From contig QXCW01000002.1 of the NCBI GenBank assembly GCA_003550275.1, positions 2,616,001 to 2,680,000 of the forward strand: a stretch of 64,000 bases of DNA, read 5' to 3'. The position numbers and the translations under genes were made by a program. Under the pieces are notes generated by a model. It was not told the DNA's origin and did no database searches. It was given only the letters and a program-made list of their open reading frames with translations. This document shows positions 1 through 64,000 of the stretch, piece after piece (the first letter of the stretch is position 1; the number at the start of each line of letters is the position of its first letter). Origin of the DNA: Flavobacteriaceae bacterium MAR_2010_72 (GTDB lineage: Bacteria; Bacteroidota; Bacteroidia; Flavobacteriales; Flavobacteriaceae).

Positions 1-1117
1 ACATTATTTTGTCTAAATATTCTGAAGTTTCTGTTCCTGGTCTAATACCTGGAATAAAACCACCACTTCGTTTTAAGTCATCTGCCATTTTATTTGTAGG
101 CACCGTAATAGCTGTATAGAAATACGTAAAGATGATAATCAATAATGCAAATACTAAATTATACCAGAATCCAAAAATATCTGAAAACTGAGCTTGCATC
201 CATTGACCAGCTTCACTTGTTCCAAATGATTTACCTATTAAACTTGGTACAAACATAATTGCTTGAGCAAAAATAATTGGCATTACACCCGATGCATTTA
301 ATTTCAAAGGTAAAAACTGTCTCGATCCAAATACATTCTTTTCATAACCTCCAGAAGCCGTACGTCTCGCATACTGAACAGCAATTTTTCTAACTGCCAT
401 CACAAGCATTACTGAAGCCATGATAATTACAAACCAAATAACAAGTTCTATCAAGATCATCATTAAACCTCCATTGCCTCCACCGTCTAATCTAGACGCC
501 GCATTTTGAATAAATGATTGAGGTAATGTAGCAATGATACCTACCATAATTAATAAGGAAATACCATTACCAATACCTTTATCAGTAATTTTCTCTCCTA
601 GCCACATTGCAAAAATACAACCAGTAACTAAAATTACAATTGATGAAAAATAGAATAAAGGTCCAGTTCCTAATAAAAAGGCTTGCTGTGGAATACCAAA
701 TACTGTTGGTAAACTTGCCAAATATCCTGGCGCTTGGAATAAACAAATAACGATAGTTAACCAACGTGTGATTTGCGTTATTTTCTTTTGTCCGCTAGCA
801 CCTTCTTTTTGTAATTTTTGCAAATAAGGAATTGCTATCCCCATTAATTGCACAACAATTGAAGCAGAAATGTATGGCATGATACCTAAAGCAAATACAG
901 ATGCATTAGCGAAAGCACCACCAGTAAACATATTAAGGATTCCCAAAATACCTTCATCTGTGCCTTCAACTAAACCACCTAATTGACTAGCATCAATACC
1001 AGGAAGTACAACTTGTGCACCAAAACGATAAACTAAAAGCAAACCAAGAGTAAGTATGATTCGGTCTTTTAGTTCCGTTATTTTCCAAACATTTTTTAAT
1101 GTATCTATAAATTTCAT
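1..1117 (-). CDS. secY: Protein translocase subunit SecY (partial, C-terminus off the window)
   Basis: SecY is the multi-spanning channel of the Sec translocon in the inner membrane; it moves unfolded preproteins out and inserts membrane proteins. The 372 codons present start MKFIDTLKNVWKITELKDRI and continue with the family's first membrane segment, a plug-like stretch and IMPYISASIVVQL, all typical of SecY. The usual length is about 440 residues, so roughly the last 70 lie beyond base 1. It is the last visible gene of the ribosomal protein unit, 12 bases after rplO, the usual place of secY at the end of the spc cluster. The identification is firm; only the C-terminus cannot be judged. Confidence 0.97.
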   Translation of the reverse strand, partial: MKFIDTLKNVWKITELKDRIILTLGLLLVYRFGAQVVLPGIDASQLGGLVEGTDEGILGILNMFTGGAFANASVFALGIMPYISASIVVQLMGIAIPYLQKLQKEGASGQKKITQITRWLTIVICLFQAPGYLASLPTVFGIPQQAFLLGTGPLFYFSSIVILVTGCIFAMWLGEKITDKGIGNGISLLIMVGIIATLPQSFIQNAASRLDGGGNGGLMMILIELVIWFVIIMASVMLVMAVRKIAVQYARRTASGGYEKNVFGSRQFLPLKLNASGVMPIIFAQAIMFVPSLIGKSFGTSEAGQWMQAQFSDIFGFWYNLVFALLIIIFTYFYTAITVPTNKMADDLKRSGGFIPGIRPGTETSEYLDKIM

Positions 1118-1129
1118 GCTTTAACAGTC

Positions 1130-1582
1130 TTATAAAGTTACAGCTTCTCCTCCTGCAGCTTCAATAGCAGCTTTTGCTGAAGCAGTAAATTTATGAGCAG
1201 ATACTTTTAATTTAGATTTTAGTTCTCCACGACCTAATATTTTTACTAGATCATTTTTTGTAGCTAAACGTAGCTCAACAAGAGTTTTAAAATCAACCGT
1301 ATCTTTTATTACTTTGTCATCAACCAATTGTTGTAAGGTATCAAGATTTACACCTTGGTATTCAACTCGGTTAACGTTGGTAAATCCAAACTTTGGAACA
1401 CGTCTTTGAAGTGGCATTTGTCCACCTTCAAAACCAACTTTTTTAGAATAACCTGAACGAGATTTAGCTCCTTTGTGTCCACGTGTTGCAGTACCACCTT
1501 TTCCAGAACCTTGTCCTCGACCGATTCGCTTACCTTGATTTTTAACTGACCCTTCAGCCGGTTTTAAATTACTTAAGTCCAT
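1130..1582 (-). CDS. rplO: 50S ribosomal protein L15 (uL15)
   Basis: Large-subunit protein that binds 23S rRNA and joins late in assembly. The N-terminus shows the family signature: a basic, glycine-rich tract KRIGRGQGSGKGGTATRG at about residues 18-35, followed by KGAKSRSG and a GG-Q-PLQRR-PK-GF segment. The C-terminal globular half follows. The length of 150 residues is normal. It lies between rpmD (12-base gap) and secY (12-base gap), the standard spc order, so expression is coupled to the rest of the unit. Confidence 0.98.
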   Translation of the reverse strand: MDLSNLKPAEGSVKNQGKRIGRGQGSGKGGTATRGHKGAKSRSGYSKKVGFEGGQMPLQRRVPKFGFTNVNRVEYQGVNLDTLQQLVDDKVIKDTVDFKTLVELRLATKNDLVKILGRGELKSKLKVSAHKFTASAKAAIEAAGGEAVTL

Positions 1583-1594
1583 TATTGTATCTTA

Positions 1595-1777
1595 TTATTT
1601 TGTTTCTTCTACAGAAACTAAATGTTTAACTTTATTCACCATACCAATAATATTTGGAGTGGCATCATGTTCTACAACCTGACCGATTTTTTTCAAACCC
1701 AAAGCTTCTAAAGTTAGTTTTTGGGTTTTTGTACGATTGATTGCACTTTTTGTCTTTGTTACTTTAATCTTTGCCAT
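1595..1777 (-). CDS. rpmD: 50S ribosomal protein L30 (uL30)
   Basis: Small large-subunit protein of the short bacterial type, 60 residues. It begins [20 protein letters not shown] and keeps the family's [29 protein letters not shown] core, in which a loop contacts 23S rRNA. Position between rpsE and rplO, with 12-base gaps on both sides, is the standard arrangement. Nothing unusual is visible. Confidence 0.97.
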
Positions 1778-1789
1778 CGTCCTTAATGA

Positions 1790-2314
1790 TTAACCGTTAA
1801 ATACTTTTTCAAGTGAAACACCTCTGTCTTTAGCTACAGCTTGTGCAGATCTCAATTGTAACAATGCATCAAAAGTTGCTTTTACCACATTATGAGGGTT
1901 AGATGAGCCTTGAGATTTTGACAATACATCATGAACACCAACTGCCTCTAACACTGTTCTCACAGCACCACCAGCAATAACACCGGTACCAGGAGCAGCA
2001 GGAATAATGTTGACACGTGCACCACCAAACTTACCTTTTTGCTCATGTGGAAGTGTTTTTTTGATAATTGGAATTCTTACCAAATTTTTCTTTGCATCTT
2101 CAACTGCTTTAGCAATTGCAGTGGCAACATCTTTAGATTTACCTAAACCGTGACCTACTACACCTGCCTCATCTCCAACGACTACTATAGCCGAAAAACC
2201 GAATGCTCTACCACCTTTTGTTACTTTGGTAACTCTTTGTACACCAACTAAACGATCTTTTAGATCTATTCCACTTGGTTTTACTAATTCTGCGTTTTTA
2301 TATTTTTGATACAT
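1790..2314 (-). CDS. rpsE: 30S ribosomal protein S5 (uS5)
   Basis: Small-subunit protein at the mRNA entry side, involved in decoding fidelity. The N-terminal double-stranded RNA-binding fold runs through [19 protein letters not shown] and [20 protein letters not shown] (about residues 38-77). The C-terminal domain contains [19 protein letters not shown] and the [16 protein letters not shown] motif. Length 174 is normal. It sits 6 bases after rplR and 12 before rpmD in the spc order. Confidence 0.98.
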
Positions 2315-2320
2315 AATGTC

Positions 2321-2677
2321 TTAAAATTTTAGTCCTCCTTCTCTAGCACCTTCTGCTAATGATTTAACTCTACCATGATATTGATATCCACCTCTATCGA
2401 ATGCGATGGCTTCTATACCTGATTTTAGTGCTTTTTCAGCAACAGACTTACCTACCAATGCAGCTATATCTGTTTTAGTACCTTTTGCAGAACTAATGTC
2501 TTTATCTCTTGAAGATGCAGAAGCCAAAGTTTTACCAGTTACATCATCTACAACTTGAGCATAAATTTCTTTATTACTTCTGAAGACAGCCAAACGTGGT
2601 CTAGATTCAGTTCCTGAAACTACTTTACGTATTCTGCTCTTAATTCTTAATCTTTTTTGATTCTTTGTCAATGCCAT
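2321..2677 (-). CDS. rplR: 50S ribosomal protein L18 (uL18)
   Basis: L18 binds 5S rRNA together with L5 and attaches it to the large subunit. The 118-residue protein has the basic N-terminus ([19 protein letters not shown]), then [20 protein letters not shown] and the C-terminal [26 protein letters not shown] signature read in segments. Standard length and position, 10 bases after rplF and 6 before rpsE. Confidence 0.98.
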
Positions 2678-2687
2678 AACTTAACTA

Positions 2688-3230
2688 TTAAGCTGATTTA
2701 CCTGCTTTTCTTCTTAATTCTTCACCAACAAACTTCACACCTTTTCCTTTGTAAGGTTCTGGTTTTCTGAAACCACGAATTTTCGCAGCTACTTGACCTA
2801 CCAATTGTTTGTCATGTGATGTTAATTTTACTATTGGATTTTTACCTTTTTCTGAAATGGTTTCCACTTTTACTTCTGGAGCCAAATCTAAAACGATATT
2901 ATGTGAAAATCCTAAAGCTAAATCTAATTTTTGTCCTTGGTTTGAAGCTCTATAACCTACTCCAACCAATTCTAATTGTTTGGTCCATCCTATAGAAACA
3001 CCTTTAATCATATTATTGATTAGTGATCTGTAAAGACCGTGTTTAGCTTTTTGTTCATTTTTGTCAGATGATCTTGCTACATGAACATTTCCATCTTCAA
3101 CTTTTATATCTATACCAGAATACTCTTGAGTTAGTTCACCTAATTTACCTTTTACAGTAATTACATTGTCTTTAACTTCTACTGTAACTCCATCTGGAAT
3201 TGCTACTGGGTTATTACCTATTCTTGACAT
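2688..3230 (-). CDS. rplF: 50S ribosomal protein L6 (uL6)
   Basis: L6 lies near the factor-binding site of the large subunit and consists of two repeated alpha/beta domains. Start MSRIGNNPVAIPDGV is typical, and the C-terminal signature PEPYKGKGVKFVGEELRRK is intact at about residues 157-175. Length 180 is normal. It follows rpsH by 18 bases and precedes rplR by 10. Confidence 0.98.
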   Translation of the reverse strand: MSRIGNNPVAIPDGVTVEVKDNVITVKGKLGELTQEYSGIDIKVEDGNVHVARSSDKNEQKAKHGLYRSLINNMIKGVSIGWTKQLELVGVGYRASNQGQKLDLALGFSHNIVLDLAPEVKVETISEKGKNPIVKLTSHDKQLVGQVAAKIRGFRKPEPYKGKGVKFVGEELRRKAGKSA

Positions 3231-3248
3231 GTTCTTTCTGTTTTTAAA

Positions 3249-3647
3249 TTAGTAAACGTAACATAATAGCTCACCACCAACGTTTTCTTTATGCGCTTGT
3301 TTTCCAGTTAACACCCCGTGAGATGTTGAAACAATTGCAATTCCAAGTCCGTTAAGGATTCTTGGCATTTCATTGGCACTTGCATATTTACGTAAACCTG
3401 GTTTACTTATTCTTTGAATTTTTTTGATGACAGGCTCTTTAGTCTCTTTATTGTACTTAAGGGCAATTTTAATTGTTCCTTGAACTGTTGAGTCATCAAA
3501 TTTATAACTTAAAATATAGCCTTGATCGAACAATATTTTAGTTATTTCCTTTTTAAGATTAGAAGCAGGAATTTCAACCACTCTGTGGTTAGCTTTCACT
3601 GCGTTTCTAACTCTTGTTAGATAATCTGCGATTGGATCTGTATACAT
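3249..3647 (-). CDS. rpsH: 30S ribosomal protein S8 (uS8)
   Basis: S8 is a primary 16S rRNA binder and, in enterobacteria, the translational repressor of the spc operon. The sequence starts MYTDPIADYLTRVRNAVKA and ends with the rRNA-binding TSHGVLTGKQAHKENVGGELLCYVY region. Length 132 is normal. The gene is preceded by an unusually long 67-base gap after rpsN that can form a bulged hairpin (separate entry), a possible site for control of this gene. Confidence 0.98.
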   Translation of the reverse strand: MYTDPIADYLTRVRNAVKANHRVVEIPASNLKKEITKILFDQGYILSYKFDDSTVQGTIKIALKYNKETKEPVIKKIQRISKPGLRKYASANEMPRILNGLGIAIVSTSHGVLTGKQAHKENVGGELLCYVY

Positions 3648-3665
3648 TTATATTAATTTGCGGTT

Positions 3666-3699
3666 TTGGTTTTCGAAAACATATCGAACTTCAAACCAA
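3666..3699 (-). promoter_or_regulatory. Bulged RNA hairpin in the rpsN-rpsH gap
   Basis: The 67-base gap between rpsN and rpsH can fold into a stem of 11 pairs. The outer arm is TTGGTT/AACCAA (3666-3671 with 3694-3699), the inner arm TTCGA/TCGAA (3672-3676 with 3684-3688), with a 5-base one-sided bulge (3689-3693) and a 7-base loop. The rpsH ATG follows 18 bases after the stem in the mRNA. This is one of only two long gaps inside the ribosomal unit. A regulatory role is inference; no known S8-site consensus was verified. Confidence 0.4.
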
Positions 3700-3714
3700 T
3701 TTATAATTCTTTGT

Positions 3715-3984
3715 TTACCAGCTTGCTTTTTTAACACCTGGTATTAATCCTTGATTTGCCATTTCACGTAACATTACACGCGAAATTCCAAACGTACGAA
3801 CATAACCACGAGGTCTTCCTGTTAGCTTACAACGATTGTGTAAACGTACAGGTGAAGCGTTTCTTGGTAATTTTTGTAATGCTTCGTAATCGCCAGCTTC
3901 TTTAAGAGCTTTACGCTTTTCAGCATACTTATCTACCATTTTTTGTCTTTTCACCTCACGGGCTTTCATTGATTCTTTAGCCAT
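3715..3984 (-). CDS. rpsN: 30S ribosomal protein S14 (uS14), zinc-independent form
   Basis: S14 is needed for assembly of the 30S head. At 89 residues this is the long form. It keeps [20 protein letters not shown] near the C-terminus but has a single cysteine there, not the paired CxxC motifs of the short zinc-binding type, so it should not depend on zinc. It lies 3 bases after rplE, in the normal L5-S14-S8 order. Confidence 0.97.
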
Positions 3985-3987
3985 ATC

Positions 3988-4539
3988 TTAATTCTTTTGA
4001 AAAGGTAACCCTAGTTCTGTTAATAACGATTGTGCTTCTTTATCTGTATCTGCAGATGTTACGAATGTAATATCCATACCAGATATTTTATTAATCTTGT
4101 CAATATCAATTTCAGGGAAAATGATTTGTTCTGTAATTCCTAAATTGTAATTACCTCTTCCGTCAAAACCTGTTGCCTTGATACCATTAAAATCTCTAAC
4201 TCGTGGTAAAGCTGAAGTCACCAAACGATCTAAAAACTCATACATTTGCTCACCTCTTAACGTAACACGCACACCAATTGGCATACCTTTACGTAATTTA
4301 AAAGTAGCAACGTCTTTTTTAGATAAGGTAGCTACAGCCTTTTGACCTGAAATTTTAGTTACTTCGTCAATAGCATGATCAATTAGTTTTTTATCTGCAA
4401 CTGCTGCACCAACACCTTTAGATATTACTATCTTTTTAAGTTTTGGAACTTGCATTACATTTTTATAACCAAATTCTTCTGTAAGAGCAGAAACTACTTT
4501 GTCCTTATACTCTTGTTTTAATCTTGGAACGTAAGCCAT
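3988..4539 (-). CDS. rplE: 50S ribosomal protein L5 (uL5)
   Basis: L5 binds 5S rRNA and touches the P-site tRNA through a flexible loop. The 183-residue sequence contains the family patterns [31 protein letters not shown] and [18 protein letters not shown]. Length is normal. It lies 2 bases after rplX and 3 before rpsN, which suggests translational coupling. Confidence 0.98.
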
Positions 4540-4541
4540 AA

Positions 4542-4865
4542 CTATATTACTTCATTAGATTTTTTAGAAAATCTCACTTTTTTATCACCTTCCATTTTGA
4601 ATCCTACTCGCGTAGTTTCTCCTTTACCAGTTAACAATGATAAATTGGAAATGTGTATAGGTGCTTCTTTCTCTACTATGCCACCTTGAGGATTTTGTGC
4701 GCTTGGTTTAGTGTGTTTTTTAACCACATTAACGCCCTCAACGATCGCTTTGTTCTTATCTTTAGATACTTTTAGTACTTTACCTTCAGAACCTTTGTGG
4801 TCTCCTGCAATTATTTGTACCGTATCTCCTGATTTTATTTTAAGCTTTGTCATTTTATTAGTCAT
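4542..4865 (-). CDS. rplX: 50S ribosomal protein L24 (uL24)
   Basis: L24 is an assembly initiator of the 50S subunit near the peptide exit tunnel. The 107-residue sequence has the KOW RNA-binding motif ([22 protein letters not shown], in segments) and the [15 protein letters not shown] signature. The chosen ATG overlaps the rplN stop codon in a TAATG arrangement, which implies termination-reinitiation coupling. A second in-frame ATG four codons downstream (MTKLKIK) is a possible alternative start and gives the more usual N-terminus. Confidence 0.97.
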
Positions 4866-5233
4866 TAAAGCACTTCAGGTGCTAATGATACAATTTTCAT
4901 GAATTGTTTATCACGAAGTTCTCTTGCAACAGGTCCAAATACACGTGTACCTCTCATTTCTCCTTGCGGATTTAAAAGTACGCAAGCGTTGTCGTCAAAT
5001 CTAATATAAGATCCGTCTGGACGTCTTACTTCTTTTACAGTACGAACAACAACAGCAGTAGAAACTGCTCCTTTTTTGATGTTCCCGTTAGGTGTTGCAT
5101 CTTTTACTGAAACAACAATCTTGTCTCCAATAGAAGCATATCTTCTACCAGTTCCTCCTAGAACACGAATGGTCAAAACCTCTTTTGCTCCAGTGTTGTC
5201 AGCTACCTTTAATCTTGATTCTTGCTGTACCAT
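4865..5233 (-). CDS. rplN: 50S ribosomal protein L14 (uL14)
   Basis: L14 lies at the subunit interface, where it forms a bridge to the 30S. The 122-residue length is universal for bacteria. Visible signatures are [37 protein letters not shown] and [20 protein letters not shown]. The stop codon shares one base with the rplX start, and the gene begins 2 bases after rpsQ. Confidence 0.98.
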
Positions 5234-5235
5234 AA

Positions 5236-5496
5236 TTACTTCGCTCTTTCAATTATTTCTACTAATCTCCAACATTTAGATTTACTTAAAGGTCGTGTTT
5301 CCATGATCTTTACTGTATCTCCAATGTTACAGTCATTTGTCTCGTCGTGCGCAACATATTTTTTTGTTTTTAACACGAACTTACCATACATAGGGTGCTT
5401 TACTTTTTTAACTTCAGAAACTACAATAGATTTCTGCATTTTGTTGCTAGTAACAATTCCTATACGTTCTTTTCTTAAATTTCTTGTTTCCATCAT
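5236..5496 (-). CDS. rpsQ: 30S ribosomal protein S17 (uS17)
   Basis: S17 is a primary 16S rRNA-binding protein with an OB fold. The sequence [20 protein letters not shown] and the downstream [10 protein letters not shown]...[19 protein letters not shown] pattern are characteristic. It begins with two methionines; the second may be the true start, one codon later. Length about 86 is normal. Gaps of 9 bases (to rpmC) and 2 bases (to rplN) fit the operon. Confidence 0.97.
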
Positions 5497-5505
5497 TATG
5501 CAGAA

Positions 5506-5697
5506 TTATTGTAATTCTCTTTTTGTTAATTCTGTTGCAATTCTAGCTACTGAACGACGTACGTTACGTAACTGAATTGGATTTTCTAAAGGCGATATTG
5601 CATGTGCCATTTTTAGGTCTGCATAGCTCTTTTTGGTCTCACCAAGTTTTTCTTGTAACTCAGCTATTGATAGCTGTTTAATTTCTGGTTGCTTCAT
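5506..5697 (-). CDS. rpmC: 50S ribosomal protein L29 (uL29)
   Basis: L29 is a small helical-hairpin protein beside the tunnel exit that helps form the docking site for trigger factor and SRP. At 63 residues it has the family's IKQLSIAELQEKLGETKKSY first helix and the NPIQLRNVRRSVARI-T second helix. It is placed 12 bases after rplP and 9 before rpsQ, the standard order. Confidence 0.97.
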   Translation of the reverse strand: MKQPEIKQLSIAELQEKLGETKKSYADLKMAHAISPLENPIQLRNVRRSVARIATELTKRELQ

Positions 5698-5709
5698 AAT
5701 ATTCTTTTA

Positions 5710-6129
5710 TTAAGCCTCGTAATCTCGAGCTATAAGGAACTTTGTTTTTACTGGTAGTTTTTGTGCTGCAAGACGCAACGCTTCTTTGGCTACTTCTAAT
5801 GGCACTCCACCTACTTCAAAAAGGATTCTTCCTGGTTTAACAACTGCTACCCAATATTCAACGGCACCTTTACCTTTACCCATACGTACTTCAAGAGGCT
5901 TTTTTGTGATAGGCTTATCTGGAAATATTTTAATCCAAAGTTGACCTTCTCTTTTCATATAACGGGTTGCGGCGATACGTGCTGCTTCAATTTGACGTGA
6001 TGTTAAGAAATTCGAATCGAGTGATTTTATACCAAACATTCCATTAGAAAGTTCATGACCTCTTCCGGAATTCCCTTTCATACGTCCTTTCTGGACTTTA
6101 CGAAATTTTGTTTTTTTCGGTTGTAACAT
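5710..6129 (-). CDS. rplP: 50S ribosomal protein L16 (uL16)
   Basis: L16 organizes the A-site region of the peptidyl transferase centre. The 139-residue sequence starts [20 protein letters not shown] and includes [20 protein letters not shown], a basic [20 protein letters not shown] loop and [23 protein letters not shown]. These are the L16 signatures at their expected positions. Length and place between rpsC and rpmC are normal. Confidence 0.98.
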
Positions 6130-6147
6130 TTTCTTTTACTTTAAAAA

Positions 6148-6873
6148 TTACTTTCTGCGACGAGATTTGTTCCCACCACGTCCTGCTCCGTCACCTGGTT
6201 TGCCACCTTGTTTTTTAGACAAACCAACTAATGGAGAAAGTTCTCTCTTACCATATACTTCACCTTTCATGATCCATACTTTAATACCCAATCTACCATA
6301 AGTAGTGTGAGCTTCAACTAAAGCATAATCAATATCGGCTCTAAATGTTGATAATGGAATTCTACCTTCTTTGTAATGCTCTGAACGTGCCATTTCTGCT
6401 CCGTTCAAACGACCACTGATTTGGATTTTAATTCCTTCAGCGTTCATACGCATTGCAGCCGCAATAGCCATTTTAATTGCACGTCTGTAAGAAATACGAT
6501 TCTCAATTTGACGGGCAACACTTGATGCTACTAGAAAAGCATCAACTTCTGGCCTCTTAATTTCGAAGATGTTCAATTGAACTTCCTTATCTGTAATCTT
6601 TTTAAGCTCTTCTTTTAACTTGTCTACCTCTTGACCACCTTTCCCGATAATAATACCAGGGCGAGCAGTAGTGATAGTAACGGTTACAAGTTTAAGCGTA
6701 CGCTCAATGATTACTCTAGACACACTTGCTTTAGATAAACGAGCGTGAACATATTTTCTAATCTTATCGTCTTCGGCAAGTTTATCTCCATAATCATTAC
6801 CTCCATACCAGTTAGACTCCCATCCTCTGATGATACCTAAACGATTTCCGATTGGATTTGTTTTTTGTCCCAT
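6148..6873 (-). CDS. rpsC: 30S ribosomal protein S3 (uS3)
   Basis: S3 forms part of the mRNA entry channel and has helicase-like activity on mRNA. The N-terminal KH domain contains GIIIGKGG at residues 73-80; the C-terminal domain carries [25 protein letters not shown] basic tail ([13 protein letters not shown]) ends the protein. At 241 residues it has the usual size. It lies 8 bases after rplV and 18 before rplP. Confidence 0.98.
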
Positions 6874-6881
6874 ATCTCTAT

Positions 6882-7289
6882 TTAAGCTTGTGTGTTATTT
6901 AATGAACCAATCACAACGGTTACGTGATTAGAACGTTTTCTAATTCGGTGTGCACGACCTTGAGGAGCTGGACGTAGCCTTTTTAACATGCTACCGCTAT
7001 CTACTCTGATCTCTTTTACAAATAAATCTGCGTCTTCAATACTTGCATCTTCATTTTTTGCTTGCCAGTTAGCTATTGCAGATAACAATAGTTTCTCTAA
7101 ACGGCGAGATGCTTCTTTTGAACTAAATTTAAGGATCTGAAGTGCTTTTTCAGCTTTTTCTCCTCGTACCAAATCTGCCATTAAACGCATTTTTCGTGGT
7201 GAGGTAGGACAATTGTTTAGCTTTGCAAATGCAACTTGCTTCTTGTCTTCTTTAATAGCGTCTGCCATTTGTTTTTTACGACTTCCCAT
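6882..7289 (-). CDS. rplV: 50S ribosomal protein L22 (uL22)
   Basis: L22 lines the peptide exit tunnel, where its beta-hairpin forms part of the constriction and the macrolide-resistance site. The core [20 protein letters not shown] and the hairpin region [30 protein letters not shown], read in segments, are intact. The N-terminus carries about 20 extra basic residues ([18 protein letters not shown]) before the core. Length is 135 residues. Confidence 0.97.
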
Positions 7290-7297
7290 AGCGCTTC

Positions 7298-7576
7298 TTA
7301 TTTTTTACCTTTATTCTTAGCACCTGCATGTCCTCTAAACGAACGTGTTGGTGAAAATTCTCCTAATTTGTGACCTACCATGTTTTCAGTTACATAAACT
7401 GGTACAAATTGACGACCATTGTGAACTGCTATTGTTTGACCAACAAAATCAGGAGTAATCATTGAGGCTCTAGACCAAGTTTTGATTACGGTTTTTTTGT
7501 TAGCTGCAACATTTTCAGCTACTTTTTTGTCTAATTTATAATGGATGTAAGGTCCTTTTTTTAATGAACGTGCCAT
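7298..7576 (-). CDS. rpsS: 30S ribosomal protein S19 (uS19)
   Basis: S19 forms a complex with S13 in the 30S head and contacts the large subunit. The 92-residue sequence has the hallmark start [15 protein letters not shown], then [31 protein letters not shown] and the C-terminal [15 protein letters not shown]. Length and position between rplB and rplV are standard. Confidence 0.98.
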
Positions 7577-7586
7577 ATTATCTCAA

Positions 7587-8414
7587 TTATTTCTTTCTAC
7601 GTTCTACAATATATTTATTACTCGCTTTAGTTTTAGAACGTGTTCTATAACCTTTAGCTGGAATACCATTTCTAGATCTTGGATGACCTCCTGAAGCACG
7701 ACCTTCACCACCACCCATTGGGTGATCGACTGGGTTCATAACTACTGGTCTAACTCTAGGTCTTCTTCCTAACCATCTACTTCTACCTGCTTTACCAGAT
7801 ACTAATAATTGATGATCTGAATTTGAAACGACTCCAATTGTAGCCATACAATTTGCAAGTATTAATCGTGTTTCACCTGAAGGTAATTTCACGGTTGCAA
7901 ACTTTCCATCTCTTGCCATTAATTGAGCGAATGCACCTGCACTACGTGCCATAACTGCACCTTGACCAGGACGTAATTCTATACAAGAAATAATAGTCCC
8001 CAATGGAATTTGGCTCAACGGCATTGCATTTCCAATTTCTGGAGCTACACCTTCTGTACCAGAAACTACATTTTGCCCAACTTGTAAACCATTTTGAGCA
8101 ATAATATAGGTTTTCTCGCCATCTTGGTAATTCAACAATGCGATAAATGCTGTTCTGTTTGGATCATATTCGATAGACTTAACTTCTGCTGGAATTCCAG
8201 TTTTGTTACGTTTGAAATCGATAATACGATACTTTTTCTTGTGACCACCACCAATATGGCGCATAGTCATTTTTCCTTGACTGTTTCTACCACCAGATCT
8301 TTTGTTCGGAGCAAGCAAGCTTTTCTCCGGCTTATCAGTAGTAATGGCGTCAAATCCATTAACTACTCTAAATCGCTGAGCTGATGTGATCGGTTTTAAT
8401 TTTCTTACTGACAT
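7587..8414 (-). CDS. rplB: 50S ribosomal protein L2 (uL2)
   Basis: L2 is one of the most conserved 50S proteins, needed for subunit association and for building the peptidyl transferase centre. The C-terminal signature [20 protein letters not shown], with the critical histidine-containing loop, is intact. N-terminal [23 protein letters not shown] is also typical. Length 275 is normal. Gaps of 10 bases separate it from rplW and rpsS. Confidence 0.99.
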
Positions 8415-8424
8415 CTTTGTCTAA

Positions 8425-8715
8425 TTACAGATTACTGTATAAATCAATAGTTTCACCTTCCGCCAGTTGTACAATTGCTTTTTTAACAGCATTTGTTTTA
8501 CCATGTTGAATACCAGTTTTTGTGAACTTAGTACTTCTATCTGGACGGACATTTATAGTACGAACTTTTTCAACAGAAACACCATAAGCAGCTTCTACTG
8601 CTTTTTTGATTTCTACCTTGTTCGCCTTTGTATTCACCTGAAAACTAAAGCAATTATTCAACTCACTATTGGTTGTTGCTTTTTCGGTGATGATAGGTTT
8701 AATTAAGATACTCAT
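8425..8715 (-). CDS. rplW: 50S ribosomal protein L23 (uL23)
   Basis: L23 sits at the tunnel exit and is the docking point for trigger factor and SRP. The 96-residue protein has SILIKPIITEKAT at the N-terminus, then FQVNTKANKVEIKKAVEAAYGV-VEKVRTINV, the family core. The extended internal loop is of the bacterial type. It is 7 bases after rplD and 10 before rplB. Confidence 0.97.
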   Translation of the reverse strand: MSILIKPIITEKATTNSELNNCFSFQVNTKANKVEIKKAVEAAYGVSVEKVRTINVRPDRSTKFTKTGIQHGKTNAVKKAIVQLAEGETIDLYSNL

Positions 8716-8722
8716 GGTTTCC

Positions 8723-9352
8723 TTATTTACTTAAATTCGTTTCAATTCCTTCTAAAGAACTCTCTAAAAGGACTAATTTATTTGCATTTAAAATTTTATA
8801 AGTGCTTAATTCTGAATTAGTTATAACTTCAGACCCTTCAAAATTTCGTGATGACAAATATACATTATTATTTGAAGCACCCAACACAAACAATGATTTT
8901 TTGTCTTGTATATCTAGTGCCTTTAAAATAGCAGTGAAATTTTTTGTTTTAGGAGCATCAAAATTGAAGTCTTCCAAAACAACAATGCTATTGTCACTTG
9001 CCTTCATTGTTAAGGCAGATTTACGTGCTAAACGCTTCAAGTTTTTATTCAATTTGAAGCTGTAATTTCTTGGTCTTGGACCAAACATACGTCCTCCACC
9101 TTTAAATACACCAGATTTAATAGAACCCGCACGTGCTGTACCTGTTCCTTTTTGTTTTTTAATCTTACGTGTACTTCCAGCAATTTCTGCTCTTTCTTTA
9201 GCCTTGTGTGTACCTTGACGTTGGTTAGCTAGATATTGTTTAACATCTAAATAAACTGCATGGTTATTAGGCTCTATCGCAAACACATCCTTAGAAAGCT
9301 CTGCTTTTCTACCTGTGTCTTTTCCGTTGATATCTAAAACTGCTACTTTCAT
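8723..9352 (-). CDS. rplD: 50S ribosomal protein L4 (uL4)
   Basis: L4 has a globular domain on the ribosome surface and a long loop reaching the exit tunnel; in enterobacteria it also represses the S10 operon. The loop region contains [28 protein letters not shown] (in segments), and the globular domain ends [19 protein letters not shown]. Length 209 is normal. The ATG overlaps the rplC stop in TAATG, implying coupling. A leader-like hairpin region upstream of rplC might respond to this protein (inference). Confidence 0.98.
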
Positions 9353-9969
9353 TATTTCTCAATGATTACATAAGAGTTTTTATGACCAGGAACACATCCT
9401 TTAACCACAAGTAAATTCTTTTCAGGAACTACTTTGTACACTCTTAAATTTTCAACTTTCACTCTTTCGCCACCCATTCTTCCGGCCATTTTCATTCCCT
9501 TGAATACTCTCGCAGGATATGAAGCTGCACCAATAGAACCTGGAGCTCTTAAACGGTTGTGCTGACCATGCGTTGCTTGACCAACTCCACCAAAACCATG
9601 ACGCTTTACAACCCCTTGGAATCCTTTTCCTTTAGATGTTCCTGCAATATCAACAAACTCACCTTCAATGAAGTGCTCTACTGTGATTGCATCACCTAAT
9701 TTGTACTTTTCTTCAAATCCTTGGAATTCAGCGACTTTAATTTTAACAGAAGTACCTGCTTTTTTGGCGTGACCCGTTTCAGCTTTTGTAGCACTTTTCT
9801 CTGTCTTGTCATCGAAACCAAGTTGAAGAGCATTATACCCGTCAACCTCTTCGGTTCTGACTTGGGTAACGATACATGGTCCAGCTTCGATTACTGTACA
9901 TGGAATGTTTTTTCCATTTTCATCGAAAATGCTGGTCATACCGATTTTTTTTCCTATTAACCCAGACAT
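9352..9969 (-). CDS. rplC: 50S ribosomal protein L3 (uL3)
   Basis: L3 is an early assembly protein whose loop reaches the peptidyl transferase centre. It starts [17 protein letters not shown] and carries [35 protein letters not shown] and [16 protein letters not shown], all family signatures. The 205-residue length is typical. The glutamine in the GQHNR-like motif is a known methylation site region in enterobacteria. It is preceded by a 144-base gap with two hairpins, unlike the tight spacing elsewhere in the unit. Confidence 0.98.
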
Positions 9970-9997
9970 ATTTATTAATTATTAATTATTACTTACT

Positions 9998-10107
9998 TAT
10001 TTAAAAAATTTCAGGGTCAAAATACGTTTCAACCCTGAATTGTATTTTTTCCCGTTTTTCCTTTGCTCGCAGCTCCGGACATGTCTTCAAGGATCTTAAG
10101 CCTTGAA
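9998..10107 (-). promoter_or_regulatory. Leader-like RNA with candidate attenuator between rpsJ and rplC
   Basis: In the mRNA (minus strand) this gap first forms a 7-pair hairpin, TTCAAGG/CCTTGAA with an 8-base loop (10086-10092 with 10101-10107). A GC-richer single-stranded stretch with GTCCGGAGCTGCGAGC follows. Then comes an 8-pair hairpin TTCAGGGT/ACCCTGAA with a 14-base loop (10010-10017 with 10032-10039), followed at once by A and six T, the shape of an intrinsic terminator. The rplC start lies about 40 bases further. A leader that attenuates the L3-L4 segment is inference from this layout. Confidence 0.55.
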
Positions 10108-10113
10108 ATTCAC

Positions 10114-10419
10114 TTACACTTTAATCTCAACCTCAACGCCACTTGGTAATTCAAGTTTCATCAACGCATCAATAGTTTTAGAAGATGAAGAGTAAATATC
10201 CAATAAACGCTTATAAGAGCTTAATTGAAATTGTTCTCTAGACTTCTTGTTTACGTGTGGTGAACGCAACACGGTGAAAATCTTTTTGTGGGTTGGTAAT
10301 GGAATTGGTCCCGTTACTACCGCACCTGTACTCTTTACAGTTTTTACAATCTTATCAGCAGATTTGTCCACCAAATTGTGATCGTAGGATTTTAATTTTA
10401 TTCTGATTTTTTGACTCAT
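10114..10419 (-). CDS. rpsJ: 30S ribosomal protein S10 (uS10)
   Basis: S10 is part of the 30S head and, as NusE, of transcription antitermination complexes. The 101-residue sequence has [55 protein letters not shown] in segments, and the C-terminal [11 protein letters not shown]. It lies 11 bases after fusA, so the str and S10 clusters form one unit here, without tuf between them. Confidence 0.98.
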
Positions 10420-10430
10420 TTTCTTAAAAT

Positions 10431-12557
10431 TTAAGCTTCAACGCCTTTAGCTGCTTTAATTACTTCTTCAGAAATGTTTGAAGGAGTTTCAGCATAATGT
10501 GAAAATTCCATTGTTGATGTTGCTCTACCTGAAGATAGTGTACGTAACGATGTTACATAACCAAACATTTCTGATAACGGCACGTGTGCCTTCACAACTT
10601 TTGAACCTGCTCTGTCACCCATGTCATTAACTTGACCACGACGACGATTAAGGTCTCCTACAATATCTCCCATGTTTTCTTCAGGAGTTAACACTTCTAA
10701 TTTCATGATAGGCTCCATGATAACAGCTTTTGCAGCTTTTGCAGCAGCTTTAAATCCTAGTTTTGCAGCCAATTCGAATGACAATTGATCAGAATCCACA
10801 TCATGGTAAGAACCATCCGTCAAAGTAACTTTCATTGCATCAACTTCATATCCTGCCAATGGACCATTAACCATAGCTTGCTTGAATCCTTTTTCAATAG
10901 AAGGGATAAATTCTTTAGGAACGTTACCACCTTTAATTTCAGAAACAAACTCTAAACCAGTTTTTCCTTCTTCAGCTGGGCTTAAAGTAAATACGATATC
11001 CGCAAACTTACCACGACCACCAGATTGTTTTTTGTAAACTTCTCTGTGTTGAGCAGTTCTTGTGATAGCCTCTTTGTACTCAACTTGTGGTTGACCTTGA
11101 TTGACTTCAACTTTAAACTCACGACGCAAACGGTCAACAATGATATCTAAGTGAAGCTCACCCATACCAGAAATAATCGTTTGTCCTGAAGCCTCATCTG
11201 TTCTAACAGTAAATGTTGGATCTTCTTCAGCTAATTTAGACAAAGCCATACCTAATTTATCAACATCGGCTTTAGTTTTAGGCTCAACCGCGATACCAAT
11301 TACTGGATCAGGGAAGTTCATACTTTCTAAAACAATTGGATGTTTCTCGTCAGATAATGTATCTCCTGTTTTAATGGATTTGAATCCAACAGCAGCTCCA
11401 ATATCTCCAGCTTCTATAAAATCAATTGCATTTTGCTTATTAGCATGCATTTGGTAGATACGCGAAATACGTTCTTTGTTACCAGAACGATTGTTCAATA
11501 CATAAGAACCTGCATCTAAACGACCAGAATATGCACGGAAGAATGCTAATCGACCTACGAAAGGATCAGTAGCAATTTTAAAGGCCAATGCAGAAAATGG
11601 TTCACTAACAGAAGGTTTTCTCTTTTCTTCTTTTTCAGTATCTGGATTAACACCTATAATCGCCTCTTTATCTAAAGGAGAAGGTAAATATCTACAAACT
11701 GCATCTAATAAGAATTGAACACCTTTGTTTTTGAATGAAGAACCACAAATCATTGGAATGATAGCCATATCCATAACCGCAGCTCTCAACGCAGCGTGGA
11801 TTTCATCTTCAGTGATAGAATCTTCATCCTCCATGAACTTCTCAAGTAAGTTCTCATCGTAAGTAGCAACTTCTTCTATCAATAAAGCTCTATATTGTTT
11901 AGCTTCAGCTTTTAATTCTTCAGGGATTTCGATTACATCGAATGTAGCTCCTAAAGTTTCATCATGCCAAACAATAGCTCTGTTTTTTACTAAATCAACA
12001 ACACCTTTAAAATCGATTTCATCACCAATAGGCAAAACTATCGGCACGGCATTAGAACCTAACATTTCCTTTACCTGTTTGTTAACTTCCATAAAATTAG
12101 CACCTTGACGGTCCATTTTATTTACGAAACCAATTCTTGGCACTTTATAGTTATCAGCTAATCTCCAGTTAGTTTCAGATTGAGGCTCAACACCATCAAC
12201 AGCACTAAATAAGAAGACCAATCCATCTAACACGCGTAACGAACGGTTTACTTCAACCGTAAAATCAACGTGACCAGGAGTATCAATAATATTAAAATGA
12301 TAACCATTAGAATCTGGCGTTGGCTCACCATTTAAACGAGGAAAAACCCACTCACAAGTTGTAGCAGCAGACGTAATTGTAATACCTCTTTCTTGCTCTT
12401 GCTCCATCCAGTCCATAGTCGCGGCTCCATCATGTACTTCACCAATTTTGTGAGATACACCTGTGTAGAAAAGGATACGTTCTGTTGTAGTTGTTTTTCC
12501 TGCATCAATATGAGCAGCAATACCTATATTTCTTGTATATTTTAAATCTCTTGCCAT
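10431..12557 (-). CDS. fusA: Translation elongation factor G
   Basis: EF-G is the GTPase that drives tRNA-mRNA translocation on the ribosome. The G domain shows AHIDAGKTT (residues 15-23), DTPGH (92-96) and NKMD (146-149). Domains II-V follow, with the domain [11 protein letters not shown] loop and the C-terminal [25 protein letters not shown] signature. Length 708 is normal. A short insertion (about residues 71-90) between switch II-flanking strands is seen in many Bacteroidota. The gene lies between rpsG and rpsJ with gaps of 6 and 11 bases; tufA does not follow as it does in enterobacteria. Confidence 0.99.
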
Positions 12558-12563
12558 CTTAAA

Positions 12564-13040
12564 TTAAAATCTAAAGTGTGAGAATGCTTTATTAGCTTCA
12601 GCCATTTTGTGAGTGTCCATACGCTTTTTAACAGCAGCACCTTCTTCTTTGGCAGCAGCCAAGATTTCAGCGGCTAATTTAGCTGGCATGGATTTTTCAT
12701 TTCTTTTACGTGAGTAACTAATTAACCATTTCATGGCTGTAGATACTTTACGATCTGGGCGGATTTGCATTGGGATTTGGAATGTTGCACCACCAACTCG
12801 ACGGCTACGTACTTCTACGTGAGGCATCACATTGGATAAGGCATCTTTCCACAATTCTAAAGCTGTTTTTTCTTCGTCAGTCTTTTTTGAATCTACAATG
12901 TCAATGGCATCATAGAATACTTTAAAAGCTACTGACTTCTTACCATCCCACATCATCATGTTCACAAAACGTGTTACTAACTGATCGTTAAAACGTGGAT
13001 CTGGTAAAAGCGGTCTTTTTTTCGCTGCTCTTTTTCTCAT
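12564..13040 (-). CDS. rpsG: 30S ribosomal protein S7 (uS7)
   Basis: S7 nucleates assembly of the 30S head and contacts E-site tRNA. The 158-residue sequence starts [20 protein letters not shown], with [17 protein letters not shown], the [17 protein letters not shown] core and the C-terminal helix ending KAFSHFRF. Length is normal. It follows rpsL by 22 bases and precedes fusA by 6. Confidence 0.98.
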
Positions 13041-13062
13041 GTCTTCTTCTTAAAGTTTTTAA

Positions 13063-13437
13063 TTACTTTTTAGGGCGTTTTGCACCATACTTAGATCTAC
13101 GTTGCGTTCTGCCTGCAACACCTGCTGTGTCTAAAGCACCACGAACGATGTGATATCTAACTCCTGGTAAATCTTTTACCCTTCCACCTCTAACCAATAC
13201 TATCGAGTGCTCTTGTAGATTATGTCCTTCTCCTGGAATGTAAGCGTTCACTTCATTACCATTAGTTAACCTTACCCTTGCAACTTTACGCATTGCTGAG
13301 TTAGGTTTTTTAGGTGTTGTAGTGTAAACACGCGTACAAACTCCACGACGTTGTGGACACGAATCTAAAGCAGCCGATTTACTCTTCTTGGTTATTTTGG
13401 CTCTTCCTTTTCGTACTAATTGTGAAATTGTTGGCAT
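13063..13437 (-). CDS. rpsL: 30S ribosomal protein S12 (uS12)
   Basis: S12 sits at the decoding centre and sets translational accuracy; streptomycin resistance maps to it. The 124-residue protein contains TTPKKPNSA, with Lys43, and [10 protein letters not shown], with Lys88; both lysines are those of streptomycin-sensitive bacteria. It is the first gene of the ribosomal unit. The consensus promoter and 5' hairpin (separate entries) lie 46 to 76 bases upstream of its ATG. Confidence 0.98.
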
Positions 13438-13463
13438 ATATTTCTATATATAATTTTGTTAAA

Positions 13464-13479
13464 CCCTCTCTTTAGAGGG
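13464..13479 (-). promoter_or_regulatory. Perfect hairpin at the predicted 5' end of the ribosomal mRNA
   Basis: In the mRNA sense the sequence is CCCTCT-AAAG-AGAGGG, a perfect 6-pair stem with a 4-base loop. It starts 3 bases after the -7 element of the rpsL promoter, so it would form at or within a few bases of the transcript's first nucleotide. Such a structure could protect the 5' end or act as a small leader; the function is inference. Confidence 0.6.
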
Positions 13480-13482
13480 CTG

Positions 13483-13513
13483 CAAAGGTAGAAATAAATA
13501 TCAATTTTTCAAA
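13483..13513 (-). promoter_or_regulatory. Consensus Bacteroidota promoter for the rpsL-secY unit
   Basis: Read on the minus strand it is TTTG, 19 bases, TACCTTTG. This is an exact fit to the -33 TTTG / -7 TAnnTTTG elements recognised by the primary sigma factor of Bacteroidota, with spacing in the usual 19-21 range. The -7 element ends 45 bases before the rpsL ATG. No second promoter this good was seen inside the ribosomal unit. Confidence 0.85.
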
Positions 13514-13612
13514 TGTAAAATGATTAATTTTAAAAAGAAGGATGATTTATTTTTTTAATACCATATTTTTAGCTGATTTTTTACGTTAACATTTGATATC
13601 TATTCAATTTTT

Positions 13613-15307
13613 ATGCTCAAACAGCTTTTTGGAATCATTGGAGTTTTATGTTTGTTATCTTCATCTCAAATGCGTTCTCAATCCTTGTTTTTGAAAGCAA
13701 AAGGGCAAACCGAAAATGAAACAAAAATTCTAGATTCTCTGGACTATGAAAGTCAGTTTGAAGATTATGAATCCTTGAACAAGGAAATTTATAGTTTAAA
13801 AACTAGATTAGAGAAAATAGGATTTCTGGAAAGCCAATTAGAAGCGATACTAAAAGAGAACGACAGTACGTTTCTTGCGTTATTCGACCTCGGAGAATAC
13901 TACAAGTTTATCACTATCTATTATAAAGGACTAATTGAAAAGAAGATTTTATCAAATATCGCTTCAGATGTTAATGATGATTTTTTTACGATAGGTTTTG
14001 AAAAACTGGAAGAGTCTTTAAACTATTTGAATCCTGTTCTGGCTGAAAAAGGCAATCCGTTTTTAAAAATCCAGATTGTTGATATCCAAAAAAATGAAGA
14101 TTTAACTTTAAGAGGCACTTTGACTATAAATAATCAAAATGATATTCAGCGAACCATTGATGAAATTGTGGTTAAAGGTTATGAGAAGTTCCCAACATCA
14201 TTTATCAAACATTACTTAAAACTTAAACCTAAGCAATTACTCAATATCAAAACGATTAATAGGAAAACATCTGATCTTGACAACTTGGCATTTGCAAACC
14301 AGATAAGGGAACCCGAACTGCTTTTTACCCAAGATTCCACTTCCTTATATATATATGTTGAAAAAGCAAACAGCAACACTTTTGATGGTTTTTTAGGTTT
14401 TGGCACAAACGACCAAACAGGAGCTATTGAATTTGATGGGTACTTAAATTTAAATCTCATAAATAACCTAAATTATGGAGAGTCTCTAAAGCTATTATAC
14501 AAAAGTGACGAAAACGAACAAAGAACCTTTGATATTAAGGTTAGTTTACCTTATGTTTTTGGTTCACCCCTTGGCACCGAATTTAAATTGAATATATTCA
14601 GGAAAGACTCCACTTTTATTACAACATCTCAATCTGCGAAGCTTATTTATCAATTTAATTCTAGAAATTCATTATCTGCAGGAATTAACTCAATCATATC
14701 CAATAATTTATTGGAGAATTCAACATTCTTATTAAAGGATTACAATTCAACATTTTACATTCTTAATTATTTACATCAAAAAAATCAAAAATTTGATGCC
14801 TTGTTTCCAACAAATTTTCTCTTTGACATAAGTGTGGGAACTGGAAAGCGAACGGTAGAAAATATCACAGAACCTCAAACAAGTTTACATCTGGATACCT
14901 TTAAAATTTTTAATTTAAACATAAAAAACAGCCTTTACTTTAGGTTAAATGGCGGTTCTTTAATATCTGATGACTACTTGGAGAATGAACTTTTGCGTTT
15001 TGGCGGAATCAACTCCATTAGAGGTTTTGAAGAGAACAGTTTGAATGCAAATTTATTTACAGTATTAAATTCAGAATATAGGTATCGAGTGAGCAATAAC
15101 CTCTACATCCATTCTGTTTTGGACATCGCCTATTCCGAAAACCAAATACTTGACTCAAAAAGCAAACTTTTAGGCCTTGGTTTTGGTTTTGGGCTACTTT
15201 CTAAAGCAGGACTTTTCAAACTAAATTACAGCTCTGGAAGTTCTGAAAATCAGCAGTTTAGATTTTCTAATTCAAAAATCCATATTAGCTTATCCTCAAC
15301 GTTTTAA
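13613..15307 (+). CDS. Omp85/BamA-TamA-like outer membrane barrel protein
   Basis: Predicted exported protein of 564 residues. A hydrophobic signal peptide (about residues 4-22, ending near MRSQS) is followed by a helical segment, then a POTRA-like part (around residues 150-215) and a C-terminal beta-barrel. The barrel shows FGGINSIRGFEENSLNANLF, which carries the R-G-F motif of the Omp85 L6 loop, and the chain ends in phenylalanine, as barrel substrates of the BAM machinery do. It is much shorter than BamA (about 800-900 residues) and has too few POTRA domains for it, so it is more likely a TamA-like or other surface antigen D15 protein. Its substrate is unknown. It is divergent from rpsL. 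Confidence 0.8.
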   Translation: MLKQLFGIIGVLCLLSSSQMRSQSLFLKAKGQTENETKILDSLDYESQFEDYESLNKEIYSLKTRLEKIGFLESQLEAILKENDSTFLALFDLGEYYKFITIYYKGLIEKKILSNIASDVNDDFFTIGFEKLEESLNYLNPVLAEKGNPFLKIQIVDIQKNEDLTLRGTLTINNQNDIQRTIDEIVVKGYEKFPTSFIKHYLKLKPKQLLNIKTINRKTSDLDNLAFANQIREPELLFTQDSTSLYIYVEKANSNTFDGFLGFGTNDQTGAIEFDGYLNLNLINNLNYGESLKLLYKSDENEQRTFDIKVSLPYVFGSPLGTEFKLNIFRKDSTFITTSQSAKLIYQFNSRNSLSAGINSIISNNLLENSTFLLKDYNSTFYILNYLHQKNQKFDALFPTNFLFDISVGTGKRTVENITEPQTSLHLDTFKIFNLNIKNSLYFRLNGGSLISDDYLENELLRFGGINSIRGFEENSLNANLFTVLNSEYRYRVSNNLYIHSVLDIAYSENQILDSKSKLLGLGFGFGLLSKAGLFKLNYSSGSSENQQFRFSNSKIHISLSSTF

Positions 15308-15347
15308 CATAATTTTTGTTAATTTTTTAATTATTTAACACTAACTA

Positions 15348-15378
15348 TTGTTTTATAATTAATAATTATTCACATTTG
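15348..15378 (+). promoter_or_regulatory. Promoter-like element upstream of the first susC gene
   Basis: TTG at 15348-15350 and CACATTTG at 15371-15378, separated by 20 bases, resemble the Bacteroidota -33 and -7 elements; the -7 differs from TAnnTTTG by one base. The second susC gene has TATTGTTTTAT and TTTG at identical spacing (20404-20434). A transcript starting a few bases downstream would have a 5' leader of about 22-25 bases before the ATG at 15407. Confidence 0.6.
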
Positions 15379-15406
15379 CCGGCAAAATTTTAACTATTTA
15401 AAAAAA

Positions 15407-18400
15407 ATGAAGACAAAATGTAGCATACTACTAACACTATTTTTAGTGTTCGTTGGGCAGATATCATTTGCCCAACAAAAAACCATTTCAGGAACAGTTT
15501 CTGATGAATCTGGAATTCCTATTGCCGGAGTTAACATTCTGATCAAAGGAACAGCAGTTGGAACTCAAACTGATTTTGATGGTAATTATTCAATAAGCTC
15601 CAAAGCAGGTGACATTTTAGTGTTCACTTACGTAGGGCTCAAATCCCAAGAAGTCACCGTAGGTGCTTCTAACATTATTAACATATCAATGGCCGAGGAC
15701 GCAGCTGAATTAGATGAAATTGTTGTTATCGGTTACGGTGTGCAAAAAAAGACGGAGGTAACTGGATCAATTTCCAGTATTTCCGGTAGTGATTTACAAG
15801 GTTTAGTTACACCAAGTTTTGAATCACAACTTGCAGGTAGAGCAGCTGGAGTGCAAGTAACAACTAACAATGGTATTATTGGAGAATCTCCAAGAATCAG
15901 AATTAGAGGTATTGCCTCTATTGGTTCAGGCACATCTCCGTTGATTGTTGTTGATGGAATGCCTATCTATTCTGGTGATGTTGGAGGTTATGCTTCAGCC
16001 AACGGCTTAGGTGATATCAATCCTAATGATATAGAGTCTTTTGAGATACTTAAGGACGGTGCTGCCACTGCAATTTACGGATCAAGAGCTGCAAATGGTG
16101 TGATTTTAATCACTACTAAAAAAGGTAAGAAAGGAACAATGAAAGTTAATTATAGCAATGTAGTTGGATTTGCTTCCGCTATTAAAACCTTTGATTTACT
16201 GGAAACCCCGGAATTCTTGGTTATTGCAAACGAAAAACGCACCAATAGAGGTCAAGCTCCATGGGCAATTGGTAGTGAATACAATACAGATTGGCAAAAA
16301 GCTGTTTTAAATTCAAGTGCTTTACAAACTGACCACAATCTATCTTTAAATGGAGGTACTGAAAGCACAAAATACTTTTTCTCATTAGGTTACACAGATC
16401 AAGAAGGTGTAGCCAAAGCTAATAATATGGAGCGCTTTAACTTGAGAGCGAGTTTAGAGCATGATATCAATAAATGGCTAACTATTGGTGGTAGCATTGC
16501 TGTTACAAGAACAGAATATAGTGGCTTAAACACTGGCAGAAATTCATTGTCTGGAAATATTTTTAATGCAACTAGACAATTACCTAATACTCCTATTTTT
16601 AACCCTGCTCACCCAACTGGTTATAACATTACTAGTGACAATAATAATGTTGGACCATGGGACAATACTGACCCTGTTGGAGATAACATATCAAATATTG
16701 CTTATGTACTAGCTAATAATAAATTTGAGTCCAAAATCAACAGAACACTCGTAAACACATTCGCTTCTATTGATTTATTTCAGGGTCTAAACTACAGATT
16801 TCAAGCAAGTGCCGATAACCCAATAACTTCGGGTTTCCTATATTATAGCCCTGTTCATGGTGATGGTCGTGGATCAAATGGTCGTCTTCAAAACAATAAT
16901 ACCGACTTATTAAGATGGAATATTCAAAACATATTATCCTATAATAAATCAATTAATGACGCTCACAATATTAATGTAACAGCGGTAGCTGAATATCAAA
17001 AGGAAAGAAACCAATCTTTCTTCGGCACTGGAACAAACCTTTTAGATGAATTTTATAACAACAATTTAGTTACTGATGCCTACGGAACACAAACTTCTGG
17101 AGGTGGTATTACTGAAAATGGAATTATTTCTTATGTTGGACGTCTTAACTACAACTACAAACAAAGATATTTTCTTTCAGGCTCTGTGAGACGCGACGGT
17201 ATTTCAAAATTGAGTGAGTCAAAGAGATGGAATAACTTTACTGGATATTCTGGTAAATGGAATGTCGCCAAAGAAGAATTTTTTAGTGGTATCAATAATG
17301 TAATTAATGAATTCAGTTTAAGAGGTTCGTATTCTGAAGTTGGAAACACCGAAATAGGAAGTTATCCATATTTAGGTCTTACTTCTGCCTCTCAATATGG
17401 TGCATTAAACGGAATCGCCTTTACCCAATTTGGTAACGACCAATTACTTTGGGAAACCAGCAAGAAAACAGACTATGGTGTAGACTTAGGCCTTTTCAGC
17501 AATAAACTCAGGTTAAGTTTTGACTATTACAAAAACGATATTGATGGTTTAATTTTAGACGTTCCAATTCCGCATTCATTAGGAGTTCCTGGCAATAGAG
17601 TTAAAACTAATATTGGCTCCATGTATAATGAAGGCTATGAATTTTCAGCTGAATTTAGAGCTATAGATAACACCAATTTTAGCTGGAATATATCTGCAAA
17701 TTTAACTTTAGAAAACAACAAAGTGACGAGCATTCCAAATGGTCAAGACATTTTAGGAGGCACTTTTACTGACACCAATATCGCACCTAACTTAATTATC
17801 AGAGAAGGTGAATCTATTAACTCTTTATATGGTTACAAATATTGGGGCGTTAACCCAGCAAATGGCAACCCGGTGTATTATAAAGCTGATGGAACCTTGG
17901 TACAGGGGAATATAGCTGTTACTAGCAATTATTTTGTTTTCGATCCTGAAAACCCTTCTGATCTTTCAACAGCATCATCATTAAGCGCTGCAAGTGATAG
18001 AGTGATTTTAGGCAATACGTTACCAAAATATTTTGGTTCAGTAATTAATAAATTAAACTACAAAGATTTTGACCTAACATTCATGTTTCGTTTTAGTGGA
18101 GGCAACAAAATATTCAACTCTACGAGAAGAGACCTTGTAACTCAAAATTTAAATAATAATAGCACTGAAATATTAGGTAGATGGCAAAGTCCTGAAAATC
18201 CTGGAGACGGGATTACACCAAGATTATGGGCTAGTAACAATACATTTGTAAACTTAACAAGTGTAGCAACATCTCGATTTTTGGAAGATGGAGATTTTAT
18301 AAGTCTTGACAATGTTACTTTAGGTTATCAACTTCCTAAAGATATTACAAATAGAATAAAAGTTGATGGGGTAAGATTCTTTGTTCAAGGTCAAAACCTT

Positions 18401-18514
18401 TTAACCATAACAGACTACAAAGGTCTTAATCCTGAAATGGAAACTGGTGGCGTTGACTTGAATGGCACACCAAGAGCAAAAATCTTATCATTAGGATTAA
18501 ATGTTAATTTATAA
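15407..18514 (+). CDS. SusC/RagA-type TonB-dependent outer membrane transporter
   Basis: SusC proteins form a 22-strand barrel that imports a ligand captured with a SusD lid, powered by TonB-ExbBD. The 1035-residue sequence has a signal peptide (cleavage near residue 22, SFA-QQ), a carboxypeptidase-regulatory-like domain (about 25-95), a TonB-box-like DEIVVIGYG at 103-111, a plug domain with RIRGIASIGSG and PLIVVDGMPIYSGD, and a long barrel ending in LGLNVNL. There is no N-terminal STN signalling domain, so it is unlikely to signal to an anti-sigma factor. The SusD gene starts 11 bases downstream. The ligand cannot be deduced, as no enzyme is encoded nearby. Confidence 0.95.
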   Translation: MKTKCSILLTLFLVFVGQISFAQQKTISGTVSDESGIPIAGVNILIKGTAVGTQTDFDGNYSISSKAGDILVFTYVGLKSQEVTVGASNIINISMAEDAAELDEIVVIGYGVQKKTEVTGSISSISGSDLQGLVTPSFESQLAGRAAGVQVTTNNGIIGESPRIRIRGIASIGSGTSPLIVVDGMPIYSGDVGGYASANGLGDINPNDIESFEILKDGAATAIYGSRAANGVILITTKKGKKGTMKVNYSNVVGFASAIKTFDLLETPEFLVIANEKRTNRGQAPWAIGSEYNTDWQKAVLNSSALQTDHNLSLNGGTESTKYFFSLGYTDQEGVAKANNMERFNLRASLEHDINKWLTIGGSIAVTRTEYSGLNTGRNSLSGNIFNATRQLPNTPIFNPAHPTGYNITSDNNNVGPWDNTDPVGDNISNIAYVLANNKFESKINRTLVNTFASIDLFQGLNYRFQASADNPITSGFLYYSPVHGDGRGSNGRLQNNNTDLLRWNIQNILSYNKSINDAHNINVTAVAEYQKERNQSFFGTGTNLLDEFYNNNLVTDAYGTQTSGGGITENGIISYVGRLNYNYKQRYFLSGSVRRDGISKLSESKRWNNFTGYSGKWNVAKEEFFSGINNVINEFSLRGSYSEVGNTEIGSYPYLGLTSASQYGALNGIAFTQFGNDQLLWETSKKTDYGVDLGLFSNKLRLSFDYYKNDIDGLILDVPIPHSLGVPGNRVKTNIGSMYNEGYEFSAEFRAIDNTNFSWNISANLTLENNKVTSIPNGQDILGGTFTDTNIAPNLIIREGESINSLYGYKYWGVNPANGNPVYYKADGTLVQGNIAVTSNYFVFDPENPSDLSTASSLSAASDRVILGNTLPKYFGSVINKLNYKDFDLTFMFRFSGGNKIFNSTRRDLVTQNLNNNSTEILGRWQSPENPGDGITPRLWASNNTFVNLTSVATSRFLEDGDFISLDNVTLGYQLPKDITNRIKVDGVRFFVQGQNLLTITDYKGLNPEMETGGVDLNGTPRAKILSLGLNVNL
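15560..15589 (+). repeat. 30-base direct repeat, copy 1 (in susC-like gene 1)
   Basis: This 30-base stretch, encoding G-T-Q-T-D-F-D-G-N-Y of the carboxypeptidase-like domain, is identical to 20615-20644 in the second susC-like gene. The surrounding 5' parts of both genes are also similar at DNA level. This reflects paralogy and could support recombination between the two genes. Confidence 0.85.
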
Positions 18515-18525
18515 TTTTTAAATAA

Positions 18526-20091
18526 ATGAAAAATATAATCAAATTTTTAGCACTATCTTTTATTGGAATCGGAATGGTTTCATGTTCAGAAGACAGTATT
18601 TTAGACCTGAGCCCAATCAACAATATTTCTGTTGATGATGCGTTTTCTTCTCCTAGCTTAATTGAAAGCTCTATTAATGGCATGTATAATGCTGCAGCCA
18701 TTGGTCAATATAATTCTACAGCTCCAAACGGAGGAAGAGGATATATTTGGGGTGCAGCATTCGTTCAACAGGGAGATTGTAGAGGCGAAGATGTTGTTAA
18801 CACAGCAACCTTTTATCAATTAACCTATACTGCCACATATGACCCCACAACTGCAAACAATGTTTATTATTGGGTTGATGGTTATAGGCTAATCAATAGA
18901 GCCAATTTGGTAATAGAAGGTGTAACCAAAGCTATGGCCAACAATATCATTACACAAGATGTAGGTAATGATTACATTGGTCAAGCTAAATTTTTAAGAG
19001 CCATAACTCATTTTGAGCTATTGACATTTTTTGCCAGACCGTATAATTTTTCAGCAGGCGCAACTCATCCGGGAATTCCATATAGAGAAGTAGGTGTAGA
19101 CACTCAAGGTGAAATTGATTCAGAAATTTTAAAAGGAAGAAATACAGTTGCAGAATGTTATCAAAAAGTTTTGGCTGATCTTAACGATGCAGAATCTCTA
19201 ATTACTAATACTACATTGACCAAAGCGTCAAAAAATGCCGCGATAGCTTTTAAAACAAGGGTGTATCTCCACATGAGAGATTGGAATAATGTTATTGTTG
19301 AAGGAACTAAATTAAATGGAAAATACACTCTAACACCTGAGCCTGACGGACCATTTGACAATAATTATGCTAATACAGAATCTATATTTTCGATACTACA
19401 AGCGGCTACTAATAACCCAGGTGTTAATGCTGCTTTAGCTTCTCAATATAACAGAAGGCTTTTGGTGTGTATTAGTCCAATAATTTGGAGAGATCCAAGC
19501 TGGCTCGTAGATGACAAGCGTAGATCTGAAACTTCAGAAAATGGCGTTCAAACAGGTATGGTATTTACATCATCTGGTAGAAAGTTTACCGCAAAATATA
19601 GAGATGGTGTCAACTACACAGATGCCGCCCCTGTAATTAGATATGCAGAAGTTTTATTGAATATGGCTGAAGCACATGCCAGAAAAGCTACTCCAGATTT
19701 AGTGGCTTCATTATCATTATTAAACATGGTACGTAATAGAGCTTTAGCTAACCCTACTACTCAAGCTTACACTGTAGCCTCTTTCACTACACCTTCGGCT
19801 ATGGTAGGCGCAATATTAAAAGAAAGACGGATTGAATTTTTAATGGAAGGCAGAAGATGGTCGGATATTCACAGACTACAAAATGATAATTTGCATCCAA
19901 TTGATGGGATTCCAGCAAAAATTGCAAATGGAAATCCAGCAGCTTCAACCTTTACTTTGGGCACACCTTATACTGGTGCTCTCGGTGTGGCTGCAATTCC
20001 TGGAGCTGATTCAAGATTTTTATGGCCGATACCTCAAATCGAAATAGATGCTAATCCAACTTTAGCATCGCAACAAAACCCTGGTTGGTAA
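18526..20091 (+). CDS. SusD/RagB family nutrient-binding lipoprotein
   Basis: SusD-type proteins are surface lipoproteins that bind ligand and close over the SusC barrel. The 521-residue protein has a lipoprotein signal with Cys20 in GMVSC. TPR-like SusD helices include KFLRAITHFELLTFFARPYNF (in segments). The C-terminal SusD region has VIRYAEVLLNMAEAHARKA and RRIEFLMEGRRWSDIHRLQ, the strongest family signature. It lies 11 bases after its SusC partner and ends 27 bases before a terminator, so the two genes form a complete module. Confidence 0.95.
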   Translation: MKNIIKFLALSFIGIGMVSCSEDSILDLSPINNISVDDAFSSPSLIESSINGMYNAAAIGQYNSTAPNGGRGYIWGAAFVQQGDCRGEDVVNTATFYQLTYTATYDPTTANNVYYWVDGYRLINRANLVIEGVTKAMANNIITQDVGNDYIGQAKFLRAITHFELLTFFARPYNFSAGATHPGIPYREVGVDTQGEIDSEILKGRNTVAECYQKVLADLNDAESLITNTTLTKASKNAAIAFKTRVYLHMRDWNNVIVEGTKLNGKYTLTPEPDGPFDNNYANTESIFSILQAATNNPGVNAALASQYNRRLLVCISPIIWRDPSWLVDDKRRSETSENGVQTGMVFTSSGRKFTAKYRDGVNYTDAAPVIRYAEVLLNMAEAHARKATPDLVASLSLLNMVRNRALANPTTQAYTVASFTTPSAMVGAILKERRIEFLMEGRRWSDIHRLQNDNLHPIDGIPAKIANGNPAASTFTLGTPYTGALGVAAIPGADSRFLWPIPQIEIDANPTLASQQNPGW

Positions 20092-20118
20092 ATAAAACAA
20101 TTAAAAGTCAAAAATGTA

Positions 20119-20149
20119 AAAAGCAGTGAGATGATCTCACTGCTTTTTT
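20119..20149 (+). terminator. Rho-independent terminator of the first SusCD module
   Basis: AAAAGCAGTGAG and CTCACTGCTTTT form a perfect 12-pair stem with a 5-base ATGAT loop, followed by a run of T ending at 20149. The A-tract on the left would make it partly bidirectional. It begins 27 bases after the susD stop codon. Confidence 0.92.
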
Positions 20150-20403
20150 GCTTTAATTGCAATTAACATTTAAACATTAGTTTTTTTCAATGCCTCAAAA
20201 AAATTGTTCTAATTTTTTTCTGAATAAATATGAAACCGATCTTAAGTTCAACTTATTTTAATTAAATTAAGATTACTGAAATTCAAAAGTTTAGCCTTTA
20301 AAAACCAAAAGTAATGTCAATCATTTAATCAAATATTAAAACAAAAATCTAAAGCAATCGATTTAGTGATTTATTTTTTTTCTAAAATTTTAAGTAAAAA
20401 TTA
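20150..20403. other. Non-coding AT-rich spacer between the two SusCD modules
   Basis: The gap between the susD stop at 20091 and the second susC start at 20462 is 370 bases. Apart from the terminator at its left end and the promoter at its right end, this part shows only AT-rich sequence. A 7-base inverted repeat ATCTTAA/TTAAGAT (20239 and 20267) is too weak to interpret. No small gene or RNA could be supported. Confidence 0.6.
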
Positions 20404-20434
20404 TTGTTTTATTAACTTATTATTAAGATTTTTG
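20404..20434 (+). promoter_or_regulatory. Promoter-like element upstream of the second susC gene
   Basis: TTG at 20404-20406 within TATTGTTTTAT, then 20 bases, then GATTTTTG at 20427-20434. The spacing and the TATTGTTTTAT context equal those of the first susC promoter (15348-15378), which suggests the same control. A start a few bases downstream places the mRNA 5' end about 22-25 bases before the ATG at 20462 and excludes the in-frame ATG at 20366. Confidence 0.6.
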
Positions 20435-20461
20435 GCACAGACTAATTCAAATAATTATAAA

Positions 20462-23400
20462 ATGAAAACAAAGTTTAGTGGAATTCTAACGCTATTACTA
20501 GCGTTTGTTGTGCAAATTTCCTTTGCACAAGACAAAACAATTTCAGGAACAGTGTCAGATGAATCTGGCCTTCCGCTTCCTGGAGTTAATATTATTGTAA
20601 AAGGAACTACAAACGGAACTCAAACTGATTTTGATGGTAATTATACCATTACAGCAAATACCGGTGCCGTTCTTACTTTTACATACCTTGGCCTTAAGGC
20701 TAAAGAAGTAACCGTTGGGGCTTCAAATACAATCAATGTTACAATGCAAGAAGATGCAGCTGTACTTGATGAAGTAGTTGTTACTGCTATCGGTATCTCA
20801 AGAAATGAGAAAGAACTAGGTTATAATGTGCAGTCTGTTAGTGCTGAAGCCATCAGTACACGACCAAATGCTGACATTGTTAACTCATTATCGGGAGCAA
20901 CATCGGGTGTACAAGTTGTAAGTTCTTCTGGTGAAGCAGGAGCTTCATCTTTTATTACGATTCGTGGATCAGCTTCTATTACTGGAAACAACCAACCTTT
21001 ATTTGTTGTAAATGGACTTCCAATTATTTCAGGTGGAGGTAGTAGTGGTACTGGAGGTGTTAATACATCTAGTAGAACTATTGATATCAACCCAGATGAT
21101 ATTGCAAGCCTTACCGTTTTAAAGGGTGGTGCTGCAACAGCACTTTATGGTGTAAGGGCTGCGAATGGTGCGATTATCATTACCACTAAAAGTGGTAAAG
21201 GTTTGGCGTCAAAGAAAATCGAGCTACACTCTTCTGTTGGTTTTGATAGAATCTCTCAAACACCTGCAAGACAAAAAACATATGCTCAAGGTGGTGGTGG
21301 TTTCCAAGGGTCATGGGCCGGTGGAAATGCGTCATCATGGGGACCAAAGATCTCTACTTTAGAATATGATGGTGATACAACTTACAAATGGGACCCAAAT
21401 GGTCGCCTTGTTCCTAAAGGCACTGGTAATGGGAATCCAGCTAGGTACTATGACCCTTTTGAATTTTTTCAAACAGGAACTGTTATAGATAATCGTTTTA
21501 GTATTAGTAATGGTGGTGATAGTGGTGATTATTTCTTCTCGCTTTCTAATCGTGAGCAAGAAGGTATCATTCCTAATAATGAATATGGCAGAACAACCGT
21601 TAGGCTTAACGCTAATACTAAATTATCTGATAAAGTGAATTTTGGAGCTGATTTTTCTTATACTAACTCTAGAGCGGTACAAATCCAAAAAGGATCAAAC
21701 GTTTCAGGTATCATGTTAGGTTTATTAAGAACTGCTACTACATTTGATAACAGTGCAGGTTATGAATTTGCTGATGGTTCTCAACGTAACTACCGAAATG
21801 GTGGTGGATATGACAACCCATATTGGATTTCTAATAACATTGCGTTTGATGAGGACGTTAACCGTTTTCAAGGTGGTCTTAACTTAAATATTAAGTTTAG
21901 CGATATGGTAAATTTATCATATAACGCTGGTATTGACTGGTACAATAGACGTTATACGGATCAATTTAAGATTGGCTCTCGTGGGAACCCAACTGGATAT
22001 TATGCAGAGTACTCTAATTACTCAAATGTAATCAACTCGGATTTATTATTAACAATTAGTAAAGACATTACCGAAAATTTTGATGTTCAGTTGACTCTTG
22101 GTAACAACTTTTTCTCAACATACAATAAATTTTTATTTGGAGATGCTACTGGTTTAGAAATACCAGATTACTATAACTTGAACAACTCAAGTAACAATAC
22201 AACTTCTACTGGAACATCTCAATACAGAACTATGGCTGTATTTGGTGAACTTCAACTATCTTTTATGGATATGCTTTATTTAGGAGTTACTGGTAGAAAC
22301 GATTGGGCAACAACAATGCCTGAACAAAACGAATCAGCATTTTATCCTTCTGCCAATTTAGGGTTCATCTTTACGCAAATAGAAGGACTTAGAAACGGAG
22401 AGTTTTTATCTTTTGGTAAATTAAGAGCATCTGCCGCAAGAACTGCAAACATTGCTCCTGCATATCAAACGGCTAACAATTTTGTTGCCGCAGGAACTGC
22501 CGATGGTTGGACTAACGGTGTAAATTTCCCGTTCCTTAATCAAACAGGTTTCTCGGTTAGTACAGGATTAGGTAATCCGGACCTTAAACATGAGACTCAA
22601 GAATCGTGGGAAGTTGGAGCAGATTTGAAGTTCTTTAAGAATAGACTTGGTATTGATTTTACCTATTTTAAGAATGTGAACGAAGACCTTTTAATGTCAG
22701 TGCCAATTGCACCTTCTTCAGGATTTACATCAGTGTTTTTAAATGCTGCATCCATGGAATCAAAAGGTATAGAGATTAGTTTAAATGCTACACCTATCCA
22801 AACTGAAGATTTCCAATGGGATTTAATGGCAAACTTTACTAAATTCACAAACATTGTTACAGGTTTAGCGGATGGCGTTGATAATATCTTCCTTGGCGGA
22901 TTTACAACACCTCAAGTTCGTGCAGTAGTAGGTGAAGAATATAGAAGTATTTTTGGTGAGGATTGGACTAGAGATTCTAATGGAAATATCTTAATAAATG
23001 ATGATCCAACCGATAGTTTTAGAGATGGATATCCATTTACCAATACTGCACAAGGTTTAGTTCCAATTGGAAACTTTAACCCAGACTGGACGGCTAATAT
23101 TACGAATACATTTAAATATAAAAACATTGGTCTTTCTTTCTTAATTGATGTAAAAGAAGGTGGTGTGATGTATAATGGTACAGCGTTCGCCATGAATTTC
23201 TTTGGAGTACATGGAAGAACAGAGAACAGAGAAGTATACTACGACTCAAACGGGCAAATTGATTTTAATGCCACTCCAGCTGAAAATTTAGTAGTATTGG
23301 ATGGTGTTTATGGTCACGTTGATTCAAGCGGAAATGTAGTTTCAAACGGTGTTCAAAATGTGACTCCTGTTGTCCTTGACCAAGCTTGGTTCACAGGCCA

Positions 23401-23680
23401 CGGTAGTAACTTTGGTGGAGGGCCTTCTTCTGCAGCTATGGAGCCAGCAGATTGGGTAAGATTAAGAGAGTTAACGATTAGTTACGATCTACCTAAAATA
23501 GCCAATTTCATTACTGACGGGCAAATTTATTTTACTGGTAGAAACTTATGGATAGACACACCATATTCTGGTATTGATCCCGAAACCAATTTAGGTGGAG
23601 CAACAAATGCACAAGGTATGGACTACTTTAATAGTCCTGGAACCAAATCATATGTAATGGGTGTTAAACTATCCTTTTAA
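20462..23680 (+). CDS. SusC/RagA-type TonB-dependent outer membrane transporter (second)
   Basis: Barrel transporter of 1072 residues, partner of the SusD-like protein downstream. The ATG at 20462 is chosen because it gives a normal signal peptide (MKTKFSGILTLLLAFVVQIS, cleavage after SFA) and the upstream in-frame ATG at 20366 precedes the promoter. A carboxypeptidase-regulatory-like domain, the TonB-box-like DEVVVTAIG, a plug with TIRGSASITGNNQPLFVVNG and a long barrel ending VMGVKLSF follow. The first 100 residues closely resemble the first SusC, while the plug and barrel diverge, so the ligands probably differ. No STN domain is present. Its SusD gene begins 12 bases downstream. Confidence 0.95.
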   Translation: MKTKFSGILTLLLAFVVQISFAQDKTISGTVSDESGLPLPGVNIIVKGTTNGTQTDFDGNYTITANTGAVLTFTYLGLKAKEVTVGASNTINVTMQEDAAVLDEVVVTAIGISRNEKELGYNVQSVSAEAISTRPNADIVNSLSGATSGVQVVSSSGEAGASSFITIRGSASITGNNQPLFVVNGLPIISGGGSSGTGGVNTSSRTIDINPDDIASLTVLKGGAATALYGVRAANGAIIITTKSGKGLASKKIELHSSVGFDRISQTPARQKTYAQGGGGFQGSWAGGNASSWGPKISTLEYDGDTTYKWDPNGRLVPKGTGNGNPARYYDPFEFFQTGTVIDNRFSISNGGDSGDYFFSLSNREQEGIIPNNEYGRTTVRLNANTKLSDKVNFGADFSYTNSRAVQIQKGSNVSGIMLGLLRTATTFDNSAGYEFADGSQRNYRNGGGYDNPYWISNNIAFDEDVNRFQGGLNLNIKFSDMVNLSYNAGIDWYNRRYTDQFKIGSRGNPTGYYAEYSNYSNVINSDLLLTISKDITENFDVQLTLGNNFFSTYNKFLFGDATGLEIPDYYNLNNSSNNTTSTGTSQYRTMAVFGELQLSFMDMLYLGVTGRNDWATTMPEQNESAFYPSANLGFIFTQIEGLRNGEFLSFGKLRASAARTANIAPAYQTANNFVAAGTADGWTNGVNFPFLNQTGFSVSTGLGNPDLKHETQESWEVGADLKFFKNRLGIDFTYFKNVNEDLLMSVPIAPSSGFTSVFLNAASMESKGIEISLNATPIQTEDFQWDLMANFTKFTNIVTGLADGVDNIFLGGFTTPQVRAVVGEEYRSIFGEDWTRDSNGNILINDDPTDSFRDGYPFTNTAQGLVPIGNFNPDWTANITNTFKYKNIGLSFLIDVKEGGVMYNGTAFAMNFFGVHGRTENREVYYDSNGQIDFNATPAENLVVLDGVYGHVDSSGNVVSNGVQNVTPVVLDQAWFTGHGSNFGGGPSSAAMEPADWVRLRELTISYDLPKIANFITDGQIYFTGRNLWIDTPYSGIDPETNLGGATNAQGMDYFNSPGTKSYVMGVKLSF
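20615..20644 (+). repeat. 30-base direct repeat, copy 2 (in susC-like gene 2)
   Basis: Identical to 15560-15589. It encodes the same G-T-Q-T-D-F-D-G-N-Y segment of the carboxypeptidase-regulatory-like domain in the second transporter. Confidence 0.85.
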
Positions 23681-23692
23681 AAAAAAAAGAAC

Positions 23693-25075
23693 ATGAAAAA
23701 TTTAGAAAATCTATTTAAGAAACCAATCCTTGTAGTATTAGCATTAATGCTAGTAGCTACATCTTGTGATAGCTGGATTGATCAGGATATAAACGTAGAT
23801 CCAGACGCCCCAGCTAATGTACCAATGAATTTATTATTACCTGCGATTCAACAATCCATGGGATATAACCTTGTTGGTAATAACTCTGTTAGAACGAACA
23901 ACATTTGGATGCAGCAGTTTGATGGTACAGACCGTCAATCTTTTACAGAAGCACGTTACCAGTTAACGCCTGCCGATGTAGGTAACCTTTGGACGCCAAT
24001 TTATACTGAAATGTTGATAAACTCATCTATCATTATTGATAAAGCTGGAACGGTTGGAAAAGAATCTCCAAATTATGCAGGAATTGCTAAAGTAATGATG
24101 GCAACTGCTCTTGGTATTGGCTCTGATTTATTTGGTGATATGCCTTATTCAGAAGCATTGCAAGGTGGTAGTAATGTGTTAAGTCCAGCTTACGATTCTC
24201 AAGAATCGATTTACAACAGTATTTTTAGTTTACTTGATGCTGCAGTGGTTGACTTAAACAGTACCAATAATGCTTTGAGCGTTTCTGGTGATGTAATTTA
24301 TAGTGGAAGTGCAGCAAAATGGAAAAAAGCAGCTAGCTCTATCAAAGCAAGACATTATTTACAATTGTCTGGCCGTAATGGTAGTGCAGCTTATACTGCG
24401 GCATTGGCTGCAGTATCCAGTGGTTTTAGTTCTAATGCTGATGACTATAAAGTGCCTTTTAGTACGGATGACAAAAACCCTATTCACCAATTCATGGAGC
24501 AAAGAACAGATATTAGAATGGGTGCTACTTTTGTAGATATGCTGAAAGCTAATGACGACCCTAGATTGCCTTTTTATGCTGCTAAAGATGGTAACGGTGA
24601 TTATACCGGAAGTGTAATTGGCAGTCAAAATGGTGATGCTTCAAGACCAGGCAATTATGTTGCAGGTGCTGCATCTCCTACGTATCTAATGACCTATGCT
24701 GAACTTAAGTTTATTGAGGCCGAGTGTAGATTAATGTTAAACCAATCTGGTGCACAAGCTGCGTATGAAGCCGCTGTTGCTGCTTCAGTATTAAGAGTAA
24801 CTGGTGCTGCTAACACAGCTTGGTTAACTGCTAATATTGTTGGAGACCCAGTAACATTGGAGAAAATTATAACTCAAAAGTACATTAACAGTTTTGGAAC
24901 TAACCAAGCATATGCTGATTATAGAAGAACTGGTTTTCCAGCTTTAACTTTACACCCTGGAGCAGTGATTGGTCAAATACCAACTCGTTTTCCTTATCCT
25001 CAAGCGGAGTTAGATTATAACACAGATAATGTTCCTTCGGTAACTATTTCTGATAAAGTTTGGTGGGATAATTAA
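23693..25075 (+). CDS. SusD/RagB family lipoprotein (SusD-like_2 type)
   Basis: Surface lipoprotein of 460 residues that should act as the ligand-binding lid of the second SusC. The lipobox is MLVATSC, with Cys25. The mature part starts DSWIDQDINVDPDAPANVPMN and continues with LLLPAIQQSMGY, typical of the shorter SusD-like subfamily that differs from the RagB type at 18526. The middle has DLFGDMPYSEALQG and YDSQESIYNSIFSLLDAAV, also typical. YAELKFIEAECRLM and TNQAYADYRRTGFP occur near the C-terminus. The next gene, an uncharacterised lipoprotein, follows 18 bases later. Confidence 0.93.
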   Translation: MKNLENLFKKPILVVLALMLVATSCDSWIDQDINVDPDAPANVPMNLLLPAIQQSMGYNLVGNNSVRTNNIWMQQFDGTDRQSFTEARYQLTPADVGNLWTPIYTEMLINSSIIIDKAGTVGKESPNYAGIAKVMMATALGIGSDLFGDMPYSEALQGGSNVLSPAYDSQESIYNSIFSLLDAAVVDLNSTNNALSVSGDVIYSGSAAKWKKAASSIKARHYLQLSGRNGSAAYTAALAAVSSGFSSNADDYKVPFSTDDKNPIHQFMEQRTDIRMGATFVDMLKANDDPRLPFYAAKDGNGDYTGSVIGSQNGDASRPGNYVAGAASPTYLMTYAELKFIEAECRLMLNQSGAQAAYEAAVAASVLRVTGAANTAWLTANIVGDPVTLEKIITQKYINSFGTNQAYADYRRTGFPALTLHPGAVIGQIPTRFPYPQAELDYNTDNVPSVTISDKVWWDN

Positions 25076-25093
25076 TCAATAAAAAATTAGAAG

Positions 25094-25906
25094 ATGAAAA
25101 ATATTTTAAAACAATTTATGATGATTACAATAGGAGCCTTAACCGTCTTCTCTTGTGATTATGACGATAGTGAGTGGGATAAATTACATAACAACGCTCC
25201 AGATCCAAGTGCAAGCTATTATATTCAATTTAAGGATCCAACAGGTGCTGCTTCGCTGACTCAAACGGTAAAGCTTACACCTCAAGGACTTCAAGAAATT
25301 AGTGTACCAGTTGTTGTTGCGTTGAATGGGTTACCACAATCACAAGATATAACAGTAAATGTGAGTGTTGATGCGAGTTCAACAGCTGCAGCTAATATGT
25401 ACACTTTAGGAGCTACTTCTATAGTTATACCTGCTGGCGAAACGGCTGGAAGTACTACTTTGACTTCAGTTTTAGATAACATGCCAATTGATGAAGAGAT
25501 AACAATAGCATTAAATTTAGATGCTGGTGCAAATACGGCTGGTGCTGGTACAAGAATAACCTATTATTTTTTGAGACCTGAAATATGTTTACCTGTTCCT
25601 GGTGACTACAGAGTTGATATGCATGATTCATGGGGTGATGGATGGCAAACCTCTACTGGAGGTGGCGGGCCTGGTATTCAAGTAACCATTGATGGTGTAG
25701 TAACTGAAGTTACATTGGCTTCTGGTTTTGAAGGTTCTGCAATTGTTACAATACCTGACCCTTCTTACAGTGTTAGCTGGTATTTCCCTGGAGATTGGTA
25801 TGGAGAAATTTCTTTTGAGATTTATGATCCAAGTGGTAATTTAGTGTATTCAAGAACAGCTGCTCCAGCTAGTGGTGCGCCTCTAGACTTTGAAGTTTGT
25901 CAATAG
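25094..25906 (+). CDS. Lipoprotein with Calx-beta-like and D-S-W-G-D-G-W domains, third gene of SusCD module 2
   Basis: I do not recognise a named family for the full 270-residue protein. It has a lipoprotein signal (Cys21 in TVFSC). A beta-rich part (about residues 38-165) resembles Calx-beta or DUF1735-type domains of SusCD-associated lipoproteins. The C-terminal part (about 170-270) carries MHDSWGDGWQTSTGGG-G, a glycine- and tryptophan-rich motif seen in secreted Bacteroidota proteins. It is the last gene before the module's terminator, so it probably sits on the cell surface and helps bind the same ligand as the SusCD pair. That role is inferred from position only. Confidence 0.75.
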   Translation: MKNILKQFMMITIGALTVFSCDYDDSEWDKLHNNAPDPSASYYIQFKDPTGAASLTQTVKLTPQGLQEISVPVVVALNGLPQSQDITVNVSVDASSTAAANMYTLGATSIVIPAGETAGSTTLTSVLDNMPIDEEITIALNLDAGANTAGAGTRITYYFLRPEICLPVPGDYRVDMHDSWGDGWQTSTGGGGPGIQVTIDGVVTEVTLASGFEGSAIVTIPDPSYSVSWYFPGDWYGEISFEIYDPSGNLVYSRTAAPASGAPLDFEVCQ

Positions 25907-25943
25907 CACTATATATAGTTTATTGACATTTAAATAGTAAATG

Positions 25944-25979
25944 AAAAAGCCGTTACAAAAAAGTAACGGCTTTTTTTTT
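25944..25979 (+). terminator. Rho-independent terminator of the second SusCD module
   Basis: AAAAAGCCGTTAC and GTAACGGCTTTTT form a perfect 13-pair stem with a 6-A loop, followed by four more T. It lies about 38 bases after the last gene of the module and separates it from rlmB. Confidence 0.94.
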
Positions 25980-26022
25980 GGTTAAAATAGGTCTATCAAA
26001 TAGCATTTTATACCTTTAGCCC

Positions 26023-26760
26023 ATGGAAAACGATACGACCATATTTGGCATTAGAGCCATTATAGAAGCCATTAAATCTGGAGAAAATATTGATAAACTA
26101 TTCCTTCAAAAGGGATTAAAAGGTGACCTATTTTCAGAACTTGAGCAATTAATCCGTCAAGAACGGTTAAATGCTTCCTATGTTCCAGTTGAGAAGCTAA
26201 ACAAACTATCGAATAAAAATCACCAAGGTGCTGTTGCTCAAATAGCTCCAATTACGTTTTATGATTTAGAAAATTTAGTTTTAAATGTTATGGAATCTGG
26301 TAAAACTCCTTTATTCCTTTTGCTAGATCAATTGAGTGATGTTAGGAATTTTGGAGCCATTATTCGAACTGCAGAATGCACAGGAGTTTCTGGTATTATC
26401 ATACAAAAAAAAGGCGGTGCACCAGTAAATGGAGATACTGTTAAGACAAGCGCTGGTGCCATTTTTAAAATTCCAATTTGTAAAGTTGATCATATTAAAG
26501 ATGCTGTTTTTTACATGCAAGCATCAGGAATAAAAGTCATCGCTGCAACTGAAAAGACCGATAGCTTTATCTACGATGTATCCTTTAAGGAGCCATGTGC
26601 TATAATCATGGGATCTGAAGGTCGCGGTATTAATCCATCAGTTTTAAACATTGTTGATGAGAAAGCCAAATTGCCCATTTTGGGCGAAATAGAATCTTTA
26701 AATGTTTCAGTAGCTTGTGGTGCATTTTTATACGAAGTTGTTAGGCAAAGATTTGAATAG
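26023..26760 (+). CDS. rlmB: 23S rRNA 2'-O-ribose methyltransferase, RlmB/TrmH family
   Basis: RlmB uses S-adenosylmethionine to methylate the 2'-OH of a guanosine in 23S rRNA (G2251 in E. coli). The 245-residue protein has an N-terminal L30e-like substrate-binding domain starting TTIFGIRAIIEAI. The C-terminal SPOUT domain has DQLSDVRNFGAIIRTAEC, IIMGSEGRGI and LNVSVACGAFLYEVVRQR, the three knotted-fold motifs. Length fits the family. A TACCTTTA sequence just upstream resembles a -7 element. It is probably monocistronic. Other TrmH-family members that modify tRNA or rRNA are an alternative, but the domain order favours RlmB. Confidence 0.9.
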   Translation: MENDTTIFGIRAIIEAIKSGENIDKLFLQKGLKGDLFSELEQLIRQERLNASYVPVEKLNKLSNKNHQGAVAQIAPITFYDLENLVLNVMESGKTPLFLLLDQLSDVRNFGAIIRTAECTGVSGIIIQKKGGAPVNGDTVKTSAGAIFKIPICKVDHIKDAVFYMQASGIKVIAATEKTDSFIYDVSFKEPCAIIMGSEGRGINPSVLNIVDEKAKLPILGEIESLNVSVACGAFLYEVVRQRFE

Positions 26761-26848
26761 GCCTTATGGCAATTTGTTCAATTTATAATGGTAGAACGAA
26801 TACTTTCCTGTTTATAAAAAAAGATTATATTAAGAGAAATCACATAAA

Positions 26849-27988
26849 ATGAAATCAAAAAATATATTTATTCACATACCAAAAACTGGAGGTACAACTA
26901 TTAATTGTGCGATGAATAATTCGCAATGGCAAACAAAGCCAGATTTTAATTATAGACACATAATTTATGAAACTAAAAAATCAAATTCTAAAGATATTTT
27001 TTTGCCTGAAAATCATTCTAAATATTTAGAATTCAAGATTTTTATGTTGCTTAGAAATCCTATTGATAGATTGATTTCAGAGTATTATTTTATTAAAGAC
27101 AGGCCGGAATTTATGTCGCTAATTCGTCCCGTTCCGCGTAGCCTTAAAGAATATATAAAAAACAAACAAACCAATAATTATATGATTGGCTTTTTAGTTG
27201 GTAAAAGAATGTATGATAAAAGCTATGTGAATAATGACGATTATGAATTAGTAATTAATGCCATCGAAAAATTAAACATCCACGTTGGTCTATTTGAAGA
27301 ATTTGAAAAATCACTGCTCTACTTTGGTACTCAAACAAAAATTAAATGGCCAAAGAACATTCCGATAAAGCGAATAACATTAAGCAGACCAAGATTTGAT
27401 GATGTTTCAGATGAGATTAAAGAGCTTATCATCAAACATAATTCATTAGACTTCAAATTGTACAATTATTGTAAAACACGTTTTGACAATCAAACATTAG
27501 CCTTAAATAAGACTAGTAATTTTAATTTTGTAGGAAACAAATATGATTATGTGCTTAAATATACGGAACGCTTTGTTTTGTTAGAAATAGCCTTAAAAAA
27601 CAAACTTTTTATTCAAAAACATCATGCTTTTTTTAATTCTTTAAATTTACATTTACACAACGAACTAAGATTTAGAAAGGGTGAAGATTATGTTTTTATT
27701 TGGAATAAATATTTAGTGGCTTCAATTGATAATGCCTTTAATGACACACCTTTGTCTAATTTATTAAATCAAATTGAATTAACCAATACGGATCCGCTTA
27801 AGGATACTGAAGAAATATGCAAGGTGTTCAATGAAATTAACATAAACACGAATGCCATTAAGTATACTTATAATTCTAAATTAATTTTTGATCCTAATAT
27901 AATTGATATAAAATCGGAATTTAAAAAGCAAAAAACTAAAAAATCAGATAACTCATTTTCGATTTTTAAGCTTTTTCAAAAAAAGTAA
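26849..27988 (+). CDS. Sulfotransferase-family protein
   Basis: The N-terminus has IFIHIPKTGGTT (residues 6-17), the 5'-phosphosulfate-binding loop of PAPS-dependent sulfotransferases. FMLLRNPIDRLISEYYF near residues 65-81 matches the 3'-phosphate-binding motif of the same fold. This points to transfer of sulfate from PAPS to an unknown carbohydrate or other acceptor. The protein has 379 residues; the C-terminal 150 or so are rich in Asn, Lys and Ile and match nothing I recognise. It has no signal peptide. It stands alone between rlmB and a convergent rhomboid gene, with no glycosyltransferases around it, and its composition looks more AT-rich than its neighbours, so acquisition by transfer is possible. 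Confidence 0.75.
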   Translation: MKSKNIFIHIPKTGGTTINCAMNNSQWQTKPDFNYRHIIYETKKSNSKDIFLPENHSKYLEFKIFMLLRNPIDRLISEYYFIKDRPEFMSLIRPVPRSLKEYIKNKQTNNYMIGFLVGKRMYDKSYVNNDDYELVINAIEKLNIHVGLFEEFEKSLLYFGTQTKIKWPKNIPIKRITLSRPRFDDVSDEIKELIIKHNSLDFKLYNYCKTRFDNQTLALNKTSNFNFVGNKYDYVLKYTERFVLLEIALKNKLFIQKHHAFFNSLNLHLHNELRFRKGEDYVFIWNKYLVASIDNAFNDTPLSNLLNQIELTNTDPLKDTEEICKVFNEININTNAIKYTYNSKLIFDPNIIDIKSEFKKQKTKKSDNSFSIFKLFQKK

Positions 27989-27999
27989 TTAGATAGAAG

Positions 28000-28743
28000 T
28001 TAATTACCAGTGTCTCCCTCTTTAAAATTATAGGTGATTTTCACATTAGGTTTCGTCTCCTTGGTAGTTGTATCGTCTGGTAAGTTTTCAATAAAATTCC
28101 CATTTTCATCAAAGTGCTTCAGAAATGGGTCATTAGCTTCATTATAGTCAGGTTCCTGCCAAACATAGCGTTCTGGCTTTGCTACCGTTTTTCTAAAAAT
28201 CAATGCGAATATAAATCCTGTTATTAATCCGCCTAAATGTCCTTCCCAAGACATGCCCTCTTTAACAGGAAATACATACCAAATCATACTTCCATATAAA
28301 AATATAATCAACAGTGATAAGGCTACCAGTCTAAAGTATTTTGCGAAAATTCCTTTGAAAAATATAAAACTCACCAAAACATAAATCAAGCCACTTGCAC
28401 CAATATGGTTGGCGGGCCTTCCTATAACCCAAGTAATAAGTCCTGATAGCAAAATACCATAAAACAAGATCTTCCACGAAATTGTTCTATAAAAATAAAA
28501 GAGCGCTAACGACAAAATAAATAACGGAATCGTATTGTGATATAAATGTTCAATATCAGAATGGATGAATGGACTTAATACCACACCTCTCAAACCCTTA
28601 AAAGTTTGCGGTACAATACCAAAGGTTTTGATAATAGGAAAAAACCGAACCTGCATCCAAAACACAACCCATAGAAGCAGCACAAAACAAACAGGGTATG
28701 CAATAACACCCGTAGAATATTTAAACTGTTGTTCCTTCACCAT
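28000..28743 (-). CDS. Rhomboid-family intramembrane serine protease
   Basis: Rhomboids cut substrate proteins inside the membrane with a Ser-His dyad. The 247-residue protein has about six membrane segments, HN at residues 69-70 (oxyanion region), GASG with Ser117 as nucleophile, and GHLGG with His169 as the base. A hydrophilic C-terminal tail of about 65 residues follows the last membrane segment. All catalytic residues are present, so it should be active. Its substrate is unknown. It is convergent with the sulfotransferase gene (11-base gap) and divergent from rarA. Confidence 0.92.
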   Translation of the reverse strand: MVKEQQFKYSTGVIAYPVCFVLLLWVVFWMQVRFFPIIKTFGIVPQTFKGLRGVVLSPFIHSDIEHLYHNTIPLFILSLALFYFYRTISWKILFYGILLSGLITWVIGRPANHIGASGLIYVLVSFIFFKGIFAKYFRLVALSLLIIFLYGSMIWYVFPVKEGMSWEGHLGGLITGFIFALIFRKTVAKPERYVWQEPDYNEANDPFLKHFDENGNFIENLPDDTTTKETKPNVKITYNFKEGDTGN

Positions 28744-28830
28744 AGTTAAATTTAGAGTTTTAAATACAAATAGTTAACCAAAAGTATATTAAATGAAATA
28801 TTGTCACCTACTATTTTGTAATTTTACTTT

Positions 28831-30111
28831 ATGAACACGCCTTTAGCAGAACGCTTACGACCAAAACAATTAAAAGACTATTTAAGCCAAGCCCATTTGG
28901 TAGGCGATCAAGGTGTTTTAACATTACAATTGAAACAAGGTGTTATTCCTTCCATGATTTTTTGGGGTCCACCAGGTACTGGGAAAACAACATTGGCCAA
29001 TATTATTGCTAACGAATCCAACAGACCATTTTATACCTTAAGTGCCATAAATTCAGGAGTCAAGGATATTAGGGATGTTATTGATAAGGCAAAACAAAGT
29101 GGTGGACTTTTCACAACAAAAAACCCGATTTTGTTTATAGATGAAATTCATAGGTTTAGTAAATCACAGCAAGATTCACTATTACAAGCAGTTGAAAAAG
29201 GTTGGGTTACTCTCATTGGTGCTACAACCGAAAATCCTAGCTTTGAGGTTATACCCGCATTACTTTCACGCTGTCAGGTGTATGTTTTAAATTCATTCAA
29301 AAAAACTGATCTGGAAGCTTTATTGAAGCGTGCCATTGAAGAAGATGAATTTCTTTCTAAATATGATATCCATTTAGAAGAAACTGAAGCCTTAATCAGA
29401 CTCTCTGGTGGTGACGCCAGAAAATTGCTTAATATTTTCGAATTGATCGTTACCTCATTTAATCCTGATAACGAAATTACAATTACTAATGCTATTGTCG
29501 CTACAAAAGTGCAAAACAACACGGTACGTTATGACAAAACGGGTGAGCAACATTATGATATCATTTCGGCATTTATAAAATCCATTCGTGGAAGTGATCC
29601 CAACGCTGCTGTGTACTGGTTGGCTCGTATGATTGAGGGTGGTGAAGATGTTAAATTTATAGCACGTCGGCTTTTAATTCTAGCTAGCGAAGATATTGGT
29701 AATGCTAACCCAACGGCTTTGGTGATGGCCAACAATACCTTTCAGGCCGTTTCAATAATTGGTTATCCCGAATCGAGAATTATTTTAAGTCAATGTACTA
29801 TATACTTGGCAAGTTCGCCTAAAAGCAATTCGGCTTACGAAGCCATTGGTAAAGCGCAACAACTGGTAAAAGAAACTGGAGACCTATCGGTACCTTTATC
29901 TATAAGAAATGCACCAACTAAATTAATGAAGGAATTAGGGTATGGAGACAACTACCAATATGCCCACAATTATGAGCAAAATTTTGTAATGCACGAATTT
30001 CTTCCAGATTCAATAGCACATACCAAACTCTACGAGCCTAGCAATAATGCTAGGGAAAATGCCCATCGTGAGTTTTTAAAACAACGATGGAAGGATAAAT
30101 ACAATTACTAA
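28831..30111 (+). CDS. rarA: Replication-associated recombination protein A (RarA/MgsA AAA ATPase)
   Basis: RarA is a clamp-loader-related AAA+ ATPase that acts at stalled replication forks. The 426-residue sequence begins [18 protein letters not shown], has Walker A GPPGTGKT at residues 46-53, Walker [17 protein letters not shown], and sensor-1 [12 protein letters not shown]. The C-terminal part includes [20 protein letters not shown] and [11 protein letters not shown], typical of the RarA tetramerisation region. Length is normal. Its last 4 bases overlap the end of the convergent gene at 30108. Confidence 0.96.
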
Positions 30112-30995
30112 AACTTAATATTTAAAGGCTCTATAGACACCTTGCTCCCATCATTTCTGGATAGATACCACAAGCCATTTTCTTTATAAACAATAGCGTT
30201 ATCATCTTTTACAAGAAACGTGTCTGTTTTTGCCGTTTCTAACAACACCATAACGATTTTAGGTGTAAGATCCACTACTTGAAACCCATTGGCAATAGGT
30301 TGAGCATACAACAGATCTGAAGCCTCTTTCACTTCAATATTGGCTTCAATAACTTTAGGCTTCGCCTCTTCTGCTTTAGTTTCAATTTTAGGTTCTTCCT
30401 TTACAACAGCAACAGGGACTTCATTCGTTTTAACGGGCTCTTTCTTTTCTTCTTTTAAAGACTTTAATTCGTCCTGTAAACGCTCAATTTCCTTTTCCTT
30501 TTCTACTAGATTCTCACTAGCAGCAGGCTCAACCGCTGTTGAAGCTACTGTTGTTTTACTAGGTTGATAGCTGTAATCAATATGTTGAAATGTTTCAAAA
30601 GCATCCCTTAAGGCTAAATTATACGCTTTATCAAATTCTTTTTCGTTTGTTGATCCAACTCTAGAAGATGTAACAAGATTACCGTTACAATCCAAAAGGT
30701 CAATTCTTAATTTTGTCCTTAAAAACCCTTTTTCTTTTTCAACATTTACAAACATGGCTAAACATCGATTATTTCGTAGATCTTGAGGAAAGTCTTCATT
30801 TTGAAAAAAGGCAGTAAAACCATACTTATTAAATAAAAATTTGGTCAATGAGTTGAGTTGGTAACGATCCTGTCCTTCCAGAAAATCATATGAGGTTGGA
30901 ACAATAACATATTTATAATTATTAATGTTTTCTTGAGCAGATAGTTTAAATTGAAGCAGTAAAATTGCTAATACTATAAGAAGGGATTTTTTCAT
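30108..30995 (-). CDS. Exported protein of unknown function with a charged coiled-coil linker
   Basis: No named family is recognised. The ATG at 30995 is chosen because it gives a clean signal peptide (MKKSLLIVLAILLLQFKLSA, then QEN); the in-frame ATG 12 codons upstream precedes it with a non-signal extension. The mature protein has an alpha/beta domain (YKYVIVPTSYDFLEGQDRYQ, about residues 25-145), then a Glu/Lys-rich coiled coil and linker (about 160-220), then a short C-terminal domain ending DDNAIVYKENGLWYLSR-DG. It is about 295 residues. The gene heads the small minus-strand group with the nucleotidase 44 bases upstream, and overlaps the end of rarA by 4 bases. Confidence 0.7.
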   Translation of the reverse strand: MKKSLLIVLAILLLQFKLSAQENINNYKYVIVPTSYDFLEGQDRYQLNSLTKFLFNKYGFTAFFQNEDFPQDLRNNRCLAMFVNVEKEKGFLRTKLRIDLLDCNGNLVTSSRVGSTNEKEFDKAYNLALRDAFETFQHIDYSYQPSKTTVASTAVEPAASENLVEKEKEIERLQDELKSLKEEKKEPVKTNEVPVAVVKEEPKIETKAEEAKPKVIEANIEVKEASDLLYAQPIANGFQVVDLTPKIVMVLLETAKTDTFLVKDDNAIVYKENGLWYLSRNDGSKVSIEPLNIKF

Positions 30996-31039
30996 TTCTA
31001 AAGAATTTAATTTAAGAATATAAATATACATTAAGGATT

Positions 31040-31729
31040 TTAAAGGTACATTTTTATATCCAATAAATCTTTTACCTGTTTAATTTTTGGCTCAATGATT
31101 TCGTTTCTGAAATTGAAAAAAATGGCGTCATAACCGGCATTGAGCGCTCCCAAAATATCCGCTTCAAAATTATCTCCTATCATCATACTTTCCTTCGGAA
31201 AAGCTTTCGCAGAAGTTAATGCATGGTTAAAAATAATGGGGTTCGGCTTTTTAACTCCCGCCGTTTCAGAGTTAGTAATAGTTGTAAAATAGTGAGCTAT
31301 ATTAGATTTTGACATTTTTTTTAATTGAACCTCTTCAAATCCATTGGTAATAATATGCAATTGGTATTTGGGCGTTAAATAGTCTAACAACTCCACCGTT
31401 CCTTCAAAAAGATAGTTATATGATGATAAATGTTCAATATAATCAATAGAGAGCGTATCAATAATGTCGTCTTCAACAGCAAAGTTTAAATGATCAAAGG
31501 TGTCTTTTAATCTTCTGTAACGCAGATTAGATTTGTCAATTTTTTCTTCGCGATACAGTTTCCAATAGTTCAAATTTATGGGTTCATAAACCTCCAAAAA
31601 TTCTTGAGTCGATACAGTAATTTTATGTATATCGAATATTTTTTGAAACGTCAATGCCGAATTTCGATCAAAATCCCATAGGGTATGATCGAGATCAAAA
31701 AAAACGTGTTTGATGCCATTAGTCTTCAT
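31040..31729 (-). CDS. HAD-superfamily nucleotidase, YjjG-like
   Basis: Members of this HAD group dephosphorylate pyrimidine nucleotides, including non-canonical ones, as a housecleaning step. The 229-residue protein shows all HAD motifs: FFDLDHTLWDFD with the nucleophile Asp (motif I, near residue 11), TNGF (motif II), a Lys in the GVKKPNP segment (motif III) and GDNFEADILGALNAG (motif IV). A helical cap lies between motifs I and II. Length fits the YjjG family, but the exact substrate cannot be read from sequence. Its start overlaps the end of the deacetylase-fold gene by 11 bases, so the two are probably co-translated. Confidence 0.85.
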   Translation of the reverse strand: MKTNGIKHVFFDLDHTLWDFDRNSALTFQKIFDIHKITVSTQEFLEVYEPINLNYWKLYREEKIDKSNLRYRRLKDTFDHLNFAVEDDIIDTLSIDYIEHLSSYNYLFEGTVELLDYLTPKYQLHIITNGFEEVQLKKMSKSNIAHYFTTITNSETAGVKKPNPIIFNHALTSAKAFPKESMMIGDNFEADILGALNAGYDAIFFNFRNEIIEPKIKQVKDLLDIKMYL

Positions 31730-33020
31730 ATGCAGAATCTAATACGATTGTAAATAACTCTCTAAATCCTTTCCAGCGCTCATAATCACTAAAAGTGTAG
31801 TTATGAAAAAGCGGTGTAAACGTACCATTAACTTGTTTTACTTGGTCAATTAAACGTTGTAATTCTTCCTTTTTGTCTAAAAATGAGTGTTTTTTTAACA
31901 GCGCATAATCTATACAATGAAACGAATGTATCAATAAAGGTGTTTGTATTTCGTAATCTAAATCATAAAATAAAAAAGGTGTGCAGGTACCAGCTCTAAA
32001 TCCTATGTAATTGAGATACCCCATAGTGTAATCTTCTTTTATTTCAAGTTCAGTTAGATTTCTATAACATTCGGGCAGATTCACTTTTGAAAACGAATTA
32101 CGTGAAGCTTCAAGCTCATAATTAATGATTGCTTCCATTTTCTTTTTCTCCTTCTTCAAAATTTCAATATCTTCCAACGCAAAAAAGGAAACCTTTAAAC
32201 CAACTCTGCAATAATCTGCTACGGATTTAATAAGGGATACAAACTTCTTTTTATTGACATTAATGTTTTTGTCATAGGTTGAATAATCACCTATCAAAAA
32301 GAAGAAGATGAATTTAAATTCGGAATGCTTTTGTTTATTGATAATCCACTTAAAGGTATCGTAAGGATCGCGTTTAAACCCAAAAAGCACCAAATAGCGC
32401 TCGTAAAATCGCTTAAACTTTAATCTAATAAGGTCATTTAATGTACCTCCCAAAGTTCTCAACAAGCCTTTTTGTTTGAAGTAATAAGCCATTGGCACAT
32501 CAATAATAGGCTGAATACCATATTTTTTTTGGGGAAATTCAAAGTCTGTAAACTGCTTTTCTAGAACGCTTTTGAACTTATAAGCCCAGACATCAACCAC
32601 TGGCTGTTGCAAAAATCCATTTTTATAGGCTAAACTCTCGGTCGCTGTAAAGCGACCATAGTCGTCTTTAACATGGGGCAAATATTCTTCAAAACGGCTC
32701 AATAAATAAAAGGATGCCGCAAAAATGTCATAAGGCAGGCTACTTTTTTCATTGGTTGGGAAAAAGCATTTGGTGTTTTCCCAATCCTGAACATGAATTT
32801 CAACATCACTCAAACCCTGCTCAAATAACAAGTCGTGGCTTTTTATAAAAATCTCTTTTCCCAAAGGCTGACGGGTATACGACATTTTTAAACTTTCATG
32901 CGCTATGAAGGTTTCTATACTGGACGTAAAATCAACCGGAACATCCAAAATTCGTACACACAACTGCTTAAAGGTATATTTAATTCTTGGGGTTATATTA
33001 TGAGTGTAAACAAGAAGCAT
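31719..33020 (-). CDS. Polysaccharide-deacetylase-fold protein (NodB-like), probably atypical
   Basis: The 433-residue protein resembles the Bacteroidota polysaccharide deacetylase family with an N-terminal DUF7033-type domain: ITPRIKYTFKQLCVRILDV, SLPYDIFAASFYLLSRFEEY and YKNGFLQQPVVDVWAY. The C-terminal part has the fold's IIDVPMAYYFKQKG and GFRAGTCTPFLFYDLDYE. However, the usual paired Asp after the first strand and the HxxxH metal site are not evident: the corresponding places read DVPMAYY and VGLKVSF. Either the protein uses a different site or it is not an enzyme. It starts right after radC (0 bases) and overlaps the nucleotidase gene by 11 bases. Confidence 0.7.
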   Translation of the reverse strand: MLLVYTHNITPRIKYTFKQLCVRILDVPVDFTSSIETFIAHESLKMSYTRQPLGKEIFIKSHDLLFEQGLSDVEIHVQDWENTKCFFPTNEKSSLPYDIFAASFYLLSRFEEYLPHVKDDYGRFTATESLAYKNGFLQQPVVDVWAYKFKSVLEKQFTDFEFPQKKYGIQPIIDVPMAYYFKQKGLLRTLGGTLNDLIRLKFKRFYERYLVLFGFKRDPYDTFKWIINKQKHSEFKFIFFFLIGDYSTYDKNINVNKKKFVSLIKSVADYCRVGLKVSFFALEDIEILKKEKKKMEAIINYELEASRNSFSKVNLPECYRNLTELEIKEDYTMGYLNYIGFRAGTCTPFLFYDLDYEIQTPLLIHSFHCIDYALLKKHSFLDKKEELQRLIDQVKQVNGTFTPLFHNYTFSDYERWKGFRELFTIVLDSAYED

Positions 33021-33719
33021 TTAAAGCAAGTTTTCATCGGCAAAGCTAAAGTAGGCCTTTTCAGTTACTATTAAATGATCCAAGACTTTAATATCCAAAC
33101 TTTGAGCAGCAGTTTTTAATTTTTGAGTTAATTGCTTATCGGCTTCACTGGGTTTCAAAGTCCCAGAAGGATGATTATGTGAAAGGATTAACCCAGTCGC
33201 TCCAACTTCTAAAGCGGTTTTTAATACCAAGCGTACATCAACCAAGGTACCCGTAATTCCACCTTTACTTAATTGTTGCTTTTGAATCACCTTATTAGAA
33301 TTGTTGACATAAATAATCCAGAATTCTTCGTGTGGCAGCTCACCTATGATAGGTTGCATTAATTCGAAAACAGAAATACTAGACGTAATTTTCTTCTTTT
33401 CCAATGCCTCCTCACCTCGTCTGCGCCTTCCCAATTCCATTGCAGCAGCAATCGTAATGGCTTTAGCTTGCCCAATGCCTTTAAATTGCATTAATTGCTG
33501 TACTGAGAACTTTCCAAGTTGGTTTAAATTGAAATCGGCTCTTGCTAAAATACGTTGACTCAAAGCTACGGCACTTTCATCCTTATTACCTGAGCCTATT
33601 AGTATGGCAATTAATTCGGCATCACTTAAAGCCGTTTTACCCTTTTGAAGGAGTTTCTCACGTGGGCGGTCATCTTCTGACCAATTTTTAATAGAAAAAG
33701 AGGTTGGTTTTTCTTGCAT
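33021..33719 (-). CDS. radC: RadC-family JAB/MPN-domain protein
   Basis: RadC-type proteins carry an MPN/JAB metalloprotease-like domain; the once-proposed role in DNA repair is not established. The 232-residue protein has an N-terminal helix-hairpin-helix region with FKGIGQAKAITIAAAMELGRRR (about residues 79-100). The metal-binding motif LSHNHPSGTLKPSEAD has His181, His183 and Asp194 intact, so the JAB site is complete. Length is typical. It is the first gene of a three-gene minus-strand run with the deacetylase-fold protein and the nucleotidase. Confidence 0.95.
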   Translation of the reverse strand: MQEKPTSFSIKNWSEDDRPREKLLQKGKTALSDAELIAILIGSGNKDESAVALSQRILARADFNLNQLGKFSVQQLMQFKGIGQAKAITIAAAMELGRRRRGEEALEKKKITSSISVFELMQPIIGELPHEEFWIIYVNNSNKVIQKQQLSKGGITGTLVDVRLVLKTALEVGATGLILSHNHPSGTLKPSEADKQLTQKLKTAAQSLDIKVLDHLIVTEKAYFSFADENLL

Positions 33720-33770
33720 ATGCTAAATATAAATATTGTAAATTTCACAAGCAATTTTTAATGATGAGTT

Positions 33771-34220
33771 ATGAAATCTTTATTTGTAACTGATGACTAC
33801 AACGAAATTTTAAACAGAATTAATGCGTTGGATGAACAATCCCAACCTCAATGGGGTAAAATGGATGTTGCTCAAATGCTGGCGCATTGCTGTGAGCCTT
33901 TAAAAGTTCCTTTAGAAAAGCTAACTCTTAAAAAGCCTAATGCAATTATGAGGCTTTTATTTTCGTTTTTTAAGGATTCTCTCTATAACGATAAACCTTG
34001 GAAACACGGCTTACCGACTTCAAAAGAATATAAAATTGTGGATAATAGAATTTTTCTGGATGAAAAAAATAAATTAGTTGAGCTTATCCATGAGTTTTAT
34101 TCAAAAAAGGGTCAAGACTCTTGGCCTCCACATCCGTTTTGCGGACATTTTACGGCAGAACAATGGGGAAAGATGCAGTATAAACATTTAGATCACCATT
34201 TAAAACAATTTGGTAAATAA
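33771..34220 (+). CDS. DUF1569 (DinB-like) protein
   Basis: Small protein of 149 residues. N-terminal FVTDDYNEILNRINALDEQSQPQWGKMDVAQMLAHC-EPL and C-terminal WPPHPFCGHFTAEQWGKMQYKHLDHHLKQFG match the DUF1569 family, which has a four-helix DinB-like fold with His residues that may hold a metal. No signal peptide is present. Function is unknown. It is divergent from radC and followed by the PaiB-like gene 39 bases downstream, so the two may be co-transcribed. Confidence 0.85.
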   Translation: MKSLFVTDDYNEILNRINALDEQSQPQWGKMDVAQMLAHCCEPLKVPLEKLTLKKPNAIMRLLFSFFKDSLYNDKPWKHGLPTSKEYKIVDNRIFLDEKNKLVELIHEFYSKKGQDSWPPHPFCGHFTAEQWGKMQYKHLDHHLKQFGK

Positions 34221-34259
34221 AAACATTAATAAACTTTCAATATTTAAACTTTAACTTCA

Positions 34260-34853
34260 TTGAACTATCCTCCTAAACATCATCAAGACAACGATATCAA
34301 TCACATGATAGACGTGATAAAAAGCTATCCATTGGCTACCATTATTTCAGTAAAAGACAACGAACCTTTGATAACTCATCTTCCCTTAATTTATCGTGAA
34401 GACGGAAAACTCATAGGCCATATTGATATTTACAATCCACAAGCGAAATTATTAAAAAATGATAACCCGCTTACTGTATTGTTTTATGGTCCTCAATGCT
34501 ATATTTCACCTAGTATTTATTCTACAACACAATTACCAACTTGGAACTATATTCGAGTGCATTTAAAATGTAAAGTAAAAGCCATAGAAAGCAAGGAAGC
34601 CTTGAAAGAATCGCTTATTAAAATGACCGAATTTTTAGAGGCTCCGGACCATAAGTATGTTTTAGAACCCGAAAACCCTAGACTGGACAGTAACTTGAAG
34701 TATATAGAAATGTTTGAAATTACCATTGAAGATTGGGAAGGAAAATTTAAACTCTCACAAGATAAAAAACCAAGGGATATTGAAAACGCTCGCCAAGAGC
34801 TTATTCGTGCCAATCTAGAGAGTATAAAACTTTTTTTAGATAAGGTGTTTTAA
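34260..34853 (+). CDS. PaiB-like FMN-binding protein (possible negative regulator)
   Basis: The 197-residue protein has YPPKHHQDNDINHMIDVIKSYPLATIIS, PLITHLPLIYREDGKLIGHI and TWNYIRVHLKCKVKAI, all typical of the PaiB family, which binds FMN in a split-barrel fold. In Bacillus, PaiB was described as a negative transcriptional regulator; that role is not certain here. The start codon is TTG at 34260, chosen because family members begin M-Y-x-P-K-H/F; the first in-frame ATG is 16 codons later and would remove conserved residues. Confidence 0.85.
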   Translation: MNYPPKHHQDNDINHMIDVIKSYPLATIISVKDNEPLITHLPLIYREDGKLIGHIDIYNPQAKLLKNDNPLTVLFYGPQCYISPSIYSTTQLPTWNYIRVHLKCKVKAIESKEALKESLIKMTEFLEAPDHKYVLEPENPRLDSNLKYIEMFEITIEDWEGKFKLSQDKKPRDIENARQELIRANLESIKLFLDKVF

Positions 34854-34885
34854 TTTTTGTTGTAAATTTATAGGAATTAATTGAT

Positions 34886-35155
34886 ATGGGATATATGGGG
34901 TTTGGAATGAATAAAGATGTTTACACGCGTAAACCTCGCAAACCTTCCAAAAAACTTCGTGAGCTTTTTGAAGCTGAATTAAAAGGTAAAATTTCCAATT
35001 CAAAAAGTGGAAAACAAAATTTTACAAAAGACGAAATTGAAGAAGCAAAAAGGAGAATACGTAAGCATATTAAACTTACTAAAATTATAAATATTACAAT
35101 TTTCTTAATTACAACACTATTACTTTTCATCCTTTTTTGGATACTATTAAATTAA
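34886..35155 (+). CDS. Small hypothetical protein with one C-terminal membrane helix
   Basis: This 89-residue protein matches no family I recognise. It has a basic, soluble N-terminal part (about residues 10-66, with KPRKPSKKLRELFEAELKGK and EIEEAKRRIRKHIK) and one hydrophobic helix at about 67-88 close to the C-terminus, so it is probably a tail-anchored inner membrane protein. The C-terminal position and the lack of any downstream domain fit that. It follows the PaiB-like gene by 32 bases and precedes the hydrolase by 11, which suggests an operon. Confidence 0.6.
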   Translation: MGYMGFGMNKDVYTRKPRKPSKKLRELFEAELKGKISNSKSGKQNFTKDEIEEAKRRIRKHIKLTKIINITIFLITTLLLFILFWILLN

Positions 35156-35166
35156 AATAAAGAATC

Positions 35167-36054
35167 ATGAAACCACTGAAAAAAGAAGATATCAGCCAAG
35201 AAGTATTTGACCTTTATGATGATTATGCCCATAATAAAATCAACCGTCGTCAATTTGTAGAAAAACTATCCCTTTATGCTGTTGGTGGTATTACCGTTGG
35301 TTCCTTATTAAGTTTTGTGTCGCCAAATTATGTCGATTCTATATTGGTACAGCCAGATGATGAGCGTTTAGTTTCTGAATATATAAATTATGAATCTCCT
35401 AAAGGCGGTGGAACAATTAAAGGCCTACTATCCTACCCTAAAGAAGCTAAAGGCAAATTACCAGGAATTGTGGTAATTCATGAAAACCGCGGACTCAATC
35501 CTTACATTGAAGATACGGCTCGTCGCGCTGCTCTTGAAGGTTTTATTACACTAGCTCCAGATGCCCTTTCACCACTTGGAGGTTATCCAGGTAATGATGA
35601 TGACGGTAGAACATTACAACGCGAGCGTGATCGAAACGACATGTTGGAAGACTTTATTGCCGCCTATGATCATTTACAATCACATGAACTTTGCACTGGT
35701 AAAATAGGTGCTGTTGGATTCTGCTTTGGAGGTTGGATTGCCAATATGATGGCGGTTAAAATTCCTACTTTATCTGCCGCAGTACCATTTTATGGCGGAC
35801 AACCTTCTGTTGAAGAAGCAGCCAGTATTAAGGCGCCTTTAATGCTACAATTTGCAGGTCTTGATACACGGGTTAATGCAGGTTGGGAAGCTTATGAAAA
35901 AGCCCTAAAGGAAAATAATGTAGAGCATACGGCTCATTTTTATCCAGAAGTCAATCACGGGTTTCATAACAATACAACTCCTAGATTTGATAAAGAGGCC
36001 GCCGATCTAGCTTGGAGCAGAACTATTGCATTTTTTAAGGAGAAGATGGAATAA
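35167..36054 (+). CDS. Dienelactone hydrolase family protein, exported
   Basis: The alpha/beta hydrolase fold carries the DLH triad: Cys186 in GAVGFCFGGW, Asp233 in GLDTRVNAG and His264 in EVNHGFHNN. It would hydrolyse lactones or esters; the natural substrate is unknown. A 60-residue extension at the N-terminus contains NRRQFVEKLSLYAVGGITVG (Arg27-Arg28 and a hydrophobic stretch at about 35-50), resembling a twin-arginine signal preceded by a longer cytosolic segment. Total length is 295 residues, against about 230-250 for typical cytosolic DLH. It follows the small membrane protein by 11 bases. Confidence 0.88.
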   Translation: MKPLKKEDISQEVFDLYDDYAHNKINRRQFVEKLSLYAVGGITVGSLLSFVSPNYVDSILVQPDDERLVSEYINYESPKGGGTIKGLLSYPKEAKGKLPGIVVIHENRGLNPYIEDTARRAALEGFITLAPDALSPLGGYPGNDDDGRTLQRERDRNDMLEDFIAAYDHLQSHELCTGKIGAVGFCFGGWIANMMAVKIPTLSAAVPFYGGQPSVEEAASIKAPLMLQFAGLDTRVNAGWEAYEKALKENNVEHTAHFYPEVNHGFHNNTTPRFDKEAADLAWSRTIAFFKEKME

Positions 36055-36089
36055 CCAATTTAAATTCTAAGTATATACAAACATAGTAT

Positions 36090-37445
36090 CTAACTTACCA
36101 ATGCTTTAACCTCATCAAAATCCAAACCTCCATAATTACCCGAGCTCATTAGCAACAAGGCCGTGTGATCAAGGTTTTGAGTAAACAAAAATTGTTTAAA
36201 GTCGTCTGGGTTGGTGTAAATGATCAAATCTTCACGCTCAAAGGCCTTTGCTATTTGTGATTTAGTAACTTCTTCCAGTTTCTTGATTTCAACTGCATGT
36301 GGCGAATAAAATACTACGGCAACATCTGCCGCATCCAAAGCACCTTTATATTCCTTTAAAAATTCGGCATTTAGGCTGCTATAGGTGTGTAATTCTAAAC
36401 ACGCTAACAATCGTCTATCATGATATTGCTCTTTAACCGCTTTGGTAGTTGCTTCTACTTTACTTGGTGAATGCGCAAAATCCTTATAGGCAACACTTGT
36501 TTTGCTTTCGGCAATCTTTTCAAGACGTTTACTTGCTCCCTTAAACGTGGCAATGGCTTCATAAAAATCGTCTTCATCTATTCCCATGTGCTGGCAGATC
36601 CATTTTGCTCCTGAAAGATTATTAAGATTATGTTTACCAAAAACTTCTATCGGCAAAGGCCCTTCAGGTGTTTCCAAAAGTGTTTGTCCGTTTTCGACGG
36701 TATATTCAGGTGTTTGATAAGGTAATTTTCTGATGGTATTTTCAGAAGCCTCAACAACTCGTTTTACTTCAGGATCTTCTTCATTATAATTAATACTTCC
36801 ACCGTTGACAATACTATCTACAAAAATGCTGAACTGCTCCACATAATTCTCATAGGTTGGGAATACGTTTATATGGTCCCAAGCAATTCCGCTTAACAAG
36901 GCAATATTAGGTTTATACAAGTGAAATTTTGGTCGCCTATCTATTGGTGAACTTAAGTATTCATCCCCTTCAAGCACTATAAAATCATTGTTTTCAGTCA
37001 ATTTTACCATCACATCAAAGCCTTCTAATTGCGCACCCACGATATAATCGACATCTTTATCGTGATAGTGCATCACATGTAAAATCATTGAGGTTATTGT
37101 GGTTTTCCCATGGCTCCCACCAATTACTACGCGTGTTTTTTGTTTAGATTGTTCGTATAAAAATTCCGGATAGCTATATATTTTTAAACCTAAGTCTTGT
37201 GCTTTTAAAAGTTCAGGATTATCGGCTTTAGCATGCATCCCTAAAACAATAGCATCAAGGTTGGAATTGATTTTTTCAGGAAACCAACCATACGATTCGG
37301 GTAATAAATTTTTGGCTGCTAATCTAGATTTTGAAGGGTCAAAAATTTCGTCATCACTTCCTGTTACTTGATAACCTTTATTGTGTAAAGCAATGGCTAA
37401 ATTGTGCATCGCTGCACCACCAATAGCTATAAAATGTACGTTCAT
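36090..37445 (-). CDS. mpl: Mur ligase of the Mpl type (UDP-MurNAc:tripeptide ligase)
   Basis: Mpl attaches recycled tripeptide L-Ala-D-Glu-mDAP to UDP-MurNAc in peptidoglycan recycling. The 451-residue protein has the N-terminal IGGAAMHNLAIALHNKGYQVTGSDDE dinucleotide-like fold, the ATP-binding SHGKTTITSMILHVM loop, FIVLEGDEYLSSPID, SGIAWDHINVFPTYENY, and the C-terminal DFAHSPSKVEATTKAVKE region of Mpl. Length matches Mpl rather than MurC (about 480). It stands alone, with its 3' end near the hydrolase gene and its 5' end 137 bases from the TPR gene. Confidence 0.88.
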   Translation of the reverse strand: MNVHFIAIGGAAMHNLAIALHNKGYQVTGSDDEIFDPSKSRLAAKNLLPESYGWFPEKINSNLDAIVLGMHAKADNPELLKAQDLGLKIYSYPEFLYEQSKQKTRVVIGGSHGKTTITSMILHVMHYHDKDVDYIVGAQLEGFDVMVKLTENNDFIVLEGDEYLSSPIDRRPKFHLYKPNIALLSGIAWDHINVFPTYENYVEQFSIFVDSIVNGGSINYNEEDPEVKRVVEASENTIRKLPYQTPEYTVENGQTLLETPEGPLPIEVFGKHNLNNLSGAKWICQHMGIDEDDFYEAIATFKGASKRLEKIAESKTSVAYKDFAHSPSKVEATTKAVKEQYHDRRLLACLELHTYSSLNAEFLKEYKGALDAADVAVVFYSPHAVEIKKLEEVTKSQIAKAFEREDLIIYTNPDDFKQFLFTQNLDHTALLLMSSGNYGGLDFDEVKALVS

Positions 37446-37582
37446 AAACTTATTTTGAAGACGGTAAATATACGGATTGCCCGTTTTTTAGCCACGAATA
37501 CGGGTATGTTTTTTTAATGGCAATCCAAATAGAAGATCCCTTTTAGTTTCTTTAAAGAGAATAATCTAATTCCTCCAAAACT

Positions 37583-38554
37583 TTAGCGAAGCGCAATAAT
37601 TTCTTTTCTTTCTTCTTGGAACGGCTTAAGCTTCGGAAGTTCTGTAATAGCCTTGTCTATATACTCAAGAGCTTTATGCTTTTCGCCTTTATGTTTGTAG
37701 ATTTGTGCTAGGCGATAATTGGCCCAGGCTTTGGGCACGCCATCTTCACCTGAATAATTTTCAAGATAATAGTGTAAACATTGCTCTCCTTTATTAAGCT
37801 CAATGTTATATTCGGCAGCAACTTTTCCTATTTGATAATGCAGGGCATTGCGCTTGTGCTTTTGTTGCGTCGCCTCAAGGTTTGCCAATACCTTTTGTGG
37901 CTGCTTTTGCTTTTCATAAAATGTGGTCAACTTATTGTAACAAAACAACGAACCACCTTCATTAATAGCCATTTTGTAGTAATACTCTGCCTTCTTAGGC
38001 TCATTATCGTATTCATATATGTAACCCTTAGCAAGATAGCCGTCAACCTTTGAAAGCTGCTCTAGTTCTTCAGCATATTTAAAGGATTTGCTCTTACTTC
38101 CACCAACAATTCCTGGCAACTGCATATAGAGTTCAACCAAGGCCCATCTTGTGTTAATATGCTTAGGGTCTAACTCGGCCGCTTTTAGAAACGCTTCTTT
38201 TACATCGTCTATAATAGTCAATGCATTAAGCTTACTTACTGTTAAGGCTTTCATACCTAAAGCGCCGCCATACTTATAGTGATAATTAGCTCTATTGGGT
38301 TGAGCATCGACCAATTTTTTATAAAGTTCAATAGCATTGTCCCATTTTTTTTGATGCCCATAAGCATCACCCAATAGCTCAATGGCCTTCAAGTCCTTTG
38401 GTGAACTTGAAACATAAGTACTCAACACCTGTTCAGCTTTCGCGTATTGCTTTTGGGTAAACAACTGCTCTGCCTGAACAATTGCCGCTTGACTCCAACC
38501 AAAAATTGGACACATATAGAGAAGAAAAAAAGCCTTCATAACATATTTTTTCAT
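37583..38554 (-). CDS. Exported tetratricopeptide-repeat protein
   Basis: The 323-residue protein has a signal peptide (MKKYVMKAFFLLYMCPIFGW, then SQA) and several TPR-like helical repeats. They include AEQLFTQKQYAKAEQVLSTYV, LLGDAYGHQKKWDNAIELYKKLVDAQP, AFLKAAELDPKHINTRWALVEL and YRLAQIYKHKGEKHKALEYIDKAI. Such proteins mediate protein-protein contacts in the periplasm. Function is not known. It is divergent from the alpha-2-macroglobulin gene across a 185-base gap, so a shared control region or a joint role is possible. Confidence 0.85.
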   Translation of the reverse strand: MKKYVMKAFFLLYMCPIFGWSQAAIVQAEQLFTQKQYAKAEQVLSTYVSSSPKDLKAIELLGDAYGHQKKWDNAIELYKKLVDAQPNRANYHYKYGGALGMKALTVSKLNALTIIDDVKEAFLKAAELDPKHINTRWALVELYMQLPGIVGGSKSKSFKYAEELEQLSKVDGYLAKGYIYEYDNEPKKAEYYYKMAINEGGSLFCYNKLTTFYEKQKQPQKVLANLEATQQKHKRNALHYQIGKVAAEYNIELNKGEQCLHYYLENYSGEDGVPKAWANYRLAQIYKHKGEKHKALEYIDKAITELPKLKPFQEERKEIIALR

Positions 38555-38739
38555 GCAATTGCAAATCTAAAGGTTCTATTGGTATTGTTTTTGTGAAGCC
38601 AAAATAAAGTTAATGGAGTTAGCTTAAAAAATAGTTAACTTCACTTTAACAACGTTAGGATGCTATATTTAGTCTTGACATGAAAGAACTTATATAATTT
38701 TACGTAAAACCTATTCGATCAGATTTTAAAAACTAATAT

Positions 38740-41700
38740 ATGAAGCCATTAAAAACACTTGTTTTCCTTCTTCTGTTTACAAATTTATTAAATGCCCAGT
38801 CCAATGATTACGACCGTCTTTGGAAAAAAGTGATTGCTTTTGAAGCGGATGGATTACCAAAATCGGCCTTGGCGGTAGTTGAAGACATAAGTGATTTGGC
38901 AAAAAAAGAACACAATACGCCTCAACATATCAAAGCTTTATTGCATAAAAGCAATATGCCTTAACACTTGAAGAAGATGCGCAATTAAAGGTCATTAATG
39001 ATTTTAAATCTGAAATTGAAAACAGCGAGACGCCAACAAAAAACCTATTGGACAATATGCTGGCTACATTGTATTGGCAGTACTTCCAACAAAATCGTTA
39101 TCAATTTTATAATCGCACACATACGGAAGCCAAGGTAGATGCAACCGATTTTAGAACTTGGGATTTACAAACCTTATTTGAGGAAATTCATAGTCATTAT
39201 CAAAAGTCTTTAAAAAACGGATTGATTCTTCAGCAAACCAAACTCGATAGTTATGATGAAATTCTTTTAAAAACGGATGGTTCTAAACGCTACAGACCCA
39301 CATTGTTCGATCTATTAAGCCATAATGCGCTAGAGTTTTACCAAACCAACGAGAATAGTATCACAAAACCTGCCTACAAGTTTCAGATCGATCAGGCTGA
39401 TTATTTAGCTTCCGCCGAAACATTTTCTAGGCTTAAAATTTCCTCTAAAGATTCAACCTCGTTACAACTCAATGCTTTAATCATTTATCAAGACCTGATT
39501 AAATTCCATTTAAAGGATAATGAACCATTTGCCTTGGCAGATGTTGATCTGGAGCGATTAAAATTTGTTTATGAGCATGCTAGTTTTGATGAAAAGGAAC
39601 AACAGTTCCTTAACACATTACAAACATCACGAGACTATTTTGGGTCACACGAAGTTTCAGGTTTATATGCCTTTGAAATAGCAAACTTGTACTTTAATCA
39701 AGGTAATAGTTATGTGCCAAAAGTTAATGAGGATGTACGATGGAAAACCAAAGAAGCTTTAGAACTGTGCAATAGTGTTATCGATTCGTTTCCAAAAAGC
39801 AAAGGCGCAGAAAAATGCCTAATTCTAAAATCAAGAATTGAGCAACCTTCGTTAGAACTGACTACCGAAGATTACTTACCCCTTCAACAGCATTCACGAA
39901 TATTGGTGGGCTACAAAAATTTTGATCAGCTGCATTTTAACCTATATAAAGTTTCGAGAAACCAGTTAAAAGCATTTCATAATATCTACAGGAAAGACGA
40001 ACAGCTGTCATTTATCAAGAAACTTAATACAAGCATACAATGGCAAAGCGCATTGCACAACGAAAACGACTATCAAACGCACAGTACCGAAGTTGTGGTT
40101 CCCAAGTTAGGAAATGGGACTTACATCGTATTGGCAATGCCTAAAATAGATGATGATAGCACTTTCGCTTTCAGCACTATCCAAGTTACTGATTTAGCCT
40201 TGGTTGAATCTGAAAACCAGTACTATAAAATCTTTCAAATTATTGATAGAAATAACGGTAAACCTATAAAAAATGCAAAAGTTGAATTAAGTTTCAATAA
40301 AAATAATAATCCTACCATATTAAAAGAACAGTTGACCTCAAATGACTACGGAGAGGTAAAAATCGAGAAAAATAATGACCGGTACAGAAATTTAAGCCTA
40401 AAGGCAAATTATGGTAAGGATACTGCATATTTCGGAACGTATTATATAAACAGCATTTATGTAAACGAAAAAATAAGCACAAATTACAATTCCTTTTTAT
40501 TCACCGATCGCAGTATTTATAGACCTGGGCAAACGCTTTATTTTAAAGGGATTGCCATGAAAACTAAAGATCGAAAATCGGAAGTTTTGGCAAATGAACC
40601 CGTGTACGTTACGCTATACAATGTGAATGATGAAGAAGTAAGTGAGTTAGAATTTGTAACTAACGAGTTTGGTTCTGTACACGGCGAATTTATTCTCCCT
40701 TCCAATGGATTAACCGGACAATATTACCTCGAAATGGATGGCGATAACCATGATATGCCTACAGAGCATTACTTCTCGGTTGAAGACTACAAGCGACCAA
40801 AATTTGAAGCTAAATTCAATCCAATCACCGAAACTTTTAAGGTCAACGATTCTGTAACTGTTAAAGGTACAGCTTTGGCCTATGCAGGAAGCAACATTAC
40901 CGACGCAAAAGTGGTCTATCGCGTAAAACGAAATGTACAGTTTCCGCGCTGGTACTATTGGTCACGTCCTTGGTTTAATAGCGAAGCTCAAGAAATTAGC
41001 TTTGGAGAGACGCAAACCAATGACAAAGGAGAATTCAACATTACATTTAAGACGCTTCCTGATACTAGTGTCGATAAGGCCTATCTTCCTGTTTTCCATT
41101 ACGAAATTACGGCTGATGTCACCGACCTCAACGGTGAAACCAGAAGTGCAACCACTATTGTTAATGTAGGTTATCATGCCCTAACGGCTCATGTTTCAGT
41201 TAAAACCCAACTCGATAAAACCAAAAAAGATCATCATCTTACAATAGATACCAAAAACTTAAATGGAGAATTCGTTCCTGCCTCCGGAACTATTAAAATT
41301 TATAAGCTTAAAGCACCAAATCAGGTTTTAAGAAAGCGTCCTTGGAATGCGCCTGATTATCAAATGCTATCAGAAGCAGAATTTAAAGCTTTGTTTCCGC
41401 ATGATGCTTACGAGAATGAAGATGATCCTAATACTTGGGAAAAAGGGATTCTTATATTTGAATCGAACTTTAATACCGATCAGTCCAAAGAGTTAGTTTT
41501 AGGTAATATAAAAAAATGGCCATCGGGTCAATATGTTGTCATTCTGGAGAGTAAGGACAAATTTGGGCAACTAGTTAAAGACGAAGTCAAAACTACATTA
41601 TATAGTGATGAGGACAGCACATTGGCCGATGCACAACTGTTTAATGTGTCACATAAAAAATCAAGTTATTCTGTTGGTGATCAGCTTGCATTAACTCTTG

Positions 41701-44700
41701 GATCGGCAGCTAAAGAACTTTTTGTAACTGTTGCCATAGAGAAGAATTTTAAAATTGTCAATACCTATATAATTCATTTAAAGAACAATAAGAAAACCAT
41801 ACATATCCCTGTCAACAAAGCCGATCTTGGCGGTTTTGCAGTCCATACCAGTTTTTCGGCTTTTAATGATTTTCACAGTAGTATAACACCCATCAGTGTT
41901 CCTTATCCTAGTACCGATTTAAGCATTGAAACCTTAACCTTTAGAGATAAACTACAACCAGGAACAGATGAAACATGGAATTTTAAAATTAAGGGTCCAA
42001 AGGGTGATCAAGTAAGTGCAGAGCTATTGGCTAGTATGTATGATGCCTCACTTGACCAGTTCAGAACACATAATTGGCAGTTTAACCCGATTGAGAATCC
42101 GAGTTACTACACCTTAAATCAAAGACATACAGGAAACAATTTTGGAACAAAGAATTTTAGGGTGTACCAAGAACCTTTAAAAATTACTTACACACAGCAA
42201 TATTATGATCAATTGAATTGGTATGGTTTGTATTTTGGTAATGGAAAAATAATGATTCGAGGATCTTCAAGTATTTATGGTAATAGAGCTGTAGATGATG
42301 AAACGTTGCAAAGATTTGCGATATCAGAGGAAGAGGCATCTTTGGACGAAGTTGTAGTTACAGGTTACGGAGTTCCTGGTTCAGCTAAAAATGTTCAGAG
42401 TAAAATAACAGAAATAGAATCAGATTCTATTGTAAATAATATTGACAAACCTGTAAATTTCGATAACATCCAAATCCGTAAAAATTTACAGGAAACTGCC
42501 TTTTTCTTTCCGCAGTTGCAAACCGATAGCGATGGTAACGTGTCGTTCAGCTTTACCACACCCGAAGCCTTAACCAAATGGAAATTGCAATTACTGGCAC
42601 ATACCAAAACTTTAGAAAGTACCACCAAAACTTTAGAGACTGTTACTCAAAAAGAGCTTATGGTGATCCCAAATGTACCGCGATTTTTACGTCAAGGCGA
42701 TACCATTGTTATCAGCACAAAAATTGCAAACCTAACAGAACAACAATTAAACGGACAGGCAAAGCTTATGCTGACAGATGCCGTTTCGGGACAAGAAATC
42801 GATGCAAAACTTAATAATTCAGACCATACCAAATCATTCACGGTTGAGTCGACAGCAAATACGCAAGTCTCATGGAGCATAAGTATTCCTGATGATATTA
42901 GTGCTGTTCAATATAAAATCGTAGCCAAGTCGGGAGATTTTAGTGATGGTGAACAGAATGCCCTTCCTGTATTGACCAACAGAATGCTGGTTACTGAAAC
43001 CCTTCCTATGTGGATCAAAAGCAACGAAACACGGACCTTCACATTGGATAAGCTTAAAACCAATACCTCATCTACGCTCAAACATCATAAGTTAACGCTA
43101 GAAATGACTTCGAATCCCGCTTGGTATGCGGTTCAAGCCCTGCCCTATTTAATGGAATATCCGTATGAGTGTACTGAACAAACTTTTAGTAGATATTACG
43201 CCAATGCCTTGGCGAGCCATATCGCCAACAGTAATCCAAGAATTCAAGAGGTATTTAACCAATGGAAAAACACCGATGCACTTTTAAGTAACTTGGAGAA
43301 AAATCAGGAGTTGAAATCCATTCTCATACAAGAAACACCTTGGTTGCGGGATGCACAATCTGAAACCGAACAGAAAAAACGTATCGCGCTACTGTTCGAT
43401 ATGAATAAAATGACCCATGAGTTAGCATCCGCAATAGGTAAACTTCAACAAAACCAAATGAACAATGGCGCTTGGCCTTGGTTTAATGGTGGTCGTGAAA
43501 ATCGATATATTACCCAACATATCATCAGCGGTTTTGGTCATCTCAAAAAGCTAAATGTAAAATCTAATGGCGACGAAACGAGAATGATTCAAAAGGCGAT
43601 TGCTTATCTAGATTCAGAATTTGTTCAAGAGTATAAAGACATCAGAAAGTATGATGCAAAAGTCGATTTAAGCAAAGATCACTTAAGTCATACACAATTG
43701 CATTACCTCTACATAAGAAGTTTCTTCCCTGAAATGAAAGCATCAAAAGAAGTTGAAGACATCATGACCTTCTATCACAGCCAAATTAAGAACTATTGGT
43801 TGAGCCGCTCGCTGTATTCTAAAGGTTTAATGGCGCTTGTGGTGTATCGAATGGGAAACAAAGCAACTTCATCAAAAATTTTGAAATCCCTAAAAGAAAA
43901 CAGTATCACCAATGACGAATTGGGTATGTATTGGAAAGAAAACACCAGTTCGTGGTATTGGTACCAAGCACCGATAGAAACCCAAGCCTTGCTTATTGAA
44001 GCCTTTTCAGAAATTGAAAAGGACACCAAAACCATTGATAATCTAAAAATCTGGCTTCTTAAAAATAAACAAACCAACCAATGGAAAACGACCAAAGCAA
44101 CCACAGAAGCCGTATACGCTCTGCTTTTGCAAGGCAGTGATTGGTTGAGCGTAACCGAAATGGTGGATGTGGTATTAGGCGGCGAAACGATTTCTCCAAC
44201 AACCTTGGAAAATGTAAAAGTTGAAGCTGGAACAGGCTATTACAAAACCTCATGGAATAGTTCTGAAATTAAACCTAATATGGCTGAAGTAAAACTCACC
44301 AAAAAAGGGGATGGTATTGCCTGGGGAAGTTTGTATTGGCAATATTTTGAAGATTTGGATAAAATTACTTCTGCCGAAACCCCATTGAAACTGAAGAAAA
44401 AACTCTTTTTGAAAACCAATACCGATAAAGGTGAACAAATTTCAGAAATCTCTGAAGACACGCATTTGAAGGTTGGTGATTTGGTACGAGTTCGTATTGA
44501 GTTGCGAAGTGATAGAGCTATGGAATTTGTACACATGAAAGATATGAGGGCCGCAGGTCTAGAACCTATAAATGTGCTTTCACAATACAAATGGCAGGAC
44601 GGACTAGGGTACTATGAAAGCACCAAAGACGCGTCAACTAATTTCTTTTTTGATTATTTACCTAAAGGTGTGTTTGTATTTGAATATGATTTACGGGTTA

Positions 44701-44801
44701 ACAATGCTGGTGCTATGAGCAATGGGATTACTACTATTCAAAGTATGTATGCACCAGAATTTAGTAGTCACAGTGAAGGTGTAAGGATTCAAGTGAAGTA
44801 A
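38740..44801 (+). pseudogene. Alpha-2-macroglobulin family protein, disrupted by a one-base frameshift near 38953
   Basis: Alpha-2-macroglobulins are large periplasmic protease traps. Frame 1 (38740-38964) starts with a signal peptide (MKPLKTLVFLLLFTNLLNAQ) and 74 codons. The next 31 codons and the long open frame (ATG at 39048, 1917 residues) continue it in the next frame. Inserting one A near 38953-38954 restores one frame of about 2020 residues, with KALLHKS continuing into YALTLEEDAQLKV. Downstream are the MG2 FTDRSIYRPGQTLYF segment, the A2M domain ending ALTKWKLQLLAHTK, and a thioester motif CTEQ at 43170-43181, all intact. A TonB-box-like DEVVVTGYG lies at 42345-42371. No lipobox or adjacent pbpC is present. 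A sequencing error is as likely as a true mutation. Confidence 0.85.
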
Positions 44802-44896
44802 CTGCTGTTAGTAAAAAGTTAATAACACAATATTCTGGGTTCAAAATCAAAGCCTATTTTGCTTATTTTTAAGTTACTAACTAATAATTATTTATT

Positions 44897-45271
44897 ATGA
44901 ATTCAAAAATTTTTATGGTTGCTAGAATTCTTTTAGCTCTTTTAGTTTTGGTATTTGGGCTCAATAAATTTTTTAATTATTTACCAGCCCCAGAAGGTAT
45001 GTCAGAAGCTGCAGGCGCTTATTTTGGTGCTCTTGCATCTGCAAAAGTAATCACATTAATTGGAGTTGTTGAAGTTTTAACAGGGTTAGCCTTATTGTTC
45101 AACAAATATGGTGCTTTGATGGCAATTATTTTCATGAGTGTTTCGGTGAACATTATTATGTATCATGTTAATCTGGATCCTGGCAACATTGGTCCTGGAC
45201 TAGCAGTTTTTGTACTAAATATCGTTGTTCTGTTTGGTTACAAAGACAAATACAAAAGCTTATTGAGTTAG
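44897..45271 (+). CDS. DoxX-family membrane protein
   Basis: The 124-residue protein has four hydrophobic segments (about residues 5-22, 46-66, 72-90 and 98-116). The first contains ARILLALLVLVFGLNKFFNYLP, and VITLIGVVEVLTGLALLFNKY follows, the DoxX pattern. These small inner membrane proteins have been linked to quinone or redox balance in several bacteria, but the role here is unknown. It stands between the alpha-2-macroglobulin gene and a bidirectional terminator, in the same orientation as the former. Confidence 0.85.
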   Translation: MNSKIFMVARILLALLVLVFGLNKFFNYLPAPEGMSEAAGAYFGALASAKVITLIGVVEVLTGLALLFNKYGALMAIIFMSVSVNIIMYHVNLDPGNIGPGLAVFVLNIVVLFGYKDKYKSLLS

Positions 45272-45284
45272 AAAAAAGTACCCT

Positions 45285-45332
45285 AAAATGGGGTTGAAAT
45301 AGATGATCTAAAGTTTATTTCAACTCCATTTT
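45285..45332. terminator. Bidirectional terminator between doxX and the SDR gene
   Basis: AAAATGGGGTTGAAATA (45285-45301) pairs with TATTTCAACTCCATTTT (45316-45332), 16 of 17 positions plus one G-T pair, around a 14-base loop. A-tracts on one side and T-tracts on the other would stop transcripts from both converging genes. It lies between the two convergent stops at 45271 and 45347. Confidence 0.88.
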
Positions 45333-45346
45333 ATTTGTATTAATCA

Positions 45347-46072
45347 TTATTTGCTTGGTGGCATACTGGGCCTGACCTCAATCTTACTCGGTAAGGTTCT
45401 TGGATTCATTTTTAGTAAATCAACGACTAATTCGCCGATATCCTCAATTTGTATTTTCCAAGCGTCGCTTTGGTCAGGTTCATTTCCATTGAAATAGGTA
45501 GAAACCGATCCAGGCATTATGGTACTCACTTTAACACCATGATGACGTAAATCGAGCATTACCGCTTGTGTAAAACCTGTAAGTCCAAATTTACTGGCGT
45601 TATAGGCAGAACCTTTGGCAAAAAAGTTAGTCCCTGCCAAACTGGAAATAGTAATATAATACCCTTTTGACTGTTTTAAAGCATCAACACTAGCTTTAAT
45701 GGTATAAAAAGCACCCGTTAAATTGGTGTCAATGGTTTCTTGCCATTGCGTGTGCGTTAAGTCTTCAATGCTGGCAAAATGCCCGAGACCTGCATTAGCT
45801 ATTACAATATCTAATTGCCCGAACTGCTCCAAAGTACTATGTACAGCTTTCTTTTGACTTTCAAAGTTCCTTACATCGGCTTCCAAACCAATTGCTTTGG
45901 CTTTAGTATTTAAACTGCCATTTAAATTATTCGCTGCCTCTTGTGCAGAAGTTAGACTTCTTCCTGTTATGGCGACATTAATGCCTTCCTCTAGCAAACT
46001 TTGAGCGATACCAAAGCCAATGCCTTTGGTACCACCAGTTATTAGTGCTACCTTATTTTTTAGTGTATTCAT
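45347..46072 (-). CDS. Short-chain dehydrogenase/reductase (SDR)
   Basis: NAD(P)-dependent oxidoreductase of the classical SDR type; the substrate is unknown. The ATG at 46072 is chosen because it gives the normal N-terminus MNTLKNKVALITGGTKGIG; an in-frame ATG 19 codons upstream lies inside the preceding gene. The cofactor motif TGGTKGIG, then NAGLG, Ser in TISSLAGTN, and YNASK with catalytic Tyr and Lys are all present. Length is 241 residues, normal. It is the third gene after obgE and the DUF4136 lipoprotein, with 16 bases to the latter. Confidence 0.93.
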   Translation of the reverse strand: MNTLKNKVALITGGTKGIGFGIAQSLLEEGINVAITGRSLTSAQEAANNLNGSLNTKAKAIGLEADVRNFESQKKAVHSTLEQFGQLDIVIANAGLGHFASIEDLTHTQWQETIDTNLTGAFYTIKASVDALKQSKGYYITISSLAGTNFFAKGSAYNASKFGLTGFTQAVMLDLRHHGVKVSTIMPGSVSTYFNGNEPDQSDAWKIQIEDIGELVVDLLKMNPRTLPSKIEVRPSMPPSK

Positions 46073-46088
46073 AATCTTTTTGATTTTA

Positions 46089-46610
46089 CTATTTTTTGGG
46101 TGGATATCCTGATAAAACCTTATTAACAATAGCCTTTAATTTTGCTTCCCTTTGTTCTGGCGTAGCATTTGGGTTATATGAACTTTCGCTAACGGCCTGC
46201 CAAAAAAGGCCTTTGCCATTTTCATCCACAAAATCGAAAATAATCTGCCGGTTCATCGTGCCCTGACCTAATGGAATACCTATAGAAATACCACCACCAA
46301 CGTTTCGTCCTGTTCCGCCCATACCAACGCCAACCGAATTACGCTGTGCTTCTTGATATTCATCACTCACAATATTGACAAAAAAATCCGGTGTTTCTGA
46401 CAGCGTAAAGCCTTTTGCCTGTAGTCCAGCATCCAATACATCTAGCAACCGGTTAGTATCCAATTCACTTAAGCCTGTATTTAGATCTTGATAGTAATTA
46501 TAGGTTTTATACTTTGAAAAATCTACCCCTCTTTCATAGTCATAATTGACTCTAACTGGAGCACATGAAACAAAAAGAAGGATAACTAAAATTTGGGATA
46601 AGGTTTTCAT
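46089..46610 (-). CDS. DUF4136 lipoprotein
   Basis: The 173-residue protein has a lipoprotein signal with Cys16 in LLFVSC. After it, VNYDYERGVDFSKYKTYNYYQ, LLDVLDAGLQAKGFTL and the C-terminal EQREAKLKAIVNKVLSGYPPK match the DUF4136 family of outer-membrane-associated lipoproteins. A glycine-rich stretch (VGVGMGGTGRNVGGGISIG) lies in the middle, also typical. Function is unknown. It is placed between obgE (35-base gap) and the SDR gene. Confidence 0.9.
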   Translation of the reverse strand: MKTLSQILVILLFVSCAPVRVNYDYERGVDFSKYKTYNYYQDLNTGLSELDTNRLLDVLDAGLQAKGFTLSETPDFFVNIVSDEYQEAQRNSVGVGMGGTGRNVGGGISIGIPLGQGTMNRQIIFDFVDENGKGLFWQAVSESSYNPNATPEQREAKLKAIVNKVLSGYPPKK

Positions 46611-46645
46611 TTCTTTTTAGTTTAAAGATAATGAAAAATTAAATG

Positions 46646-47644
46646 CTAGTCATTTAGCATCTTCCACAAGCTATCTTTTAGTTCGGTAATGCCTTGCTGG
46701 GCAACTGAAGAAATAAACAGATACTTTATGGGTAGGGTTTTATCTAATTCAATCTTTAGTTCAGACTTTAATTCATCGTCTAGCATGTCGCATTTTGAAA
46801 TGGCTATCAGTCGTTCTTTATCTAGCATTTCTGGGTTGTAACGTCGCAATTCATCCAACAGGATCTCATACTGCTTTAAAATATCTTGTGCATCAGCTGG
46901 AATCAAAAATAAAAGCACAGAGTTGCGTTCAATATGTCTTAAAAAATAATGTCCAAGACCTTTGCCTTCTGCTGCCCCTTCAATAATACCAGGAATGTCT
47001 GCCATGACAAAGGTTTGGAAATCACGATATTCAACAATCCCTAAATTAGGCTTTAAGGTTGTAAATTCATAATCAGCAATTTTGGGCTTGGCTGAAGTAA
47101 TGACTGAAAGTAGCGTCGATTTTCCAGCATTTGGAAAGCCTACCAAACCAACATCGGCCAAGATTTTAAGCTCCATTAAAATGGTCTTTTCTTCTAAAGG
47201 TATTCCGGGCTGCGCATAACGTGGCGTTTGATTGGTTGATGATTTAAAATGCCAGTTACCTCGACCTCCCATACCACCTTCAGCGACTACCTTTTCTTCT
47301 CCGTCTTCAGTAATTTCAAAAAGAATGTCGTTAGATTCGGCATCTCTCACTACAGTTCCAAGTGGCACTTCAATATAGGCATCTTTACCATCAGCACCAG
47401 TACTTCTTGCACTACTACCATGTTCGCCATGTTCAGCTTTGATATGCCGTTTAAACTTCAAATGCAGCAATGTCCATAGGTTTTTATTGCCTTTTATAAT
47501 CACATGACCTCCGCGTCCGCCATCGCCTCCATCTGGACCACCTTTGGCTACATACTTTTCACGATGTAAATGCATAGAGCCTTTACCTCCATTTCCGGAT
47601 GACACATGTATTTTTACATAATCAACAAAATTCCCTTCGGTCAT
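46646..47644 (-). CDS. obgE: GTPase ObgE/CgtA
   Basis: Obg is an essential GTPase that binds the 50S subunit and takes part in ribosome maturation and the stringent response. The N-terminal glycine-rich Obg domain ([17 protein letters not shown] and [21 protein letters not shown]) is followed by the G domain with [26 protein letters not shown] and SKCD. The protein has 332 residues and lacks the C-terminal OCT domain found in Bacillus, as is common in Gram-negatives. It is the first gene of a minus-strand group with DUF4136 and SDR. Confidence 0.97.
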
Positions 47645-47751
47645 AGTTTTGTTTAAGCGTTAAACTGTTTTTTTTAGACGGAACGTTTAAAATGCAAATC
47701 ATTATTGAATAAGCCTAATAATGGACTAAACAATCAATGATTCAAAATCAC

Positions 47752-48861
47752 TTATAGGTTGTCAATAACTTGACTTAAGCGTTCAGTGATTTCTTCAATG
47801 CTTCCAACACCATCAACACCAAAGTACTTGTTTTGAGCAGAATAATAATCCTTTAAAATTGCCGTTTTATTATAGTATTCTTGAATTCGGTTTCTAATAA
47901 TCGTTTCATCAGCATCATCTGGCCTTCCGCTCGTTTTTCCTCTTTGTAACAATCGCTTTACTAAGACTTCATCGTCAACTTCTAAAGCAATCATAGCATT
48001 TATTTGTGAATCCTTGCTATCCATAAGTTGATCTAAAGCGTCGGCTTGGGCATTGGTACGTGGAAATCCATCAAAAATAAATCCGTTGGCCCCTGCATTT
48101 TTCTCTACTTCGGCATTAAGCATATCAATCGTTACCTGATCCGGAACCAATTCACCTTTATCCATGTACGATTTGGCCAACATGCCCAAAGCAGTTTCAT
48201 TCTTGATATTAAATCGAAACACATCTCCTGTTGAGATATGTACAAGGTTGTATTTTTCCTTTAAAAAGTTGGCTTGAGTACCTTTTCCTGCTCCTGGAGG
48301 TCCAAATAGTACAATGTTAGTCATGTATTGTGTTTGTTTAAGTTGGTATACCGATGAGAGATCACGACCTAATCCGTTGTAATCTAAACCATAACCAACA
48401 ATAAATTTATCTGGAATTTCAATTCCTATATAATGAAGTTTAAAATCCTTTTTATACGCTTCAGGTTTATAAAATAGTGTGGCTATATATAAATCCTTAA
48501 CCTTTTCACTTTTGAAAATGCGGTAGACTTCTGCCAAAGTTTTCCCAGAATCGATGATATCCTCGAGAATTACGACCGTACGACCGGTTAAATCTTGGGT
48601 CAAACCAATTAAGCGTTGAATATCTTCAGTAGATTTCACACCTTCATATGAAGCTAATTTAATAAAGGTCACTTCACAAGGTTTTGGATAGGCTTTCACA
48701 AAATCACTCACAAACATGAATGATCCATTTAAGATCCCTACAAAAACAGGAACCTCATCTTTTAAGTCGCTAGCAATAGATTCTGCCATGCGTTTAACAG
48801 CCGCCTCAATCTCTTCTTCCGAAATAAAAGGCTTAAAATGTAAATCATGAAGCTTAATCAC
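47752..48861 (-). CDS. Fused hypoxanthine phosphoribosyltransferase - adenylate kinase
   Basis: One 369-residue protein contains two purine enzymes. Residues 1-178 form a phosphoribosyltransferase with the PRPP loop ILEDIIDSGKT (98-108), which makes IMP or GMP from hypoxanthine or guanine. Residues 180-369 form a complete adenylate kinase with GPPGAGKGT (187-195), DGFPRT, and a short LID (RGKTSGRPDDAD). A Met at residue 180 (ATG at 48324) starts MTNIVLFGPPGAGKGTQ, exactly the usual adenylate kinase N-terminus, so an internal start could also yield free kinase. The fusion occurs in other Flavobacteriia as far as I know. The gene is divergent from purK. Confidence 0.93.
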   Translation of the reverse strand: MIKLHDLHFKPFISEEEIEAAVKRMAESIASDLKDEVPVFVGILNGSFMFVSDFVKAYPKPCEVTFIKLASYEGVKSTEDIQRLIGLTQDLTGRTVVILEDIIDSGKTLAEVYRIFKSEKVKDLYIATLFYKPEAYKKDFKLHYIGIEIPDKFIVGYGLDYNGLGRDLSSVYQLKQTQYMTNIVLFGPPGAGKGTQANFLKEKYNLVHISTGDVFRFNIKNETALGMLAKSYMDKGELVPDQVTIDMLNAEVEKNAGANGFIFDGFPRTNAQADALDQLMDSKDSQINAMIALEVDDEVLVKRLLQRGKTSGRPDDADETIIRNRIQEYYNKTAILKDYYSAQNKYFGVDGVGSIEEITERLSQVIDNL

Positions 48862-48882
48862 TTGTTTTTAATTTTAGAAGTG

Positions 48883-48890
48883 CAAAGATA
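48883..48890 (-). promoter_or_regulatory. -7 element of the HPRT-adenylate kinase promoter
   Basis: On the minus strand this reads TATCTTTG, an exact TAnnTTTG match, ending 21 bases before the ATG at 48861. No clear TTG is found 19-21 bases upstream, so the -33 element is weak. Confidence 0.5.
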
Positions 48891-48955
48891 ACCAATAGAT
48901 TGACGTATAACCATTTTTGAAATATGATTTTGGAAGTTTGTTCCATTTTTAAATG

Positions 48956-48963
48956 TATTTTTG
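48956..48963 (+). promoter_or_regulatory. -7 element of the purKE promoter
   Basis: TATTTTTG is an exact TAnnTTTG match. TTTG sequences occur 15 and 23 bases upstream, neither at the ideal distance. A transcript starting a few bases downstream leaves a leader of about 60 bases before the purK ATG at 49028 and excludes the in-frame ATG at 48953. Confidence 0.5.
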
Positions 48964-49027
48964 CAGTGCAAAAGCAAAATTTATAATAAACCTATTTAAA
49001 AATATTCCCACAAGCAAGGGAGCTATT

Positions 49028-50182
49028 ATGAATTATTTCTCTTCAAATTTTAAACTCGGTATTCTTGGCGGTGGACAATTAGGAAAAATGATGCTTTACA
49101 GTACTCGCAAATTTGATATCAGCACGCATGTTTTAGATCCTAGTGACGAAGCCCCTTGTAAAATAGGATGCAATACTTTTGTCAAAGGTGATCTAATGGA
49201 TTTTGATACCGTTTATAACTTTGGAAAGCACGTAGATCTACTTACGTTTGAAATTGAAAATGTAAATGTTGATGCACTCGAAACATTAGAAAAAGAAGGT
49301 GTCAAGGTATACCCGTCATCAAAAACATTGCGCATTATTCAAAATAAGGCAACCCAAAAACTATTTTATAAAGACCATAATATCCCAACGGCCGATTTCA
49401 CCCGATTTGCCTACATTTCTGAAATTGAGGACACAATAAAAAATGGCGGACTTCAATTCCCATTTGTTTGGAAGGCCGCTCAATTTGGTTATGATGGCAA
49501 TGGCGTTAAAGTAGTACGAAATTTTGATGATTTAAAAGAATTACCAAAAGGCGAATGTATTGCTGAAACGATGATTCCTTTTAAAAACGAATTAGCGGTT
49601 ATTGTAGCTCGAAATCAAAACGGAGACGTCAAAACCTATCCTGTAGTTGAGATGGAATTTCATCCAGAAGCCAATCAGGTAGAATACGTTATTTGTCCGG
49701 CAAGAATCGATGTAGATGTAACTAAAAAAGCACAACAAATAGCGCTAAAAGTTTCAAAAGCTTTTAACCATGTAGGATTGTTGGCCGTTGAAATGTTTCA
49801 GACCGAAACAGATGAGATTCTTGTGAACGAAGTGGCACCTCGACCTCACAATTCGGGGCATCATACTATTGAGTCTAGTTATACCTCACAGTTTGAGCAA
49901 CATTTAAGGGCTATATTAAATCTTCCGTTAGGAAAAACCGACAGTAAAGTTGCTGGAATTATGGTAAATTTGGTGGGAGCTGAAGGCTATTCGGGAAATG
50001 TCATCTATCAAAACATTGAAGATATCATGAAAATGGATGGTGTTACACCACATATCTATGGCAAAAAACAGACACGTCCGTTTCGTAAAATGGGTCATGT
50101 TACCATTGTCAATGAAGACATAAACAAGGCGCGTTTAATTGCTGAACAAGTAAAAAACACCGTAAAGGTGATAAGTAAATAA
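49028..50182 (+). CDS. purK: N5-carboxyaminoimidazole ribonucleotide synthase
   Basis: PurK uses ATP and bicarbonate to carboxylate AIR to N5-CAIR in de novo purine synthesis. The ATG at 49028 is chosen: it gives [22 protein letters not shown] and lies downstream of the promoter; an in-frame ATG 25 codons upstream overlaps the -7 element. The ATP-grasp fold shows [31 protein letters not shown], and [15 protein letters not shown] near the active site. About 384 residues, normal. The purE start lies 2 bases after its stop, giving a coupled pair. Confidence 0.95.
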
Positions 50183-50184
50183 TT

Positions 50185-50667
50185 ATGAGTAAAGTAGGAA
50201 TCATCATGGGAAGTAAAAGCGACCTTCCTGTTATGCAAGAAGCTATTGACATTTTAAAAGGCTTTGATATCGAAGTTGAAGTTGATATTGTTTCGGCACA
50301 TAGAACTCCAGAAAAAATGTTCGAATATGGAAAACTGGCGCACACGAGAGGGATATCGGTTATTATTGCAGGAGCTGGTGGTGCAGCCCATTTACCTGGA
50401 ATGATTGCTTCGTTATCGCCTTTACCGGTTATTGGCGTACCTGTTAAAAGCAGTAATTCTATTGACGGTTGGGATTCAGTTCTCTCTATTCTTCAAATGC
50501 CCGGCGGAGTTCCAGTTGCGACTGTAGCGCTTAATGGCGCTAAAAATGCAGGCATCTTGGCAGCACAAATTATTGGTAGTTCAGATAAATGTGTGTTAGA
50601 TAAAATTGTGGTCTTCAAGGAAGGTCTCAAACAAAAAGTCATCGAATCATCAAAAGATTTAATTTAA
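50185..50667 (+). CDS. purE: N5-carboxyaminoimidazole ribonucleotide mutase
   Basis: PurE (class I) converts N5-CAIR to CAIR, the step after PurK. The 160-residue protein has [15 protein letters not shown] at the N-terminus, the active-site [12 protein letters not shown] with the catalytic His, and [18 protein letters not shown]. Length is standard. It follows purK by 2 bases, so the product of one enzyme is handed to the other in a balanced ratio. A hairpin immediately follows the stop. Confidence 0.96.
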
Positions 50668-50693
50668 AAAACCCCGATAAATATCGAGGTTTT
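50668..50693 (+). terminator. Probable terminator of purKE
   Basis: AAAACC-C-CGAT (50668-50678) pairs with ATCG-A-GGTTTT (50683-50693) around a 4-base loop, with one C-A mismatch. It ends in four T, so it is a weaker terminator than the others in the window. It begins at the base after the purE stop. Confidence 0.65.
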
Positions 50694-50872
50694 AAAGCTA
50701 TTAATCAATTATAAAGAGTACAAAAAACTCTCATCGTGATTCTTTCGCAAAAGTAAGAATATATTTTTAATCGCAATACAAATTTAAGTTAATAATCAGC
50801 AAATCAACACTCTAGTAAGAAAAATAACACGAACCTGTTATCGATAACTTACAAACACCCTGTATCTTTAAT

Positions 50873-52894
50873 ATGAATATTCTCAATACACCATTTAATA
50901 CAGCTCCTTTTTCAAAAATAAAGGATGAGCATTTTCTACCTGCCTTTAAAAAGGCTATTACAAAAGCAAAGTCCGAAATTGATCTTATTATCAATAATCC
51001 TGATGAACCAACATTTAAAAATACTATTGAAGCCTTGGAGTTTTCAGGGGAAGAGTTAGGACGAATTTCAAGTATATTTTTCAATTTGAATTCTGCAGAA
51101 ACCAATGATACAATTCAAAATATTGCTCAAAAAGTGTCTCCACTATTATCTGAATTCAGTAATGACATTACGCTGAATGAAGACCTTTTTAAACGTGTAA
51201 AAGCCGTTTATAGCGTTAAGGACGGTCTGAATTTAAACACTGAACAACAAACCTTGTTGGACAAAAAGTATAAAAGTTTTTCTAGAAATGGGGCTAATTT
51301 AGCAGAGGATAAAAAGAAACAACTACGGGATATTGACAAGAAATTAAGCAAACTTAAACTCAAATTCGGTGAAAATGTTTTGGCTGAAACCAACAATTAT
51401 GAATTGCTTATAACCAACGAAGAGGATCTAGCGGGTTTGCCAGATGGCGCCAAAGAAGCTGCCAAGCAATTAGCAGAAAGCAAGGAAAAAGACGGCTGGC
51501 TCATCACTTTGGATTACCCGAGTTATATCCCTTTTATGACCTATGCCGATAACCGTGAATTACGAAAAGAATTAGCCATTGCGGCTGGTGCCAAAGCATT
51601 TAAAGGCGACAAATTTGACAATCAAGACCATGTGCTTCAAATAGCCAAACTCCGTTTTAAAAGAGCACAATTATTGGGTTATAAAACTCATGCTCATTTT
51701 GTTCTAGAGGAACGCATGGCTAAAACACCTGAAACCGTCGAAACCTTTTTGAATGATCTTTTAGAAAAGGCCAGACCCGCCGCCGAGCGTGAATTCCAAA
51801 CCCTTCAACATTTCGCAAATGAATTAGATGGAATAGATTGTTTAGAAAAATGGGATTCGGCGTATTATTCCGAAAAACTGAAGCATAAGCTATTCGATCT
51901 TGATGATGAAAAGTTGAAACCTTATTTTAAACTAGAAAATGTTATCAACGGTGTTTTTATAATTGCTGAACGTCTTTACGGTCTTAAATTTGAAGAGATA
52001 AATAATATCGACAAATACCATAATGACGTTTTAACTTACAAAGTGACAAACTCCAAAGGTGAATTGATTTCCATTTTTTATGCCGACTTTTTCCCTCGAC
52101 CAGGAAAACGTAATGGCGCATGGATGACTTCATACAAGTCGCAATCTATCAAAAACAGCATCAATGATAGACCCCATATTTCCATTGTTTGCAACTTTAC
52201 AAAACCTACCAAAACAAAACCATCGCTACTTACCTTTAATGAAATAACGACATTATTTCACGAATTTGGTCATGCACTTCACGGTATGCTGGCTAATACC
52301 ACCTACCCTAGCTTGTCTGGAACAAGTGTATTTTGGGATTTTGTAGAATTGCCGAGTCAAGTTTTAGAAAATTGGTGTTACGAGAAAGAAGCTTTAGAAT
52401 TGTTTGCCACCCACTATGAAACTGGCGAAGTCATCCCCATGGATTTAGTAAACAAAATAAAAGAGTCTGCAGCATTTCACGAAGGCATGCAAACTTTACG
52501 ACAGTTAAGTTTTGGCTTATTGGATATGAGTTGGCATGGTCAAGATCCTTCTAAAATTAATGACGTAAAAGCCCACGAACTTATGGCTTTTGAAAACACC
52601 AAACTCTATCCAGATGTTGCAGAAAACTGTATGAGTACTTCATTTTCCCATATCTTTCAAGGCGGATACAGTTCGGGTTATTACAGCTATAAATGGGCTG
52701 AAGTATTGGATGCCGATGCTTTTGAATTCTTTAAAGAAGAAGGAATTTTCAGTTCAGTTGTCGCTCAAAAGTTTAAAGACAACGTGCTTTCACAGGGCGG
52801 AATTGAAGACCCAATGATACTCTATAAACGCTTTCGCGGTAAAGCACCACAACCCGAAGCTTTATTAAAACGTGCTGGGTTGATTGAGAAGTGA
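50873..52894 (+). CDS. M3-family zinc metallopeptidase (oligopeptidase A / Dcp type)
   Basis: Cytosolic zinc peptidase that breaks down short peptides. The 673-residue protein has the zinc site HEFGH at residues 463-467, in TTLFHEFGHALHGML, and a second family block FWDFVELPSQVLENW about 25 residues later. A helical N-terminal domain and the C-terminal FSHIFQGGYSSGYYSYKWAEVL region are also typical of M3. No signal peptide is present. Whether it acts as oligopeptidase A or dipeptidyl carboxypeptidase cannot be told from sequence alone. Confidence 0.93.
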   Translation: MNILNTPFNTAPFSKIKDEHFLPAFKKAITKAKSEIDLIINNPDEPTFKNTIEALEFSGEELGRISSIFFNLNSAETNDTIQNIAQKVSPLLSEFSNDITLNEDLFKRVKAVYSVKDGLNLNTEQQTLLDKKYKSFSRNGANLAEDKKKQLRDIDKKLSKLKLKFGENVLAETNNYELLITNEEDLAGLPDGAKEAAKQLAESKEKDGWLITLDYPSYIPFMTYADNRELRKELAIAAGAKAFKGDKFDNQDHVLQIAKLRFKRAQLLGYKTHAHFVLEERMAKTPETVETFLNDLLEKARPAAEREFQTLQHFANELDGIDCLEKWDSAYYSEKLKHKLFDLDDEKLKPYFKLENVINGVFIIAERLYGLKFEEINNIDKYHNDVLTYKVTNSKGELISIFYADFFPRPGKRNGAWMTSYKSQSIKNSINDRPHISIVCNFTKPTKTKPSLLTFNEITTLFHEFGHALHGMLANTTYPSLSGTSVFWDFVELPSQVLENWCYEKEALELFATHYETGEVIPMDLVNKIKESAAFHEGMQTLRQLSFGLLDMSWHGQDPSKINDVKAHELMAFENTKLYPDVAENCMSTSFSHIFQGGYSSGYYSYKWAEVLDADAFEFFKEEGIFSSVVAQKFKDNVLSQGGIEDPMILYKRFRGKAPQPEALLKRAGLIEK

Positions 52895-52912
52895 GTTTTT
52901 TGCTTATTTTTG
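52880..52912 (+). promoter_or_regulatory. Promoter-like element of the ECF sigma gene
   Basis: TTG at 52880-52882 and TATTTTTG (exact TAnnTTTG) at 52905-52912, 22 bases apart. It straddles the stop codon of the upstream peptidase gene and leaves a leader of about 15-18 bases before the ATG at 52932, so the sigma factor seems to have its own promoter for the primary sigma factor. Confidence 0.55.
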
Positions 52913-52931
52913 AAAAAACTGGAAAAGAAAA

Positions 52932-53489
52932 ATGCCAAATTATCAAATAGATCCCAACAAGTGGATTGACAACTATGCCGATTATCTATTCAATTACACT
53001 ATAACCCGTGTAAATGATAGAGAAATTGCCAAAGATTTGGTACAAGATACATTTTTTGCTGGTTTAAAATCGATGAAGAATTTTAAAGGAGAAGCGAGCG
53101 AACGCACATGGTTGATTTCAATTTTAAAACGAAAAATTATTGATTATTATCGAAAAATAAATTCCAACAAAGGAAAAGCCGAAGTGCGAATGAGCTATAG
53201 CAGTGACGAAAATGAGGGAGATTGGCTAGAAGAACGTGTTGCAGATCCGTTTGATAAAACGGCTGAAGATAGAATAGAAAACTCTGAATTGGAGGACGCA
53301 ATTTATAATTGTTTGAGTAAATTGCCTGAAAAACAGGCTCAAGTGTTTAAAATGAAAACCATTTTAAACCATGAAACTGAAGCCATTTGTAATGAACTAA
53401 ATATCACAGCGTCTAACCTTTGGGTTATTATCCATAGAGCACGAGTTGCTATGGCAAGCTGTATGGAAGAAACTTGGTTTAAAAAATAG
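52932..53489 (+). CDS. ECF-type RNA polymerase sigma factor
   Basis: The 185-residue protein has sigma region 2 (DYLFNYTITRVNDREIAKDLVQDTFFAGLK, ERTWLISILKRKIIDYYR) and sigma region 4 (YNCLSKLPEKQAQVFKMK, ICNELNITASNLWVIIHRAR), the layout of ECF sigma factors. Regions 1 and 3 are absent. It should redirect RNA polymerase to a small regulon, unknown here. A small acidic/basic protein gene starts one base after its stop codon and is a candidate anti-sigma partner. Confidence 0.92.
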   Translation: MPNYQIDPNKWIDNYADYLFNYTITRVNDREIAKDLVQDTFFAGLKSMKNFKGEASERTWLISILKRKIIDYYRKINSNKGKAEVRMSYSSDENEGDWLEERVADPFDKTAEDRIENSELEDAIYNCLSKLPEKQAQVFKMKTILNHETEAICNELNITASNLWVIIHRARVAMASCMEETWFKK

Positions 53490-53490
53490 A

Positions 53491-53748
53491 ATGAAGAAAA
53501 ACGTATTCTTTATATCATGTGAAGAAGCACAGCATATCTGTGACAAATCACAGTACGGTGAAGCGACATTATGGGAAAAATTCAAATTGAACATTCGTTT
53601 GACTTGGTGCCGAATTACACGAGCTTATACTAAAAAAAATCAGGCATTAACCAAAACAATAAAGACTTCAAAAATTGAATGTCTGAAAAACGAAGAACAG
53701 CAAGCTTTAAAGAAATCTTTTGAAGAACAGCTACATCAGCAAAATTAG
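53491..53748 (+). CDS. Small anti-sigma-like protein with a degenerate zinc motif
   Basis: The 85-residue protein begins MKKNVFFISCEEAQHICDKSQYGEA and starts 1 base after the ECF sigma stop; a longer in-frame start at 53446 lies inside the sigma gene and is not used. The stretch at residues 31-50 resembles the zinc-binding anti-sigma fold, whose motif is HxxxCxxC. Here the positions read Arg36, Cys40 and Thr43, so only one of the three ligands is kept. No membrane helix is present, so it would act in the cytosol. An anti-sigma role is inferred from position and resemblance. Its 3' end overlaps the convergent UbiA-like gene by 18 bases. Confidence 0.65.
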   Translation: MKKNVFFISCEEAQHICDKSQYGEATLWEKFKLNIRLTWCRITRAYTKKNQALTKTIKTSKIECLKNEEQQALKKSFEEQLHQQN

Positions 53749-54561
53749 CAATAGCCATAATATAGGCACACCTTCTACCCAAAATCCACTATAATACCTT
53801 CCTTGATCTTGCTTTGAATAGTAAATCAGCACCAAAGTTACCAAACTCACCATACATAGGCTCACAAAATGAGTTGCATTAAATGTGTCTTTAAAAAATT
53901 CCAACAAACAGAAACTCACCAGCAACAACAACCCAAGTAGTTTAGTTCGCTTTACACCAATAAGTTGCGGAATGGTAGACAACTTTAAACTGTCGTAATT
54001 CAGGTCTCTAATTTCAAACGGCAACATGAGGGCAACAACGAGTAAAAAACGCTGAAAAAACGTAATCACAACTTCCAAGTCGTATGCATAATTTGCGTTT
54101 ATTATGGGTAATAATACGGTTACACCAGCCCAAACAAGCGCAATCACATAAACTTTAAGACCACCTATACTTCTTAAATTCTGCTTTTCATCCATAAATA
54201 AATGTTTGGGCAAAAAGGGAATGGCGTATAAAAATGTCACGAACCCAAATACCGAAATATAGATTAAGGTTTTGACTTCCAGTTGAAGTGCATAATAGCA
54301 CAATAAGATAAAGCACAGCAACGAAAACAGCTGAATGATTTTTAGCCAATTAGCCAAACTGCGGTGATGAAATTTCGCAATGCCAAAATACTTCACAAAA
54401 TTATAGCCCTTTATCGAAGCATAAAAAATAAAGTACAGAACCGATTCGTCATAGGGTAAATTAAATTCCAGAAGTGTAATCCAAGACAATAAAAATACGG
54501 ATAAAGCCACATGAATACTGCTATTGATATAAAAATCAAATATCTGCTTTAACACCTTCAT
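53731..54561 (-). CDS. UbiA-like integral membrane protein, catalytic motifs degenerate
   Basis: The 276-residue protein has about eight or nine hydrophobic segments along its whole length. LPFEIRDLNYDSLKLSTIPQLIGVKRTKLLG resembles the second Asp-rich loop of UbiA prenyltransferases (DxxxD followed by T-P-LG). The first NDxxDxxxD motif is not visible: the corresponding early loop reads FYASIKGYNFVKYFGIAKFH. It may therefore be a non-catalytic relative or accept an unusual substrate. It is convergent with the small anti-sigma-like gene, with which it overlaps by 18 bases, and divergent from gcvP. Confidence 0.65.
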   Translation of the reverse strand: MKVLKQIFDFYINSSIHVALSVFLLSWITLLEFNLPYDESVLYFIFYASIKGYNFVKYFGIAKFHHRSLANWLKIIQLFSLLCFILLCYYALQLEVKTLIYISVFGFVTFLYAIPFLPKHLFMDEKQNLRSIGGLKVYVIALVWAGVTVLLPIINANYAYDLEVVITFFQRFLLVVALMLPFEIRDLNYDSLKLSTIPQLIGVKRTKLLGLLLLVSFCLLEFFKDTFNATHFVSLCMVSLVTLVLIYYSKQDQGRYYSGFWVEGVPILWLLLILLM

Positions 54562-54647
54562 AACACAAAAATAAGCAAAGTGTTAATAACACTTATAATT
54601 CGTTAAAAACTTTGGATTTACATAACCAAAATACCTCAAGATTTATG

Positions 54648-54655
54648 TAATTTTG
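54648..54655 (+). promoter_or_regulatory. -7 element of the gcvP promoter
   Basis: TAATTTTG is an exact TAnnTTTG match and lies 25 bases before the gcvP ATG. No TTG stands at the expected -33 distance; the nearest TTTG is 33 bases upstream. No glycine riboswitch structure was recognised in the short leader. Confidence 0.4.
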
Positions 54656-54680
54656 CGCTTCAAAACAGAACCTATTTTTA

Positions 54681-57530
54681 ATGAACACAAACGCTTTCGC
54701 ACTTCGGCATATTGGTCCACGGGAAGAAGACCAAAAAGAGATGTTAAAAACCATTGGGGTTAGCTCTTTAGATCAACTTATCAACGAGACCATTCCAGAT
54801 GATATCCGTTTAAAAAAAGGGTTGAATTTAGACGAGCCAATGACCGAAAATGAATACCTTATTCATGCTCATGAATTGTCTAAGAAAAATAAGGTTTATA
54901 AAACCTATATTGGTTTAGGCTATCATCCTACCATTTTGCCAGCGGTAATTCAACGCAATATTTTGGAAAATCCAGGCTGGTATACGGCCTACACTCCATA
55001 TCAAGCTGAAATTGCTCAAGGACGATTGGAAGCACTTCTCAATTTCCAGACCATGGTGACTGACCTTACAGGTATGGAATTGGCCAATGCCTCTTTACTT
55101 GATGAAAGTACTGCTGTTGCTGAAGCAATGAGCTTACTATTTGCAGTTAGGGAGCGTGAGCAAAAGAAGTCCGAAGTCAATAAATTTTTTGTTTCAGATA
55201 ATATTTTACCTCAAACCTTATCATTACTTCAAACTAGGTCAACCCCAATAGGCGTTGAATTGGTGGTTGGTAAAGAAACTGAATTCGATTTTTCTTCAGA
55301 ATATTTTGGAGCTATAATCCAATATCCAGGAAGAAATGGACAAGTTTCTGATATCAAATCGTTTATTGAGAAAGCGCAAGCATCCCAAATTAAAGTGGCT
55401 GTTGCGGCCGATATTTTAAGTTTAGTAAAACTCGAAGCACCAGGAAAGTTCGGAGCAGATGTTGTTGTAGGAACCACGCAACGGTTTGGAATTCCTATGG
55501 GTTATGGAGGACCACACGCCGCCTATTTTGCGACTAAAGAATTATATAAAAGAGATATTCCAGGACGCATTATTGGCGTAACTAAAGATGCCAATGGAAA
55601 CCGAGCGTTACGTATGGCTTTACAAACCCGTGAGCAGCACATCAAACGTGACAAAGCCACGTCAAACATCTGTACTTCTCAAGTTTTGTTGGCAGTAATG
55701 GCAGGGATGTATGCAGTTTATCATGGTCCAAAAGGACTAGAATTCATTGCCAATAAGGTTCATCATTCAGCAACTACTTTGGCCAATGCCTTAAAAACAT
55801 TAGGCTATGAGCAGGTTAATACCTCTTATTTTGATACACTTCAGATTAAAACTGATGCTAAAAAACTGAAAAAGGTGGCTAAAGAAAAGAAAGTGAATTT
55901 CTTTTACCCAGATGATCAAACGGTAACCATTTCATTGAATGAAACGACATCAATTAGGGATTTAAATTATATCATTTCTGTTTTTGCAGAAGCTGCCAAT
56001 AAGGAAACTATTGTAATTTCTTCATTAATTGAAGAAAATCAAATTGCAGCCAACTTACAGCGCCAATCGGAATTCTTAAGCTTGGAAGTATTCAACACCT
56101 ACCATTCTGAAACGGAGTTGATGCGCTATATCAAATCCTTGGAGCGTAAAGATTTATCGTTAAATCACTCCATGATTTCATTAGGCTCATGTACCATGAA
56201 ACTTAATGCGGCTGCAGAAATGTTACCATTGAGCTGGTTTAAATGGGGAAATATCCACCCGTTTGCACCATTAAAACAAGCCAGAGGCTATCAGCAGGTA
56301 TTGAAAGAATTGGAGGATCAATTAACCGAAATCACTGGTTTTGCAGCTACATCTTTACAGCCAAATTCTGGTGCTCAAGGCGAATATGCTGGATTAATGG
56401 TCATTAAAGCCTATCATGAATCACGTGGAGATCTTCATCGCGATATTTGCTTAATTCCTTCATCTGCACATGGAACTAACCCTGCAAGTGCTGTTATGGC
56501 TGGCATGAAAGTGGTTGTTACAAAATCAACTGCTGAAGGCAATATCGACGTAGATGATTTGAGAGAAAAAGCAGAATTACATAAGGATAACCTTGCCGCT
56601 TTAATGGTAACTTATCCATCTACTCATGGGGTTTACGAATCTGCCATAAAGGAAGTTACTAAAATCATTCATGACAACGGTGGACAAGTTTACATGGATG
56701 GCGCCAATATGAATGCCCAAGTTGGTTTAACCAATCCAGGAAATATTGGAGCCGATGTTTGTCATTTAAACTTACATAAAACATTTGCTATTCCGCATGG
56801 TGGCGGTGGTCCAGGTGTTGGCCCTATTTGTGTAGCTAAACAATTAGTTCCATTTTTACCAGGAAATCCCATTGTAAAAACTGGAGGAGACCAGGCCATC
56901 ACAGCAATTTCAGCAGCACCCTTTGGTTCTGCATTGGCTTGTTTGATTTCCTATGGTTATATTAAAATGTTAGGTGCTGAAGGCTTAACCCAAGCCACAA
57001 AAATTGCTATTTTAAATGCCAACTATATCAAGCAACGCTTACAGGGAAGTTTTGACACCTTATACTCTGGAGAACGCGGAAGAGCTGCACACGAAATGAT
57101 TGTAGACTGTAGAGCCTTTAAAGCCAATGGCATTGAAGTTGTTGATATTGCCAAACGATTGATGGACTATGGATTTCATGCACCTACTGTTTCATTCCCT
57201 GTAGCGGGAACATTAATGATCGAGCCAACAGAAAGTGAAAGTAAAGCTGAAATGGACCGTTTTTGTGATGCTATGATTTCTATCAAAAAAGAAATAGATA
57301 GTGTTACAAAAGAAGACACAAACAATGTTTTAAAAAATGCCCCACATACTTTGGAATTAGTGACTTCAAATGAATGGCTAATGCCTTATTCAAGAGAAAA
57401 AGCTGCGTTTCCATTAGACTATGTAAAAGACAATAAATTCTGGCCATCCGTAAGACGAGTAGATGACGCTTATGGAGACAGAAATTTAATCTGTACTTGT
57501 GCACCGATTGAGGAGTATATGGAAGCCTAA
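54681..57530 (+). CDS. gcvP: Glycine dehydrogenase (decarboxylating), P-protein of the glycine cleavage system
   Basis: The P-protein decarboxylates glycine with pyridoxal phosphate and passes the aminomethyl group to the lipoyl arm of GcvH. At 949 residues this is the single-chain form with both halves fused. The N-terminus has [21 protein letters not shown], and the catalytic half contains [17 protein letters not shown] with the PLP-binding Lys700. [18 protein letters not shown] in the N-terminal half is also typical. gcvT and gcvH are not adjacent; they usually lie elsewhere in this group. It appears monocistronic, with its own -7 element. Confidence 0.97.
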
Positions 57531-57630
57531 TCCTATTTGGACATCGTAAAATAAACATTAAGAGTTTTTGCCTTTAATACTTTGCTCGTATATTTACATT
57601 TTAGTAAATTATTAAAAGCATTCTTCTTTT

Positions 57631-58689
57631 ATGAATATAAAGATTACTGGCACTGGAAGCTATATTCCGGACACCATAGAGAAAAACGAAAACTTTCACC
57701 AGCATAAATTTTTAAACACCGATGGATCTACTATAGATCACCCCAACGAAGTCATTGTTGATAAATTTAAGGCCATAACGGGTATTGCTGAACGTCGGTA
57801 TGCCAAGCATCATTTAACCTCATCTGATCTTGCTTTTTTTGCTGCAGAGAAAGCTATTGCCGATGCAAAAATTGATTCCGAAACTATAGATTATATCATC
57901 GTAGCCCATAATTTTGGCGATGTTAAGCACAATGCGATTCAGAGTGACATGCTTCCTTGTTTAGCTTCAAGAGTCAAACATAGTTTACGAATCAAAAACC
58001 CAAAATGTGTTGCTTATGATATCTTGTTTGGTTGCCCCGGATGGATAGAAGGGGTTATACAAGCTAAAGCCTTTATTGCATCTGGAATAGCAAAACGCTG
58101 TTTAGTTATTGGGTCAGAAACCTTATCGCGAGTAGTTGATAAACACGACAGGGATTCCATGATTTATTCGGATGGTGCAGGCGCGACCATTATTGAAGCT
58201 ACAGACGAGGATGGTGGAATTTTGGCTCATGAAAGCGCCAGTTTCACCTATGATGAAGCCTACTACTTGTTCTTTGGAAACTCAAACAACCAAGATTTAT
58301 GCCGTGATACCAGATATATAAAAATGGACGGTCGTAAGATCTATGAGTTTGCTTTAAACAATGTTCCTAATGCCATGAAAACCTGTTTGGATGCTAGTGG
58401 TGTAAATATTAAAGATGTAAAAAAGATTTTTATACATCAAGCTAACGAAAAAATGGATGAAGCCATTTTAAAACGTTTTTACCGACTTTATAAAACCGAA
58501 ATTCCAGAGGGTATTATGCCCATGAGTATCCAAAAACTGGGAAACAGCTCGGTGGCTACGGTTCCTACTTTATTTGATTTGGTTAAGAATAATAAAATGG
58601 AAAATCAAAGCCTGACTAAAGGCGATGTTATTATATTTGCAAGTGTTGGTGCAGGAATGCACATAAATGCCATAGTTTACAAGTATTAA
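57631..58689 (+). CDS. 3-oxoacyl-ACP synthase III (KAS III, FabH-like) family protein
   Basis: KAS III enzymes condense acyl-CoA with malonyl-ACP. The 352-residue protein has the thiolase fold with Cys in DILFGCPGWIEGVIQ, His in IFIHQANEKM and Asn in KLGNSSVATVPTL, the complete catalytic triad. The N-terminus (MNIKITGTGSYIPDTIE) and the GIAERRYAKHH segment fit secondary-metabolism KAS III relatives rather than the housekeeping FabH, which is typically about 330 residues. It starts a three-gene run with a methyltransferase (34 bases) and a glycosyltransferase, which hints at synthesis of a modified acyl product. The product is unknown. Confidence 0.85.
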   Translation: MNIKITGTGSYIPDTIEKNENFHQHKFLNTDGSTIDHPNEVIVDKFKAITGIAERRYAKHHLTSSDLAFFAAEKAIADAKIDSETIDYIIVAHNFGDVKHNAIQSDMLPCLASRVKHSLRIKNPKCVAYDILFGCPGWIEGVIQAKAFIASGIAKRCLVIGSETLSRVVDKHDRDSMIYSDGAGATIIEATDEDGGILAHESASFTYDEAYYLFFGNSNNQDLCRDTRYIKMDGRKIYEFALNNVPNAMKTCLDASGVNIKDVKKIFIHQANEKMDEAILKRFYRLYKTEIPEGIMPMSIQKLGNSSVATVPTLFDLVKNNKMENQSLTKGDVIIFASVGAGMHINAIVYKY

Positions 58690-58723
58690 TAATTAAAGAT
58701 TTCCGTTTATTCGGAAACTGAAG

Positions 58724-59251
58724 ATGTACGAAAACACTTTTCCAAATAAACGTTTTAAACACACCATAGAATTTTTACAACAGCACATTTCAACTTCTGA
58801 ATCTATTTTGGATTTAGGCGTTGAAAATCCATTTTCAAAAATTATGACCTCCCATGGTTATGCTGTTGAAAATACCAAAGGAGAAGATTTAGACCTTAAT
58901 TGCTCCACCATTGAAAATAGTGAAGCGAATGTGGTTACCGCTTTTGAGATCTTTGAGCATCTCTTATCGCCTTTCACGGTTCTAAAATCAATAAAAGCTG
59001 AAAAATTAGTAGCCAGTGTACCTTTAAAATTATGGTTTGCTTCAGCCTATAAAAGCAAAACTGATTTGAGGGACAGACACTATCATGAATTTGAAGATTG
59101 GCAATTTGATTGGTTATTGGAAAAAGCTGGATGGAAAATTATTGCTAGCGAAAAATGGACCAATCCAACCAAAAAAATTGGAATTAGACCAATCTTAAGA
59201 TTGTTTACCCCTAGATACTATATTGTATATGCTGAACGAATTAAAGAATAA
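58724..59251 (+). CDS. SAM-dependent methyltransferase-like protein
   Basis: A 175-residue protein with ESILDLGVENPFSKIM near residues 26-41, which resembles motif I of class I methyltransferases but lacks the usual GxGxG. VVTAFEIFEHLLSPFTVLKSI (about 66-86) matches the post-motif region around motif IV. A SAM-binding role is likely but not certain. Substrate unknown. It sits between the KAS III gene and the glycosyltransferase, 34 and 11 bases apart, so the three are most likely co-transcribed. Confidence 0.75.
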   Translation: MYENTFPNKRFKHTIEFLQQHISTSESILDLGVENPFSKIMTSHGYAVENTKGEDLDLNCSTIENSEANVVTAFEIFEHLLSPFTVLKSIKAEKLVASVPLKLWFASAYKSKTDLRDRHYHEFEDWQFDWLLEKAGWKIIASEKWTNPTKKIGIRPILRLFTPRYYIVYAERIKE

Positions 59252-59262
59252 CAAGTTTAGAA

Positions 59263-60111
59263 ATGAAATTCTACATCGTCATTCCGGCACACAATGAGCA
59301 GAGCAGTATTGCACTTACTTTAGATTCTTTGGTCAAACAAACCTGTTTACCAAAACAAGTTGTTGTTGTTAATGATAATTCTACCGACGGTACCGAAGAA
59401 ATCGTTGAAGCCTATGTTGAAAAACACAAATGGATATCGTTGATTAACTCTAAATCATCAAACGCGCATTTACCAGGATCAAAAATAGTTAATGCATTTT
59501 ATAAAGGCTATGAAACTTTAGATGAGGACTATGATATCATCTGTAAATTTGATGCCGATTTAATTTTTCCTAATGACTATTTAGAAAAAATAGCAACTCA
59601 TTTTAAAGCTAATCCTAAATTAGGCATGGCTTCTGGGTTTTGCTATATCGAGAAAAATGGAGATTGGATTTTGGAAAATTTAACCCGAAAGGACCATATT
59701 AGAGGTGCTTTAAAAGCGTATAAAAAAGAATGTTTTTTGAATATCGGAAAACTGAAGCCTTCCATGGGCTGGGACACTGTTGATGAGTTATTGGCTAACT
59801 ATTACGATTGGGAAATCCTTACAGATGAAACCCTACACGTAAAACATTTAAAACCTACAGGGATAAGTTATAACAAAGCTTCAAAACATCTTCAAGGTGA
59901 AGCCATGTATAAAATGCGTTATGGTTTTTGGATTAGCTTGTTATCAGCTCTTAAACTTGCCTACAAAAAAAGAAGTATACGTCTTTTTAATGATTATATG
60001 TCTGGCTATTTTAAGGCCAAAAACAATACTATGGCTTTCTTGGTCACAGAGGAACAAGGTCGCTTTATTCGGCGCTTGCGTTGGAAAAATATAGCGAAAA
60101 AAATCACTTAA
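59263..60111 (+). CDS. Family 2 glycosyltransferase
   Basis: The 282-residue protein has the GT-A start FYIVIPAHNEQSSIALTLDSLVKQT, then VVVVNDNSTDGTEEI, and an acidic CKFDADLIFP, the nucleotide-sugar and metal site (D-A-D). It would transfer a sugar from a nucleotide donor to an unknown acceptor. The C-terminal part is basic, without a clear membrane helix. It is the last gene of the KAS III operon, and its stop overlaps the end of the convergent nuclease gene by 8 bases. Confidence 0.9.
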   Translation: MKFYIVIPAHNEQSSIALTLDSLVKQTCLPKQVVVVNDNSTDGTEEIVEAYVEKHKWISLINSKSSNAHLPGSKIVNAFYKGYETLDEDYDIICKFDADLIFPNDYLEKIATHFKANPKLGMASGFCYIEKNGDWILENLTRKDHIRGALKAYKKECFLNIGKLKPSMGWDTVDELLANYYDWEILTDETLHVKHLKPTGISYNKASKHLQGEAMYKMRYGFWISLLSALKLAYKKRSIRLFNDYMSGYFKAKNNTMAFLVTEEQGRFIRRLRWKNIAKKIT

Positions 60112-60913
60112 AACTCCAGTCCTTATAATCCGCTGAAGCTTCTAATTTAGTTTCAATAGTATCATCCAGTTGTGGAAAAAAATCAATACCTGTTAATTTC
60201 TCAATTGAATCTATAGGAACAACAAATTTGTATAATGGTTCTTTAGAGTTTTGATGGGGAATCAAAAACCCAATCATTTTTATTTTGCCAGAATTGACAT
60301 CGATCAATACTTTATAAAATTGATCTGGCACAGCAACATGTTCTTCTCCAATGGTTTTCAAATCATTTGTGAGTACGCCACCAGTAACTACAAAAACACC
60401 ATCGTATTTACTCGCCCAATAGCGTACTTTTTGCTCTAAAGTGTTCCAAATTCCAGAATTAAAACCATGGTCTTGTGGACAAATATTACTAGTTAAAAAT
60501 GTTTCGTCGTGAGCGCTCTGACTATATTTTCTATCACCCGCTGGGCATAAGTGACCTCTATCATATCCTGAATTTTTATAGTTTCGCCAATGCGCAGCAC
60601 CTGTTTTTACAGCTTGGTCTATTTCAAAATAAGGCCTTATAAAATTACTGTTTGAAAGATGTGATTTTTTGAGCTCGTAGGCTACCCATTCGGCCTGTTC
60701 ATGTGGCTCGCTATACGACAACGAATAGCCATCATGATGAATTACTTGCCCCGTAGTACTGGTTGGCAAAAAAAATTCGTTGGTATTAATTTTTGGGCTA
60801 CTTCCTAGCTCAATAATTTCAGTATGTTCCTGTTGCTTTAAAACATACTCATAGCCAAAAATTGCTATTACTAAACCAATGGCTATTAAAGAATATAGGG
60901 TTCGTTTCCTCAA
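60104..60913 (-). CDS. DNA/RNA non-specific endonuclease (NUC1 family), membrane-anchored or secreted
   Basis: The 269-residue protein has an N-terminal hydrophobic segment (about residues 7-24) that would export it or anchor it outside the inner membrane. The catalytic signature YDRGHLCPAGDRKYS with the active-site His, and the metal-binding NICPQDHGFNSGIWNTLE, are both intact. These enzymes cut DNA and RNA without sequence preference and need Mg2+. It starts 2 bases after the PafA stop, so the two form an operon. The pair could release and then dephosphorylate nucleotides outside the cell (inference). Confidence 0.9.
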   Translation of the reverse strand: MRKRTLYSLIAIGLVIAIFGYEYVLKQQEHTEIIELGSSPKINTNEFFLPTSTTGQVIHHDGYSLSYSEPHEQAEWVAYELKKSHLSNSNFIRPYFEIDQAVKTGAAHWRNYKNSGYDRGHLCPAGDRKYSQSAHDETFLTSNICPQDHGFNSGIWNTLEQKVRYWASKYDGVFVVTGGVLTNDLKTIGEEHVAVPDQFYKVLIDVNSGKIKMIGFLIPHQNSKEPLYKFVVPIDSIEKLTGIDFFPQLDDTIETKLEASADYKDWSFK

Positions 60914-60915
60914 AA

Positions 60916-62598
60916 CTAGTGTAAAACAAATTCTAAAGGTTGACCAGTTGCTCCATTTGGAAAACTAATTCCAAGTAAAGCAGATATGGTTGGGGCAATA
61001 TCTGTTATATTGGTTTTTTTCAAAGTACTTCCATGTTTGATGCCTTTTCCAAAAAACAATAAAGGAATATGTGTATCATAGTTGAATCCTGAATGATGAT
61101 CTGTTCCGGTTCTATTCCAAGGCGTGTCTTTAAAAACATTAGGTGTATAGACAAACAAAACATCCCCAGACCGTTTTTGGTGATGGCCATTTTTCAACAA
61201 TTCTTCCAAATAACCATTAGTCGCCTCAAGTTGATTGATGTTGGAGGTGAGATACACTTTATCAATTAAGTCATAGGTTAACAATTCGTTGGCCAATTCT
61301 TTTTTAATTTGCTGCAGGTCTAATTGGCTCGTCTTAATTTTGCTATGATCTAAAAAGATTTGATTATTAATTCGACTCAAAACCAGATTAGCCACTCCGT
61401 ATTTTTTTTGTAAAAAATCATTCAAGTGATCATACATTTTGGATTCATCAAAATAATCAGCAGGTATTTTTAAGGACTTTAAATAAGAAGGCACATCCGG
61501 AGCAGCGTGATCTGCAGTTAGAAAAACAGTGTATTTATCCCTTCCTATGTTAGCATCCAGATATTTTAAAAGTCGTTCAAGCTCTAAATCCATTCTTAAA
61601 TAAGTGTCTTCTATTTCTTTTGAATTCACACCAAAATTATGACCAACTTTATCGGTACTTGAATAGCTTATGGTTAATACATCAGTAATTTCGTCCTGAC
61701 CAAGTTGTTCTGCTTTTATAGCTTCCAGCGCAAAATCGGTAGTTAAACTATTCCCAAAGGGAGTTTCTGCAATAATATTGTAATTGCCATTAAAACTTTT
61801 AAGAGCATTTAAATCATACGGAAAAGTAGCAGTTTCCTTACCATTAAATCCACCTTCAAATGTATTTAGATCATTACCACTTTGGGAATACGAATCCAAA
61901 TCGTAGAGTGTTGTCCATTCTTTAAAATACGATTCGGTAATTTTTGAAGCATTAAAATCCAATACCCATTGGGGCAACTTATCCATATAAAACGAGCTAG
62001 TCACCCAGTTACCACTTCCATTGTTTTCATAATCCAACCAATAAGCAGCATTAGCTGTATGACCCACTGGTAACACAGCACCACGTTCTTTAATTGAAAT
62101 TCCTATGCTTTTCCCTCGCATTTGCGTTGCTAATCTGTTCTCATCAGCAAAACTATTAGTAAGCATTCTGTGTGGAGATATTTTACCTGAACGATTAGAT
62201 GCTCCTATTGTATTATAAGTATTGTCACCTACACAATAAACATTTTGGCCTAACTCCTTATCAAACCAATCATTACCTATAATGCCATGATATTTAGGAG
62301 TTATTCCTGTAAAAATACTGGCATGACCTGGCCCTGTTTTAGTAGGTATATAATTTATCTGGTTGTTTTTACAATTAAAACCTTCTTTAATCATGCGCTT
62401 AAACCCACCTTCACCATAACGGCTATAAAAACGTGTTAAATAATCATATCGCATTTGATCTATAACAATTCCTACAACCAGTTTTGGTTTGGATTCCATT
62501 ACATATTCATCATAGGTCTCTATTTGGGTGATCTCAAATTGTGCAAAAGACGATGCGCTAATAAGAAAAACCCAAACCAATACTAGAAAATGTTTCAT
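60916..62598 (-). CDS. pafA: PafA-type alkaline phosphatase
   Basis: PafA is the calcium/zinc-type, phosphate-insensitive phosphatase of Bacteroidota; it releases phosphate from organic esters outside the inner membrane. The 560-residue protein has a signal peptide (ends near SFA, residue 19). The nucleophile Thr88 lies in TGPGHASIFTG, and the metal ligands in VVGIVIDQMRYD, LTADHAAPDVPSYL and TDHHSGFNYDTHIPLLFFG are visible. K173-x-R175 resembles the Lys-Arg pair of PafA-type monoesterases. It is the first gene of an operon with the nuclease, divergent from mlaE. Confidence 0.92.
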   Translation of the reverse strand: MKHFLVLVWVFLISASSFAQFEITQIETYDEYVMESKPKLVVGIVIDQMRYDYLTRFYSRYGEGGFKRMIKEGFNCKNNQINYIPTKTGPGHASIFTGITPKYHGIIGNDWFDKELGQNVYCVGDNTYNTIGASNRSGKISPHRMLTNSFADENRLATQMRGKSIGISIKERGAVLPVGHTANAAYWLDYENNGSGNWVTSSFYMDKLPQWVLDFNASKITESYFKEWTTLYDLDSYSQSGNDLNTFEGGFNGKETATFPYDLNALKSFNGNYNIIAETPFGNSLTTDFALEAIKAEQLGQDEITDVLTISYSSTDKVGHNFGVNSKEIEDTYLRMDLELERLLKYLDANIGRDKYTVFLTADHAAPDVPSYLKSLKIPADYFDESKMYDHLNDFLQKKYGVANLVLSRINNQIFLDHSKIKTSQLDLQQIKKELANELLTYDLIDKVYLTSNINQLEATNGYLEELLKNGHHQKRSGDVLFVYTPNVFKDTPWNRTGTDHHSGFNYDTHIPLLFFGKGIKHGSTLKKTNITDIAPTISALLGISFPNGATGQPLEFVLH

Positions 62599-62709
62599 TG
62601 CTTCATATTAAATTAGAATTTCAAAAATACAGATTTTATGACATCTTATTTTAAATTTAAGGTTAAATAAGTGTCAGATTTTTTTACTTTAGCAGTATCA
62701 AATTTCTCT

Positions 62710-63447
62710 ATGACATACCTAACTAATATTGGCGCCTATTTTTTAATGATTGCTGAAATGTTTCGCAAGCCTACCAAATGGTCGGTTATGCGAACATTGA
62801 TACTTAAAGATATCGATGATTTAATTATTGGCTCGCTAGGTATTGTTGCGTTTATCTCCTTCTTTGTTGGTGGTGTTGTCACTATCCAAACGGCTTTAAA
62901 TATTAGCAATCCGCTCATCCCAAAATATTTGGTTGGATTCGCGACCAGACAATCGGTTATTTTAGAGTTTGCCCCTACCTTTATTTCTATAATTATGGCT
63001 GGAAAAGTTGGCTCTTTTATTACGTCTAGTATAGGCACTATGAGGGTTACCGAACAAATTGATGCGCTCGAGGTTATGGGTATAAATTCATTGAACTACC
63101 TTGTTTTTCCGAAGTTTATTGCCATGATGCTCTACCCTTTCGTCATCTCTATTGCCATGTTTTTAGGCGTACTTGGTGGAATGGCAGCTTGTGTGTATGG
63201 TGGATTTAGCACTTTGGAAGACTATATTACAGGCGTACAACTAGATTTCATACCGTTTCATATAGTCTATGCGTTTATTAAAACTTTTGTGTTCGCTTTT
63301 TTATTGGCGACCATCCCATCATTTTATGGATTTTATATGAAAGGTGGTGCTCTTGAAGTTGGTAAAGCAAGTACAACGTCGTTTGTTTGGACCAGTGTTA
63401 TGATTATTCTCTTCAATTACTTACTAACCCAGTTACTATTAAGCTAA
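62710..63447 (+). CDS. mlaE: MlaE-family ABC transporter permease
   Basis: MlaE is the permease of the Mla system, which carries phospholipids between the membranes and keeps the outer membrane asymmetric. About 245 residues, with five or six membrane segments. Family patterns include IGSLGIVAFISFFVGGVVTIQTAL, FAPTFISIIMAGKVGSFITSSIGTMRVTEQIDALEVMG and YPFVISIAMFLGVLGG. The ATG at 62710 (MTYLTNIGAYFLM) is preferred because it fits the family N-terminus; a GTG at 62671 would add 13 residues. The stop overlaps the next gene's start in TAATG. Confidence 0.9.
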   Translation: MTYLTNIGAYFLMIAEMFRKPTKWSVMRTLILKDIDDLIIGSLGIVAFISFFVGGVVTIQTALNISNPLIPKYLVGFATRQSVILEFAPTFISIIMAGKVGSFITSSIGTMRVTEQIDALEVMGINSLNYLVFPKFIAMMLYPFVISIAMFLGVLGGMAACVYGGFSTLEDYITGVQLDFIPFHIVYAFIKTFVFAFLLATIPSFYGFYMKGGALEVGKASTTSFVWTSVMIILFNYLLTQLLLS

Positions 63448-64000
63448 TGATAGAGGTAAAAAACATATACAAATCGTTTGGGGATTCACAAATCTTAAAA
63501 GGCATTAGCAGCACCTTTGAAAAAGGCAAAACCAATTTGGTGATTGGGCAAAGTGGTTCGGGTAAAACCGTATTCTTAAAATGTTTGTTAGGCTTATTCA
63601 CGCCTGATGAAGGCACCATCGCTTATGATGGTAAAAATTATTCGGATTTAACCGACGACCAAAAGCGTAACTTAAGAGCCGAAATGGGCATGGTCTTTCA
63701 AGGCAGTGCTTTATTTGACTCCATGACCATTGCTGAAAATGTGATGTTCCCACTTCGTATGTTTACTAAAATGTCGAAAAGTGAAATGCAAGATCGTGTA
63801 GATTTTGTCCTGAACCGGGTGAATTTATCTGATGCCCATAAAAAAATGCCGAGTGAAGCTTCTGGAGGAATGCAAAAGCGCGTGGCCATAGCTAGGGCAA
63901 TTGTTAATAATCCTAAATATTTGTTTTGTGATGAGCCCAATTCTGGACTTGACCCTAAAACCGCTATTGTGATTGATAATCTCATTCAAGAGATTACTCT
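63447..64000 (+). CDS. mlaF: MlaF-type ABC transporter ATP-binding protein (partial, C-terminus off the window)
   Basis: ATPase partner of MlaE. It starts MIEVKNIYKSFGDSQILKGI and shows Walker A GQSGSGKT, the Q-loop in MVFQGSALFDSMT, the signature SGGMQKRVAIARAI and Walker B LFCDEPNSGLDP. About 184 codons are visible of an expected 250, so the D-loop and H-loop regions are only partly in view. The start shares one base with the mlaE stop, which suggests coupled translation. The Mla substrate-binding protein probably follows outside the window. Confidence 0.93.
   Translation, partial: MIEVKNIYKSFGDSQILKGISSTFEKGKTNLVIGQSGSGKTVFLKCLLGLFTPDEGTIAYDGKNYSDLTDDQKRNLRAEMGMVFQGSALFDSMTIAENVMFPLRMFTKMSKSEMQDRVDFVLNRVNLSDAHKKMPSEASGGMQKRVAIARAIVNNPKYLFCDEPNSGLDPKTAIVIDNLIQEIT

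Follow-up and report, generated by a model that had tools for sequence, protein, structure and literature searches.

In the window analysed here (the whole stretch of 64,000 nucleotides), the genes for S12, S7, EF-G, S10, L3 and L4 follow one another on the minus strand, so that the str and S10 clusters form one fused operon, and it may be asked whether the genes from rplC onward can still be controlled separately from those in front of them. To our knowledge, the control of the S10-spc operon outside the Gammaproteobacteria is largely open. The question centres on the gap of 144 bases between rpsJ and rplC (9970-10113), which a sequence-only reading had described as a leader-like region with an attenuator hairpin; the Pfam domains agree with the gene identities that it gave, and its length for the gap is exact.

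The gap folds at -29.1 kcal/mol, as against -20.9 kcal/mol in shuffled sequence (z -2.4; 3 of 200 shuffles equal it), and its terminator (10039-10010), in which 13 pairs are followed by A and six T, has the highest pair count of the terminator-like sites within 1000-13700. The intrinsic-terminator form proposed earlier therefore stands, although the stem comprises nine core pairs, or 13 with its U-rich extension, rather than eight. Likewise, the first hairpin is present, with a stem of eight pairs (10108-10085) instead of the seven that had been counted. The GC-richer stretch CCGGAGCTGCGAGC between them, taken to be single-stranded, belongs to a conserved hairpin, P1 (10079-10059), of which it makes up one half, and an alternative hairpin that overlaps the terminator, S1 (10048-10042 with 10025-10019), was absent from the earlier description. 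The features are collected in Table 1.

Table 1. The rpsJ-rplC gap and its flanking genes in the order of transcription, in coordinates of the window.
Feature	Position	Strand	Basis or remark
rpsJ (S10)	10114..10419	-	gene ahead of the element (Pfam)
P0 hairpin, UUUCAAGG-loop-CCUUGAAG	10085..10108	-	immediately precedes the conserved core
Conserved core, ACAUGUCC-[hairpin]-GGAAAAACGG	10052..10084	-	core model R2 match, 48.4 bits, E 9.8e-10
P1 hairpin within the core	10059..10079	-	UCC/GGA base; covariation
AAAACGG, near-invariant, single-stranded, between P1 and S1	10052..10058	-	alignments
S1a, antiterminator 5' arm, AAAAUAC	10042..10048	-	pairing-specificity permutations
S2a, terminator 5' arm, UUCAGGGUU	10031..10039	-	doubles as S1 loop region
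S1b, antiterminator 3' arm, GUAUUUU	10019..10025	-	in the terminator loop, abutting the terminator 3' arm
S2b, terminator 3' arm, GACCCUGAA	10010..10018	-	covariation and terminator scan
Intrinsic-terminator U-run	10003..10008	-	sequence
rplC (L3)	9352..9969	-	first gene past the element (Pfam)
rplD (L4)	8723-9352	-	next after rplC (Pfam)

The rpsJ-rplC gaps of relatives were taken from 80 contigs, and 41 copies of the element were aligned. With a covariance model (R1), the element was detected in 314 of 397 sampled Flavobacteriaceae genomes and in 195 of 237 genera (285 of 330 among the high-quality genomes), normally as one copy per genome. The copy in the MAR_2010_72 genome scores E = 1.5e-18 against the covariance model, and this value together with the recurrence in the family excludes chance. 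Apparent second copies were rejected, as they are weak matches (E about 1e-4) that resemble the terminator but have neither the core nor rpsJ and rplC beside them. The element stands between rpsJ and rplC, directly upstream of the latter, in each of the 111 loci read, a placement resting on about 100 copies read out of the 314 found. All strong matches of an order-wide search fall within the Flavobacteriaceae; six weak matches elsewhere in the order were set aside, the two examined (L170 and L171) having neither the core nor the flanking genes. A core-only model (R2) returned nine members of the Flavobacteriaceae and nothing else across 395 genomes of the class, and its match in the gap is the sole real one in the window. 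About one-fifth of the sampled family genomes, including the listed Flavobacterium genomes, manage without the element, which is thus not indispensable; no copy was found among the listed genomes of one genus taken as Flavobacterium from its named loci, nor in named Flavobacterium contigs.

Comparison of the 111 loci gave a common anatomy, in which a hairpin P0 is followed by P1 between near-invariant flanks, by the A-U-rich stem S1 and by the GC-rich terminator stem S2 with its U-run. In the 41 aligned copies the segment from ACAUG to AAAACGG is near-invariant except for the P1 hairpin, and the consensus reads ACAUG-[UCC..GGA]-AAAACGG, the bracket being P1. Above its UCC/GGA base, P1 is interrupted by a purine-rich internal loop of 3x3 (NRA/RAR) or else, in several clades, continues as an unbroken helix of eight pairs; six of the eight pairs have changed on both sides, and the covariation score of 0.223, compared with 0.115 in shuffled alignments, was reached by none of 500 shuffles. 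The single-stranded AAAACGG is likely to form part of a putative recognition site. P0 ends 0-5 nt 5' of ACAUGU, and its sequence is unrelated between species while the hairpin is usually retained: the best hairpin averages -5.4 kcal/mol versus -1.2 kcal/mol in shuffles (107 loci), with p<=0.05 in 62%. Among loci with a short gap, P0 is significant (p<=0.05) in one of ten, and in a few of them the best hairpin takes in the end of rpsJ; some loci with their own promoter have no P0.

In S1, the A-rich strand 3' of AAAACGG pairs with the U-rich loop of S2, and both arms differ from one species to another, as in AAAAUAC/GUAUUUU, AAAGAAUA/UAUUCUUU, AAAACAAAU/AUUUGUUUU and GUAAAACAC/GUGUUUUAC. The pairing sum is -489 with the own partners and -315 +/- 15 when partners are swapped, with none of 20000 permutations as good, and own partners are also best in a non-redundant set of 19 members (none of 50000 permutations); relatedness partly remains in this test, and the independent compensatory replacements carry most weight. 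In S2, both sides have changed in seven of ten pairs and 96% of the cells are paired, a result matched in 0 of 500 shuffles, and the frequent G-U pairs in this stem fit only the minus strand. Nearly all relatives have a U-run after S2; some recorded stems are as short as 4-5 pairs and a weak U-run is seen in a few copies, so that some copies may not terminate strongly. The compensatory changes in P1 and S2 and the specific pairing of S1 provide the covariation on which the sequence-only reading had made its proposal depend, and the leader-like region with an attenuator hairpin is borne out by its conservation directly upstream of rplC, by these changes and by the terminator and antiterminator forms. 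That the gap holds a conserved structured RNA can be regarded as good as settled.

Further sequences occur between the terminator and rplC in some relatives. Short palindromic repeats of the GACAAUUCGCGAGUUGUC type are inserted there in Winogradskyella and Gelidibacter (L004, L007, L017), and relatives of Polaribacter and Tenacibaculum (L042, L062, L069, L034) have a conserved GAAAC..GUUUC followed by AGACGCGCUGGAUA..UAUCGUCU.

The two stems S1 and S2 should exclude each other because they share sequence and no linker is available for both full stems, the spacing between S1b and S2b being 0-4 nt and mostly 0. Their coexistence as an H-type pseudoknot was rejected as sterically implausible, since a linker of about 0 nt would have to span seven pairs. 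When transcripts ending at S1b are folded, S1 forms in 91% of the sequences, and when complete transcripts are folded, S2 forms in 82%; S2 is the more stable stem in 98%. By sequence and folding, the expression platform thus consists of a terminator and an exclusive antiterminator, and its form strongly supports, at the level of sequence, the view that the element acts as a transcription attenuator. The terminator cannot be absolute, as rplC and many essential ribosomal genes lie behind it inside the operon.

We propose that the S1 antiterminator would form first and that the stronger S2, with the U-run next to it, would then re-use the S1 loop. If the free r-protein is scarce, S1 would form as its 3' arm emerges and the polymerase would read through. 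An excess of an r-protein encoded downstream would instead lead to binding at P1-AAAACGG, by which the adjacent A-rich 5' arm would be kept from S1, and with this arm withheld S2 could form and transcription would stop. Autogenous control by an r-protein is our best inference for the function of the element. As to the ligand, we can only guess at L4 and then L3, L4 being named first because its gene is the second behind the element and because it regulates the S10 operon in E. coli. Altogether, we consider it probable that the element is a cis-acting transcription attenuator and an r-protein leader of a new family in the fused str-S10 operon, controlling rplC onward separately from S12-S7-EF-G-S10. 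It represents a concrete candidate leader with a defined antiterminator, terminator and recognition core, common to most of a large marine family. If the proposal is correct, the str-S10 fusion is matched by an internal control point ahead of L3-L4, and leaders for the S10 operon arose more than once.

The position of promoters bears on other readings of the locus. Ahead of rpsL lies a Bacteroidetes-type promoter (13513-13483, minus strand; TTTG, 19 nt, TACCTTTG) that is likely to be the start of the fused operon, and no recognisable promoter was found behind the terminator in the window. Wherever element-bearing loci have a credible -7 element (TAnnTTTG) in the rpsJ-rplC gap, it is located upstream of the element, so that the element seems to be transcribed together with rplC; eight apparent downstream matches lie 56-59 nt past the core start, inside S1b itself. 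A plain 3' terminator closing an operon at rpsJ, rplC being transcribed from its own promoter, would account for the terminator form and for the promoter-like sites that Flavobacterium relatives have in this gap, but we find it highly improbable, as the loci with the motif have no TAnnTTTG between element and rplC save the match within S1b, own promoters precede the element where they are found, and the conserved core and S1 would be left unexplained. The element persists behind the gap's own promoter in Polaribacter, Tenacibaculum and Maribacter, and in some relatives a separate promoter stands in its place; element-free loci with a gap >60 nt have a promoter-like site in 14 of about 18 cases, a carrier of a divergent copy (L153) being counted as element-free. 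In four Flavobacterium loci (L046, L049, L050, L054), gaps of about 400 nt without the element share a conserved stretch after a promoter (ACUUUUGCACUCCCUGUUUGGAAAUUUCUGUUAUUUUCAAAUUGAAGGGAAUUUUAGUAAUUAAUAAUUAAUAUUU), which is perhaps another leader.

These arrangements also bear on the possibility that the structure is a fixed, unregulated partial terminator, which sets the ratio of str plus S10 to the rest of the operon and whose strength is merely tuned by S1. Such a device would fit with the lack of a known ligand, with the difference in strength between copies and with the replacement of the element by a separate promoter in some relatives. It would, however, need no near-invariant core of 33 nt 5' of it with a compensatorily kept P1, and it would have no rpsJ ratio to set in the three genera in which the element lies past a promoter of its own gap, and for these reasons we regard it as unlikely. 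In other bacteria S10 (NusE) acts in transcription antitermination, and this role, as well as the location of the element directly behind rpsJ, would suit a switch that answers to S10 as an antitermination signal and not to a repressor r-protein; yet no boxA-like sequence was seen in the core by eye, and where promoters are separate the element goes with rplC rather than rpsJ, which makes this version very unlikely. It is distinctly unlikely, too, that the RNA represents a new family of switches other than an ordinary r-protein repressor site, one that reads, for example, free S10/NusE or some other signal of assembly or elongation; if it did, a non-repressor switch would decide whether the polymerase passes beyond the str-S10 block to the genes of the large subunit and would so balance the halves of the fused superoperon. 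The invariance of AUGUC in the alignments might suggest a leader peptide, starting at this AUG, that couples translation to attenuation. The reading frame, however, stops after two codons in 17 of 45 sequences and extends over 4-49 codons in the others, and the length of P1 varies by one base and thereby shifts the frame; with neither frame nor stop conserved, a leader peptide at AUGUC was rejected and coupling of this kind is barely credible.

The rpsJ-rplC element is not the only structured gap in this ribosomal gene cluster. A second conserved RNA occupies the rpsN-rpsH gap (3648-3714, minus strand), with the form UGGU..AGGUUY-hairpin-RAA-AACC..ACCG some 10-20 nt before the start of rpsH (S8). 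Six of its 12 predicted pairs show compensatory changes among 13 sequences, it has no Rfam match, and it occurs in 12 of 16 relatives checked, the others (L186, L187, L191, L197) having gaps of 18-24 nt instead. We consider it a candidate translational S8 leader.

With regard to known RNAs, a search of the rpsJ-rplC gap with the covariance models of Rfam 15 (4227 families) gave no match at E<=5 and thus no known ribosomal leader, and six divergent relatives yielded four scattered matches, each under its gathering score and to families other than ribosomal leaders. Conserved and covarying but without a match in Rfam, the element agrees with the suggestion of an undescribed ribosomal leader made in the sequence-only reading. 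The other suggestion made there, a relocated L4-type leader, fails as a statement of homology, since neither R1 nor R2 gives a significant match in the S10 region of E. coli MG1655, including its S10 leader, and the shared stretch is at chance level. Attenuation of the E. coli S10 operon by L4 is NusA-dependent and uses a leader of about 170 nt before rpsJ. Both systems place an attenuator hairpin in the S10 cluster upstream of rplC-rplD, and in both the order is hairpin, A-rich single-stranded segment containing AACGG, attenuator; in contrast, the E. coli leader is upstream of rpsJ and has another structure, whereas the flavobacterial element is downstream of rpsJ. We know of no S1-type antiterminator in the E. 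coli leader. Its AAGAACGGUUA resembles AAAAACGGUAA at a comparable place, but the shared AAnAACGGU has p 0.05-0.16, which is at chance level, and the likeness is only a lead. When the core was compared with the 16S and 23S rRNA of E. coli, the best match was a gapped ACAUG..AACGG at E 0.4, which is not significant, so that this comparison gives no clue to the ligand from rRNA mimicry.

Regulation of the S10 operon by L4 in E. coli is covered in a 2024 review (PMC10931766). In the literature we found no leader for the S10-spc operon in Bacteroidota, and a text search, with subscription journals mostly outside it, brought up no further leader for rplC, L3 or L4. The papers searched likewise gave no mapped transcript ends for the Flavobacteriaceae. 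The ribosomal-leader survey of Eckert et al. (2020; PMC7247131) lists none upstream of rplC in Flavobacteria, although it predicts S4, S15 and S16 r-leaders in this same lineage, in other operons. The same survey predicts an L4 r-leader that is likewise upstream of rplC, in front of rplC-rplD-rplW-rplB; it is archaeal, reported in Archaeoglobi only and rated borderline. The closest mechanism is that of the B. subtilis rplJL leader, in which L10(L12)4 acts on a switch of terminator, antiterminator and anti-antiterminator (PMC10931766). It concerns other genes and another protein, and no Rfam leader family matches the flavobacterial gap, but there, as we propose here, the binding of an r-protein picks between antiterminator and terminator.
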